Source of the DNA: Tubulanus polymorphus
Taxonomy: Eukaryota; Nemertea; Palaeonemertea; Tubulaniformes; Tubulanidae
Assembly: GCF_964204645.1 (NCBI RefSeq)
Contig: NC_134031.1
Location: forward strand, 1,114,001 to 1,178,000
Direction: 5' to 3'
DNA: 64,000 nt
Position 1 is the first letter of the stretch; each line of letters opens with the position of its first letter. This document shows positions 1 through 64,000 of this stretch, in pieces. Position numbers and translations under genes: made by a program. The notes beneath the pieces were generated by a model. That model made no database searches. It worked only from the letters and a program-made list of their open reading frames with translations, and was not told where the DNA came from.

Positions 1-946
1 TTTCAATTGAATTCTTTAGTAAAGCAATTTCCCAGTGAATTCTTTACCATAAACTTGAATGTGAAAATGCGTCATATCCTAGACCTCACTTATCCGTTGC
101 CTCATTTGAGCTTATAATTTGCTATAAGAAGATATATTATCCATGTTGGGTAAGCATGATTAATGCCTTGCCTTCATTCCTCTATGCGTGAAAGATGTGA
201 AGGTTGTAATAAAGACTTTTGAAATTTCCGCTACATTCAAACAACGACTGTAGCTTTTTTCACATTTATTTAATTTTGCACCGTTTTATTTACATATTAT
301 ACATATATATATATATATATATATCTATATTTATTGTTTTATTTTTAATGTAAACGTACTTCGAAATACGAATGTATTTCTTCAATTAGTTTTGTTGTTA
401 ATTTATACTTCTAAGCATAAATTAATGTCTATGGATCAAGAAATGTGTAAAACCTTCAGTATTAAGAATGACTTCAGTAATTTATATATCTTAACCGTCA
501 GAGAATACTGAATATGTTAGGTATCGATGGCTTTGCATTATGGCAGCTTTTCGTGTGTTTTTCAGCTTTTTTATACCGTTTTTATTCGTCACCGTTTCAA
601 TTTTTTGTCACTCGCAATTTTTATCTGAAAAAATCCGCACATATACCTAATCATTTGTCGCTACAAATCTCGGGATTCAATCAAAACATGATCCAGATTA
701 TTAAACTTATTCAGGGCTGTATCGAATATAACAATATGCAAAAAGGGCACTTTTCCAAATTTGGGGGGGTGGCAAATACCCCCTGCCCTGCACTAGGTAC
801 GATCCTGCTATTGCTGTATTTTGGAAACATTGTTCCTTATGTGCAAGTAATAAATGGATTATGTTTTGTTTTGCTGGGAATTTTCTTATAGAAATCTGAA
901 AGCATTTTTTGAGCTCACGTTATCGTAATTTTCCGTAAATTTTCAG
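1..946. other. Intron (5' part of II-III linker)
   Basis: AT-rich, with an (AT)n microsatellite at about 303-324. An open frame at 514-891 shows no channel similarity and no splice-site context. I see no exon here. Confidence 0.6.
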
Positions 947-1083
947 AGAAAAGAAGAAATGCAAGCGGAAGTGGAGAATCAATTCGGAATCCCGGCGTCC
1001 GGTGGGATCGATCCTCCGCAGGTCAACATCTGTCCGCCGTCGCCGCAGAACAACGAAGATCCCAAAACCGGAAACTTTGCATA
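947..1083 (+). CDS. Cav2: Cav2 exon: II-III linker, part 1
   Basis: Residues 1-45 as numbered in this window. The acceptor is tttcag and the donor ata|gtaagt; the exon starts in phase 0 and ends in phase 2. It encodes a charged start ([12 protein letters not shown]) and a proline/asparagine-rich stretch. This is a cytoplasmic linker without membrane segments. Sequence identity to known channels is weak here; the assignment rests on phase continuity with the next two exons and on position just before IIIS1. Further linker exons must lie upstream. Confidence 0.8.
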
Positions 1084-2667
1084 GTAAGTAGAACGTCGAT
1101 GCTGCTTCTGTCGGAGCCACCTTTAACCATTGATTAAACACTCAGTCCGTGTTGAAAGATGATTTAAAATCCTACACTTAGAAAGAAAAAAGTCCGAAAT
1201 GTTTCCTCAAGCTATTAATGTTAAACATAAACAAAGCTATAACATTTTAACTAAGACTTGTTTGTATCCTATAAGTCATCCTCAGGAATGCAGTATTATT
1301 GAGCTAAAGTTTATTTGAAGTTTTGACTTAAACTCATAGTCATCTTCAGGAATATAGTATTACTTGTAGTTTATTCGGCGTTTTGACTATATCCTTATAT
1401 AGTCATCTTCAAGAGCGCGCCTGAAGATGACTCGGGATATAGTCGAAACTTCGAATAAACTACTAGCTCAAGGAAACTTTCGGGACTCCTTTTATTCTCC
1501 ATGTGGGATTTTATATATTCATAAACCACCATCTCTCTGCAAAATTCTCTTCATCACCCCATATATTTTTGTCATATATCCACACCACACATGAACATTA
1601 TCCAATTCTAAGATGACGTTTTCATTTCCAGTATTTCTTTCAGCGACCAAGCGAAGCAGAATAACCTGAAAGACAACCGCAGTAAAGTGATGGCGATAGA
1701 CATGGATAAAAAAGTGAACGGCGAAGGAAACGATAACGTACATCACTCAAGCACTGGTCAGTTTATAATTACTCTTATTTCTCTAAGATTAGAACACGAT
1801 TTTGTGCGACCTACAAATTTGAAGAAGCAAATAATTCAAGGCCCTTTTTGATTGTGCTTGTCCGGTAGATGAATTATCTGATTTCTCTTTCGAATGTCGC
1901 GTTCGTAAGTTTCTGCCAATTCTTTCGTCTCCCCTCTGCGATGGCGGAAATCGTTTATGGACAAGAATATTCCATCTTCCAGCGGGGAAGGGCCTTGCTA
2001 ACATAAAGTTTACCGATTCCAGTGAAATCATTGACAATACTTTTTGACCTAAAACTGACCTACCCAAACTAGAACAATTTCCCATTAAAAAAAATATGCA
2101 TCATTTATCTTTTGATTTTGATCTAAACTATTTCCAATGTTGTGATGTGTTTTCTACTGATCTCGCGACAGGTGCTCAAAATCCCAACGAAGGTAACATT
2201 TCCAATGATTATCCGATGCATTATCATTCGTATATCATACATTCCCAAAATCATTGTCGAATTCAGAAATTACGAAAAAAGAAGCCGAATTTCTTCACGG
2301 TTGAGACAAATAACCCGATTCTAAACGGTGGCTTCGTCAATTCAATCTCAAATTCGTTAAATTGCTCGTAATTTTTTTTTTTCTCGAACAATTCGATAAT
2401 CGTTATTTTTTTGAAAGTAATGAATTCGACAAAAAATGCGGGTCAATCTTTTTCTCAGTTTTCTTCGCATTTTAACCTCTGGTAGAAACACATAGATTTA
2501 TACAGTTAAACAACTAGATTTCAGTTCGATCGATATTCATTATATCATCAAAGAATTAACTGATTTTGCGGTGTCACACAATAAATTCTATTTCAATCAT
2601 CACTTTTATTGATAATTTCCTACAATATGATATAATTAATCATTTTAATTGAATGTGCGTGTCGTGA

Positions 2668-2711
<44 letters not shown>

Positions 2712-5700
2712 GATTAACATTGCGTATTGTTATTATCATTCTTACTACACAAAAAGCACTTTTTATCAAATGCAGTAGATTTGGTAGATTTTTTTTAGAT
2801 CTACTTATCTATTGTTTCGGAAGGTATTTTACCAGAGTGTTGAGTAGCGCTTGGAAGAGGATTTGCCCTGATCGTAATCCCGTCTCGCCGAGTAATAGAA
2901 CTAGTTTTATAGACAGGGGATGAACGTAGGCTTTTGCGGAAGATTTTTTAATCAAGTTGCTTATTTCGGTAAATGGAAATAACTGCCTGAATTTAATAAT
3001 GTCAGTTCTTGCGCGAGTAATAAACGCTGCTTGTCTATTAAACCAGGCTCTATATTGGTTTTTGTCTCGTAATACTGTATATAAAACCCGTATTCAATTA
3101 ACCTACATATAACGAATACATTGTGGCCTTGTTCTGTCCTAATACCTGGATGTGGTTGGTTGGTTGGTTGGTTTGAAGAGCTTCCATGTAATCCCGCTAT
3201 CAGAGTCTTGGAAGATGAGATCATGCTCGACGGCTTTACTGAATGTATTTAATTGGATGCTCTATATCATTCCATCGCGGCTGATGAGGTTTTTTTACCC
3301 CCCAAAAAAAATGTGCTGACATGAATTTTCACGATCTATGGCCTTGTATTGTCTACCATAACATGTTGTTGTGCATCAATTGGCCCTGATTATTCCCCCA
3401 AGGTCCAGTGCTCAAAAGTTGATTAAGGTTAGGTTGGTTACAGTTTTTACAGTCACTATGTCAGTTATCCGCTGCTTAACTTTAACCGACCTTAGAGCAA
3501 CTGACCCCAGATCGTTAATGCCTATCACCAGTCGAAGTCTCGTGCTGTGAAACCCTTGTATTGAATGTTCACCTCCTAACCTCAACCATCTGAATGAACT
3601 GGATTCAACTGTGTCTTACAGTGTACTGATATTATTTTTAGCACATTTTAATCTTAAATCTTACTTAATAATAACACGTTTGCTGTGGATTTCTTGCTAA
3701 ATCATTTATAACATCTCTCTTCAACTCTTAAATTGACCTTGGTTTCAGGTCCATTTTTGCATTTAAGTCTTAACTCTGGAACCCATGCACTATGGGCTCG
3801 GTATTGTAGTCTTTGTTTCCTCAGTAATCAATGCAAAGTTAATCGACTAAGATGATTCTCCATTACAGATAGCAACTTAAACTCAAACAGTACAGATTAC
3901 AATTTACAACGTAACAACACTGGCCAAGAGAGTTTTAATGGTCCGAAACCTATGCTGCCTTACAGCTCAATGTTCATCTTCAGTCCTACAAACCCGTGAG
4001 TATTAGAAATGCGCACGCACACAAATCTGTTGATACATTTGTTTCTGATATATGTATATGTTTTATTCAATTGAAGAAATAAAAACCCACTATAACGAAG
4101 TAAAGCTAAAAGACAATCGATGTTTCTACTCATGCTTCAAGTCGTTTTGAAACTTTTTTGAACTGACTCTAAGCATTTGATTTGAAATGTCAAAATCCTC
4201 TATTTGTTTTTGATTCACGATTGTAGGTCTTCTATTTCTCAATTTCTACGTGGATAAACTGATGATTTATGTTTCATTCTTTCAGAGTTCGTCGTTTTTG
4301 TCATTTTGTCGTGAATCTACGTTACTTTGACTTGTTCATCATGATCGTCATTTGTGCAAGCAGCGTTGCCCTGGCAGCTGAGGATCCGGTGTTTGAGGCA
4401 TCACCTCGTAATCAAATATTGATATATTTTGATTACGTGTTCACAGGTGTTTTCACTGTGGAGATGATCTTGAAGGTATTCATGCTGTTACTGATGAAAG
4501 TTTGACTAGAATATCAACACATTTGGGTTAAATCTGAACCTTGCTATAACAAACTCTGATATAAGAATCATCAGTCTTTACAATGCTAGATTTTCATCTC
4601 AAATAAGACAATCTTAGTAATTTCATACTGGATATGACTAACTATCACTCAAACTATCGGATTTCAACAAACAGATTTCCTGGTGCCCTGAAGTCCGTTG
4701 TAAGGAGGTTTCTCTGTATTGATTTTAGGCCTTAGCTATTAAAAATTTAAAGATCATTTTTTGATTGAGGTCACCACAGTGCAACAGGGCCCAGGGTCTG
4801 ATCTGGAACCTGGGAACAGTGATATACATCAACGGGACAGCGTCAACTGTCAGACAGACATCTGAGGAGTTTTAACATAAACCGGAAATTAAAAGATCTA
4901 TTTAATGGTTTCTGAATCAAACGACTGTTAAACAGTTACTGAATGATAAAGCTATGAGAATATTGAATCGCTATTTTTGACGTTTTTTCCCCTATTCTCA
5001 TCGTTCAGGTGATCGATCTTGGAATCGTTTTCCATCCCGGATCTTACTGCCGAGATGGATGGAACATCCTGGATGCTCTTGTCGTGATTTGTGCGTTGGT
5101 CGCATTTGCTTTCAGGTATGTTTTAAAATAATGGGAAAATAGTGGTCTATGTCTTGGGAAAAAATCCTGGTTTCACAAGATTGGCTTCTTTTAGATGTCG
5201 GATAAGTTTAACTATCACTTGCGAAATTTTCTGAGATCCTTAAGCTCTAATTCGAATATACAGTTTATGTTTACACATGTGATTAAGTTTGTAAATGCTG
5301 GTGTTATTTTAGTGCTATGGAAGCAGCTAACAGGTAGTTTCTTTATGAAACTGTGCATTCAATAATCAAGATGCATTTATAATGTATTATACTGACAACT
5401 TCTATATCCGCGCATGTTGAATTGATGACTATTGCTGCATATATAACTGATTTCAAATAGAATGAACTAAACATGCTTATAAGGGTTTAGTCTGAATGCC
5501 AGATAAGCTGATCTTACCGGTCACCCCTAGAACAGTATAAATACCAGCTGATCTTACCGGTTACCCCTAGAACAGTATAAATACCAGCTGATCTTACTGG
5601 TTACCCCTAGAACAGTGTGAATACCAGCTGACCTTACTGGTTACCCCTAGAACAGTATAAATACCAGCTGATCTTACTGGTTACCCCTAGAACAGTATAA

Positions 5701-8700
5701 ATACCTGCTGACCTTACTGGTTACCCCTAGAACAGTATAAATACTAGCTGATCTTACGGGTTACCCCTAGAACAGTGTGAATACCAGCTGATCTTACTGG
5801 TTACCCCTAGAACAGTATAAATACCAGCTGATCTTACTGGTTACCCCTAGAACAGTATAAATACCAGCTGATCTTACCGGTTACCCCTAGAACAGTATAA
5901 ATACCAGCTGATCTTACCGGTTACCCCTAGAACAGTATAAATACCAGCTGATTTTACCGGTTACCCCTAGAACAGTATAAATACCAGCTGATCTTACAAT
6001 CTTTAAAACAGTATTTCGAACACGCGTAACGTTGTATCGATTTTCTTGAATTCTATTTCGTGCTCTGTTAAACCTAGAAGAAGCAGGTAATGAATATCAT
6101 TTTCTTTAGATATTAATAGTTTTTCCTGTGTCGTTTGTTATTTTACCGTCCGTAAAAGGCAGAAGATTCTCCCCAACACTCTGAATAAACTGCTGTGTAT
6201 TTCTGGGACTGTAAAATAGCAAATTATTTCTTTATTCCTTTAGTCTAAGGATAATATTTTTGATTTTCAATATTGTAATATCCAAGGTTCAAAGCAGCGT
6301 AAGATGTGTTTTTTTAGTTTTATCAATTTTTTCCAGCTGTTTTATTCGTGGATTCTTTATGGTTTTTTATTTCGGTGTAAAAGAGAATATTTCACCTTCC
6401 ATTCAGCATTGACTCGAGGTTTTACTGGAACCGTTATTCACAGCAGGCCGTTCCTGGGGGAAAATTGAGAATGTGAAAATTGAAAAGGGCACCAAACAAG
6501 TTGAAAGATCTGTTTTTGAGAAAAAGTTGGTTCAGATATGTCATTTCAGTGTGGATAACAATTTGTGAAAAACTCTGTCCATGCTGTAACAATAATATAG
6601 AAGATCCTGCACTCAGAGAAGAAAAATGAGTCTGAAAATGTTGCCTTTAGTTCACGATTTATTTTCAATGTTTTGACTTTATCCTAATAGTCATCTTCAG
6701 GAATACAGATAGGAGAAGGTAGCTTAGTATTTCTAAAGATGAATATAAGGATAATTGTCAAAACATCAAAAATAAATCATTAGCTAAAGGAAACCTGTTC
6801 AGACTTTCTTTTTCTTGTCCAGGTGCAAGATTTTATATATTCAGTAGGATTTTTGATTATAAAAAAAAATTCAAATTCTATCATTTTGAAAATAAGTAAC
6901 GGGGCATGTAAACCTATCACGTTGATTGACAGGTGGTTCAGCCCCGCCTCTTATTGGATTGGACGAATCAAGGTGGATTATTTTCTTTTTTCGGTGGTAA
7001 CCATCATATAACCTGAAACTTTCCTTCGCTTGATTTTTTAAATCTACGTTTTAAGCTTTTTCAACAACGATATTTGTGCATCTTGTTATTATTTCCTTTT
7101 CCATATAGCTATAAATCAGATGGGTAAGTTTGTCCAATGTCATCGTGCCATTGTGTTCGACCAGTTCACAGCAGTCTTTAGCTTATCCCAGACTAATCCT
7201 GAATGAACTAAAGATGTGATGATAATTCAGTAATTTGATCATCATTTAGAACAAGAGATTCATTAGTATAGTGCAGAAGGATAAGGCACTGCTTTGAATA
7301 ATGCTCAGTTACAACTCCACACTCACTCACACACACACATGAGGTCTCACACTAACATTCGATTCATTGATCCTTCCCTTCTATACACATCATATTACAT
7401 TCAATTCATCCTGATGATATTGAAGAAGATGAGAGTTTGATTTAGCGCAAAAAGAGGATAGAAAATTGATAGAATTCACTAGATGTATTTGTAAAGAACA
7501 CTTGAATGAATAATGTTTCACTAAGATGGGCTGTTGTAAATTGAAAAGAAAACTTGTGTTTAGTCGTTTAGAATTGTGCCATTGTCTCTGCGGTGAAATA
7601 CTATTCATTTTGTTTTTAGATGTTCTTAAATCTTTCAGTAAAAATTCAGTATTTAGATGAATGAACAATGACTTTGAAGATAGCGTTCTCGTAATTAAGC
7701 TACACCTACACTACCCACTGTTGGGTAGTTTTAAATCCTTTTAACTTCTAGTACTACAGAGATCCTGACCCAAATCACCCTACAAGCAATACGCCTAAGG
7801 GCAGTTAAAAAAAAACAACTTTTCACTACCTTCATTCAAAATGACTGCTAACCTTAACCCTAGCTCGTTGCCAACCCTAGCACTAGCTCACCCATCACCC
7901 ATAACCCTGTTCCTAACCCTAGGTGGCATTTCTGGGACTTGAACCCGAGACCTCCTACACGCTGGGCCAGCATGCCAACCATTAGACCACCAAGTCATGG
8001 TGATTGGAAGAGTTTGGTGGTTTGCCTTGAATGAGATGAGTGACCAGTCAATGGTGATCAGTCAGGTGTGGTTTTGACTGATCGTCAAAGGTTCTATTCA
8101 CTAACAATACCTCTGATTACAAGAAATGACCCATTGCCAGCAATTTCTATTCTAACAAAGGCAATTATCCACTAGTTAAGCAAACTCATCTTTTAGAAAA
8201 ACTAAAACATAAAAAGATACAAAATCATATTATAACCTCAAAACAATAATTTTGCTAGATTTCGCAAACAATCCTTCAAGAACGACTATTTTGCCAATTC
8301 AATCGACCATATTTTGTACAGATGATAGCATGACACTGTTTGAAAATTAGTTTTGGTGAACAGAAGTTTGGCTACTGGGGGCTTTGGTCCTGAGCAAAAT
8401 TTAGTTGAATGTAATCCTTACAGTGCAGAAGAATGGTGTTGATAATGCATCCATGTATGATTTTACTTACTGATAAACAATCTTTGTCTCCAAATAAGTA
8501 AAGGGTATAGATCAAGCTAGTCTCGGGATCAGTTGCGACGAGTACTCGATGCATGTAGACTTAGCTTAGAATGGTACCGGTATAGGAAGCATGTTTACCG
8601 GAATCTGACTGTGAATTCTGAGCAGGAGAAAATGTTTGTCAGTTTCTGCATGTGTTTCAAAACAGAAAAAAGTGGGGAAAATGCTGGTTTTGATGTGAGG

Positions 8701-11700
8701 AGAATTTTTAATGATTTGTAACTAAATGTGATTCATACATTAAGATCTTGTACTTAACCCAGTTAAACATTTATATCAAACATCGGTCAAATACAATCTA
8801 TTTTTCAAAACTTATTCCAAAATTAAGAATAACAGTCATTCAACTATTCAACTGGTCAAATATTTCAGGTATTTATGATTGAATCAGTTTTGATGAACTA
8901 CTGTTTAAGAGACTGATCAATTCCCAACCTAGAACTGGATCCTGTATTAACACAATTTTTTATCTTGCAGTTCTAGTTTGCACGCTGTATTTTCTGTGTT
9001 CACGTATTGATAGATTCCGTATTTTCTTTTATTATTTCAGTGGCAGCACTTCAAACAACGGAGCCACCAAGAATTTAAACATGATCAAATCATTGAGGGT
9101 ACTGAGAGTGCTTCGACCGCTGAAAACTATCAATCGCGTGCCAAAACTCAAGGTCAGAATCTACTTTTCAATTTATATCTTCAATTACGTTATAAACATG
9201 TATGTTTTGAGATGATTTTTTTTATTCAAAGAGATTTTTGTCATAGTTTTAACTAATCAGTAAAAGTTTACTCATCACATCATTTCGATGAAGGTAAGAA
9301 ACCAGTTCCTTGATTCTTGGTTAAGTTTGACTCTAAAGAGTTAAAGGGTTAATGAAGCCCCTCATCAATGTATACTGTACGATACTGAAATCAGTTCAGT
9401 TTCAATGTTTTAAACTCTCTTTGAGTTGAACATTAATCGGGAAGTTTGGAACTGGATGTTTCTACAGTAGTATCTATTTACCCCGGAGTGGATTGCCTCG
9501 GATTATAATGTACCCCGCTTGACAATGTATTCAAAAATGTCCTTCCTCCGATTCTATCCCCGCTCCAACTGCCCGGAATTTACTTATTAACTCACAGAGA
9601 ATTTATTTGTCCCGCGAAATCCGAGGCAAACTGTAACTCGCTGTTCGACGAATTCGATCATTTTTCCAACAGAAAAAAAAGAAGTTGAAAGCTCTTTTTT
9701 TTTTTACAGCTTCACGTCGATGGCTCGGTATTGACTGATACGTTGAATGTTTGTTTGAATTTCAGGCAGTTTTCGATTGCGTAGTGAATTCCGTAAAACG
9801 AGTCACGTCGATACTCGTTGTCTATTCTCTGTTCCAATTAATTTTCGCGGTTGTCGCCGTTCAGCTTTTCAACGGCAAATTTTTCTACTGTACAGATATG
9901 TCCAAAACGACCGCAGAGGAATGTCAGTAAGTCATGCTGCGGTGATAACTGATGGAGCATGACTAGAAATAAAACTCTCCTCCGTCCGGACCACATGTAG
10001 TCATCCAACGATGTATATATATATATATATTTTATATGTATAATTCGATGTAAAGCTCGGTTCTCGCTATAGATTTGTGTTGATGAATCGCTTACTGTTT
10101 TCGCCGCTCTGAAAAATTTAACTTAACGATTTGAATTCTCAAATTTAACTCGTACCTGTAGTAACTGTTCAGCCACAATTTGTATCGCATCTTAAGGAAA
10201 TATTAGATTTTTAAACTTTAAACTAACGCCTGTTTAGGTCCCGATGAATCTAACTTACAGCAGTATATAATTGGTATGTAACGCTAAAACAAGTCCAATA
10301 ATTTGAATTTTGCAATTTTGATTTATTGATAAGATCGTTTAGTAACATATTCTGACTTGTTAATTGCATTGAACTCTAAGACTCGATCACTTTCTGAATC
10401 ATCATTTCCAGTAACTGCCTAAAAATAAATCAACCTGAAAAAATCAGCAGAGAAAAAACATCTTCACTAGACCTGAACAATAGGGTTGTAAGATAAATGC
10501 ACAATTGCAGTAATTAAAATCATTGCATATAAACCAATAAATTTGTTGTTAGTGAGTTGATGAATCTATATTGAGAATACAGCTGTGATCCTCTAATTCT
10601 AGAATCTATAGTGAGAATACAGCTGTGATCCTCTAATTCTAGAATCTCAGTTGATTTATTATTTTTATTCCCGTTAGTTCCTGTAGTAGAATACATGTAT
10701 TCGATGATTATCATTACGAACCACTGATTGTTTCCTGTTATTAGTTTTAAAATACATCGATGTCATTGATTATTAGGTGGTAAAAAGCTTCTTCGACTGC
10801 AATCGGATACAAACATTCATGAAACGCATATTAGAACTAATAAAATGCAGTGGTATTTATAATTCGTTTCAGTATCCGAGCTGTTAAAATAGACTTTTTT
10901 TTCTGTTTTTATTATTTTTACCGAGTGTTCAGATTTGCATGTCATCTGCCTACTAATTATAACTAGCAACTGGTACAAACGTAATCATTTACAGATTAAA
11001 TTGTTACTCATTCCGGGAAAAGGTGCAACTCTGCTACAATCCAATGGGGTCCAGACAATCCTGCCTCAATGTTGACGAACCCATTAAACGATTCTTGATT
11101 GACCTATGAAAATGAATTGCACAATTTGCTACAGAATCGGGCATTTGATTTACATGCGTATGTTATGTATCTATGTACATGCATATTTTATGTATTTGTG
11201 TACATGCATTTGTTATGTATTTGTGTACATGCATATGTTATGTATATTTGCATATGCATAAGCTCTTCCTCAGAAGAATGTCTTTGTGCCTAATTTTCCA
11301 CCAAAAAAATATTTTGAGCCTCAGAACGATCTGGTCACTGTCCTCATCTGTTTTAAGATGCAGCTGTAATTGCTGTGAGTGTCGTCTGTGTGTGATTACG
11401 ATTGTAAAAGTTGATGATGTTTTTGCCTGGTGGAGGTTGATACACTTTGCTTTCAGGTTGTCTCCTGCGACCTACGACGCCTGCCCGCGTGTCCGCGTGC
11501 GTCTCATACTGTGCACTGATAACTGTCTTTATGTTAAAACAACAACAAAAAATTACTTTTCATGTCCTGGCCGTATCTGCGGACAACCTTCTCGATCGAG
11601 AGATCAAATAGCGCGAGATTAGAGCGATATTTCTCTTATACAATTTTGTTGTTTCTTGTCTAATTTCAGGCTGTATTTCAATGCCTTATCAATTCAGTAA

Positions 11701-14700
11701 AGAATGTACTGAACATCATGGTAGTTTACATGCTGTTCCAGTTTATTTTTGCTGTTATCGCGGTCCAGTTGTTCGAAGGCAAATTCTTTTATTGTACTGA
11801 CCAATCAAAAGACACCGAAGAACAGTGTCAGTAAGTGTGGTTACTATGGTGACAGATTTCGCAAGATTTTCGGCTCATGAAAAAAGCTTCGATTAATTTT
11901 TTTTTTTTTTTCTTTAATGTTCGACATTGAAAATTTTTACCGATTATCCTCTCGTTTTCGCAATGTGATTCTTCACACAACTAGTTAAAAATGTGGCTTT
12001 GAATTTCTTTGTGCAGTCCGTCGCTTGCTCAACCCTTTCAAATTTCTATCGTATCATTATTACTTCGTGATTTTTAAAGAATATTGATTTTTGTCTGAAA
12101 CGAAAATACGTGAAAATCTACCCACTAAATCCACAGTTCTCTAAACTCTATACAGTTAATTAACTCTCCTATCATCACTGCTTTAAACACAGTCTAATTC
12201 TTACAGTTTGTTCACCGACAATTTTTATCAGCTTCTTCAAATGATATCGTACACCCCAGTAATATAGAATCCATGCACACTAAGAATAAACAGAGTCCAG
12301 GATGTTTACCTCGGTACTTGTGCTAGTATTTATTTACCCTTTTAACAACATCTTTATAGTCTTCTAGAAGTCTCTTTGTTCTAGATTATAAATGTGTCTT
12401 GTATTGCTGATAACTATTAGGATATAGTCGAAATGTTTAGTAAACTACAGCTCAAGGAATCATTCCGCTCCCTTTCTTAATGTGTTGGATTTTATATCAT
12501 CATTACAAAACGGACTCGCAGATTCTTCAAATTATCTTTAGAAGAACTATGTATGCTCTACATAACACCCTCGACTTCATGTATTTCAAATAATTGAGGA
12601 TGAATTATCCCCTTATTTTGGCGATAACTGCATCTCTTACACTACGAGGACTTGTTCATTATTTCTGTACCTCTGTTTCTAAGCGATGCAGGTCATCCTC
12701 CTCCTTAAGATATTCATAATTCATTCATTCATGTTTGGAACGCACAGCCACATTTCCATCAAAACAACTCGGCCTTCGTACAGTCTGTGAACATTGTACC
12801 AGTGACAAAACGATCTCGGCTTAGTTAAGTTTGTATGCATGGATATCTAGTTATATATGTGTACGGTCCGTGTTTTAGCTTTATCCCCCCTCACCCATGT
12901 AGAGTCAATGTTTCGCATGCATTCGGCCAAACAAATATTATTCAACACCGCTTCAAAAAACGCTTTTATTGTAACTTAGATCCATCAAACTTAAAATAAT
13001 GATCGCATAAAATCGCTCTTTCTAATTTTTTCGTTTGTTTGCGACTGTTTTTACGGAGCACGAATTGTTATTTTTAGGGGGCAGTATTTCGTGTATGAAG
13101 ATAATTCCGATACGCCGAAAGTGGAAGATCGCATGTGGAAAAGTCAAGATTTCAACTACGATCACGTTGGTTTAGCTTTGCTTACGTTATTCACTGTAAC
13201 GACAGGAGAAGGTTGGCCACAGTAAGTACATGTGTGACACTGGAGTTATCAAGACTGCGTTTGTCACCGAGCAGATTTCCCCTGGATTATCATGTACGTG
13301 CCCCTGACTCTGCTTGCCATAGAGACAACTGTCTCTGATTATCACGTGCCCCTGACTCTGCTTGCCATAGAGACAACTGTCTCTGATTATCACGTGCCCC
13401 TGACTCTACTTGCCATAGAGACAACTGTCTCTGATTATCACGTACCCCTGACTCTTCTTGCCATAGAGACAACTGTCTCTGATTATCACGTACCCCTGAC
13501 TCTGCTTGCCATAGAGACAACTGTCTCTGATTATCACGTGCCCCTGACTCTGCTTGCCATAGAGACAACTGTCTCTGATTATCATGTACCCCTGACTCTG
13601 CTTGCCGTAGAGACAACTGTCTCTGATTATCACGTGCCCCTGACTCTACTTGCCATAGAGACAACTGTCTCTGATTATTACGTACCCCTGACTCTTCTTG
13701 CCATAGAGACAACTGTCTCTGATTATCACGTACCCCTGACTCTGCTTGCCATAGAGACAACTGTCTCTGATTATCACGTGCCCCTGACTCTGCTTGCCAT
13801 AGAGACAACTGTCTCTGATTATCACGTACCCCTGACTCTGCTTGCCGTAGAGACAACTGTCTCTGATAATCACGTACCCCTGACTCTGCTTGCCATAGAG
13901 ACAACTGTCTCTGATTATCACGTACCCCTGACTCTGCTTGCCATAGAGACAACTGTCTCTGATAATCACGTGCCCCTGACTCTGCTTGCCATAGAGACAA
14001 CTGTCTCTGATTATCACGTAACCCTGACTCTGCTTGCCATAGAGACAACTGTCTCTGATTATCATGTACCCCTGACTCTGCTTGCCGTAGAGACAACTGT
14101 CTCTGATAATCACGTACCCCTGACTCTGCTTGCCATAGAGACAACTGTCTCTGATTATTACGTACCCCTGACTCTGCTTGCCACAGGGCTGAATTGCCTT
14201 GGATTATCACATGCCCTACATGACAAAATGTTAGAAATTGAATGTTAAGAATTCTCCCCCTATCCGTCGTCGCTCTGATTGCTCCAGATTTCACTCGTCT
14301 GGAAGAACATTCGTTAGTCCCAAGCGGAGTCTACTATATCTATGGATATGTCATCATGTGTTTGTATGATTATAGGGTTCTACAGCATTCGATGGATGCC
14401 ACTGAGAAGGATCAAGGACCGTCGCCCGGAGCTGCTATGCAGATGGCTATTTTCTATATCGTGTTTTTCATCGTGTTTCCGTTTTTCTTTGTGAATATAT
14501 TCGTTGCGTTGATCATCATCACATTCCAAGAACAAGGAGAAAATGAACTGATCGATCAGGACTTGGATAAAAATCAGGTTTGAAAGGAAACTTGCTTCTC
14601 GAAATCAAACGGCAGCTTGTCTCGGAATCAGAGTTAGCGCTGACAACTCATCTCAAGCTCACAACCCACGTCTGCCAATTTAACTGATGATCTTATTTTC

Positions 14701-17700
14701 TTTTAATCATTTTTCAGAAACAATGTATCGATTTTGCGATAAACGCGCGACCACTTTGTCGATATATGCCTAAAAACAAAGATTCGTTGAAATATCGAAT
14801 CTGGCGTCTGGTTGTATCAGCTCCGTTTGAGTATTTCATCATGACTATGATCGCTCTCAATACACTTATACTTATGATGAAGGTAAGTTTTAACCATTTA
14901 TTTGGTTCTCGAAGAAAAGATTGGATTTCAAATCTAGGGCCAAAAATTCCCGGACCCAGTTCCACGATTATTGGTAAGTTTGAATACAGTTCATTTCTTA
15001 TGTAGCTCTGTTGAACTGGGTCCGGTCTTGTAGTTATGGGTAACAGAAACAATTGAACCTGTTTTCGTGAATGTTCGACTGTAATACGCTACAGAGCCCG
15101 GTTTTATGAAAAAGTTTGAACTTACAACGATCGAGTTTGAAATGTTGAAAAACTGAAGTTACCAATGGCAATTTGACAAAAATAAAATTTAGTTACAATT
15201 TTTCATGAAACTGGATCCTGAACTAGGAACAGTCTATATAGTTCAATAGCTTCAGTACTGATTCTGTATATCACAGGATAGTTTTGTGAAATTAACAAAT
15301 TGTCTCTTTCAGTGCTTATAAAGTGTATATTTGTGTAAAATGACCATCAGTGCAGACGAAACCTGAGTTATAGTGAGCTAGATTATATTCAGGGTTCTTC
15401 AACCACTAATTTAGTTGTTAATTAATATAGCGGTCAAATTTGTATCACATAATTGATGAAATTCATGTCCGATTCGAGTATACAGGGCCTTGTTTCATAG
15501 AGGGTATCAAAGTGACCTGTAGGTGTAAATCCTCAATCTGGCCTTGGTTTCAAAGACTGGGTATCAAAGTTTCCCCTTGGGATAAATCTTCAACCCAGGC
15601 CAGAGAAACCATGGTAATACTGGAGAAATTTCAAAACGTTCCCAGGGATTATTTTACCTTCATATCTGTGAAACTCGGCTCTGGTTGTTACTATTATGTG
15701 GTGCATATTTGTCAAATTCGACAGTTTTAAAATGATTATATAGCGACCATGATCTCATGTTATTGTCATAATTTTGAAGCTAGTTGAACCGAAAGTTTCC
15801 GATCAAAAGTTGTAAGTTCAGAAAGATCATTCTACTGAAGAAAGCTCATGGTCGCTACATGTGATTTGACTTAACATTTTTATAATTTGATGAATTAACG
15901 ATGATTAAATGATTAATTTCAATGAGTTGATTATGAAATCTGATGACGAGGAGCACGGAATTATTTCAACAGCTTACAAAGCAATTTTACACTTTCCTAA
16001 AAAGAGCAAGTCCATGAACACGCAGATAGGTAGTACACAGAATGTTAACACAATTTTATCAGAAAAAATTATGAGCTTTTGCTACTATTGCATATAATAG
16101 CCTTATTTCTTCATGAACTATACTCATTTATTGATGAAGCTCGTGATTTCTAACCTATAAAGTACTACCAGCCTTCATGTTTATCAATTTGACACCAGGT
16201 GAACACAGCTCGCCTACAACTACTCAAAAACAGCAAAACATCGCAATACATTCAGTCAATCTTCTGAATTCTGCTGTTTGCTTGTAAGCTGTTGATCTAT
16301 TATTCCATCACTGCCTTAAATCAACCCTGTACACGATAGATTCGTCCTCATTAATTGTTGGGTAGTTTAAAGTTTAAAGCCCCCCGGCACCTGGAGCTTC
16401 TGGTTTACCCCTCTCACTAAGTGATATGCGTCCTGCCTTCTCTGATGAAACCGTGTGTCTGTATTTCAATAGCAAACGTCTGTATACGACTACCACCAGT
16501 TCTTACAATTTCATCGGCGATGAAAAAATCGGCAAATTTTGCTGTTAAATTATGGCCAAAATTAAACGAATCATTCAGAAAACTTTTTAAAGTTGATTGA
16601 ATGCTATATTGGGTAGTCGTGCGATCAGCGATGCACAATCTTTCTGGGAAACATTGTTCATCGCTCGAGGCTATTGTGAATGTGAGTGCTTTTTTGCCTT
16701 TTAATGTCGTAATGCCTTGGAGTTTACGTATATGTATTCAGTATATTATGTATGTATTGTTTGTTAAATCAATGATGTAAATTTGATGATATACATCTCC
16801 AAATGATGTATGTTTGATGATATACATCCCAAAATGATGTATTTTTGATGATACACATCCCAAAATGATGTATGTTTGATGATATACATCCCAAAATGAT
16901 GTATGTTTGATGATATGCATCCCAAAGTGATGTATTTTCAATGACTTACATCACAAAATGATGTATGTTTGATTATATGCATCCCAAAGTGATGTATTTT
17001 CAATGACTTACATCACAAAATGATGTATGTTAGATGACTTACATCCCTTACTTTTGAAAAATACATGGACCGTAATCAGAAGCATGTGTAACAGTTATCA
17101 TTTAATTTGCATTTAATTTCTATATGTGATTAAATCTATGAATCTACTTTGGTTTTAAAAACAAAATCTATCTGGCACTTATTTCTTGTCTCCTGCCATA
17201 TTACATCAGTGAAATACTGGTTGCATAGCTGTGTGGTTGGGAATAGTTGAATATTTGAAATGAAACTAATTCAAATATGAAGAACTCGAGATTGTAACTA
17301 CCTGGTCCCTGAAGCATTTTATTTCGATATTATCGACGGAGACAAGAAATTCTTCTTATGCATGAAACTATGTGTTATTTAGTTTTCAAAGTGAAACAAA
17401 TTTTGACCAATTCAATTACTGCGTTGAGATCTAGAATCAGTTTCTATAAAAATGCTGTGGGTATCACGTGTACTTTAAGCATTTGTAAAATTCACTTGAA
17501 TTGGTGTATGTATCTATTATGTTGTTTTTGTGTTGAAGTTTGGATTCTGAGTTAAGCGGTTTTAAAGCGAGGATTCGATTAGATAAGACAGTAAGGTCTA
17601 TATATAACGATTCATAATCCAAACTCGTAGATTTTTAAACCTTTGTCTTGTCCTGTTATTTTAAGTGTCTTTTTATTTGGTGGCGGCCAATATAAACATT

Positions 17701-20700
17701 GTTGGAAAGTGATTGATATTTCTATTAATGTCTGTTCTTATATCGATATATTTTACATGTATATATTCAATGTGTATATTTCATCACATCTCATTAACGG
17801 TATCGTCATCTCAGTACATGTTGACAAAGAACTGCAGTATTCATTGTTTGAAACATATAAAACTAATCCTAGACATTTGTTTAAAGCATATATATATATA
17901 TATATATCTGCTACAATCAACAGAGCTGAAGAGCTTGCCAGGTTTTTCTGCGCATATGTGCTTCAGGGCATGCACCGGGCCCTTGGGCAGGCACCAGGCT
18001 CTTGGGCATACTTCTTGATACTACTAGTATCTGAATTGTCGTCAAATGCAGTCAATAGTTCTCATTTAAAGTCATCATGTACTTGAGGAGTTGTGTACTA
18101 TCATAATCATTGACTCATCGTCTCAAGATCGTTGACATTTTCTCTCAATTTCCTAACAACATTTCATCATTTAACCGGATAGAAGCAGCTCTTGTAAAAT
18201 TCAGGAAGTTTTCTTCGAATTTTAATCACTCATTTTTAAGATTAATGTGAGTTTTATGTGAATTTCAAACTTACTGATCAGTGAAAAATCTCCTTTTTGT
18301 CTTTCTTTGCAAACCTTCCAAAGATTTCAAGAAAGTCCCCTTATTCTATTTCAGTGCTATGAAAATATGTTGCAATTTTAATGGGTTGAATTCACCTACA
18401 TATGATACTATACTTGCCTATATTTTAGTTACTCAGGGTAAAAATGTTTCAATTTCTTTCTACCACGATGTTAAGGACCACGGACCAAAGATTGATATCT
18501 AAGTAGCTCTAGTGAACAATCAGGGATGGGGGCGACCTTTACTTGTATCCCAATTCCACCCTCTTCTAAATCAAATCTCGAGCCATGAATTTCTGACGAT
18601 CAGTACGTTTGAAATTGTATATTCATGTATGATTGTGGTGGAGGGATTGTTACGTATTTACTGGTGATGGTTAAATGTTTTTATAAATGAGGTACAGTGC
18701 GAGTGGTGAGTGTTAGCGATGAGTGGATGCCCAGTACCGGTAGTGATAGGATATTTTGGCCCCACCTGTCTTCAATGTCCCCACTGTATGCGTTGCTCCC
18801 AACCAGTCAGTAGTCTATTTACCATTTCACGTTATGTAATGATTTTTTGAACTATGTTGTCACTCTATACATGTAAATTACTTGTTATTATTGTCTATTT
18901 TCAAACCTTTATAGTTCTATGGTTCGAGTATTCAATACAGAGAAGTGCTGAAAAACCTAAACACCGCATTCACCGTACTTTTTACGATTGAGTGTATATT
19001 GAAGCTTATGGCCTTTGGAATTAGGGTAAGCCTGCGTCCGTACGCAAACACGACAACACAAAACAGCGTCTAGAGGGTTAGACCTAGTGTGAACAGAACG
19101 TGGCAGATACTCGTGTAGACGCGCACAACAACTACAACTACAAAATGTTCTTCGTTTTAGAAAATTTGTCGTTTTCACTATTTGTAGTACACAACAACAA
19201 CTCCATCCATCGATGTGGTCCAATTCTCAAAGCATTTTCGTGGAAGAGCTTATAGTCACGCCACATGTAGCCGTGGGTACTGCTGTACATGGTGTCACGC
19301 CATGGTGCAGTGGGTACTGCCGTACATGGTGTCACACCATATTACAGTTGGTACTCTCATTCTGCTTAATGTGGTATGACTCTAAGATTATAAATCTGTT
19401 CTATGCATTGTTCACTATAAGGTCAACCGTTCGGCTCCAACTAACCTTCTATTTTGATTTCTACCTCCCGGGGTGCCTTGAGATTTAGCATGTGGTTTTG
19501 GTGGCTCCTCATGCCCTATTGCTTCTCCGTGGTTTAGGGTTTAGTCGGTTGTTGGTCTCTTTCCTCGGGTGCAGGGTTTTCTATATTTAGCACCACTAAC
19601 TATGTTATTATCAGTGTTTATTCGGTTATTTTTTTACAAATCAAATGAACTGACAGCTTCTGATTCTGTAGTCGGAAGTTTTCAGTTACGATGGCCGCGT
19701 GAATGATTAGAAATGATGAACTATTGTACATTTTGCTGATCTCTGAAACTTTCATAATGCCTGGAGTTTGTTTCACCATCGATTCTGTACACAGTTTATA
19801 TATAGATAACTTCTGGTCTTAAGTCACAACTGTGCAACTGGAGCCTTCAGTCTAAAATCGTGGTTCTGATACAGGCTCCAGGTTCAAAGTTTCCTTACAT
19901 GATAATGATTTATGCAGTAATTCTAAAACTGCTACCACTACTGCTGCTGCTGCTACCACTGCTGCTGCTGCATCTGCGAGAGTTCATCAATTTCAGTTCA
20001 TGCGGTCATCGTTTCAATCTCGCACAGATAAACGGTTAAAGCATCTTTATCATTATTTTTCTTTTCTTTCCGTCACATGCTTCAGCACCATCAAGACCCC
20101 GCTACTAAGGACCATGCAAAATTTGAACGATACACTTTGGCCTTAGCGTATTTGAATATTGCATTCACGATTATGTTTACGATCGAATGCACCCTGAAGC
20201 TCATTGCGTTTGGACTACGGGTATGACCAGACTATCGAAGCAACAATTTACAGATATATAAATATTCATATATTTATATATATTTTTTTATGCCTTCAAT
20301 TCGACGACAGTTTTGAAATGATCGACGCGGTTTCAAAGTTGGCGAGCGGCCATTTCAAAAATTAGTCTCGTAGAAGGCATGAATTTGATGAAGCATACTA
20401 GATCACGTGTGACAATTGAAAGTTGTCTGTTATTGAAATCTTGCGTTTCAACATTCTGTTTGTCTCGTCGTCTCAATATCTCGGCTTTTTGATCTGAAGA
20501 ACGTGTGACATTTTACTGAATCGCTGCTGGACACAATTTATACACAATTCACTGATGATGAATTATCAGCATACCTTTTGATATTATTGTACTGTGAAAA
20601 GTGCTTTTGAAATGGCAGTGATACAGTCAAACTTGCACAAGTCATCATGAGATAAGTCGTCCTGAATAACTGAACTCATCTTAGTTTGAGTCCTAAGCCC

Positions 20701-23700
20701 CACCCCTTCCAATTCAATTTACTACTAAGTGTAATCAGTACGATGATCGTCCCAACTTCCACGACTTAAGCAGCGAGTTTGACTTAATTACTGGAAAAGT
20801 ACTGTGTCATATCTTATTGAATGCGTTTTCACATCATTTCATCGATATTAGAATGTTCTTCGCTGTCCACTAATTCCTACGTAATACCCGCCGCGACAAT
20901 TCTTCAATTTGAATGATGTTCTGAGTTCTTGGTCAAATTGCCGTCGTATACAGAAATTCTTACAATCTACTGCATGCTCAATGAGGAGTGTGATATCATA
21001 TAATAATCAAAACTATCTCCCGGAAATATCACTGTTAGCAATATCATTACACTCTTCTCTACTTCGTCTTTGTGAATGTTCTCTCTTTCTCTCTTCCAAT
21101 TCATTCAGTTCCATTTCTCGGCATGTAGTATATGCTCTTCCTGCGAAGATGGCCGCCTCGTTACTTCTCCCTATTACATCATCGTGATTAATATCTGGTT
21201 TTGATTGTGATGTCATATACAGAGGCAGCCTTCGTTTCTAGAAGGGTTTATAGTTTGTATTATGTATATATTACTAACTGCTATGAAAACCTTCAGACTT
21301 TGAAATAATGGAATGGAATTGTTAATTCTGCTAAGCTTTGGATAATGAAAGGAAATTCGATTGATTACTAGTTTCCTCAGCATGTGTCTCTTACATAGCC
21401 AGTAAAAAAACTCATAAGGAATATATCATAACCTGCTTTAGTATATGGCTGTCTGATTTTTGCATGTTTTAATTCTGGATTCTTGCTGTGGTCCATCGAA
21501 AAGTTCTAGTGGAAATCATTGTGGGCTCCATGAATATCTAAATCCCGCACGGACACAATTTCCACCGGGAACATAACTCTATCTGCATGCTAAGCCTTCT
21601 ACTACTAATATCGTATTATTTTCCTGTTAGGAATCCATTTCAAAATGGTTCAGGGTTATATCAGATTGAAATAAACACATTTTGAGCTCAAAAATATGCA
21701 TTATTCATCAGGCATTCAAATTAGAAAATAAAAACAAATGAAATATTTTTTTCTTTATTATATATTTATGCCTTCTGTTCCATTCTAATGTGTATATTGA
21801 TATGTTTGCGCAAACTTTGATTCATTTCCAACTGTTTGTTCTATATTTACTGGTGAAGGGTATTTCATATATCATACATATATCTTTCTTATTGTAGTTA
21901 TTACAAAGGTCTTTAACCATTTTTTCTGACCTTTGCCTTTTTTGACCACAATAATATCCCAACGTTCAAGGTCGATTTGTAATCCATAAACTGACAAACA
22001 AACAGAATGTTGTCCACTGATGTCCAACGTAATAGATTTGTCCATACCTTAACAAAAAAAACGTATGGAAAAGCAGCTTTTGGACGCCCATGTAAGCTTG
22101 TACATTGCATGTGTGATTAAAGTATACAATTTCATCAATAAACATGAAAAGCAACCCTTCAGTCCACATTTCGGTAAAAGTGATGGAACTAATAATAGCT
22201 TTCTACCATTTTGAAATGATCCTTCTCCGAGCACGCTTTTAAATGTGAAGTTGTTATTAAAACACGTTTGAATAACGGCATCGATCTGATCTTTTCGGTC
22301 ATAACATTTCCAATTGTTTGACTCAAAAGATCTCTATTAAACATAACTAAAAAGAATTCTAAAATCTCTTACGAAATTCTCTAAATAAATTCAGTATATC
22401 TTGAGTGAAAGGTGCATGTTCTAAGAGGCAAATAAGTATTTCCCGGGCATTTTCTTGATAAATAAAGAATCACTTGTAAAATGCTTGGTGATGTGTTGTA
22501 AGAGATTGGTATTTAGTATTGTTTGTAAAGAGTTTTATTATTATCTTCCATGTTTTATGTATTTCCTCCTCTATCTCCTCAACCTTCCCTGTCTGTTTTT
22601 GAAAATCACATCGTAATGTGCTGAACAATAATAGTACAATTTGCAAATTGAATGGCTTAGCAAAAATAAGTTAACGTCATAATAAAAGATGATAATTTCG
22701 ATGAATATGTAGAATTGTGAATCAAGCTTTTTCTGAAGTAATTGATGCTTATTCAAAGTTAAAACGAATCAAAAGCATGTGAACTACTGGATGTTTACCC
22801 ATCATGAACATTCAGACATCAAGAACCTTCAATGATAATGATATATTTTGTCATTATGTGGGAAAATCCAAAAATTCAAATCTGACGCAGTTCCTAACTT
22901 TATCTGGTATTTATAGATGACAATTCCTGTTAGATGCAAAGTCATTTGGTAGCAAAGTCATTTTCTATGAAAGAAATTTACGGGCTAATAATATCTTCGT
23001 CATGTTAGATATATGACCTTGCATCTATCCTTCCTTCTATTGGGTTCAATCCTGGATAAAAAAGTTGTTTTTTTTTCGAATAAGGTCTTTTCGATATTCT
23101 TTTTGTCTAAATGTTTGTGATGTGTCGACTACCAGTGTAAAAGCATGAAATTGATTACTGAGTAAATTTGCCGCTAATAATCGTCGATTCTGATCGGTGT
23201 CGTTCGGTGTACGTCGTAACTCACAGATGTTTTGTTCGTTTTTTTTCTTCTAGAACTATTTCAGAGATCCGTGGAACATCTTCGATTTCATCACGGTTAT
23301 CGGCAGTATAACGGATGTACTCGTCACCGAACTTCAGGTTAGTCAAAATATGCAGATACGGCTGCTTTACTACTCGACAAATTATTGTGTGTTCCGTTGA
23401 CAAAAAAGCGATCACCAATCGTGACAATTTATTTGTAACGAATGCTTTCTATTTCAGGTGGGATATCTAATAAATGATTTAAAATTATTCGTAGTAATGA
23501 TTAAATATGACTAAAATCTGAATATCAGAAAGTTGTTTCTACTAGAAAAATATTTGGAATTTTAAAAAAAAAACCAATAAGTAAAATAACGTTTTGGAAT
23601 AATTTCATAGAAATAAGTATAATTAATATTTTATTGATCATATTTTTAAAATTTTTACTTTTTTATACATCCTTTTATAAAATGCTTTTGATTATTATTA

Positions 23701-26700
23701 GACTTTTTCTCTCATCTTTTGAGAAATAATCATTATTTGATTATTTGGAATATTTTTGGGGCTCGAGGTTTAAAATTCAGTAATTTTTCAGATTCGCGAT
23801 TTTTGCCATTTGCCATGGCTATACTGCTGTTATGGCTTCATATTTGATACAAATTTCACTCATCACCGCTTGATAATATCTACATATATATATTTATATA
23901 TTTACATCAGGGTATCATCTTATTATGCAATAGTTTAAAATCGGAAAAAAAGTTCTGTCAATCTCAAAATGAATTTTTAGCTTAGAACTGAACATGATTT
24001 TTTCTAGCTTTTGAAATTGTTTACCTTTTATTCTATTTTCTATCTACAGACAAACAATTTAGTATGACTGCTGTTTATTTAATTCATCCTTCACGATTCA
24101 TAGAGAAAAATAACAGTAAACTCCTTCCATGTTTTAGTTGAAGTTCAAATGAACATTCCATTGCAATAAAGATTGAATTGAATTGACCAGCTTGATTGAT
24201 TGGCACAAAGTGGGCGGAGTCTACGTAAAATAGCTTCCACAGAAAGCGATTAAACAATTATAACAATTAGAATATTTCAATAAGATAAATTAGTCAACCA
24301 CGAACCACTTAAATTAAGTAGTTTAATAAAATCTGTGACTAATACTTTTCAAGTACCCAGTTCCACAGTTATGAGTTAATATTTGATTCAGAGTTGGCTC
24401 ATTGAAAGTGATCCAATTACGGTTAACTCAGTAACTGGAACTGGATGCAATATAATTGACTACAGAAATCACTATCACTTAGAATATGCATGCATTAGGC
24501 GAATGATAACACTTTAAAAAACAGTCGAGCTTCCTTAGCTGTATCCAATCAGTGTGTATCTTTAAATCATGAGTCGAAGGAGAAACTTTTCTGGAAACTT
24601 TTGGTGTTTTTATACTGAAGTGTGTGACGGGTGTGAGAGCGTGGAGTTATACAGCTGTTTGATCTAAATATACTATAACAAAAAGACTAATTTTATTTGT
24701 TGATGAATTTGTAACATGTGTTCATACAATGTATTATTATTATTATTATTATTATAATGCGTACTATTTGAATAAGAAACAACTAATACCAGCTTCGATG
24801 TTGTAATAAGCACCTTGATTTCAGTGAATACCTCAGACTGATCATCGAATACTTATTATTTCCGAACTGATTTTTGAAAATTCCCGTGAAATTGTCTTTT
24901 CGCACTACAACACTCAGCATGGCACCGAAAAATATAATCATAGCAAACATGAAATAAATTATTATATAGTTTCACATTAGAAAAGTATCAGGATTTGACG
25001 ATTAATATTTAGATAATAGTTACGAACACCATTGAAATCTGTATGTCTATCTATAGCATGCATTACTACAAATTCCTGCATGGTTTTTTTCCAAAATAAA
25101 AGCCCAAAACTCATTCGATAAACAGAACATTTTTCAAACCCATTAAACTTTACAGTTGGGCCTGAAAATTATTAACGAACTAAAAACATTTTGTGTCTGT
25201 GTATACAAAAAAGTTGATGAAATTTTTTTTTCGAATAAAGAACAACTATTTAAATCATTCATAATTGGCTAAATGGGTTTGACTTGTAACAGTGTTATAT
25301 ATAATCGGCTCTTCTAAAAGATATCTAGTCATATCTGTTCCTAGCTTAAACAATCTATAACCAATCAGCTAAGCGTATATCGTGGTTGTTAGAGGTAGTT
25401 ATAACTACTTTATAAACATTTTATAAATTCTGTCCGAAATGATTTTTGTAGCGCTAAAAACAATATGAATGCAGTGTGGTGTTTGTCATACGCACCCCAC
25501 AAACCTTCGTACTCGCTTCACCTACTCGCACTAGATTTACTGTTAAAATGTGTTTCAATATTTAAACCATGAAATCATCACCGATCATTTAAAACCCTTT
25601 CAGTGCTCACTCCCAATTCATACTGTAAAGTGCTGGATATAATGTGAAAGTTTTGGAAAATTCCAACCCAGTGTGTTGTATAACATATATACCACTGAAG
25701 TGCGTCTACTCCCCAGTGCGGTGTATCATTATTTACTATTATCTACAATGTTTGACACATCTTTCACTAGAGATTTTAACATATTGATAATTACATGGAT
25801 ACATCGCACCACGGGGTACATGCATTGTAAGATGGATGGATTATACACCGCATTGCGAGGTACATGCACTGAAAGGGTTGTACATACAGTATTTGAGTAA
25901 GTAATTTGATCCTCTATTGAATATTATCAAGACTTCATTACTGTTTTTCTCGAATTATCTGATAATTTTTCTAATGATTGAATGATATTACTGGGTATAA
26001 ATAGTGAAACACGTGTAAACTGACTGGTCACATGCCCTGTGCAGCAACATAAGAAAAAACATTCCCATATTGAATAACCAAGGAATCGCCACCTATTTTG
26101 TGTACTAGCAGAACTAGAATCAAAACCTAATGTGGTCTCAATTGGGATAGGTTTCATGTTGCTGGACGGACTAGGAAGATGGGAAACCTTTCTGGGTTGG
26201 CTGACTAGTTCTAATCTAAATGTTGCTTTGTCAATGTGCTATGCTTTCTCCTTTGATTAGTTATCGTTTCTATAAGCATGCATCTTAGCATGATTTACAA
26301 AAGAGAAAATACTACTGCTTCAAACAGCTACCAGGGACTAACGCCTATCATTGAAACGATCGTACAACTAGAGCAGAGTCAACCTTGTAGCTGTCGGGCA
26401 AAGTTTTGGTTGTAGAGAATAGCTCTATTTCAGTTTTTATCATTACGAAGGTAAAAAAGTAAAAAAAATACTTCACTCCGGCGGAGATGACAAAAAATAT
26501 AACGAAATAAACCAGTTTTGTTATGAAGTATACACTTCAACTGTCCAGGCGAATGCGTGTAAATCTCGTAATTGATGTGGTTGCTATGTAGCAATTCCTC
26601 GGTGACAGAAATTTCTGTTTGATTTTTCGGCATTACATTAATGTAGAATGGATTTTGATGAGCTCTTCATAATTATCGCTGCACGCTCTGGTGGAGGGGC

Positions 26701-26975
26701 TTATGGCCTTGCACAAAATGTATATACATTGTCATCTATATCTGTATCTATATACATACATAACATTATATTCTATTTGTATATCATGTACTAAAACTGG
26801 GTGACTCAATCGCTGTTTGCATGTTTCTGTTTAGTTATAACTTCAGACATCTTTAGAAAGAAATTGAAGTAATCAAGAAATTCTTCTCTGCTTTCTATTT
26901 GATGTGTATTTAGAATAAAATGATACGTGGCTGTTCTATTACAAATCTTGCCCCTCCTCTTTCTCTCTCTCTCTG

Positions 26976-27017
<42 letters not shown>

Positions 27018-30000
27018 TTACTACAGAGTTTACAAATTCACCTGGCATTATGACCTCTCTTTCTTTCTTTCTACTCTTTCAAAGTCTTCTTTTCAAATGA
27101 ACTAGAAACATATATAAAATACGAATTAAACATAATTCAGTAGATGAAATGAAACAATGTATTGAGATCACCCTACGAGTTACTGTTAAATCAAGAAACG
27201 GCCGTGAAGAATTGAAATTTTAAAACTGCATTTCTAAATTCCTTGCTGAGGTAAATAATGATCACTCCAGAATAGATGTACCCATCAACCTCTAAAAGTA
27301 CGGGCTTAGATTTGCAGTCACTCGAGTTTTTTTATCATTAGATGATAATGGAATTTTTTTTTTTTCAATTGTGTGAATATATAAAATGGTGGCGGGTGCT
27401 ATTATAAGCATGTATCAGTGTTGTCTGCCCCTACCCACAATCCCCTGTTTTAGATATAGGAAAACTTGCTTTCATTCGGAAAATTTGTCAGTTATTTTAA
27501 ATGTTTGAACTGACCTGGTTCCGCGCCGGTGTCCAGCTACAAGGACAGTTGGTTATAACCGGTGTATATTAATGATATGAATCAGTTGTATATATTTGAT
27601 AAACACTGTGAAGGGTTTGAGTGATTTTTGTTTTTTTTAATGAGGAGTTTTTCTACGGAGTGTGATCGAGGCCTGTGCGTGAGTGAGCGTGTGCGTGGAT
27701 TCATATTATCTTCTATAACGCTGTATTTTGAACGTCACATTCTCGATGATATTTTCATCAACGGGCTGCAGTTTTCATCATGTACACGTTTCATTTTTAT
27801 TTGAATATTAACGAGCAAATTTATTGATTTGATTAGTGAGTGATTGATTGTATTTAATTTGATTTTTTCTTCCAATCAGGTTCTTGCTTTGAGGCATCAA
27901 ATTGGCATTATTCCGGTATCAATTACATAATATCATCATATATATATATATATACATATCCATAATATATATATACAATAGACCAGGCGGCCATTTTCCT
28001 GTAAATCTAGCTTTCAGGTTTTTAGAGGTTCAATCCTACTTTGTTGTCCGTTTTATAAGAATTTGCATGCAACTCGATCCCGAAAGATATTTAAGTTATT
28101 TTTCGATGCTTTGATGTTATTTCCCCGATTCAAGAGAAAGCGAGCTACCTCTGGCAGGTGACCTGTGTATATATGTATATATATAGGTCCTGTATTGCAC
28201 TAATAGATACCCCCAGTTAGTGAAAAAGATTTAATAAAATGGAATGTTTGGTTGGAATGTTAATAATGACTAAATGGCCAACGTTATATCGAGAAAAGAA
28301 TCACGATTACAAATTCAAAACAATTTGTTCTGTGGTGATGGAGACAAATTTCTCTTTGATTTTTAGGTATTTCAGTAACTCCTCTGATTATTCTGCTATT
28401 TTGCTACATTTTTGGTAAATTTTTTTTGCCACGATTTAAAGCCATCATCTCATTATAGAAAAAAAAACCTTGCATAAGATTCTATCGCTGAAAATATTAG
28501 TTTTATCTGATCCCGACGAAACCATCTGGTTTTTCAGTACAGCGTCATTTCTGCATTAGTATCTCGAAGTTGTTTTCAGCACCCATCAGCTTTTCATCAT
28601 TCATACCACCTTTAAGATAATTACTATATTTATATATATATCGCCTTGATAAGATCAAAAAATGGAAATTAAGTAAATGGGGAAGAATCGGTTTTGTCCG
28701 TTATGTCGGACTTTAGTTGGAAATGGTTAGAGAAGAGGGCGCTATGGCTGATATCTTGACTAACTAGTAGAATACGTACTTAGTCTAGAGTGAAATCGGA
28801 GATACACATTTTTAGATGTTGGTGGTTGAAAATTTAGAGTATTTACGACGAGTAAACAATTTCGTTTCTCTTTTTACATAAATGAAGTCTTCTTTTCAGC
28901 AACACAATGACGCGATATCCATCGAAATTTACTCCCTAATTCGATTCAGTCTGATTTCAGTTTTTTTTTCGAATTCTTTTGTATTAACGACATGCACTGG
29001 TTTTTTATCAATATTCATTATTTTCATTTCATCCTTTCCACTCCATATATTTTCAATATCGAATTTGCCTCTCCACACACTGTGCAATAGTTCTTACAGC
29101 CGGGCTCTCTATCATTCTATCATTTAGAATACGAAATAATTAATCGTCAAACAGAATTTCAAACTGAGAAATGAAATTATTTATTTAAAAAGAAAAAAAA
29201 TCCCATTTCTGATAATTCAAATTTTCCAAAAAAAAAAGAAGAAATTAATTAAATTACCAATCGCCTTAGTTTAAGTGTACCTTTGATTAACAAAGCTGGT
29301 CTAGCAGAAATAATGACCCCTGACATGTTTCCATTTGTTAGCAGTCAAACTTTATCTCCCTGGGATTCTTGCGATTGTTCCGAGCGGCACGGTTGATTAA
29401 ACTGCTACGACAAGGTTACACTATACGAATACTGCTGTGGACATTCATACAGTCACTGAGGGTAAGGAAAAAAAATGATGGCGCTATCTCTTATATCAGG
29501 GGGACAGATTGATATAATGATTGTTTCACTGTTACATACCGTACATGTTTGTGGTTGTTTTTCAGGCCTTACCATATGTATGTTTACTGATAGTTATGCT
29601 GTTCTTCATCTATGCCATTATCGGGATGCAAGTAAGTAACAATGGACGGAACCTGAATTTAAATCCAGAGTTTTACAAAAACGTTTAACCCTTTCAGTGC
29701 GTCTACACCGCAGTGCGGTGTATAAATCAGTGATGGATTTTGCTAGTACACCGCACTGCGGTGTATTGATGTAATTAGTAATTTGTAATTACCTCTATTG
29801 AAAAATGGCAGAAAGTCTCAAACATAGTGAAATACTAGTAACTAACGATACACCGCACTGCGGTGTAGACGCACTATAGTGGTATTCCCATTGTTCAACA
29901 CACTAGGGTGGAATTTTTTAGAATTTTCAAATTTTCTCCAGCACTATAGGGTATTAATTAGTCAGCACTGAAAGGGTTAAGCCTAAAACGGTTAAGTTTG

Positions 30001-33000
30001 AATTGTTGTCCTCATTGAAAAAAAAAAAAAAGTAACCAATGGCAATTACACCAAAAATTTGAGTTTAACTTTTTTGTGAAATTGAGTCCTGATGCTAAGA
30101 ACCTTTAGTGTGAGCGTATCTCAGAGTGGTTTGGTAAAGCTATGATCGCTGTGGATACAACTACTTCCAGCATTGATGAAACTCATGTCACTAGTCATTC
30201 GAATGAATCTATTTTCTGTTGCAGGTTTTTGGAAATATCAAACTTGATTCGTCGACGGATATAAATCGTCATAACAACTTCCAAACGTTCATGCAAGCAT
30301 TGTTGCTGTTATTCCGTTGCGCTACTGGTGAGGCGTGGCAGTTGATCATGTTGTCATGTTTACCGAACGCTCAGTGTGATCCTAAAGCCGGTGACAGTAA
30401 CACCTGTGGAGATGACGTCGCATATTTCTATTTCTGTTCATTCATTTTCTTCTGTTCGTTCTTGGTAAGATTAACGCTCAGTTGTCAATCTTCAGTCTGT
30501 AACTCCGCCCTCTCGGACAATTGATGACCCATCTAAATGCTCACAGAATTGTCAACACTTCGCTAGGGTGCGATTTCATGATTCAATTAAATCAGTCTCC
30601 GGGTTAAAGTAAAAACAGGCCTCAGGCATTTCAGTTTGAAAATGAATTACAGCTTTTTACCAGACCCACTCAGATATACATGTAATGAGCATGCAATGTG
30701 GAAACTTAAAGTGTCCAGAATTGAACGATTGATATTCATTTATGATGATATTGACACTATAACGCACCCCAAGCAAGCAGTGCATTTACCCATCATGTTG
30801 ATTGTCTGAGTAGGGTGCAGGGTACAGACAGCTCTTTGATAAATTAACACATGAAATGATATTATTTGTTCTAATTCACAGATTCATCATCGTACTATAA
30901 TATACTGTTTTACATGTTTTCAGATGTTGAACTTGTTCGTAGCTGTTATCATGGATAACTTCGATTATCTGACACGTGATTCATCGATTCTTGGACCACA
31001 TCATCTCGATGAATATACACGAGTTTGGGCGGAGTATGATCCAGCTGCCTCGTAAGAATCTCTCAATATTAACCATTGATGATACGCTATGTCCATTTTT
31101 TAATGATAATATGGAGAATCCCAGACTAATCTAGCGATAAAGATGAAAACTTAATTTATTGATTCAACATTTTGATTATAACCTAATAGTCAGTATTCCT
31201 GAAGATGACTATTAAGTAATTAGGAAACGTTCAATCAAAAATCATTAGCTTGAAAGAGACCTTATCTTTCTCGTTAAAGTATGGGATTATCTATATATAT
31301 CTCAATACTCTCTCTTTATCTTGGCTTTAAACTGTTCTTGATCATGTGTTTGTTTTCTCAATTATCATCAGGGGCCGCATTCATTACAATAATATGTATG
31401 AAATGCTGCGTAATATGGAACCACCTGTTGGATTTGGTAAAAAGTGTCCGTACAGACTAGCTTATAGGGTAAGTTACGAATTGAGGTACTTCATTGAGGT
31501 ATCAGGAAAGCGATAGGACAAGGAAACGTTTGGAAATGCGGTCGAATATATCTCGCCGCCCTCTGGCAGTTTTTATATTCATTACATAAAACGACTGCCA
31601 TTTTTTTTTTTTTGTAGAAACTGATACGAATGAATATGCCCGTAGCAGAGGATAATACTGTACATTTTACAACCACTTTGTTTGCCTTAATCCGAGAGTC
31701 ATTACAGATCAAAATGGGACCAGGTAAGCGAGCGTCTGAAAGCATCCTTCTGACAATTGTTCAAACAGAACTTAGGATTCGGATTGATGATTATACCGTA
31801 TACATCACAAAATGAGAATATTTTCGCATGCTTCTTTTTATTCCTCATCGTTTTGAATCTGAATGTTTCGAAGAAAACTTCATTAACATTTAACGAATCA
31901 TGTCGTTTTTAGTTGGTTTTTTCTATATGAACGATTGTCGCGCACAGATATTTTAATTTTGTTTAAAATAATTCGTAGCAGACGAAGCAAAGGGAACATT
32001 TAATCATGAACTTGAAGTATGAAGTTTGCGTTAGTTTATGCGGTTATGTCTATAGAGTCTTTACGATATCATTGAAAATCTGACCATTAAACACCGGTCA
32101 GCCATTTGGGTGGTAACTTCGTCGCCCACAAATACAGTAGACCTTGCTTGCCTTAGATCTCGCAGGACTGATGAATATTCTTGTGAGGCAGCAAGTGAAT
32201 TCCAGGGCAGTTGGAGCGAGGATGGAATTGGAGTGAGAAAATTAGGTATATATTGTCAGGCAGGGTACGCGAGATAATCAGGTCATTCACCCTGGCCGAG
32301 TGTCCAATGACAGACGTGAGATAATCAGGTCATTCACCCTGGCCGAGTGGTCCAATGACAGACGTGAGATAATCAGGTCATTCACCCTGGCCGAGTGGTC
32401 CAATGACAGACGTGAGATAATCAGGTCATTCACCCTGGCCGAGTGGTCCAATGACAGATCTTATCGCTAAGACCTATACATACAACTACATAACTGTATT
32501 TTATAGCGTTTTGAAAATCTTATTGAATGTGAAAATTCTACGATGTACCATAAATGTGTCTATGCATGTTTTGATTCAATAGTTAACCCAGCGGTTCCCG
32601 TTGAGAAGACCCGTAAGTATTATACCTGCAAGCTATGTATGCTGTTCACTCGTTTGAGAATAACAAATATACATATTTATATATAGCCAACGAAGTCATC
32701 TCTACTGTTGTTTAACTGTTTGAATATTGTGTTTGATGCATAAGCTGAACTGATTTACAGCACTATGTTCATTTCATTCCGATTGGAAAGATCTTTCTAA
32801 TTTGCACACGATATGATGCCTTATATTTCCACCGAAGATACCATACATAAACTCTGGATCCAGTTCCTCAGTTGCAAATTAGAGTTATCTCTGAGATGAA
32901 ATGGATTTATTTCCCAATGATTATTTAAACCAGAGTCAAACTTTTAACTTGGGACTGTGGAGCTGGCTGCTGATGTCCTAATTTACTTTAATGATGCCCC

Positions 33001-36000
33001 TCATGGCCTACCGTATTGCATAGAAGTAAACAGTAGAAGATGGAGTTGGTGATTTATTTTATGAATACCACTATAAACACTGGTCAACTATAGCTCGATG
33101 CCAAAATCATTATCATAATATATACTACATTTTCATATTTACATTTATATTATCTGCCTTCATTTTCTTACAAAATATAATCTTGAATTTGTTTATCTAT
33201 TTTGCTATTTTTAACGATGAATACTACATTGTATTTAGTCCTATGGCGTCATATTTATCGGGTTTCAAGTTCAACTTTTCTAACCCTCAAACAAAAGACT
33301 TGTACTTTATCGTCAAAGATACTTCACAGGATAGGTTACATGCAGTTATGATGAGAAAGATTTTTTGTTTTCAAAGTATTAAGAAAACTAAAGCTATGAA
33401 TTGAGACCGAGCATGGAATTAGTTAGCATATATGTATAGATATATAGTAATATGTTGCTTAGAACATCCAATAATTAGTTTTAGATAAATTTGAACTAAG
33501 CGGACATAGATACATACTGTTATTGTTTTATGTGTTGAAGCTTGAGTCATCATTTAGGAATAGATCGTACAACGTTTAGTATTTAGGCAAAAATGTTATG
33601 ATAGAAAAAAAAAACAGCAGGTTATATACATATTTCATGTGCTGAATGATAGATAATATGCTTATAAATGCTCTAGGTGCATGTTTGAATGATAGTAGCT
33701 TAAAGCATGATAAATGCTTGAAACCGATATGATATTATTTTGCTTTGATCTTTACTTCAAATTTCAGCTTTCAGCATCAACCTCGATTCATTTTGGAGAC
33801 TCGATCCGTTCTTTGATTGTAGCTTAATACGGATTGATAATGAATTCATATTTGTTTTATTTCCAGTTGAAGAAATGGATCGTAAAGATGATGAATTCCG
33901 AGAGACCATACGTCGAATGTGGCCGATTCAAGCGAAGAAAATGCTGCATTTATTGATGCCGATTGATGACAGGAAGAATCGTATGATTGATAAAGATCCA
34001 GGTCGGTTTCATCAACAGAATCAATTACTTCATCCCGCGCCTTTTTTGAGAACGTCGGTTCTGCATCGGTTAGAGATGAGTTATGAACAAACCCGTACCC
34101 ATTTCCCTTTGCTACACCAGGGCTGGATCCAGACCGTAGCGCCTGACCATCGTGCTATTAGTTTGTATTAAAGGCAAGACATTAGGCTGAACCCTGACTG
34201 AAGAGTAGGTACCGGGCTGGAACTACAGTCGAGTAGCTGTCTGGTCCCTTTCTGTCCACAGTCATTGTGCCATTCGTTAGAACATATACCACAGAAAGTT
34301 GCTATAAAACTGTATCAGCTCAGAGGATTGCAGAATGAATAAAGAATATTTTGTCTCGGCTGGAAAAGTAGCCCTTTCTGTTGGTTCTATGGTCAGAAGT
34401 CGCCCCTGGATCCACCTCTGTACAGATACCAGTTCTAAAACTTAAGTAGAATGATTATCAAATAGACATCAAAATCATTGTACAATAAACAGAAAACAGA
34501 TTTATTTGAATAATATCACTGAGTGATTTTATTTACTGTATCCTATTATCAGTCATGACGGCCATATCATCGGGTAGAAGTTTCCTATCACAACCAAAAC
34601 AAGGTTTGTTTCATCATTAATTGACAAGAAAAAAACAATCTTTTCTTACAAATTTCTCTTAATTCTTCTTTCCAATTTGCCGTGTCATATCATATTTGTG
34701 TATATCGATATTTATTTCAACTTCAAGATTCCTAGATTTTCATGTTAAAAACATATTCGTTATCAGTATTAGATATTTAATCAAATACGATTTTCTATTC
34801 CAATATTCCTCGGCATGTATTTTTCATGTAATCTATATGTGCTATGTTACAATACTGTGATACATAGGTGTAGATTATTGAATTAAAGAAATACCATTTT
34901 CAGACATTTTCATAACTATGATATTTGTTGATAGCTCGTGGGAAGCCATGTTCTTTTTACCTCTGTCTCGTCACCATTCAGGAATTTATTTGCACCTTTA
35001 TCTCGTTGGTATTTTTACTACATGTTTTTACCACAGAAATAATCTCAAGAGCCGAGTTGCACAGTCGTGACTTAAGACCAAAAGAGGTCATACATCTGGA
35101 TGCTGGTCTTTAGTTGTTAGACTCATTGGAGAATCATGATGGTCTATGAATGGTCTTGAATCTAAGGCGTGACTGTGCAAGTTGGCCGTGACGCGACTTC
35201 AGATCCAAGCAGATCCATATTATCACAAAAATGCAGAAAATGCATATATAATTCTTTTTCTTTTATGATTCAGGATCCAGTTCCACACAAATTAATTGAT
35301 TTTCGATCAGTTAACTCTGAATCACATCTCGCAACTGTGGAACCGGGTCCGCGCAGAATCTGCTTCTGACGGTGATGACAACGTAATACATGATTTTCAC
35401 TCTGCGTTTACGTTTTATTTTCAGACACGCCGAATCACCGGTTAACTGTCGGTAAAATCTATGCAGGGCTTCTAATTGCTGAGAACTGGAGAGCGTATAA
35501 AGCAAGCCAGTCAAAAATAAATCATAAAGCTGTAAGTATGAAATGAAGGGTATGAATCGATGGTGTAGCGTATAAACATACACGTGTTATAGTAATTGAA
35601 TTGTATCTGATATGATGAACATGTTTGATGATTGTAGACTAGTGTTTGGTGAATCTAGTGAAATACCGTAAAACACCCCCTCCCCCCCCCCCTCCCCCTC
35701 TTTAAACCACCCTTCCAAATGCTTTGTCGACCCCTATGCTTTAAGTACTGAATGGTGTTATTGAGAGAATATGGGCACACGTTAGGTAACACAGAGGACT
35801 ACTGTAAGCTCAAATGGAACTTTAAGTTGTTCTATGAATGTGGTCCCAGTTCCACAGTTGAGAAGCTTATACCCGTAGTTCAGGAAGTTGGTAAAGTTAC
35901 CCATCGAATAAATCAAGGATGTTTGTCCCTTTTCAATTGTGCTCGTGCAGAAGACATTATCGACTTTCTCTTTCACTTGCCATGTTTAGAAGTCTCGGCC

Positions 36001-39000
36001 ATTTCTTCCATCTTGTGTGATGGCAGAAATCTTCTACTTATATTCCATCTTCCGGAAGAGAACGATCGAAAGTGGCCCTGGTTGTCACCTTGTCTACGCG
36101 CGTTAACTTTAACCAATGTTTGAACGATCAAGGAGTTTGAACTGTGTAAAACCATGGATGTATAATCTAGTTTATGTGTCCATGTTAGAACCATACTCTG
36201 CGGGAACGTGGCCTGTTTTTTAAAGTGGATATCGCACGATTCCAGAATCTGTGAATATTACATGTGTAATATATATATATACGGATGGATGTTTGATCGG
36301 AATGAACTCTGTTACCGCCGTATAGTAGCACTCTGTGAATTAAAACAACCAATCACCACGCACTCCTCTGATTGATGATGAAATAAACACCGACCAGGTC
36401 CAGGAAGAACATCTCTAAACGCATGCTATCGATATTTCAATGAATTGAAATGAAATTCTTTCCAAAGCGACATTTTATTAAAAAATCTAATATCGGTATA
36501 TATCATACCAACAAATAGTCATTTGAAAAACTGGAATTGTGTTTGTTGATAAAATGTCGTGCTTAGAGTTGTTGGTGCAATCAGTTCAAATGTCTTCATA
36601 GCACGGTACGATTTAACTTGATTTCAAACATTAAGAACTTCATTTAACACCGAAAAGAGTTGAACATTCACTGCCCAGTTCCGCAGTTTTCAGTTCAGAT
36701 TAGACTCTATGGTAACCTGATTGAAGATGCACTCTGATTTAACCTTAGAGCCAAATAACTGTGGAGCTGTCTCCAGAAATCTTAATGAATTCATTGAATC
36801 ATGCACCAACAAGTGAGAATTTCTGATGGACAGGTTTTTTTTTTCGTGTATTGCACATGACAGATGCACAACAGAGATATGAGTTTTTAATGTCATTGTT
36901 ATTTTCAGATAAAGATTCTAGGCTTAGATGAAGAGGTAAAATAACAATACAAATCAATGTGCCATGATATATAACACCTTCTATATATATATATACATAT
37001 ATACATTCTTAATCCTTAACTCATCGTTGCTTCTGTTCTTAGAAATAGATCATATTCATATTATATTTCTCTGTGTTCTATTCAAGAACTTAAACTAAAG
37101 ATAGTTATTTCCACAACTGAAATGTGTTGTCCCCGTGAAGAACCGCTAAATGACTTACACCGTATTTTCCAAATCTGGTCATCACTGACGTCTGTCTGAT
37201 AAAGTGGCCTCGATAGATCATTGAAATGCCTTATGCATGTGTTTTTTAACCTAACCTGTTATTTATTATTAACAAGCGTTGTGTTTATAATTTTCGATTA
37301 GATTTATTCATTTCAGTCCCAATTCAGTTAATTTCAAGTATTTCAGCTTGCTGATATTAAAAAACAATCTAAAGAAGTATACTGTTTAGTTAATAATTCC
37401 TGCTTCCATTGAGGCCCTGTTTAAAGCACCACCATCAGACTTTCCCGGGTTTCCATGTGGACTATTATAATCCTTATGGTGGTTGCTTGTATAGAGGTTT
37501 TGTACATTAGTTTGCTTGCCAGCCATACATAACAACAACAGATCGAATCGGGGGAGTTACAAACCTCGCGGGTCCATCATGTACGTAAATCACTTATTGT
37601 GTTTGCTAACCAATATGGCGGCGGTCTTATCAAAAAAGCACCTGGCTACAAGACCTCTCTATACTGGGATATTTCAAACTTTCTGTTTACGTGGCCTGAT
37701 TCTGATGGACATTCTAAGAAACTCCTCCTCCACAGTTATTTTCCATTTTCAGCAAGCAGATTTTTTTTTCATTTTTCGAGATCCTGATTCTGTTTTAACG
37801 ATAGATGTGAATGCATAAACGCGCACTAATTTATCAATATATCTCGATGTTGTTTACACTCGTAAAATGCAGCAATTAAACTGCTATCTCCAACCATACT
37901 GATTCTCATTGATGCCTTATATGTTGATTTGGTGACCGGATAAAAAATTGCTTTTATGTTCGTGTTTAAAGATAATTTGCGTAAATCGGACGGATAAAAC
38001 TAATTCGATTTTGATTGATTAGACTTCGACTGTACTTTCACTAATAAATTTCTTTGTATTTTTTTAACAGGATCCTAAGCGTGAGGAGGTTGGTCATCGT
38101 GCCTGTTCCATTTATTATTTCTCTTCAATGTTCCGTGTTGGTTGAGCGGAAGTAATCTGACTGTGGCCATATCAAAATTATTACTATCGAAATATCGCTA
38201 ATGGGGTATACAGAAAAAAATCCCATGATAGAAAGAGAAGAAAGTCTGAACTTCTACTTTAGTTAATGATTTATATTTAGTCATCTTCAGGAATAATTAA
38301 GTTGAAATAGAATTTTCAGGCACTTTTTTTCTTTCAATGTGTGAGATTTTCCTGTATTATCATTATACAATATTGACGCACTATTTCATCAATGGTTTTA
38401 GTCAGGTTACTTTATACTGTTTGAATTGTGTGAATCAATGTCGGTGAATTTTTACCACCAATCTATCAGCCCTTCCCTGCCCTAAATGCTGAAATAATCT
38501 TCAACCCAAAACCTGCAGAACCTTCTCAAGACCAAAACTACAATACATGATATATGACTGTAAACAGTAAACTGATTTACATTTCACTATGGATTGATCT
38601 TGATTTGAGAAAAAGTTCAGAGTCAAACTGCGCAACCCTTCTCTTAATCCTTCTATGCGATGACATTCATTGATTTTTATCATCCAATTGCCAAAACTCA
38701 AATGAACGAGAACAATCTTCACTAAATATGAATGTTTGTTTCAGTGTAATGTATATATCTAGCTCTCGGCCAATGGCATGCTCTGTATCACTCATATAAC
38801 CCACTGTTGTAACGTGCTATGTGATTGGTTTGATTTGAAAGTTGTAATATATATCGTTTGATGTTTGAATTTGGGTTCAATGAATGAAACCTCATTCGTG
38901 TCTTTATCTAAATATTGAGCTGAGTGATGTGAGGATAGTTTTATCTTCCAAAAGACAATTACGTGTATTCTGTTTAGAAAAAGCCACAATAAAATCTAAT

Positions 39001-42000
39001 AGTCCAGGGGTCTTACAAGAAGACAAGACCTTCAAAATTCCCACAAGTGCCCACAATTCCGGTAAGAAAATCTGAAAAGCACCCTTTCTGTAAAACATAG
39101 GCACAATTTTGCCCAAATATTCCGCTAATATGCTGCTGAAATGGCGATTTACCCTTGAAAACTTAGTAAACCCCCAAAATATGCCATTACCAGTAACATG
39201 TTATTTACTGTGGGTTTTTCCTGTTAAGGGAACGATGTTGTCTCAATTCAGAGGTTGACAACCGGAAACAAAAACGTAGCGTCAACATTTCTATCTCGTG
39301 GGAAATTTCTTTGTCCGTCTCTGTATTTTATAATCTGTGTTTGTATCTCATGTGTGTGTGTGTCACTGAATCATCGAAACAAATCCGTGAATTTCAGAAC
39401 AATGATTCGAATGATAAACGAAAGCTGCCCGATCGCAGTAAAGGAGAGGTAAAATTAGAGACAATAAACATTGGTATCATCAGTGACAGAGGTGACGGTA
39501 ATGGCATCCTGCGAGTCGTAATCTGAGAAATCATCGCCAAGTCATTTAACTGTATTTCAATCCTCCAAATCTTCGATTATTTTGAAAGCAACTTCATCTG
39601 AATTTTCTTATAAACTCATTTTAGAGCCAGTTATGAACCACACTTGTCCATCTAGTTACGGATTTTCCCAAATAAATAAAAACTTACAACACAGTGTTTG
39701 AAAATAACCCCAATGACTTCAAACCCATGGATAAAACTAAAACCTTTAGTCCAAATCCATTGATTGTTTACGTAATTAACAATGTATGAAGTCTATTCAT
39801 TTTGTGACTACAATATCATTGTCCAGTGGGAGATAGTTGAATAGATCAGGAAACTCCTGGGGCCAGTTGCTCAAAAGTTGGTTAAAAATAACCGGCGGAT
39901 AAATTTCGATAGTTACAATGAACTTTTAATTTTCACTACGTTTACTATCCACTGGTTAACTTTAACAAACCTTTGCGTCCCTGGTTTAATATCACCACAT
40001 TCTGCTTGATGTCGATTTCTCAGAGCTGACCAGTTGTCAGATGCATGTTAGCATGTCCGATCAATAAAATAGAACGCATCATAACATCGTATATGAAACT
40101 GCTGCGTAGACATACCTCGTAATGCAAATAGAACCTTTATCATTATCTCTGAAACTAATCAGATTTTTCAATCCTGAATTTAGCCCCCGAATAATGTTGC
40201 ATGAAGGAAACTAATGATAGAATGTCGAGCTCCTGAAAGAATAGGGTCAGAACGATTGTATCTGGGCCCTAGTCTACTGAACTGATTGACCCAGTATTGT
40301 CGTAGCTATGGTTCTATGACCTAGTTATTGTTTTATGACGTAGCTATGGTTCTATGACCTTATGACAGGTCTATGACCTAGTTATGGTTATATGACCTTG
40401 TCACAGGTATATGACCTAGTTATGGTTATATGACCTAGTTACAGTTCTATAGCTAAGTTCTCGTTAAAAGACCTCACAAAAACCTTAAGTCTATGTGACT
40501 TCATGAATTTGTGACCAAAATGAGCACAGTCTGGGTTAATCTTGAATGTAGACTCAGGGCTTAAAAGGAGCTTTGTGAAAAGACTATGTTAATGAACCCT
40601 CTCAATAGTATTAGCTGCGCGCCCTGTCAGTGAGCTGATTTTATCCACATATATTACGCATTATCATTAATCGTACTAATGTAAAACCTTTTTAAAAAAA
40701 AATCTTTTTGAAAGTTTATCTCGCATTTAGATGATGATATTATATTTAGAATAGAGCATGTTCAGGATTGGTGGGGCGCAACCGGGGCTCGGTAGTTTTT
40801 CCAGAAAAGTAATTAATAGATGTTTCTATCCGATGAGTTTGTATATGTGAGGACGGTATTTCGGAGCCCTGTTCAATATTTGGGATAAAGAGGTTGAATG
40901 AACACGGCTTCGAAATCAGTAATAAACCATTGTGACTTTGTTATAGTCATTTCGACATTCGTTGTTTAATGCTATTTTGATATGTTGATTTTTCAGCGTC
41001 CGCCATCTTTATTCCGGCGTCTGATGGGTGTGATGCGTACACCGACGACGCGTTCGAGTCAGAGTCTAGATTCGGAGCCGTCTGACGACCGCGATGAGCA
41101 CGGGTAAGAATCCACCAATCACCGCGCTATATACACTTTAGTTACAAAACAATTTTCTTCCGGATATTCTCGATTCTCACGAATACAAAACATCACTGAA
41201 CTTAAACAAGCTGAGCTCCTAACCCTACACTAGGAATAAGAAGAGTCCAAAATGCTTCCTCGAGCTAATGATTCATTCAATAATTTGACTTTTAAGTCAT
41301 CTTCAGGAATACTTATCATCACAAGGAAATGAATTTAAATTGAAAACTTTTGGATATTGAGTTAGATTTTTAAACATTAAGATATGACAAATTCTAGAGA
41401 TAACTCACATCAGTTTTCGATCTTTTGTGAGTTTTTTCTAAGATTGTGTATTTTCAATATTTCACATTTCACTTGATTAGGATTATATAGGGTTACACAG
41501 ATGAACTTATTTCAATCACACTGATCTTAAACAAACATCTCTTAGAGAATTCTAAAAGTTAACAGTAGCCCTACAACTACAAAACTATTACAATTTTTCC
41601 TTCTCTTCACTCATACATGTGTTGTAAATGTAGTAACCATTTTCTACACCATGAAATTTTCAACTTCATTTTACAATCTGATGTAGTAAGCTTCAAAATC
41701 AACATCATTTCACGGTTTTATCAGTTCTTTTCAATTTTATCAATTCCTTTCACATCAGCACAAATTTTCTGCTATTTTGCACCATTTTCACTACAAACTA
41801 TCGCAGATATTTACAATAAAGATGTTAAGATTTTTCTTTGTAAACATGCAGGGGGTCGTATCTGAAGGTACTGTAAAAATGATATTCTGTTAATGCAGCA
41901 TCAATGATATTTAGAAAATATGGAGACACTGAATTAACAGATTATTGTTTTTACAGTACCTACAACTTTGATATGAACCCCTGTGTTTAAATGTGCACAA

Positions 42001-45000
42001 AATGAGCCATTGAAAGATGGTTACATGCACACATGCTGATTGTGGCCAGACTCCGAACCCAGTTCCAAAGTTGTGAATCAAGATTTGACTTAACTAATTT
42101 TAACTCACACAACTGGATGGAACTGGATCCCGAGCTCAGAGTTAACTCTCTAACTCACAAACAGGAACCTGATGATTTTCTGCTTGGATCAAACCTATTT
42201 TGGATCAGAGCCAAAATCATTATCTTCCGACCACAATTTAGCGATTTGATGTTTTCACAATCAATGCCACAAAACAATTTCCATTGAATCCCAGATAAAG
42301 ACATTGATAGATCCTGCAGTGTGTCTTGAGTTTATTCATGTCCAATTTGGAATCTCCTCAAACTTAGCTGCAATCACACGAGCGACTTCAACTCATATCT
42401 ACTGTTCACACCGGTGCCATATAGGTCCATGCCTGTTTGACATGGACTAAATTTGGCCCTACCACAAACATCAGACCAGGCCCGTGCCAAATTTAATTAT
42501 GGGTCAAATTATTCAATGTGTATGTTGACTGGCTCAGGAAGTGACTCACCTCACTTGCAACATCATGGTTTTGATAGTATTTCAGTGAAGAGTGAGTGAT
42601 TTACATCTGAACATGCTCTCTGATTAGGCACGGGCCAAATTTTCTCCGTGTAATCGCAACACATGACTAAATGGTTCACTCTGTTTCTTGATGTACCAAG
42701 TCTTTGAGATTTGCTCTGATTCCAAGTTAGATATTAGAATTATTCATGACGAAACTTGTTTTGTGGCATATATTATATTATATTATATATACTTATTGAT
42801 GTATATTATCACTGGCTTTGTAACCACCACCAATGGGAACCACTGATCAATGTGTGTCTTCGCATGGAAGTTCCAAAGTAAATCTGACGATTTATTTTCA
42901 TTTTTTCGGTATCGGGAAATAGATTTTTTACCACTGATTTTCATGTTGTGTTGCTTGGGTGTGAAATGACTCAAGATCGCACCACTAGAGGGAGTGTGTG
43001 TATCTATGTGTATTTGTTTTACACAATATTTTGGTTGTTTCTTTTTTTAAGAACTCGATGTTGTGCTTAAATCGCACTGGTTTATCGTCCCGATAGAAGG
43101 AAATTGCTGAAAGGAGCTGTAATCATCCACACCTGCTTAGCACCAAAAACCACAATCAATGACTTCAGTTTAAATTTTCCCCCGCTATTAAAACAATGTG
43201 CAAACCGTTTTAAAACAGATCTCAATGTTACGATTCACACCTCAAAAGATGTTGTCATTTTCTATTTGCCTTTGAAATGAAACATATGCATCAACATTTA
43301 CTGTATTTCAAAACACCAACAGCAACACATGAATTTGTGATTGGAAACAATTTTACCAAAAACATGATGGAGATAGTTTGGCATTGAGTTATGCGCCCAT
43401 ATCCTAAACTTATTGTTCTATTAACATATAAGGTTCCTTTATATCTCAATAATAGACCCTGTCGTCCTGACAGTCTTCTTGGTGGCAGCTGTCATATAGA
43501 TTCATTGGTATTCAAGCTATTCCATGGACCCTTCATGACCACTAGACTTTCCCATTGTTATTCCAGGGAGCAATTCCCACCTTCTCTCAGTCTCTGTAAT
43601 TCGCGGGATACTCGATCCTGTATCATACCTGGGTTACATATACTTAAACAAACACAAACAGCAAACATCCATCAAAATTCTTAAGGCAGGCATAGGTCAA
43701 CACATGACACGATCAATCGGTTGCCAATGCACCGGTGTGTAGGTTGGCTGCGACTGGGAGGGACAGTCGCGTCGCTTCGCAGAAATTAGGACATGTGCTA
43801 ATTTTTACAGGCAGGCAGTCGCAAGAGTGAGTAGGTCAATGGGTATTTGCGACGCTATCGTGGCTAGCACAGAATCAAGGCACTAACAACCACGATGTCG
43901 ACCTATGCCTACCTTTAGATAAACTCTTAAAACTGACACGCCACAAATAAAGCTCCAGGATTGGTCGGTAGATCTAGTCGGTTTTATCGAAAAAAGATGA
44001 AGAAAATTGTTAGATTTTTGTCGAAGTCAACACACATATTGATCAAGGTCGAACCGGTGTGTCGTTTGGTTGGTTACACTTAACCGGTGATAGTTTACAT
44101 TACAGCGAACCTAAACCTCATTGGCAACGATCTTTCAGCTTCCTCAGACGGACGAGTAGCAAACGAAAACAACGAAATGAACCTCACGGTGAAAGTCTCA
44201 GCGCTCAGGTATGTATTATCAATCATCTCATATCAATGTCAACGATATATCGAAATATATGTGCTGTAAGATCTTCTTTTCTAGCAAGAGCGTAAGGGTG
44301 GGTGGGTGGCTAGGCCTAAACTGGGAAAATCAAAACGTCATCGAACTTTGAAATTGTGTTAGCTATAATAGTTAGTATATGTATATATACGTATATGCAG
44401 AAGGCAGCCGAGCAGGCTTTGGTATTACAGAAACTGATAGGAGTTTGGGGTGGTAGGAATCGTCAAGTGAAGGTATCGTTCACTGATCTGTAGCTGAACA
44501 GATTCTAAATATTAAGCGAAACACAGTATCTAACTGTAGATAGTCAGTCAATTATAGAAGTAATAGATACAATAATGCAATAAAAGACAAGGCGAAAGAG
44601 GCGGATGTTTTGGAATCAAGAAGCTTTGGCTCCATTTCTAAGAACCTGGTGCCAGTTTCATAGTCATGGCTATGATATAAGACCAGTCTAAGATCACTTT
44701 GGTTCTATGAAAAGCCAATCTTACAACTTAAGACCAGTTTTCACACACGTAGTAGTCGTGCTCCCTCTGAGTATGTAGTTCACATCGAAGTTCCTAGAAA
44801 ACAAACATTTAAGTTCATTGGAAAGATACATGTGCAGGAATATGTTGTAACTTGAGACTGATGATATCGTGTATTGTCTCTACGTATAGTTATTTGGTTT
44901 AATTTGGAAGCGCATTGATCAGGTATGCTAGAAAAACCGTCTAGATAAATCAATAGTTATTCATCTACCTAGCGCCGGAGCTTCCCCTCGGTTGAATTAC

Positions 45001-48000
45001 TCCATCACATATTCTTGAAATCTGGACGGTTCGTACATTGGTTGATAATGTTTCAGTTTCTAAGTTGAATGTGGTGGCACCTTTTCATCATTTCGGACTA
45101 AAATTCTGCCTTTAACAGCAATCACACGTAGACAATTTTGCTCAGGTCAAACTGGTCCAGACCAGAGAAAGGAGTCAAATTTGGCCCATGCCTAATTAAT
45201 GAGTGCGTTCACACATATATCACTCACATGTTACTAAAATGCTATTTAAACAATGGTGTTGCAAGTGAGGTAAGTCACTTCCAGAACCAGTTTAGCACTC
45301 TGAATAATTTGGGATGAGCCTGGTCTGCAGTTTGGCCAAACTTTGCCCTTCTCAAACACGCATGGACCCATTTGGCGCCAGTTTGAATGGTTGGCCCTGG
45401 TCAAGAACGCTTGGATGACCCATTTGGCACCAGTGTGATTGTGGCATTTGTGTAAAAAAAAGTATGCTATCGCATTGAACTTACGATCAAGTGATTGAAA
45501 CTGATAGAACCAGAGCTGTTTCCAGATCATCTCGGATAGCTTCGATATCCATCCAACCGCTTGTGATTTTTAGAAGAACCGATATTTCGTTTGTATTTTA
45601 TTTTCATTAGATGCCAATTTTCCCTTTCGTTCCACCTCAGTTTGTTCGTATTATACTCATAGAGAATTCCTATCCATATTATACATTTATATCTAAGGAT
45701 ATTGGGACTGATCCCTGCGTTTTTTCGTTACCATTATTTTCATGAATTTTTTTTTCAATTTCACATTTTTCTATACTTGAAATTTCCGAAATGTAGAAGG
45801 GTTGTATATATATATGAGAGTGTTGATTTCGGGTGGTAGCCCCCCTGACCTCATCAATACTTTATTTCCACTTGTATTTATTTATATATTATGTAGTTCT
45901 ATTAGTTGAGTTATTATTTTTAACCCTGATAATGAATCCTTTCGTTTTAAGTTAAGTTTTGTGAAGGTGAAATAGAATTGCTTTTAAGCAGACCTCATAG
46001 TGCATGCACATTTCATTTTCTTTTCTCACAACTTATGTTCGTCCTGACCTTCGTTTGAGTCATGCATGTTTCAGCAGGGCTAAAACTACTGTAGTTTTTA
46101 TCGCAATGAAAATATTAGAATTGATTTCAAGCCTTACATATTCTACATAGGCAAAAATTAGCAAGACCTCAAATCACGAAAGCCTTTAGTTTAGTATTAT
46201 AATACGGGTTATTAATGTAGAAACAATCTTCTCAATTTTATTAATATACAATTGACTTAGATGCATTTGGTAGGGCATGTCATCAGCATCCCCTTTGCCA
46301 CCACATTTCTTGACCTCTATCATTCTTCTAGTATCTTCCAATGGGAAGAAAGTTTCACAATGAATTCTGGAAACTAAATTGAACGTCATGAAACTGCATG
46401 AAACTTATATTTCTTATTCTCGATTATTCTTCAAACTTCAATCATTCGACACGAAAACTCTTTTAATTTCACTGACACTGTTCTTCTATACTTAAACGAT
46501 ATTTGAAATGTTGCATGTTAAGTCTATGGTTGTTTGGTCCTTTTTGAACTTGCATTTTTCATCACCTTTTGCTCAGTTTTTGTAACGGAAATATCATCCA
46601 TTTAATGACATACGAGCCACAGGGATTTTAGTCTCCTTATAGATCGTAGTTTAGTTTCTTTTCAATTTCATTATCATCCCCTGATATTAGTTATTAACAT
46701 AGAAATGAAGAAAAATATGATAAAATGTGTAAAAAGGTTTTCAAAGATCTTTGACCGGTTTTAATCCTTATAAATCCTTATTTTTTCCTTATCAAACTTC
46801 ATCTTAATTCGTACAATTTTAAATACAAATTGAACTTTTTCTTGAGTTTTTTTTTTTTTGTCAAGTTCAGAAGTAAATCTGATTTGAATTTGATATAATT
46901 GAATGTTGTTATATATTGTTATAATTCTTGTGTGAACAGGCTCGTGAGTCACAACCAGCACCACCACCAGCGGGGGCGGTGTCTACATCAGAGCCTTCTG
47001 CGTTCTCCAATCCGGCCTACATTCCGGATGATGAACCTGAGGTATTTCATTTGTTTTCTCTATTCGAAGCCAGATTTGCCGCAGCTAAAAATCCGGGTGC
47101 TGGACCTCCTCCCTCCTCGAATTAAACTACTCTAACTACTATCTTTCCGTATTCACCTCGTTTTATACCACACGGATATCGGGATCTAAACAATAAAACC
47201 ATCCTAATACATATCATTATTGCCAACATCTTTTTACGGGGCCTTTTTGCGCTTGAAAACATCCACAAAACATCTACAAATGCCTCGCATGAAATCCAAA
47301 ATGTTCGTTTTCATAACAGTCAAACTCATCGCATTACAGAATTCATCTTAAAAGAATCCCAATTTGTAATTCAATTAAGTGAATGTAAAACGTTATTTGT
47401 TAACGTAATGATCATCTCACCTACAATGTATAAAACGAGTTTGACTGTACTCAGTGTTGAGGCTGTACTCAGTGTTGAGGCTGTACTCAGTGTTGAGGCT
47501 GTACTCAGTGTTGAGGCTGTACTCAGTGTTGAGGCTGTACTGTGTTGAGGCTGTACTCAGTGTTGAGGCGCCCGCTGGTGACTTATGGATGTTTTTTTGT
47601 AGCTGTAACTGTTGGTTCAAAGTGAAATCTTAACGGCCGTGGTGAAAAACTTTGTTGTAGAAATCAACAACAACATCTTTAATTTAAGAGGTTTACAGTA
47701 ATTTTGGAATCTGTTCTGTTGAACCTTTTCTTTTTACTTTTTGTGTTCGCTTTGCTTAATCTTCGTTTATGATATTATAAATCGATATAAAGATTAGATG
47801 CATCTTTGTCTGATGCTGGTAATCTGACGATAATCTCCGGATGGGTGGGATCGAAATCAACAAAGTTCTCGAGTTGTTTTCATATTTTATTGTTTCTCAC
47901 AATCTTGAGCTTTAGTTTTTATATTCATTGCTATTTCGTTATATTTTTTTGTGTTGTTCTAAATTCTAAAAGGTTTATTCGAAGTGTTTTTTATACCCCA

Positions 48001-51000
48001 GTGGCTGAAAATATCTATAAGACCAAATTATTGATGGCCCAAATGTTGTGCTCGGGGAGAAAATTGAAGTTTGTTTAATTTCAACTGTACAATCAGATTC
48101 GAAATAAATAACTAGACCTAGGACGGAAGTCGGTCCAATTTTTACAAACGGTCTTCAACAAAAGATGTGAAGAATAGGTACAGCAGCGGCAGTGGAGTGT
48201 TAGAGAGTTTAAAAATCAGAGATTTCTTATAAATACAAGCGCTTCATCTCTCCAATTCAGCTACTACTTCTTTTCTGTATATTCAGATGAAAGATAGAAG
48301 CGCCATCTACTGAGTTTTTTACTCGTAACTGTTTTCTCAAACTTATTATCCACCTTGCCTTATCGCTTTTATAGTTTGGTGAAGGATATTAGTGTGTCCT
48401 CGATGTGTATCTGGGTTAATTAAATCTGTGTATTTTGTGAGGAAAATGTCGATTTCATTCGTCAGGGATTTGTTTTTTAAAATCTTGTATGACACTATTC
48501 TGATAAATACTAAGTAATAAGTGTGACTTTACATCAAAGATAGCTACATGAATTGATAATAAGCTACGATTTAAAATGTTACTTTTTGAACTTGTATTTT
48601 TTGTTTTGTTTTACTTGTCGTGTTGAACAGGACTTCTGAGACGCTGAAACAATTTCATACTACCACATTTAAGCCCTTTTCCCCTGGGATGAGGAAGTTA
48701 TACATCACAAGTAGTTAGTTTTTCCACAAATCTAAACCCTGGTGATATTCAAGTATGAGAATCGTTCTATTATTAGCACTGATTCTACGTGCTCTTAAGA
48801 GATTTGAAGACGAACAGTAATTTGTTGGCTAACTGATTTTATAAGCAGTATAAGCTTTCGCTATTAGAGCATAGCAGCTTCATGAGGTCAATCAGTCGGT
48901 GGAGAAACAACAGTATTTATAGGGAGATTGTTATTTCTGCATTGACTCTACTGATTTACCTGATCAGCCACTACGCACCAGCAGCAGTAGCTTATACTGC
49001 TAGTAAAATCAGTAAGCCTTCGAAGTATCAGTCTTCATGTTTTTTATGTGCCTCTATAAAGCCTGATTTCAGAAGTTCTGTTTCTGTGAGTGTTTATATA
49101 TTATTATATATATATATATAAGAGTGAAGGGATGAAGAAGTGGAATAAGAAAGATGATGAGAGTTTAGAAGGAAAGATAGTTAAATATATTGATGATGGA
49201 TGTGAGAAAGAGCAGTTGAAGTGGAAATAGTTGCACAGGCATTATTCATACAGTCTGGAACTAACTACAGCGGAACCTCGTTACAACGAACTCCAGGGGC
49301 CGGTTACATGACCAGTCTAAGACCAACCTAGTTCTATAGCCAATCTAACAACTTAAGACCAGTCTGACCACTTTTGGACTTAAGTCAAGACTGCATCAGG
49401 GGCCAGTATCACAGTAGTGACTTAAGTCCAAAATTGGTTTTAAATCTTAAGATTGGTCTTAAGTTGTTAGATTGGCTATAGAACTGAGTTGGTCTTAGAC
49501 TGGTCTTAAGTCTAAGTCACGACTGTGCAACTGGCCCTCGATCGATATATCGAGGCTCGTTATAACAAGGTTCCTCTGAAACCTGACTAAAATGATATCA
49601 ATAGTTTGAATGAATTTTCTCTCAATGATAAAATGTCTGTGCAGTTATAATCGGTCCTGTTTCCCCTGAATACATAACCTATAGCTTCTTGTGAGGTAAT
49701 GATGTCATTTTGCTACCCAACATTCCAGGGTATCGAAATGAAAGAAAGGCCAGACAGGCCCCCTGGTGATGACCAAGTGAGTAACCATTGTTTATTGCTT
49801 GTGGGAATGTGTGATTTTGTCAACAGTTCTTTTTTGTAAATCTATACCTTGTTATCGTGTGAGTTCGGCCAGACCATTTCAGCTTTTAACTGTGCACACA
49901 CAGTCAGTCATCAGGCTTGAATCTACTAAGAACGCGTGATACTTGATTTAACCCTGTGGTGCGATGATCTCCTTACCCTAAAATACCGACCAGCGAGGCT
50001 TACTGTCGTTACATACGGTCAAACTCCGATAGGGCGTCATGGCTGGAACCATTCGTACGTTGATAATTCATCCAAGTGACGAATTACACTAAGTTAATTG
50101 TGTTAGAAATACAAATTGTTACTCGAACAGGGTGGCGCCACTGATCTGGAAAACATGGAAACTCTTGGAATTTGGATGCATTATTGATTGAAGTGTTTCT
50201 ATATCAAGTCGTGATTCAAAAAAGATGAATAAGTTTTAACATTTTGAACAAAGAAATTCCTCGTATCTATTCAGGGAATTTTCTGTTATAACATGGAAAA
50301 ATCAGGGAAAACCCGGGGGGCTTTGTCGGTGGAAACTGGCGCCACCTGGCAAAAGTAGTCGACCTCAGAAATGACGACTTATCGGATAACGACTTAATCG
50401 AGTTTGATTGTGTTAACGAAAAACAGCTCTTTTAAATCTTACCTCGGGTTAAATTAGTTGCAAGGAGTCATTCATTAAATACATACACAGATCAATGAGG
50501 AGACTTCCACTCTTTCATATGTACAAAATGCTTATAATGGCAGTAAATCAGTTAAATCATGTGTGTGTAGTTTATGAACGACCCTTCGAGTCAAACTCCA
50601 CAGATTCACAAACCTACATCAGAGACTGTGTTAGAATTCATTACTCAAGATTCCTGGCTAGAATCGTCATCTCTCTCTCTCTCTCGTTTACAGGGTATAT
50701 TTGATGAATGCTACTCTCTCTATCTCTCTCTCTCTATATTGGTGTTTTCCAACTCCTCCTCCTGGCTGTTATCTATTCTTTCTATTCGAATGTTTCTATT
50801 CATACTTCTACCTCTTTCATTGATTAAATGGATATTTTAAAGTGTCATCCTCCCTGTTACCCTGTTGTACCCCTCAGACTAATCACCGACAACCCGACGT
50901 GTACCTCGGTGGTATCGTATTGTACAAACGTTGAAAACTATGTGAGAATTTATAGTCTTAGTATGATATGAATTTTAGCTTTGTCTCGTGACGTAATCCA

Positions 51001-54000
51001 GTCATAACGTCTGAATGCACACACATTTATACAATCGCGCTCAAGAACGCATGTCTTACATTGTGCATGATCTTTAATAATAGATCTCTAAAAGAATAAT
51101 TTGTCAGAAAACACGCATCATAATATTCCGTTGTAATCATAGCGAGAATAGCTGTACCTCCTTTTAAACCACACAAATCGACACACATAGAATTTCACTT
51201 CATTTATGAGATGTTTTTTACGTGTATCGTGAATGAGCACTTGCAACAGATGCACTTTTCTTCCTTCGCTTGAAACTGCTAGGTCTTTTTAACTGTTACA
51301 ACTCTGTATGAATGAATGCATTAATATCTACTTGGCAAATGAATATATCACTGACAATTTATAATCGACACTGATATAGAATTATACGATATAATATATT
51401 TGGTAGCTATGTTGAATGGTGTTAGTTTTCTTACTTTGATTGGTGATGGGTGTTTTATGAAAGGTATGATTCAGTGTATGTTGGTTTGCGTCGTAATCTC
51501 TCATCAGTCCAGAAATTTGTTTCCAATATTAACCAATAGACCTATCAATCAGATGTATATGTTTGTTTATATCAGGTGACCAGCTCTAGACCAATCACAA
51601 ATAGGGTAGTTAAACGTGGTAACTCTAGTGTTGACCTGATATAAAACGCGGTAACCATAGGGTTAGCCTGCCTATTTGTTTACATCAGGTGACCAGTTCT
51701 AGACCAATCAAAAATAGGGTTGTAAAACATGCCAACCCTAGTATTGGCCTGTTGTAAAACATGGTAACCCTAGTATTGGCCTGCAGTAAAACATGCTTAC
51801 CCTAGTGTTGGCCTGATGTAAAACATGGTAACCATAGGGTTAGCCTGCCTATTTGTTTACATCAGGTGACCAGTTCTAGACCAATCAAAAATAGGGTTGT
51901 AAAACATGCTAACCCTAGTGTTGGCCTGCTGTAAAACATGCTAACCCTAGTGTTGGCCTGCTGTAAAACATGGTAACCCTAGTGTTGGCCTGCTGTAAAA
52001 CATGGTAACCCTAGTGTTGGCCTGCTGTAAAACATGGTAACCCTAGTGTTGGCCTGCTGTAAAACATGGTAACCCTAGTGTTGGCCTGCTGTAAAACATG
52101 CTAACCCTAGTATTGGCCTGATGTAAAACATGGTAACCATAGGGTTAGCCTGCCTATTTGTTTACATCAGGTGACCAGTTCTAGACCAATCATATGCTAG
52201 GATAGAATGTGGTGTAGTTGATTGGATCAAGAAAATACTACTAGAGTTTGTCAACTGTATTATAATACTACACTACTAATAAATAGAATAGAGCTTACTA
52301 TGATAAGGGACTTGAGTATTTAATATAAGAATAAGTAAAAGTTTCATTTGTACAAATGAATAAGAAAAAACCAGAAAATAAAGGAAACTATATTCTAAAT
52401 CGTAATGAATCTTTTAATTGGAATCTGGATTGTTTCATCAGTGATTGAGTGATGTTATTTAGAGAGAGGAGACAGAATTTTTGTACTGATGAGATTTGTT
52501 TCTTGTGAGACTGATGTATGTTGATGTGTGACTGATCTTACACGTAGTCATTCCTACTATTCATGCATGACATTATTATACATATATATTATAGCTGACT
52601 AGTATGCATTTCCAAACAGCAACATTGCACCCTATAGAATGAGTGTCTGATCAGATCAGTTCAATAGACTATTCCTAACAGTGAAATTACAAACTGATCT
52701 ATGTGGTTATAGCTGAATGAATGATTGAAGCGAGTTTATACGTTTGATATAAAGTGTTTTCACAGAAAACGGGTCATTTTATTTCGAAAAATTAACGTTT
52801 CAGCTCAATTTCTGATTCATTATGAATGTATTTGATGCATGGTATCGCGATTGTTCAGAAGTTTGAAATTCTCATTCGATGCGATCTTTTTCAGATTTCC
52901 TCCCGACGAACGTTTATCATCCTCGAAAAACTGATATTAAAAAAAACGTATGCAAATTTATTTTGTAGGATTTTTCTTCTGGTTTGAAGCCGGAGCACGC
53001 GAGCGGATTGCCGTCGTATCACGATGTAGTACCCGTTACCCCGACTACCCCGCGATCCCCGACTTCCCCAACGTACAACCAACGAGCACGCTCGCCGTCT
53101 CCTCGACGAGCCGATATTGGTTTTTCCGCCGCAGTAACAAATATTTGTGATCAAGCGCATGAAATAGCGGACCGCGATCGAATCCGAGATAGTTACCGTA
53201 GAAAGAAAGGTAGACACCAGTGTAGCCGTCGTTTTATCAATACAACTAATAGAGATGAGATCAGTCGAACTGTATTTACACAATTACTCAATAAACCTAC
53301 TCTAAATCTGATGCATTCTTGATTCTTCTCGAACAGAACCTAGTTTAAGTTGTGTATAAACCATGCATACCTGAAAATACTGAGATTCTGGATTAGTTCC
53401 ACACTTCTGGGGCTGTAGTTGCTCAAAAGTTGGTTTAAGATATCCGGGTCCAGTTCCACAGTTCTGTGTTAAGATTTGACTCATTAAAAATGAACTAACT
53501 TTTACTGCGAGTTCCCCTAACTCACGACTGTGGAACTGGGTCCTGGTTGATAGATACCATAGAAACGATGAATTGTTAATTGTCACTATGTCAAACTATC
53601 CACTGGTTAACTCTAACCAACTTTTGAGCAACTGAAGCCGATGGGTACTAAATACAGCCAAGCATTTTGAATATAGAGTTAACTCATTTGTTCATTTGTA
53701 TTTCCAGTTCGATTTACTAAATGTAAGTCGTCAACAAAATGATAATCCTGACTGTTATTCTAACTCTATCTCAGTTAAACTCGAACGAGGAGTAGGGCTC
53801 GGTTTATAGACATCTACAGCTTCGCTTGTGAATATTGTGTAAAATTTGACTGACTCGTCTTTTAGTCCTATTGATTTAGTTGTTGTAATTTGTGTGCAAT
53901 TGATGTTAGTCGTAGTTGAAATGATTGAAATATAATTTGGAATTCTTCGGTAATACCGTTAATATTCCTGCAGTTCTAGCTAGTTACTTGTCAAACCTGT

Positions 54001-57000
54001 ATACCTACCCTTAACCCTGTTGCGTCGAAAATGCTAAAAACCGTTGGTTACTGTCCGCTGTATAATATGAGTATGGCTTAGCTTAAGTAAATGCATGAAC
54101 TTATGTATTCATCACCTTATAAATATCTTCCAGCCCTCCCCCCTGATGGATCTTACGTTATATACCCCAGTACCCTATGGAGAAAATATCAGTTAATACA
54201 TGAAATGCATGATGCTGAGGATCCAGTTCTACTGTTAGACTCTACAATTATAATCAGTTCATTTAGCAACATCTTCGCTCGGCGCCACTGTGGAACTGGA
54301 TCCTGTGCTTTCAAACCCTTATCCTTTGCTTTAGCGCTTTAAGTTGATTATTAACTACTAATTTGACGAAATTATTTTAGTTTTCAGTTAACATATTCAA
54401 GTGTTGCTTGTTTTTGATCTTGCTTTTAGTTCAAATAGAACACACTGTGCCAGCCCTTCCTATTAATCACCCCCTTGTCTTGTAAAATACACGTATTGTT
54501 CTGTCCAATGTTTACCCAAGTTCTTTAAAAAGACTCCGGATCTTTTTAAGCTGCATGATATGTATGAGCTACAGGAAGGTAGCCTCAGCCATCTCTTGTG
54601 CTTATATGAAATACTAAGCTTATACCATAGATACAATATGTCTACATGGCTTATACCTTGGAGTAACCTAGTTTGACTACTTCAAGCTTATACCTAACCT
54701 CTTGTATGTTAACGCTCTACCTTCCTATAAATCTGGGCTTTGCTAAAACCTTCCAACTCAAATTCTTTCAGTTCTTTGAGAGTAAAACTGGCATTACTGG
54801 GACCATTACTGGGAAAGTATATCTATTCCGTATGAAAATAGGTTGAATAAAGCCCGGGTTTACAAGTGTGTTTTGGATGAATTGTAAAATTTAAATCCAT
54901 TGATGTTTAGAATTTTCAGTAGTTCATTCACTTGCAGTTGTAAGTCATTGACAGATACGCCTTGAATTACACTGTTTCTCTGACTATCAACAGCAGGGCT
55001 CAGTTTCACAAAAAAGTTAAACTCAAATTTTTGGTGTAAATGCCATTGGTTACTTCATGTTTTCAATGAGGACAACAATTCAAACTTAACCGTTTTAGGC
55101 TTAAACTTGTTCGTGAAACTGGGCCCTGCAAGGTTATCTAATTGCACATTTAATTTATTCATTATTTTGTGTTAAACAACATTAGTTTGTAGTAAGGTTT
55201 GTTTTAGTAGTAGGTGAATGTATTTTGGGTTGTAACGGTAAGCTGCTTAAAACACACCAATGTGTTGCTACAAAGTCCTCTCTTATTAATGAAATTGCAA
55301 AAAGACATTTTAGTTAAATATGACTTTTTGTTACCCCACAATCCAACGATGTAGCAATCACATGTATCACATATACAGCTCCGACCTTACACTTATAGAA
55401 ATCCCGGTTTTTTCCATGCAACCTTTTTATTTATTTCTTTTATTAAAACGCAATTTTTGCAGAGAAAGAACGAAGACATGCAGGCAGTGGTGTAAACAGA
55501 AGGTTATATAACCAGCAAAATTTCTCTCATTTCTCAAATAAAAAGTCTATATTCAAGAAAATGAACATCTAGCAAATGAAAAACCTGTTGATGAGAAATT
55601 TATTGGAAAATCAGATTTCAAAATGAATATTTCTTACGGTTTTTCTTTTGTGATCATCTATGGTAATTTAATGAATGGGAATCTATTATACATTTCAATA
55701 TCTTCTTCTTCATTATCATCAAATCTTGGTTAAAGCTCTTCGGGGAACGGTTGTAATGAAATTCTACTCTGTATATTATAAATTGACGACTGCCATTTTC
55801 GACAATATTTCAAGGAATGATCATTTCTGCATGATGTCTTCAATGCACAAAGCAAAAATAGTCTTCATCGAATCTTTAGTTTTTAAAGACCAAAAATCTA
55901 ATATATCCACGTAGAGTAAAACGATATTAAGGTCCATCAGAGATGAAGTAGACTTTAATAGTAGTGGTCCATAAGCTATCCTAAACTCCTCTGAACCAAC
56001 CAATGTAGTTGTAGTCGAAAATTGTCCTGCATTATCTTAGAAAACAACCTAAACATTATAGCATCTGTAGACAGTGTAGCTGTCCGTAGCCTCTGACTTA
56101 TAAATCCTTTACCACAACTGCATAAACAATGTTACTTGAACCCCTAATGCTTTTTGGTGTCCTATACACAAAACTCATTAATGCTAACTATCTGTTATCC
56201 CAAACTTGAGTCTTGGACAACAAAAATATTAACAATATGGACACAGTTTTGGCAAAAAAGATTATTTTGAACCACCCAACTCAGACATTATTCTCAACTC
56301 AAACATCAGACATGAGCGGAGTCTAGTTTACACCTAGCTATGAATTCGTCTTTATTTCATTTGGTAAAAGTTCACCATATTTTGCTTAGAAATATTGATT
56401 TTCGTTCAGTGTTTGAGGTGTACTGAAATTGGTGCTGGTTTTTTTTATTGTATAAAGAATGTTAATCTCAGAATTAATTCCCTCGTCAAATACAGAATTT
56501 CTTGTGAAATCTGTATCACGATGGGTAGTTATTTCTGATTTGTGCCTTATTGTGGTGGATGCATTTATTTATTTTCCGTAGGGTAGAAGCATTCTACCTG
56601 AAATATCGATATAAAAGACTTATGTTGTTAAATCTTCAATATTGTGGTTTGTTATATACACTTCATAGGCGGCAACTTGTCTTGATTGTATCATTAAAAG
56701 AAACCTACAAGATCAATATTCGAACAACTGTTATTGTTCCTTTTTCTTACATTCATGGTGAGTGGAATCTTTCCACCCATCTTTAGAGTTTATTTGAAGA
56801 TAGGTGGATGGATTCCACCCAAAAAGTAAGATAAAAACAAGAAAAGTTTGTTTGAATTGATAGTGTGGGTTACTCTTAATGATATTCATTAAACATTATC
56901 TGAGTTGATTGATTTCTACTTTCTACTCGTGAATGTTCATCGTAGTAAAAATATCTGCTGTTTATTTTCAGGTCATGAAGATAACTTAAATATTCCTGGG

Positions 57001-57912
57001 TCCCCGAGATTATCACGCGGTCGCAGTCGTAGTCGCAATCGACCGCCATTACAGCAACAACGTCAAGTGATTGGCTCTCCGAACCCGAGTCCGGCGGTCA
57101 GTCGCAGCGGAAGTCGCGAACCGTTATACCGAGCTACATCTCTCGAGACGCGTTCCAGAAGTCCGTCACCGTGTGCCTCGCCTACAGACACGCCTATACA
57201 CGAATACTACGGATCGTCGAATCTAACCGATCGGTCTCGTAGTCCGAGTCCGTCGATGTCTCCACCGAAACGTGCGCCTCGACGTCTACCACCCACCCCT
57301 AATAAACCTACAACTTTGAACTTGCCCGTGAAACGGCAGGACGAAAAAATGCCTCACGTAGTGCCATCACCGACGATACCGCAATCGCATAGGAGTCCCG
57401 GGAGTATTAACTTCCCTCGTTTGAATGCATCACCGACCCATCTGCCAAAACTCGCCGTGCCAATTCCACCACGAAAGTGTCGGTCGTCGTCGCCGGGACG
57501 ACCGATGGCGATTAGTCCCACCGAGAAAAACAATCTGAATATCATCAATAATCAGAGCGCGGTTCGTTCGTCACCGTCGCAGTTACGGACGAGTTTACGT
57601 GATTTGAGTCGGCCGAATAGTGAGCGTAACCTTAACGACGGTCTCGACGAGCATCGTTACGCCGGACAAATACTAAACAACGGACAACGTGACACGTCGT
57701 TCGAACGTGATAATCGACTTCAACAAGACAATCGGTTCGAATTCGAGCCGAGGTCGATGGCCGTCGTGCGTCCGTCTGCCGGTGGCCTGCCCTCTTCCAA
57801 TCTGCCCAACGGATTTAAACCGGGTCAAGGGCAAAGAACCGATCGAAGCCGCGGAGGTAGCAGTCGGCCGCCGAGGGTGCATAGCGATTCCGACGAGGAT
57901 GATTGGTGCTAG
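947..57912 (+). CDS. Cav2: Voltage-gated calcium channel alpha-1 subunit, Cav2 class (3' part: II-III linker to C terminus)
   Basis: Pore-forming subunit of a presynaptic high-voltage-activated calcium channel in the plasma membrane. It admits calcium that triggers transmitter release. Thirty exons were joined by eye using GT/AG sites and phase continuity; one choice at each alternative pair gives 4,371 nt, 1,456 residues. Domain order: II-III linker (residues 1-129), domain III (about 130-435), domain IV (about 436-738), EF-hand/pre-IQ/IQ (about 739-887), tail (888-1456). Key marks are pore glutamates in TGEGWP (13208-13210) and TGEAW (30330-30332), arginine-rich S4 segments in III and IV, the IQ helix with [11 protein letters not shown], and the C-terminal DDWC. 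Cav2 rather than Cav1 is shown by the QGPSPG stretch after the domain III pore, the PYSSMF lead-in to IIIS1, and the RIM-BP and PDZ ligands. The 5' end is outside the window, so no start codon is seen. CACNA1A, B and E are the vertebrate co-orthologues. Confidence 0.96.
1174..1518. repeat. Dispersed foldback element (tcatcttcagg family), copy 1
   Basis: Outer ends read like aagtccgaaatgtttcctc and, inverted, gaaactttcgggactcc. The interior carries repeated agtcatcttcagg segments, with an inverted pair around 1400-1432. Related copies lie near 6605-6840, 12270-12500, 31100-31300, 38205-38360 and 41230-41310. No coding capacity; MITE-like. Confidence 0.65.
1632..1756 (+). CDS. Cav2: Cav2 exon: II-III linker, part 2
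   Basis: Residues 46-87. The acceptor is atttccag and the donor ctg|gtcagt; phase 2 in, phase 1 out. It is hydrophilic and rich in Asn, Lys and Asp, with an [11 protein letters not shown] stretch. A second acceptor, tttcag at 1638-1643, would shorten the exon by 12 nt (four codons), so a NAGNAG-like minor choice is possible. Confidence 0.78.
2668..2711. repeat. (ATT)n microsatellite
   Basis: About fourteen uninterrupted ATT units. Confidence 0.95.
3400..3510. repeat. Foldback MITE (GCTCAAAAGTTGGTTAA family), degenerate copy
   Basis: The left end ggtccagtgctcaaaagttg and the right end, inverted, read agagcaactgacccc; the interior has gtcactatgtcagttatccg as in copies at 39859-39985, 53409-53639 and 59862-59990. 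Confidence 0.7.
3869..3995 (+). CDS. Cav2: Cav2 exon: end of II-III linker, entry to IIIS1
   Basis: Residues 88-129. The acceptor is cattacag and the donor ccc|gtgagt; phase 1 in, phase 2 out. An Asn-rich linker is followed by the strongly conserved pre-IIIS1 motif [18 protein letters not shown], which is typical of Cav2 channels and anchors the reading frame. Confidence 0.93.
4286..4475 (+). CDS. Cav2: Cav2 exon: domain III S1 and S2
   Basis: Residues 130-193. The acceptor is ctttcag and the donor aag|gtattc; phase 2 in, phase 0 out. It encodes IIIS1 (the [19 protein letters not shown] region), the extracellular AAEDPV motif, and IIIS2 with [16 protein letters not shown], whose acidic residue is part of the voltage-sensor charge-transfer centre. 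Confidence 0.96.
5009..5115 (+). CDS. Cav2: Cav2 exon: domain III S3
   Basis: Residues 194-228. The acceptor is cgttcag and the donor cag|gtatgt; phase 0 in, phase 2 out. It encodes the S2-S3 loop and IIIS3 with [19 protein letters not shown], including the conserved Asp of S3. The exon stops in the S3-S4 linker, where two candidate microexons (5313-5333 and 7109-7123) can be added in phase. Confidence 0.95.
5313..5333 (+). CDS. Cav2: Candidate 21-nt microexon, IIIS3-S4 linker
   Basis: It is flanked by tattttag and gtagtt. Twenty-one nucleotides in phase 2/2 add seven residues (SAMEAAN) without shifting the frame, exactly at the IIIS3-S4 junction. Vertebrate CACNA1B uses a tiny optional exon (e24a, inserting SFMG) at the equivalent place. 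The polypyrimidine tract is only moderate and the donor is not optimal, so this could be a chance match. Confidence 0.4.
5506..5997. repeat. Minisatellite, 40-bp unit, about 12 copies
   Basis: Unit core acccctagaacagtataaat followed by accagctgatcttaccggtt. Copies differ at a few positions (ccgg/ctgg, gtataa/gtgtga). Each unit carries a near-identical gtataaata box. Confidence 0.95.
6605..6840. repeat. Dispersed foldback element (tcatcttcagg family), copy 2
   Basis: Ends resemble copy 1: gagtctgaaaatgttgcct on the left and gttcagactttctttttct on the right, with tagtcatcttcaggaatac inside. Confidence 0.65.
7109..7123 (+). CDS. Cav2: Candidate 15-nt microexon, IIIS3-S4 linker
   Basis: A pyrimidine-rich tract (atttccttttccatatag) precedes it and a near-consensus donor, gg|gtaagt, follows. 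Fifteen nucleotides in phase 2/2 insert five residues, placing SYKSDG between FAF and GSTSNNG in the extracellular S3-S4 loop of domain III. The splice sites are stronger than those of the 21-nt candidate. The position matches the optional e24a exon of CACNA1B, whose homologue changes gating. Confidence 0.55.
7922..8000 (-). repeat. tRNA-derived SINE-like head (minus strand)
   Basis: On the minus strand the order is A-box-like TGGTCTAATGGTTGG (7975-7989) then B-box GGTTCAAGTCC (7935-7945), the layout of a polymerase III promoter in a tRNA. The acceptor and T stems do not pair properly, so a functional tRNA is unlikely. The downstream ccctaaccct-rich stretch (7855-7920) may be the SINE body. 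Confidence 0.6.
9041..9152 (+). CDS. Cav2: Cav2 exon: domain III S4 voltage sensor
   Basis: Residues 229-266. The acceptor is attatttcag and the donor aag|gtcaga; phase 2 in, phase 0 out. It encodes a short polar S3-S4 loop ([11 protein letters not shown]) and IIIS4, with basic residues spaced every third position in [19 protein letters not shown], plus the S4-S5 linker start. Confidence 0.96.
9488..9620. repeat. MITE-like element, related to 32130-32280 in opposite orientation
   Basis: Segments such as ccgctccaactgcccggaat match, in reverse complement, attccagggcagttggagcg at about 32200-32220. Ends contain gcctcggatt and its inverted form. Confidence 0.5.
9766..9926 (+). CDS. Cav2: Cav2 alternative exon IIIS5-a (mutually exclusive)
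   Basis: The acceptor is atttcag and the donor tca|gtaagt; phase 0 in, phase 2 out, 161 nt. It encodes [15 protein letters not shown], the IIIS5 helix ([19 protein letters not shown]) and [18 protein letters not shown] of the turret. It aligns without gaps to 11670-11830, with 39 of 54 residues identical including the codon shared with the next exon. It keeps AVFDCVVNS as in vertebrate Cav2, while its S4-S5 and S5 residues diverge more than those of the sister exon. Neither copy has a stop or damage. Using both or neither would break the frame. Confidence 0.92.
9927..11669. other. Intron between the two alternative IIIS5 exons
   Basis: 1.74 kb. Holds an (AT)n run near 10012-10035, a short two-copy direct duplication near 10560-10648, and a 25-27-bp tandem array at about 11150-11255. 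This is where competing RNA structures or steric limits that enforce exclusive splicing could lie; no such structure was identified by eye. Confidence 0.6.
11150..11255. repeat. Short tandem array, about 25-27-bp unit, four copies
   Basis: Unit resembles gtacatgcatatgttatgta with variable spacing. It produces open frames in two frames that have no coding support. Confidence 0.85.
11670..11830 (+). CDS. Cav2: Cav2 alternative exon IIIS5-b (mutually exclusive)
   Basis: The acceptor is taatttcag and the donor tca|gtaagt; phase 0 in, phase 2 out, 161 nt, identical in length to IIIS5-a. It encodes [19 protein letters not shown]5 ([19 protein letters not shown]) and [18 protein letters not shown]. 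The NVLN and YMLF residues resemble vertebrate Cav2 more than IIIS5-a does. The main differences are in the S4-S5 coupling segment, scattered S5 positions and turret charges. Confidence 0.94.
11831..13077. other. Intron after IIIS5-b
   Basis: Contains a tcatcttcagg-family remnant at about 12270-12500. Nothing else recognised. Confidence 0.55.
13078..13221 (+). CDS. Cav2: Cav2 exon: domain III turret and pore loop
   Basis: Residues 320-367. The acceptor is ttatttttag and the donor cca ca|gtaagt; phase 2 in and out. The turret [20 protein letters not shown] leads into the pore helix [16 protein letters not shown]. The glutamate at 13208-13210 is the domain III member of the EEEE calcium selectivity ring. 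Confidence 0.96.
13292..14182. repeat. Minisatellite, 48-bp unit, about 19 copies
   Basis: Unit core ccctgactctgcttgccata followed by gagacaactgtctctgatta and tcacgt. The unit length is a multiple of three and stop-free in several frames on both strands, so it yields long false open frames (318 codons +, 334 codons -). Each unit contains the palindrome AGAGACA-AC-TGTCTCT. Confidence 0.97.
14376..14577 (+). CDS. Cav2: Cav2 exon: domain III S6
   Basis: Residues 368-435. The acceptor is gattatag and the donor cag|gtttga; phase 2 in, phase 0 out. It encodes [19 protein letters not shown], a Cav2-class signature after the selectivity filter, then IIIS6 with [21 protein letters not shown], and the start of the III-IV linker. 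Confidence 0.96.
14718..14882 (+). CDS. Cav2: Cav2 exon: III-IV linker and IVS1
   Basis: Residues 436-490. The acceptor is atttttcag and the donor aag|gtaagt; phase 0 in and out. [20 protein letters not shown] forms the III-IV linker and [19 protein letters not shown] forms IVS1. It ends in LMMK, the point where the next exon can be either of two alternatives. Confidence 0.96.
15093..15220. repeat. Foldback MITE (GTTTCACGAA family)
   Basis: Ends agcccggttttatgaaaaag and ttcatgaaactggatcctg are inverted repeats; the interior has taccaatggcaatttgacaa, shared with 29663-30091 and 54994-55128. Confidence 0.7.
16771..17050. repeat. Tandem array, about 30-bp unit, nine copies
   Basis: Unit resembles aaatgatgtatgtttgatga plus tatacatccc. 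Within a unit gatgtat and atacatc are complementary, so each unit can form a hairpin. Confidence 0.92.
18915..19025 (+). CDS. Cav2: Cav2 alternative exon IVS1-S2 loop and S2, version a
   Basis: The acceptor is ctttatag and the donor agg|gtaagc; phase 0 in and out, 111 nt, 37 residues. It starts [16 protein letters not shown], the form seen in vertebrate Cav2 channels, followed by IVS2 [21 protein letters not shown]. It joins in phase to LMMK before it and NYFRDPWN after it. Confidence 0.92.
20086..20220 (+). CDS. Cav2: Cav2 alternative exon IVS1-S2 loop and S2, version b
   Basis: The acceptor is catgcttcag and the donor cgg|gtatga; phase 0 in and out, 135 nt, 45 residues. It begins [20 protein letters not shown] and carries IVS2 [20 protein letters not shown]. 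Over the 27 residues at the S2 end, 18 match version a; the extracellular loop is eight residues longer and unrelated. Inclusion of both would keep the frame but duplicate S2, so mutually exclusive use is inferred from structure, not phase. Confidence 0.9.
20221..23253. other. Intron before IVS3
   Basis: AT-rich, about 3 kb. Minus-strand frames near 21913-22234 have no recognisable product. I see no exon or repeat of note. Confidence 0.5.
23254..23337 (+). CDS. Cav2: Cav2 exon: domain IV S3
   Basis: Residues 528-555. The acceptor is tttcttctag and the donor cag|gttagt; phase 0 in and out. It encodes [19 protein letters not shown] and TDVLVTELQ, the IVS3 helix and start of the IVS3-S4 linker. 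Vertebrate Cav2 genes use short optional exons at this linker. Confidence 0.95.
25595..25877. mobile_element. piggyBac-type MITE, degenerate copy
   Basis: Terminal inverted repeats ccctttcagtgc and gcactgaaaggg; the interior contains ccccagtgcggtgtatcatt and related short palindromes shared with the copy at 29689-29976. The flanks are no longer intact TTAA (tttaaaa on the left, ttgt on the right). Confidence 0.75.
26958..27013. repeat. (CT)n microsatellite
   Basis: Nearly pure CT dinucleotide run; the minus strand gives a meaningless Arg-Glu frame. Confidence 0.95.
27880..27915 (+). CDS. Cav2: Weak candidate 36-nt cassette, IVS3-S4 linker
   Basis: A good polypyrimidine tract (ttttttcttccaatcag) is followed by 36 nt in phase 0/0, translating as [12 protein letters not shown], and a mediocre donor ccg|gtatca. 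It would lengthen the IVS3-S4 loop. The peptide resembles no known insert, and short in-frame chance exons are expected in a 6-kb intron. Confidence 0.2.
29345..29461 (+). CDS. Cav2: Cav2 exon: domain IV S4 voltage sensor
   Basis: Residues 556-594. The acceptor is tgttagcag and the donor agg|gtaagg; phase 0 in and out. It encodes [20 protein letters not shown] and [19 protein letters not shown], the IVS4 charged helix and S4-S5 linker, nearly invariant across Cav2 channels. Confidence 0.96.
29566..29631 (+). CDS. Cav2: Cav2 exon: domain IV S5
   Basis: Residues 595-616. The acceptor is tttttcag and the donor caa|gtaagt; phase 0 in and out, 66 nt. It encodes [20 protein letters not shown] then MQ, the IVS5 helix. 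Confidence 0.96.
29663..30091. repeat. Foldback MITE (GTTTCACGAA family) split by a TTAA MITE
   Basis: Left remnant ccagagttttacaaaaacg, then the inserted element, then gcctaaaacggttaagtttg onward to gtgaaattgagtcctg. The uninterrupted relative is the reverse complement of 54994-55128. Confidence 0.8.
29689..29976. mobile_element. piggyBac-type MITE, 288 bp, with TTAA duplication
   Basis: Flanked by TTAA at 29685-29688 and 29977-29980. The termini CCCTTTCAGTGC and GCACTGAAAGGG are perfect inverted repeats. The interior carries three copies of the palindrome ACACCGCAGTGCGGTGT or close forms. No coding capacity, so mobilised in trans if at all. Confidence 0.88.
30225..30464 (+). CDS. Cav2: Cav2 exon: domain IV pore loop to start of S6
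   Basis: Residues 617-696. The acceptor is tgttgcag and the donor ttg|gtaaga; phase 0 in and out. It encodes the turret [19 protein letters not shown], the pore helix [13 protein letters not shown] with the domain IV selectivity glutamate at 30330-30332, a cysteine-containing post-pore loop, and the first half of IVS6 ([15 protein letters not shown]). Confidence 0.97.
30924..31051 (+). CDS. Cav2: Cav2 exon: end of IVS6 and proximal C terminus
   Basis: Residues 697-738. The acceptor is gttttcag and the donor ctc|gtaaga; phase 0 in, phase 2 out. It encodes [20 protein letters not shown] and [20 protein letters not shown], the hallmark of high-voltage-activated channels: the activation gate and the first helix of the EF-hand-like module. 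Confidence 0.97.
31372..31468 (+). CDS. Cav2: Cav2 exon: EF-hand-like module
   Basis: Residues 739-771. The acceptor is tcatcag and the donor agg|gtaagt; phase 2 in, phase 0 out. It encodes [20 protein letters not shown] then [12 protein letters not shown]. It corresponds to vertebrate exon 37, which has mutually exclusive 37a/37b forms in CACNA1A and CACNA1B. Only one copy is visible here between 31052 and 31617. Confidence 0.96.
31618..31723 (+). CDS. Cav2: Cav2 exon: pre-IQ region
   Basis: Residues 772-806. A long T tract and tttgtag form the acceptor; the donor is cag|gtaagc. Phase 0 in, phase 1 out. It encodes [20 protein letters not shown] and [15 protein letters not shown], the pre-IQ helices that take part in calmodulin-dependent regulation. 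Confidence 0.95.
32269..32458. repeat. Tandem array, 48-bp unit, four copies
   Basis: Unit gagataatcaggtcattcac then cctggccgagtggtccaatg and acagacgt. Copies are almost identical, pointing to recent expansion. Confidence 0.95.
32583..32612 (+). CDS. Cav2: Candidate 30-nt cassette exon in pre-IQ region
   Basis: The acceptor is gattcaatag and the donor ccc|gtaagt. Thirty nucleotides in phase 1/1 read [10 protein letters not shown]. Inclusion or skipping both keep the frame (either V or TL precedes EEMDRKDD). The donor is near-consensus, while the pyrimidine tract is weak. It falls where vertebrate Cav2 channels differ in length between the pre-IQ helix and the QQMDAELRKE-like helix. Confidence 0.6.
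33867..34001 (+). CDS. Cav2: Cav2 exon: pre-IQ helix 2
   Basis: Residues 807-851. The acceptor is tatttccag and the donor cag|gtcggt; phase 1 in and out. It encodes [20 protein letters not shown] then [20 protein letters not shown]. The frame stays open past the weak donor to about 34171, but only splicing at 34001 continues in phase into the IQ exon. Confidence 0.92.
34553..34603 (+). CDS. Cav2: Candidate 51-nt cassette exon before the IQ exon
   Basis: The acceptor is cctattatcag and the donor aag|gtttgt. Fifty-one nucleotides in phase 1/1 with no stop read [17 protein letters not shown], a Ser/Gln-rich insert just ahead of the IQ domain. Both flanking exons accept it. Splice-site strength is moderate, and no homologous insert is known to me. 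Confidence 0.4.
35053..35189. repeat. Foldback element (GTGACTTAAGACC family)
   Basis: gagttgcacagtcgtgactt and aggcgtgactgtgcaagttg are near-perfect inverted arms about 95 nt apart. Related to the element at 49295-49539. Confidence 0.7.
35275..35352. repeat. Short palindromic element (GGATCCAGTTCCACA family)
   Basis: ggatccagttccacac and gcaactgtggaaccgggtcc form inverted ends. Similar elements are at about 14937-15027, 24355-24445, 42053-42132, 53446-53543, 54220-54303 and 60158-60267. Confidence 0.7.
35425..35531 (+). CDS. Cav2: Cav2 exon: IQ domain
   Basis: Residues 852-887. The acceptor is ttttcag and the donor gct|gtaagt; phase 1 in, phase 0 out. It encodes [20 protein letters not shown] then [16 protein letters not shown]. 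The [12 protein letters not shown] helix is the calmodulin-binding IQ motif, with Ile in the anchor position as in Cav2 channels. Confidence 0.96.
36909..36935 (+). CDS. Cav2: Cav2 microexon, 27 nt, after the IQ domain
   Basis: The acceptor is attttcag and the donor gag|gtaaaa; phase 0/0; encodes IKILGLDEE. It sits between IQ and the charged tail exons and may be constitutive or optional, since skipping preserves the frame. Confidence 0.65.
38071..38088 (+). CDS. Cav2: Cav2 microexon, 18 nt, candidate
   Basis: A strong T tract and aacag form the acceptor; the donor gag|gttggt is weak. Phase 0/0, encoding DPKREE, which extends the acidic/basic run of the neighbouring exons. A better-looking internal donor (aagc|gtgagg) would leave 10 nt and break the frame with the next exon. 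Confidence 0.5.
39398..39448 (+). CDS. Cav2: Cav2 exon: charged tail segment, 51 nt
   Basis: Residues 903-919. The acceptor is gaatttcag and the donor gag|gtaaaa; phase 0/0. It encodes [17 protein letters not shown] and joins directly to the RPPSLFRR exon. Confidence 0.75.
39859..39985. repeat. Foldback MITE (GCTCAAAAGTTGGTTAA family)
   Basis: ggggccagttgctcaaaagt opens it; tatccactggttaactttaa lies near the right end, which is partly lost. Confidence 0.65.
40285..40460. repeat. Imperfect tandem array, about 18-20-bp unit
   Basis: Repeats of tatgacctagttatggtta with substitutions and length changes. Confidence 0.85.
40997..41103 (+). CDS. Cav2: Cav2 exon: tail segment with [10 protein letters not shown]
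   Basis: Residues 920-954. The acceptor is gatttttcag and the donor cgg|gtaaga; phase 0 in, phase 2 out. It encodes [20 protein letters not shown] and a Ser/Asp-rich run. GC content is clearly higher than in the flanking introns, as expected for coding sequence. Confidence 0.88.
42371..42660. repeat. MITE-like element, family with 45119-45443
   Basis: Right part gattaggcacgggccaaatt is the reverse complement of the left part of 45119-45443 (aatttggcccatgcctaatt). gaagtgactcacctcacttg also matches in inverted orientation. Confidence 0.65.
43685..43913. repeat. MITE-like element, family with 62222-62467
   Basis: Ends aggcaggcataggtcaac and gtcgacctatgcctacct are inverted repeats. The interior gggagggacagtcgcgt matches, inverted, acgcgacggtctctccc at about 62345-62360. 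Confidence 0.7.
44106..44208 (+). CDS. Cav2: Cav2 exon: basic tail segment
   Basis: Residues 955-989. The acceptor is acattacag and the donor cag|gtatgt; phase 2 in, phase 0 out. It encodes [20 protein letters not shown] then [14 protein letters not shown]. The reading frame is chosen because only phase 2 joins exon 40997-41103 to the next exon. Confidence 0.85.
44401..44472 (+). CDS. Cav2: Cav2 exon: tail helix, 72 nt
   Basis: Residues 990-1013. The acceptor is tatatgcag and the donor aag|gtatcg; phase 0/0. It encodes [20 protein letters not shown] then RQVK. A short predicted amphipathic helix; skipping would preserve the frame. Confidence 0.75.
44473..46939. other. Intron in the C-terminal tail
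   Basis: Contains the MITE-like element 45119-45443 and a partial GTGACTTAAGACC-family copy near 44645-44750. Otherwise AT-rich with nothing recognised. Confidence 0.5.
45119..45443. repeat. MITE-like element, family with 42371-42660
   Basis: Begins caatcacacgtagacaattt and ends ggcaccagtgtgattg, giving inverted CAATCACA ends. Confidence 0.65.
46940..47041 (+). CDS. Cav2: Cav2 exon: proline-rich tail segment
   Basis: Residues 1014-1047. The acceptor is gtgaacag and the donor gag|gtattt; phase 0/0. It encodes [20 protein letters not shown] then [14 protein letters not shown]. If the donor is not used, the frame stays open for 27 more residues to a TAA at 47123-47125, described separately. 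Confidence 0.85.
47042..47125 (+). CDS. Cav2: Possible alternative C terminus by donor read-through
   Basis: In-frame continuation of exon 46940-47041: [20 protein letters not shown] then GPPPSSN and stop. An AATAAA at 47192-47197 could end such a transcript. This would give a channel lacking the RIM-BP and PDZ ligands. It could equally be ordinary intron that is open by chance. Confidence 0.3.
   Translation, partial: VFHLFSLFEARFAAAKNPGAGPPPSSN
47192..47197 (+). terminator. Intronic AATAAA that could end a short isoform
   Basis: The hexamer lies 67 nt past the read-through stop at 47125. Spacing suits a compact last exon, but the AT-rich background makes coincidence likely. Confidence 0.25.
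47448..47570. repeat. Tandem array, 18-bp unit, about seven copies
   Basis: Unit gtactcagtgttgaggct; one copy lacks three bases. The minus-strand frame of repeated YSLNTE is a by-product. Confidence 0.95.
49271..49574. repeat. Nested foldback elements
   Basis: Outer arms ggaacctcgttacaacgaac and gctcgttataacaaggttcc enclose a second element (49295-49539) with long inverted arms of gaccagtctaagaccaacct and its complement around gttggtcttagactggtctt. The inner one would form a long hairpin when transcribed. Confidence 0.75.
49729..49776 (+). CDS. Cav2: Cav2 exon: tail segment, 48 nt
   Basis: Residues 1048-1063. The acceptor is acattccag and the donor caa|gtgagt; phase 0/0. It encodes [16 protein letters not shown], which contains a short RPDRPP proline motif. 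Skipping would keep the frame. Confidence 0.72.
50025..50415. repeat. Possible nested MITE pair
   Basis: Inner ends ggtggcgccact (near 50130) and actggcgccacc (near 50337) are inverted repeats. Outer gtcaaactccgatagg and taatcgagtttgattgtg are looser inverted matches. Confidence 0.5.
51568..52192. repeat. Complex minisatellite with higher-order structure
   Basis: A 32-bp unit (aaaacatggtaaccctagtg plus ttggcctgctgt) repeats many times, punctuated four times by a longer module starting gcctatttgtttacatcagg and running through tgaccagttctagaccaatc. Confidence 0.93.
52969..53209 (+). CDS. Cav2: Cav2 exon: tail segment with TP/SP repeats
   Basis: Residues 1064-1143. The acceptor is tattttgtag and the donor aag|gtagac; phase 0 in, phase 1 out. 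It encodes [20 protein letters not shown], a run of TP/SP sites ([19 protein letters not shown]), and a helix [20 protein letters not shown]. Many TP/SP sites suggest proline-directed kinase targets (inference). Confidence 0.9.
53409..53639. repeat. Foldback MITE interrupted by a second foldback element
   Basis: The outer GCTCAAAAGTTGGTTAA element has its left arm at about 53409-53445 and the remainder at 53544-53639. The inner element, 53446-53543, has ends gggtccagttccacag and ctgtggaactgggtcc. Confidence 0.85.
54994..55128. repeat. Foldback MITE (GTTTCACGAA family), uninterrupted copy
   Basis: Ends cagggctcagtttcacaaaa and ttcgtgaaactgggccctg are inverted. Its reverse complement reads aagtttaagcctaaaacgg, the empty counterpart of the TTAA insertion at 29685-29980. 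Confidence 0.82.
55463..55489 (+). CDS. Cav2: Candidate 27-nt microexon in distal tail
   Basis: A long pyrimidine-rich tract and tttttgcag precede it; the donor gtg|gtgtaa is modest. Phase 1/1, inserting EKERRHAGS between RRKK and GHEDNL. Charge composition matches the neighbouring basic sequence. Confidence 0.35.
56972..57912 (+). CDS. Cav2: Cav2 terminal coding exon with RIM-BP SH3 ligand and PDZ ligand
   Basis: Residues 1144-1456. The acceptor is ttattttcag; phase 1 in, and TAG at 57910-57912 is the stop. It is rich in Ser, Pro and Arg, including RSRSRNRPP and [18 protein letters not shown] at 57280-57300 fits the PxxP ligand of RIM-binding protein SH3 domains (RQLPQTP in CACNA1B). The end, SDSDEDDWC (DDWC at 57898-57909), fits the DxWC-type PDZ ligand of Cav2 long isoforms that binds RIM and Mint PDZ domains. 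GC content is far above that of the introns. The frame is closed upstream by the splice site, so the ATG near 56905 is not a start. Confidence 0.95.
57280..57300 (+). other. RIM-BP SH3-binding motif RRLPPTP
   Basis: Seven codons reading RRLPPTP inside the terminal exon. In Cav2 channels this class of motif tethers the channel to RIM-BP at active zones. Assigned by similarity of the R-x-L-P-x-T-P pattern; binding itself is inferred. Confidence 0.8.
57898..57909 (+). other. C-terminal PDZ ligand DDWC
   Basis: The last four codons before the stop. The D-x-W-C ending is the known ligand of Mint1 and RIM PDZ domains in Cav2 channels; its presence at the exact C terminus supports the stop assignment. 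Confidence 0.88.
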
Positions 57913-59610
57913 CCAATCAGAATTCATCGTTTATTTTTATCTACGTGTAACTAATTAATACTATTATATGTTTCATGTCGGAATTATCAATTTTTCTACG
58001 CTCAAATTCGACGCGAAACGTCACATCGCCGTTTTCTTCAATCGTCGAATTCACGTTTTTTTTCCGCCTCGATCGACGGTAAACTGTTTAAAACGCAGCC
58101 AGGAATATGAAAGTTGTTTGTTTTTTTTTTGCCCATTTTTAAAAAGCCTGCTTTAATCTCGTACAGGTAACGTGTATAGAAATATGTTGTGTTTATTTTC
58201 TGACTCGTGTCTCATGCTTCGCTGTTTGCACAAAGATCAAAATCTAGTCATTTCAAAGCGTGCGGTCAATTAATAATATAATGCTTACGAAGTATTAAGG
58301 GTTTCTGAATCTCTGAATGAAGAACAATCTCTCGAAGTCTTAGTCATAAGTCTAAATTATCTCGCAAGTTTTTAGTCATGAGACATCAGTCATTGAGTCG
58401 TAAGTCTTAAGTTGGATCTCTTAAACTGGGAAAAAGTTTAAGACCGACTTCTAGGGGACATGACGGCTTGTAGGAACAAAATTCAATGATGAGAATGAAA
58501 GTATTACGAAAAACTGTCTGCATTTTTTGGAAAATAACGATCACCTTGAATGACCTTATTGCGCCTTTTCTGCTCAATTTTGTATGTTGTTGCGTAATGA
58601 TGAATAATGGCTATTATTCATTTTGAATTGATGGTCTCGGCATCCTGTGTTTTTTGAATAATTCCAAACAATGCCTAAGATTAACATCCACTGGGCAGCC
58701 ATGACAATGCAAAACCTATAAGCAATGTAGATTCTCAACTGTACCATCGCTCATCGAACTGAACATAGCTTTACGTAGATATTCTATATTAGTCTGTGGC
58801 CATAAGTAGAGTTTCTTAACCAAATTATTTCATTGAAATGCATCGCATAACTATGATGAATGTAGATAATTGACGTGGTTCCCATGTCCCTGTGCTATGA
58901 TGGTATCTGTTCATTTCAATTTCAGAAAATTGAAAGATGACCCCATGTAATACTTGGGAAAAATTAGAATTCACGTAACTGGGAACCATGACTACATTAT
59001 TAACGGTGATAGATTTGGTTGATTATTGAAGAGAAAAGTTCTTTCCATGATACAACCAATTTTCTAGCAATCTAGCTCTTTTTCTTTGACTGTAGTGTTT
59101 TGCATTGCTCGTGATGATTGTACACTCGGAACAGTTAGTAGTACATAGAATATATATGTACATGTGTATTTCATATCGGACGAGAGAGTCTGTGTCGCTG
59201 ACATGTACACGTTTGTTTCAATGTCCAGTCTTTCTGTAGCCGCCGATGTAAAACGGATGTTTTTTGTCTCAATTGAAAAATTGCGCGCGATCGTCGCCTT
59301 CAAACGATTGATGTCTAAATAATGTAAATATAAAATTAAAAAGCATTTCATGAAATATATAAATATCGTATTAATAATTAATATAAGCTCTCGATTCATT
59401 GTATACGTACGCACATACAGTACAGACGTATCTATGCGCGTACGTGTGGATCCGACATCGGAAAAATTGCAACATAGTTTTTTACTGAATTCGAAAGATT
59501 TAGTGTGTGTGTGTAACGAATCATAAATAATATAATCTTCGTTAATTTGTTAAAAATTATCATCGTCATGATAAAATTATAATGAATAATAAATAATATG
59601 TGTATTTACA
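57913..59610 (+). other. 3' UTR of Cav2 (extent uncertain)
   Basis: No coding signal follows the TAG. The first canonical AATAAA seen is at 59588-59593, so a 3' UTR of about 1.7 kb is a reasonable minimum if that signal is used. Later AATAAA hexamers at 62704-62709 and 63105-63110 allow longer forms. T runs at 58120-58130 and a (TG) run at 59503-59513 lie inside. Confidence 0.5.
59588..59593 (+). terminator. Candidate polyadenylation signal AATAAA
   Basis: First canonical hexamer found downstream of the Cav2 stop codon, in a very AT-rich stretch where chance matches are common. The AT-rich setting also means non-canonical sites earlier in the UTR cannot be excluded. Confidence 0.4.
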
Positions 59611-59861
59611 GTTATATACCTTACTATACTTTATCGATAACCCATTCCTAATACAGCAGTCATGTTGCAGTTCTTCGATCATTCTCATCTCAACGATACA
59701 ACGATTTCCAGCTTGTCTTCGCTTTGAAATGATTCATCGCAATTCGTGAAATTTCGACCTTAGCAAAATACCGGTAGTGTTTCCTCAGCAGGATCACTTT
59801 TATAGTTGGATAATATAACATTGAACAAATGATAAGTAAGATTCAAATAAGACATCGTACC

Positions 59862-59990
59862 GGGGCTGGTCGCTCAAAAGTCGGTTAAAGGTAACCAGCG
59901 GATAAATACCATAGTAACAATGAACTATTAATTGTCACTATGTCAACTATCCACTGGTTAACTAACCAACTTTTGAGCAACTGCAGCCCC
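59862..59990. repeat. Foldback MITE (GCTCAAAAGTTGGTTAA family), intact copy
   Basis: 129 bp with ends ggggctggtcgctcaaaagt and cttttgagcaactgcagccc. Best reference for the family in this window. Confidence 0.85.
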
Positions 59991-60157
59991 TGTATGTAAA
60001 ATACAGTGAAACTCTGATAAGTCATCACACTAATTACTGGTTATTTCAGAAAAGAGATAATGCTGGTAATCTTGGTCTCATGGAATAATAGAATGTCAAT
60101 GTTTCTACTTTCTGCCCATCATCATTCACTCAATTCACATTCCAAGTTTACAAATCA

Positions 60158-60267
60158 GGGTCCAGTTCCACAGTTCTGAGTTAAGATTTGACCCTGGGTT
60201 AAAACATTGAAAATGAACTAACTTTAACTCAGAGTTGACTCTAACTCACAACTGTGGAACTGGGTCC
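60158..60267. repeat. Short palindromic element, intact copy
   Basis: 110 bp; gggtccagttccacagttct and aactgtggaactgggtcc are inverted ends; the interior is also largely self-complementary (gagttaagatt/aactttaactc). Confidence 0.85.
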
Positions 60268-62221
60268 AGAGGTTCAATAATATTGACTGCAATGGAAGTT
60301 GAAACATTGTCATTTGATTGTTCTCATAGTCAGTTTATTCCTTCACTAAACTCTTGTTGCTGTGATATATAGATGTATTAAATCAATTGCAGCTTCTTGT
60401 TGTATGTAAACAAAAATTACATAATAATATTACGTTTATCGCTGTTAATTGATTATGAATTATTTATGTTTTGTTGAACGAACGGTTATATATTTATCTA
60501 GTCTATCATGTGATATTGTTCTTGTTCCCAGGGGTTGTAAATCAGATTTTCTCTAATCTGGAAAATGTTTTTATTACGAATTTCCGTATAAAATTCCATT
60601 TTGTTCATATTTCATTTTTTTAAGTTTTGGAGGGAGTTATATACAGTAGGCCTATACTTACTTGGAAATCACTTAGAATTTAAATTAATTTAGGAAACAC
60701 TTAATGACACTCTGGCAAGTGTGCATCAAATTCCACACCTGCACACACCCCCCCCCCTGCCCCGAATAAAACATACCTGGGGTAAGCAATGCTATGAAAG
60801 ATGAAAGAGATCGATTTAAGGATTTTTCAGATTAGAGAAAAGTCTATGTTTCATTTCCCACTTTCTCTGAAAATTTTATAAAACATTCTATACTCCGTTC
60901 TGCTATAAACGGCTCCATGTTTGGTACGCAGTTTTCGCACGGAATTGTTTTCGGGTATTCAATTCTATTGTTGTTGTTATAAAGGTTGTATATCGATGTT
61001 GTTGAGCGCCACGATGACTCACGCTAATCTTCTACCATTTTAAAATGGTTGACAAATGAATGGTGATAATTCGTTTATTTTTAGGTTTTTAGTCGACCAG
61101 AATAGAAATTAAACATTTTAGAGTTGAATTTGTCTACCTCAACAAAAAAGCACAAGCATTCAATCATCTGATTATTCAGTTGAAATTGCTCTGGTGATAA
61201 AAACTGGTTATTTCTTAGTATTTTACATTGAAAAATGCCAAGTTTAGGGATAAATCTTTCGTTAAAAAGTGTTTTTACTTTGTGCCTAAATTGTACAGAT
61301 TTTTGTTTTTCAGTTGAAATAGTTGTTATATTCATTTAAAGTTTGTGCACATAACATAGTCTCTTATTATTGTTGGAATGGAATTCTATCTAACCAGCTG
61401 GGTCACTGCCATGAGTTCTAGCTAATCTTACTTGTTAAAGGAAAATACCCGTCATAATTTCTATGAAACTGGTACCAAACATGTGCGAGTGCGATATACA
61501 TAATACTTTGTTCGTCTGGATTTAGCTTAGCTTTAGTATTTAGTAAAGCCTGGATCAGTAGGAAGCTCAGGAAATGAATCCGGGTTGATATCATGGATTG
61601 GTAGTACAGTGAATTACAGGATTTATCAAGATTATAATTCATTAGAATGATAACAATATGAATCTTGTCTTCTAATGAGTCTAAACAGTATATTGACGCG
61701 AACGTTTTCAAGATTGAGAATCCCCTCTCATCAGTTGAAATACAATTCCAAGCCAAGTGTCTTATTATTAGAATACATTTTGAATAAATTAATCAAAAAC
61801 AGTTTATACTCGATATAGAAAATGAAATTCATATTGTTTTCGCTTTTGGGATTTTCGATGTCCTGAACATTCGAACACTACTTACAGAATTCCCTCAGTT
61901 TATGATTTTACTAATCAATAGAATCCATAGATTGGTTACTGTATCACTGTATTATCAATCCAGTACTGTTCATGTTCTCAACGATCTGGTTGTGTTTACT
62001 AATGACTGATATTTGTCATCATGTTTGCTGAGGTGGTAATAACGATAAGATGACTGCAGCGCGAGTTATCTCAATAAGGCTCTATTTAGATGTGATCATG
62101 TGATTGTTTTGTTTCGTCGATGATATTTTACGCTTTAATACTCCATGACAAAAGGTTCTGCGCTAATGGCCTCTACAGTCCATGGTTCACTATAAGATGA
62201 ATAGTAAACGCCTTCCTCAAA

Positions 62222-62467
62222 CCGGACGTAGGTCGGCCTTGTGACTGCCTGCGGTACAATTTTCTGCGATGCAAATGCACCCCTGCAACTGCCAACGACG
62301 ACGTTATAATGAGTCGTACATGTTCCATTTTCTGCGTTGCTACGCGACGGTCTCTCCCAGTCACAACTGACAGACTAGTCTCACACTGGTGCTGAAATAG
62401 CAGTCGGCCTACGTGCCCAATTGCGACCAGTTGTAACCTATCGCGTCGCAGGTCGACCTACGCCAGG
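62222..62467. repeat. MITE-like element, family with 43685-43913
   Basis: Left end cggacgtaggtcggcc and right end aggtcgacctacgcc are imperfect inverted repeats around a GC-rich interior unlike the flanking DNA. Confidence 0.68.
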
Positions 62468-63353
62468 CTTTATAAACATTTTATCCTGTTGAGTATGCCG
62501 AGTATAAGCATCTCTTTAAAAAGAAAACAAAGTATTATAACCATCCGATCTAATAGTTTATAGTTCACTCAGCGATTGAGGTCGATGTGGTGGTTATTTA
62601 CCTATAATATATAATACATGGTTTAAGCTACTTCTTACTAAATAGATTCTTCATCGTAAAAAAAATTATCTAGCAACTAAATCATACAACATATTATCTT
62701 ATAAATAAAAGCAGACCCGCCTTTAGTATTTGTATTTTTTTAAACGAAGTAGGTATACATTTCGTCTTAGAATGTGAAATATCGACATCGAATTTTGTGA
62801 TTAAAGTTTAATAGTATGGTGAATGTAAATGCATGAAGCGTCCTTTCATTTCCCTATAAATCATTAGTGTAATTCTCGATAACAAATTGTAAATTACTTT
62901 CTCGGAAAATGTGTGTGAAATGTACGAATCAAAAACGTTATATTCCTTTTTCTATACTTTGTGTCAAACAATTCATTCGTTCATCAGACATCGACTGACT
63001 AATGTCAACATGCGAGATATTTGAAACAGTGTAGAAATAATGTGTTGATTAGTTAACTGCATATTAACTAAAAATAGTATCGATACGAGAATATGTCAAC
63101 GGAGAATAAAATGTGGTATTTCAAACATCTAGAAGCCATGAATGATGTGTGTGCCCTTGTTTCAGATTTCTATGCAACTATCGTTAGTGCTATCTATAAT
63201 AGATCTGCAGAAAGCAGATACCTTTTTCTATTCGCGTAGAGAATTTTCTAATAGTCGCAAAATCGGAAAAAAATAATCTGTGAAAATTGGATAAAAATGA
63301 TGAAGGTTTATTGTACATTTCCGAAATTTTACACCAATAACTCCGCTCGAGTC

Positions 63354-63650
63354 AGATCTCTTCAGACAAAATTTGTTTGACTTGAGGATGATATCTGAGT
63401 TGGATGATACAATAGACTCCGCTCAAATCGGATGTTTTGACTTGAGAGTGATATCTGAGTTGGATGGTACAGTAGACTCCGCTCAAGTCTGATCTTTTGA
63501 CTTGAGAGTGATATCTGAGTTGGATGATACAGTAGACTCCGCTCAAGTCGGATCTTTTGACTTGAGAGTGATATCTGAGTTGGATGGTACAGTCGACTCC
63601 GCTCAAGTCAGATCTATTGTCTTGAGAGTGATATCTGAGTTGGATGGCTC
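63354..63650. repeat. Minisatellite, 60-bp unit, about five copies
   Basis: Unit contains gactccgctcaagtcggatc and tgagagtgatatctgagttg. A minus-strand frame of repeated 20-residue units is a by-product. Confidence 0.95.
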
Positions 63651-64000
63651 ACGTAATTTATAAGCAAGAGTAAAAAGAGAATCTACCTCCCTTTCAGTTG
63701 AAAGTCAATAATTCTTTTTTTTCTCTATGCGAACCTCGTCATTCAACAGGCTTCATTCATTCTTCTGTCTTTGATGATAATCAGTGGCTTAGTAATATAC
63801 CAAACGTATATTCCTCCAAACAATACATATATCTTACATCGCACACTACTTTATTACTCGCCAAGTCGTCAGTTGTCGTATAGCTGCCATATTGATTACG
63901 ATATGATTATTATTATAACGATATATAGAAGATAATGATTATGATCGGTGTGTAAAAATGAATAATGATGTGTATGACTCTTTCATCTTGATATCTCGTA

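Follow-up and report, generated by a model that had tools for sequence, protein, structure and literature searches.

The only Cav2 gene that we found in the nemertean Tubulanus polymorphus contains two tandem copies, A and B, of the exon for the domain III S5 region (IIIS5), and judging from their sequence they are very probably mutually exclusive exons. Each pre-mRNA would keep either A or B, giving two channels with separate versions of the III S4-S5 linker, S5 helix and initial domain III turret and the same sequence everywhere else. The NCBI protein for this gene, P0003 (2202 residues), mapped exactly to 48 exons in and upstream of the window, by which we mean the whole 64,000-nucleotide stretch of DNA that was analysed. 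The pair and its surroundings are as follows.

9041..9152, + strand: common exon 27, from the IIIS4 voltage sensor to ...RVPKLK, ending in phase 0 with donor AAG/GTCAGA (exact mapping of P0003)
9708..9709, + strand: strong upstream AG, 13.3 bits, which may be unused
9766..9926, + strand: exon A (28a), III S4-S5 linker, S5 and start of the extracellular turret, phase 0 to 2, absent from P0003
11670..11830, + strand: exon B (28b), alternative copy, phase 0 to 2, the one in P0003
13078..13221, + strand: common exon 29, remaining domain III turret and P-loop (TGEGW), starting in phase 2 (mapping of P0003)

Two exons for one segment of a Cav2 channel

The helix borders used for A and B are those that we take to hold for the channel family. 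As the original prediction had stated, both exons are intact, 161 nt long, bounded by good splice sites (ttcag before and gtaagt after each) and open from phase 0 to phase 2, and they lie in tandem between an exon ending in phase 0 and one starting in phase 2, as P0003 requires. Its count of 39 identical residues among 54 was also borne out: A and B specify the same residue in 38/53 whole codons, to which the common split codon Q54 is added. When all 1258 open frames with at least 28 amino acids were compared, BLASTP gave an E value of 6e-27 between the two, indicating that their likeness is not due to chance. The cysteines are identical. A and B are therefore what is expected of a tandem pair: adjacent homologous exons of equal length and phase between common flanking exons. 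Scored with a matrix derived from introns of the same gene, the donors are equal and the acceptors reach 12.3 bits for A and 10.4 bits for B.

The assignment of the gene to Cav2 and of the pair to IIIS5, likewise predicted at the outset, agrees with the exon mapping of P0003 and with the closest relatives in the PDB, which are the IIIS5 regions of Cav2.2, Cav2.1 and Cav2.3. Exon B scored 84, 82 and 77 bits against these three chains, compared to 55 bits against Cav1.3, and the other domain III exons likewise ranked the three Cav2 chains first. P0003 has the EEEE selectivity filter (TMEGW, TGEDW, TGEGW and TGEAW, identified by eye), an IQ domain (PF08763) and the C-terminal end ...DEDDWC; DWC is a conserved Cav2 C-terminal ligand (PMC10657410). 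With Cav2 channels closest and with the filter, IQ domain and DWC end in place, the protein is a Cav2 alpha-1 subunit. With exon B as query, 8 candidates were scored across the 267.8 Mb genome and 6 places matched at E <= 0.001. These were A, B and four weaker matches, identified by eye as Cav1 IIS5, Cav1 IIIS5 and two Nav-like exons. At the same threshold we found no second Cav2 gene and no IIIS5 pair in Cav1, which has one IIIS5 exon.

We then computed the products of each exon combination. Messages with A only or with B only encode 2202 amino acids. By contrast, with both exons included the 10th codon contributed by B is a stop, and with both omitted the stop is the 7th codon after the junction. 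The frame test, which bears out the earlier argument that exactly one exon must be used, shows that a full-length protein would be made only from messages with one of the two and that exclusivity among productive messages is set by the reading frame. Transcripts with both or neither would meet an early stop, and would be expected to undergo nonsense-mediated decay or to encode a channel truncated within domain III.

Age of the duplication and departures at conserved sites

The nucleotide sequences of A and B are identical at 105/161 positions (65%). Codon positions 1, 2 and 3 agree in 39, 46 and 18 of 53 codons; third positions differ in 35/53 (JC 1.6), near saturation, and second positions in 7/53. 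The flanking introns are unalignable, with ungapped identities of 50/200 and 62/200 that are about random. The identity, the codon-position pattern and the intron flanks together argue that the duplication is neither recent nor made by the assembly. Neutral simulations (4000 each at 0.5, 0.8 and 1.2 substitutions per site) yielded 0 cases with an open frame and 38 identical residues; at 0.2 substitutions per site, 5% kept both. On these comparisons, the pair is an old duplication held under protein constraint, with both copies intact. A search of the three introns for a third, decayed copy gave scores inside the shuffle range.

A and B differ from each other at 8/35 positions that are nearly fixed in other Cav2 channels, whereas any two of 77 other distinct sequences (2926 pairs) differ at a maximum of 4/35. 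The substitutions at near-fixed residues include N12R and N15S in A and D4Q, V6L and V7I in B. The most striking differences lie in the S4-S5 linker and at the start of S5 (positions 4, 6, 7, 12, 15 and 17) rather than in turret charge, which the original prediction had also named. As an exon-by-exon control, we counted departures at conserved columns in a 22-protein test. Tubulanus exon B departs at 5/35 columns compared to 11/666 in other exons (Fisher p 7e-4), and Lineus longissimus, another nemertean, at 6/35 here compared to 4/666 elsewhere (Fisher p 2e-6). For exon A the excess is modest, at 3/35 against the same 11/666 (Fisher p 0.03). Position 10 is V in A, B and Lineus, and each of the 77 other distinct sequences has L there. 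The combination Q4, L6, I7 and E36 occurs only in B and Lineus and is absent from A.

Lineus longissimus has a B-type exon, which grouped with B in a tree with support of 98/97. Together with the shared derived residues and the departures concentrated in this exon in both worms, this grouping suggests that the pair predates the Tubulanus/Lineus split and that the duplication probably took place in the nemertean stem lineage. A duplication private to Tubulanus, with the B-type residues of Lineus separate in origin, would be compatible with mutually exclusive use and is unlikely. A clade of A and B without Lineus was disfavoured and not formally rejected (p-AU 0.079, from 54 columns only). However, a private event has to accommodate the 98/97 support, the four unusual residues that B shares with Lineus and A lacks, the near-saturated third positions and the concentration of departures in the IIIS5 exon of both worms.

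Predicted use of both exons and possible means of exclusion

Another account, to which the annotation lends some support, is that exon A is a silent or near-silent relic, a duplicate once used in a gene that now always takes B. P0003, the only NCBI Cav2 protein found for the species, contains B and not A, bears no isoform number and forms a 90% cluster of one member; in addition, a protein search with exon A returned no annotated nemertean protein among the best 120 of 692 matches. However, exon A is open in frame, its splice sites equal those of B in quality, its codon positions show a strong purifying pattern, and it matches Cav2 of insects and annelids with up to 79-81% identity. The absence of A from P0003 also says little because the same protein omits the second copy of another tandem pair, in IVS2.

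18915..19025, + strand: IVS2 exon C (NCBI exon 32), 111 nt, phase 0 to 0
20086..20220, + strand: IVS2 exon D, alternative copy, 135 nt, a multiple of three, absent from P0003

Exons C and D lie at the same site as Aplysia CaV2 exons 33a/33b (PMC10657410), so exon D has a counterpart that is used, and isoforms of Crassostrea virginica have two IVS2 types (the pattern matched 119/327 proteins). A relic exon A is very doubtful.

The pair could also serve to control channel level through deliberate premature stops, produced by messages with both exons, with neither, or with A spliced at the upstream AG, one protein form being dominant. All such combinations do lead to early stops, and the AG at 9708-9709, at 13.3 bits, outscores exon A's own acceptor (12.3); splicing there would lengthen the exon by 56 nt and place a stop at codon 25. 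However, a poison exon need not hold 53 channel residues under constraint, and both exons read correctly into the channel, which makes this account highly improbable. An assembly artefact or haplotype duplication, for which we found no point in favor, is scarcely credible given the 65% nucleotide identity, the unalignable flanks and the presence of both exons on a single contig of 21.6 Mb.

Recognisable exclusion mechanisms are common, and not required, among tandem mutually exclusive exons. For the A/B pair we looked for three. Docking or selector pairing between the introns was not detected: the best duplexes in 40-nt windows had -29.7, -25.1 and -26.4 kcal/mol, compared to -31.5, -33.9 and -32.9 for the lowest of 15 shuffles in each case (pairing between the A-B and third introns covered the final 700 nt of the former). 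At 1743 nt, the A-B intron is long for steric exclusion. No U12-type sites were present at the borders of the pair, all of which are GT-AG and U2-like. The window had no Rfam match to a structured RNA at gathering scores. Thus, neither pairing, steric block nor a U2/U12 mix was identified as a specific mechanism, and the reading frame together with the predicted decay remains. The choice between A and B would probably be made by cell-specific splicing factors.

Relation to known exon pairs and predicted effect on gating

Tandem exon pairs are a known kind of arrangement, and IIIS5 of Cav2 would be a new site for one. The vertebrate pairs compared here encode IIIS2, IS6, IVS3 and the C-terminal EF-hand region, and none of these is IIIS5. 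Exons 21/22, 8/8a and 31/32 of Cav1.2 and 37a/37b of Cav2 resemble A/B as tandem duplicated, mutually exclusive exons (PMC9741552). Closer in position are exons 12a/12b of Lymnaea and other protostome Cav3 (T-type) channels, which run from the S5 helix into the turret and are found in most protostome groups (PMC4436565); the Ca-alpha1T pair is conserved across protostomes (PMC9741552). Those exons, however, belong to domain II of Cav3 rather than domain III of Cav2, reach the P1 helix and change the length and cysteines of the turret, and with them ion selectivity, whereas the Tubulanus exons include the S4-S5 linker and are identical in length and cysteines. Exons C/D of the Drosophila sodium channel para are also mutually exclusive, membrane-spanning and at S4-5 of one of four domains, in that channel domain II (PMC4309913).

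Among invertebrate Cav2 genes, Drosophila cacophony has the mutually exclusive pairs IS4A/IS4B and I-IIA/I-IIB, and its IS4 choice alters voltage activation and synaptic localisation (PMC11828482). These lie in IS4 and the I-II linker, not IIIS5, and represent a separate event in another phylum. The cited part of PMC11828482 names only these two sites; PMC9741552 counts a third cacophony pair and two Drosophila Cav1 pairs, whose exons are unnamed in the relevant section, and one of the Cav1 pairs may be IIIS5. Aplysia 33a/33b, although in the same gene as A/B, occupies a different site, and IIIS5 is not among the eight alternative sites of Aplysia CaV2 as described in PMC10657410. In agreement with the original prediction, the literature searched (mainly titles, abstract starts and top-ranked matches) contained no alternative IIIS5 in Cav2. 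Judging from that literature, such a site would be without a described precedent in Cav2 and in nemertean calcium channels.

Of 14 hand-picked species with at least two listed proteins, 12 show one IIIS5 sequence, which is weak evidence because clustering of the database at 90% hides isoforms. Glossina had one sequence in 9 listed proteins, and three Anopheles species, with 30 listed proteins, had one sequence per species. Two IIIS5 sequences in Parasteatoda and in Biomphalaria look like paralogues or different sources, since the proteins differ along their whole length.

Exchange of A for B would most likely shift voltage dependence and gating kinetics through coupling of IIIS4 to the pore. 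Position 5 corresponds to C1369 of CACNA1A (counted by hand), and position 13 to I1015 of Cav1.3 and I1306 of Cav3.3 (from PDB-search alignment ranges). Both are sites of human channel mutations: C1369Y of CACNA1A affects an S4-S5 linker, and I1015S/V of CACNA1D the IIIS5 segment (PMC7966529). Exon B alters D4, which adjoins position 5, and exon A alters N12 and N15, which flank position 13. No evidence supported a link to nemertean toxins or self-resistance, an idea that was considered and then dropped.

We tentatively propose, as a possibility that falls somewhat short of a favored conclusion, that the pair is a phylum-wide nemertean splice switch for the S4-S5/S5 coupler in domain III of one Cav2, originating in the stem lineage and providing two presynaptic channel types with different activation ranges. 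If so, both copies, freed from each other, changed residues that are near-fixed from vertebrates to insects and molluscs, and one nemertean gene would fill the role that vertebrates give to three Cav2 genes. The exon-by-exon constraint test suggests a cheap means of detecting hidden alternative exons, as single exons that escape an otherwise conserved protein. Finally, this natural swap of equal length, confined to a single domain's S4-S5 linker, S5 and initial turret stretch, would separate gating coupling from voltage sensing and selectivity and, with its positions adjoining human disease mutations, would provide a clean instrument.

Tandem IIIS5 exons in a Cav2 gene

The original prediction held that the window, which comes from the palaeonemertean ribbon worm Tubulanus polymorphus, has tandem, mutually exclusive exons for the IIIS5 segment of a Cav2 channel. 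Both the observation and the reading placed on it were sound.

Exons for the IIIS5 segment (window coordinates, forward strand)
Exon A, 9766-9926, 161 nt: intact, phase 0 to 2; sits in the intron preceding exon B
Exon B, 11670-11830, 161 nt: intact, phase 0 to 2; exon 28 of P0003, the NCBI Cav2 protein of this species

All borders are GT-AG and U2-like, and A and B encode the same residue at 38 of 53 whole codons and have a split codon in common. Over its full length of 2202 residues, P0003 mapped exactly to a set of 48 coding exons that span window coordinates -59121 to 57912, within the window plus 60 kb upstream of it. Exon B matched P0003 at 100% in a protein search; exon A appeared in no annotated protein found in our protein searches (for exon A, the best 120 listed of 692 hits). 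The assignment to Cav2 was also upheld: the closest solved relatives of the domain III exons are Cav2.2, Cav2.1 and Cav2.3, with Cav1 well behind, and P0003 carries a glutamate at each of the four filter positions, contains an IQ domain and ends in DWC. Across the 267.8-Mb genome, exon B matched six places at E <= 0.001, namely A, B and, assigned by eye, two Cav1 exons and two Nav-like channel exons.

Messages with only A or only B each keep the 2202-residue frame. By contrast, a message with both runs into a stop on the tenth codon within B and one with neither at the seventh codon past the junction, indicating that, as predicted, a full-length channel needs exactly one of the two exons and that the frame alone renders productive messages mutually exclusive. 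Scored on the gene's own introns, the donors of A and B are equal; among its 46 acceptors, those of A (quantile 0.93) and B (0.74) are both good. Paired intron elements were not found around A and B. A T run followed by ACAG at 9690-9709, 56 nt upstream of exon A, is the top-scoring acceptor in that intron and, if used, would lead to an early stop.

Divergence, constraint and predicted effect on gating

Three protein searches, with 1131, 692 and 8000 hits of which the 120 best were listed in each case, gave 325 listed proteins, and we used all of them. Selected for similarity to A, B or P0003 and weighted towards insects and mammals, this set contained 79 distinct IIIS5 segments. Leaving out Tubulanus B and Lineus longissimus gave a comparison set of 77, in which 35 of the positions, numbered 1-54 along the segment, were conserved at a level of at least 93%. 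At these 35, 56 segments match the majority throughout, 17 differ from it once and 4 twice. Exon A departs at five (10, 12, 15, 25 and 30), as does exon B (4, 6, 7, 10 and 17), and A differs from B at eight; the maximum among the 2926 pairs of the 77 segments is four. Exon A has R at position 12, which is N in all 78 others, Lineus counted. Exon B has Q at position 4, which is D in 76 of 78 others; Lineus has Q there and Helobdella E. We read the pair as showing unusually clear signs of functional divergence.

Codons of A and B differ at 35 of 53 third positions, 14 of 53 first and 7 of 53 second, and the ungapped identity of the flanking introns is no higher than chance. In neutral simulations of 4000 exons per rate, none kept both an open frame and 38 identical residues when the rate was 0.5, 0.8 or 1.2 substitutions per site; at 0.2, 5% did, and the third-position divergence lies far beyond 0.2. 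Together, the simulations and this divergence suggest that both copies were probably translated as channel protein through most of their history.

The 15 variable sites form three groups (4, 6, 7, 12, 14, 15, 17; 21, 25, 30; 36, 45, 48, 50, 52), which, by the helix borders usual in the channel family, we take to be the S4-S5 linker and start of S5, S5, and the turret. Length and cysteines are identical in A and B. According to PMC7966529, S4 movement reaches the gate through the S4-S5 linkers, CACNA1A C1369Y is an S4-S5 linker mutation, and CACNA1D I1015S/V, CACNA1H I1430T (same position) and CACNA1I I1306T affect IIIS5. Alignment ranges against solved structures place I1015 and I1306 at position 13; C1369 falls at position 5 when counted from the S4 residues that the paper names. 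The B change at position 4 adjoins position 5, and the A changes at 12 and 15 surround position 13, with 14 also differing. Exchanging A for B would most likely shift activation voltage and kinetics, in either direction. Q4 of exon B is the Cav1 residue at that place. Turret charge is -1 in A and -3 in B, and this difference of two may have a second effect, on blockers.

Other exon pairs and features of the gene

PMC9741552 describes voltage-gated channels as enriched for exons duplicated in tandem, and human and fly calcium channels as having undergone ten independent duplication events, all in different exons. The systems nearest in kind are the domain II exons 12a/12b of Cav3 (PMC4436565), fly Nav C/D at IIS4-5 (PMC4309913) and the fly Cav2 IS4 and I-II pairs (PMC11828482). 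Titles and abstract openings of the top-ranked results of a literature search announced neither an alternative IIIS5 in Cav2 nor a nemertean calcium-channel splicing study. The Tubulanus Cav2 gene has a second tandem pair.

Exons for the IVS1-S2 loop and IVS2 (window coordinates, forward strand)
Exon C, 18915-19025, 111 nt: present in the NCBI protein
Exon D, 20086-20220, 135 nt: absent from the NCBI protein

Both lengths are multiples of three, so that skipping or double inclusion would keep the frame. The pair is the counterpart of Aplysia exons 33a/33b, which alternate in encoding the IVS1-S2 loop and S2 and whose preference differs in sensory neurons (PMC10657410). The presence of this counterpart, with one copy in P0003, shows that the gene belongs among those that employ exon pairs and makes absence from P0003 weak evidence against exon A. 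The IIIS5 pair puts a known type of switch at a new site, the use and effect of exon A being predicted.

Micro-exons at 5313-5333 (21 nt) and 7109-7123 (15 nt) are NCBI exons 25 and 26, in the III S3-S4 region; the 15-nt one lies at about the site where Aplysia exon 27 or vertebrate e24a adds four residues (PMC10657410). Upstream in the gene are two introns that are U12-type by donor sequence: intron 2, approximately at C7:1090804 (about 6804 in locus L009), C7 being the contig that contains the window, AT-AC, ATATCCTTT...AC; and intron 17, approximately at C7:1111069 (about 7069 in locus L007), GTATCCTTT...AG. A minisatellite of 48-nt units occupies 13238-14330 in the intron following exon 29; it gives rise to long open frames on either strand and, probably, to a DUF3219 match. 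Further tandem arrays in Cav2 introns lie at 5517-6096 and 51540-52161, with repeat units spaced roughly 40 and 32 nt apart, judged from the open frames matched.

Probable origin of the pair in nemerteans

The other nemertean found, Lineus longissimus (Cav2 protein P0229, 69% identity), has a B-type segment (Q4, L6, I7, V10, E36). We compared exons in a 22-protein alignment, restricted to columns that were filled in at least 15 rows and reached 93% conservation in the 20 rows from outside Nemertea. Lineus departed at 6 of 35 columns in the IIIS5 exon and 4 of 666 in all other exons, Tubulanus with exon B at 5 of 35 and 11 of 666, and exon A at 3 of 35. A tree of 30 hand-picked segments joined B and Lineus (support 98/97), leaving A apart; the placement is suggestive, given an alignment of 54 columns in which A and Lineus sit on long branches. 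Forcing A with B, without Lineus, cost 13.7 log units (p-AU 0.079), forcing A with Lineus 11.6 (p-AU 0.022), and forcing all three together 3.3 (p-AU 0.32). V10 occurs in A, in B and in Lineus and in none of the other 77 segments, which fits a single origin in the nemertean stem. The order there would be L10V, duplication, B-specific changes and then the Tubulanus/Lineus split. If so, the Cav2 locus of Lineus should contain an A-type exon or a remnant of one.
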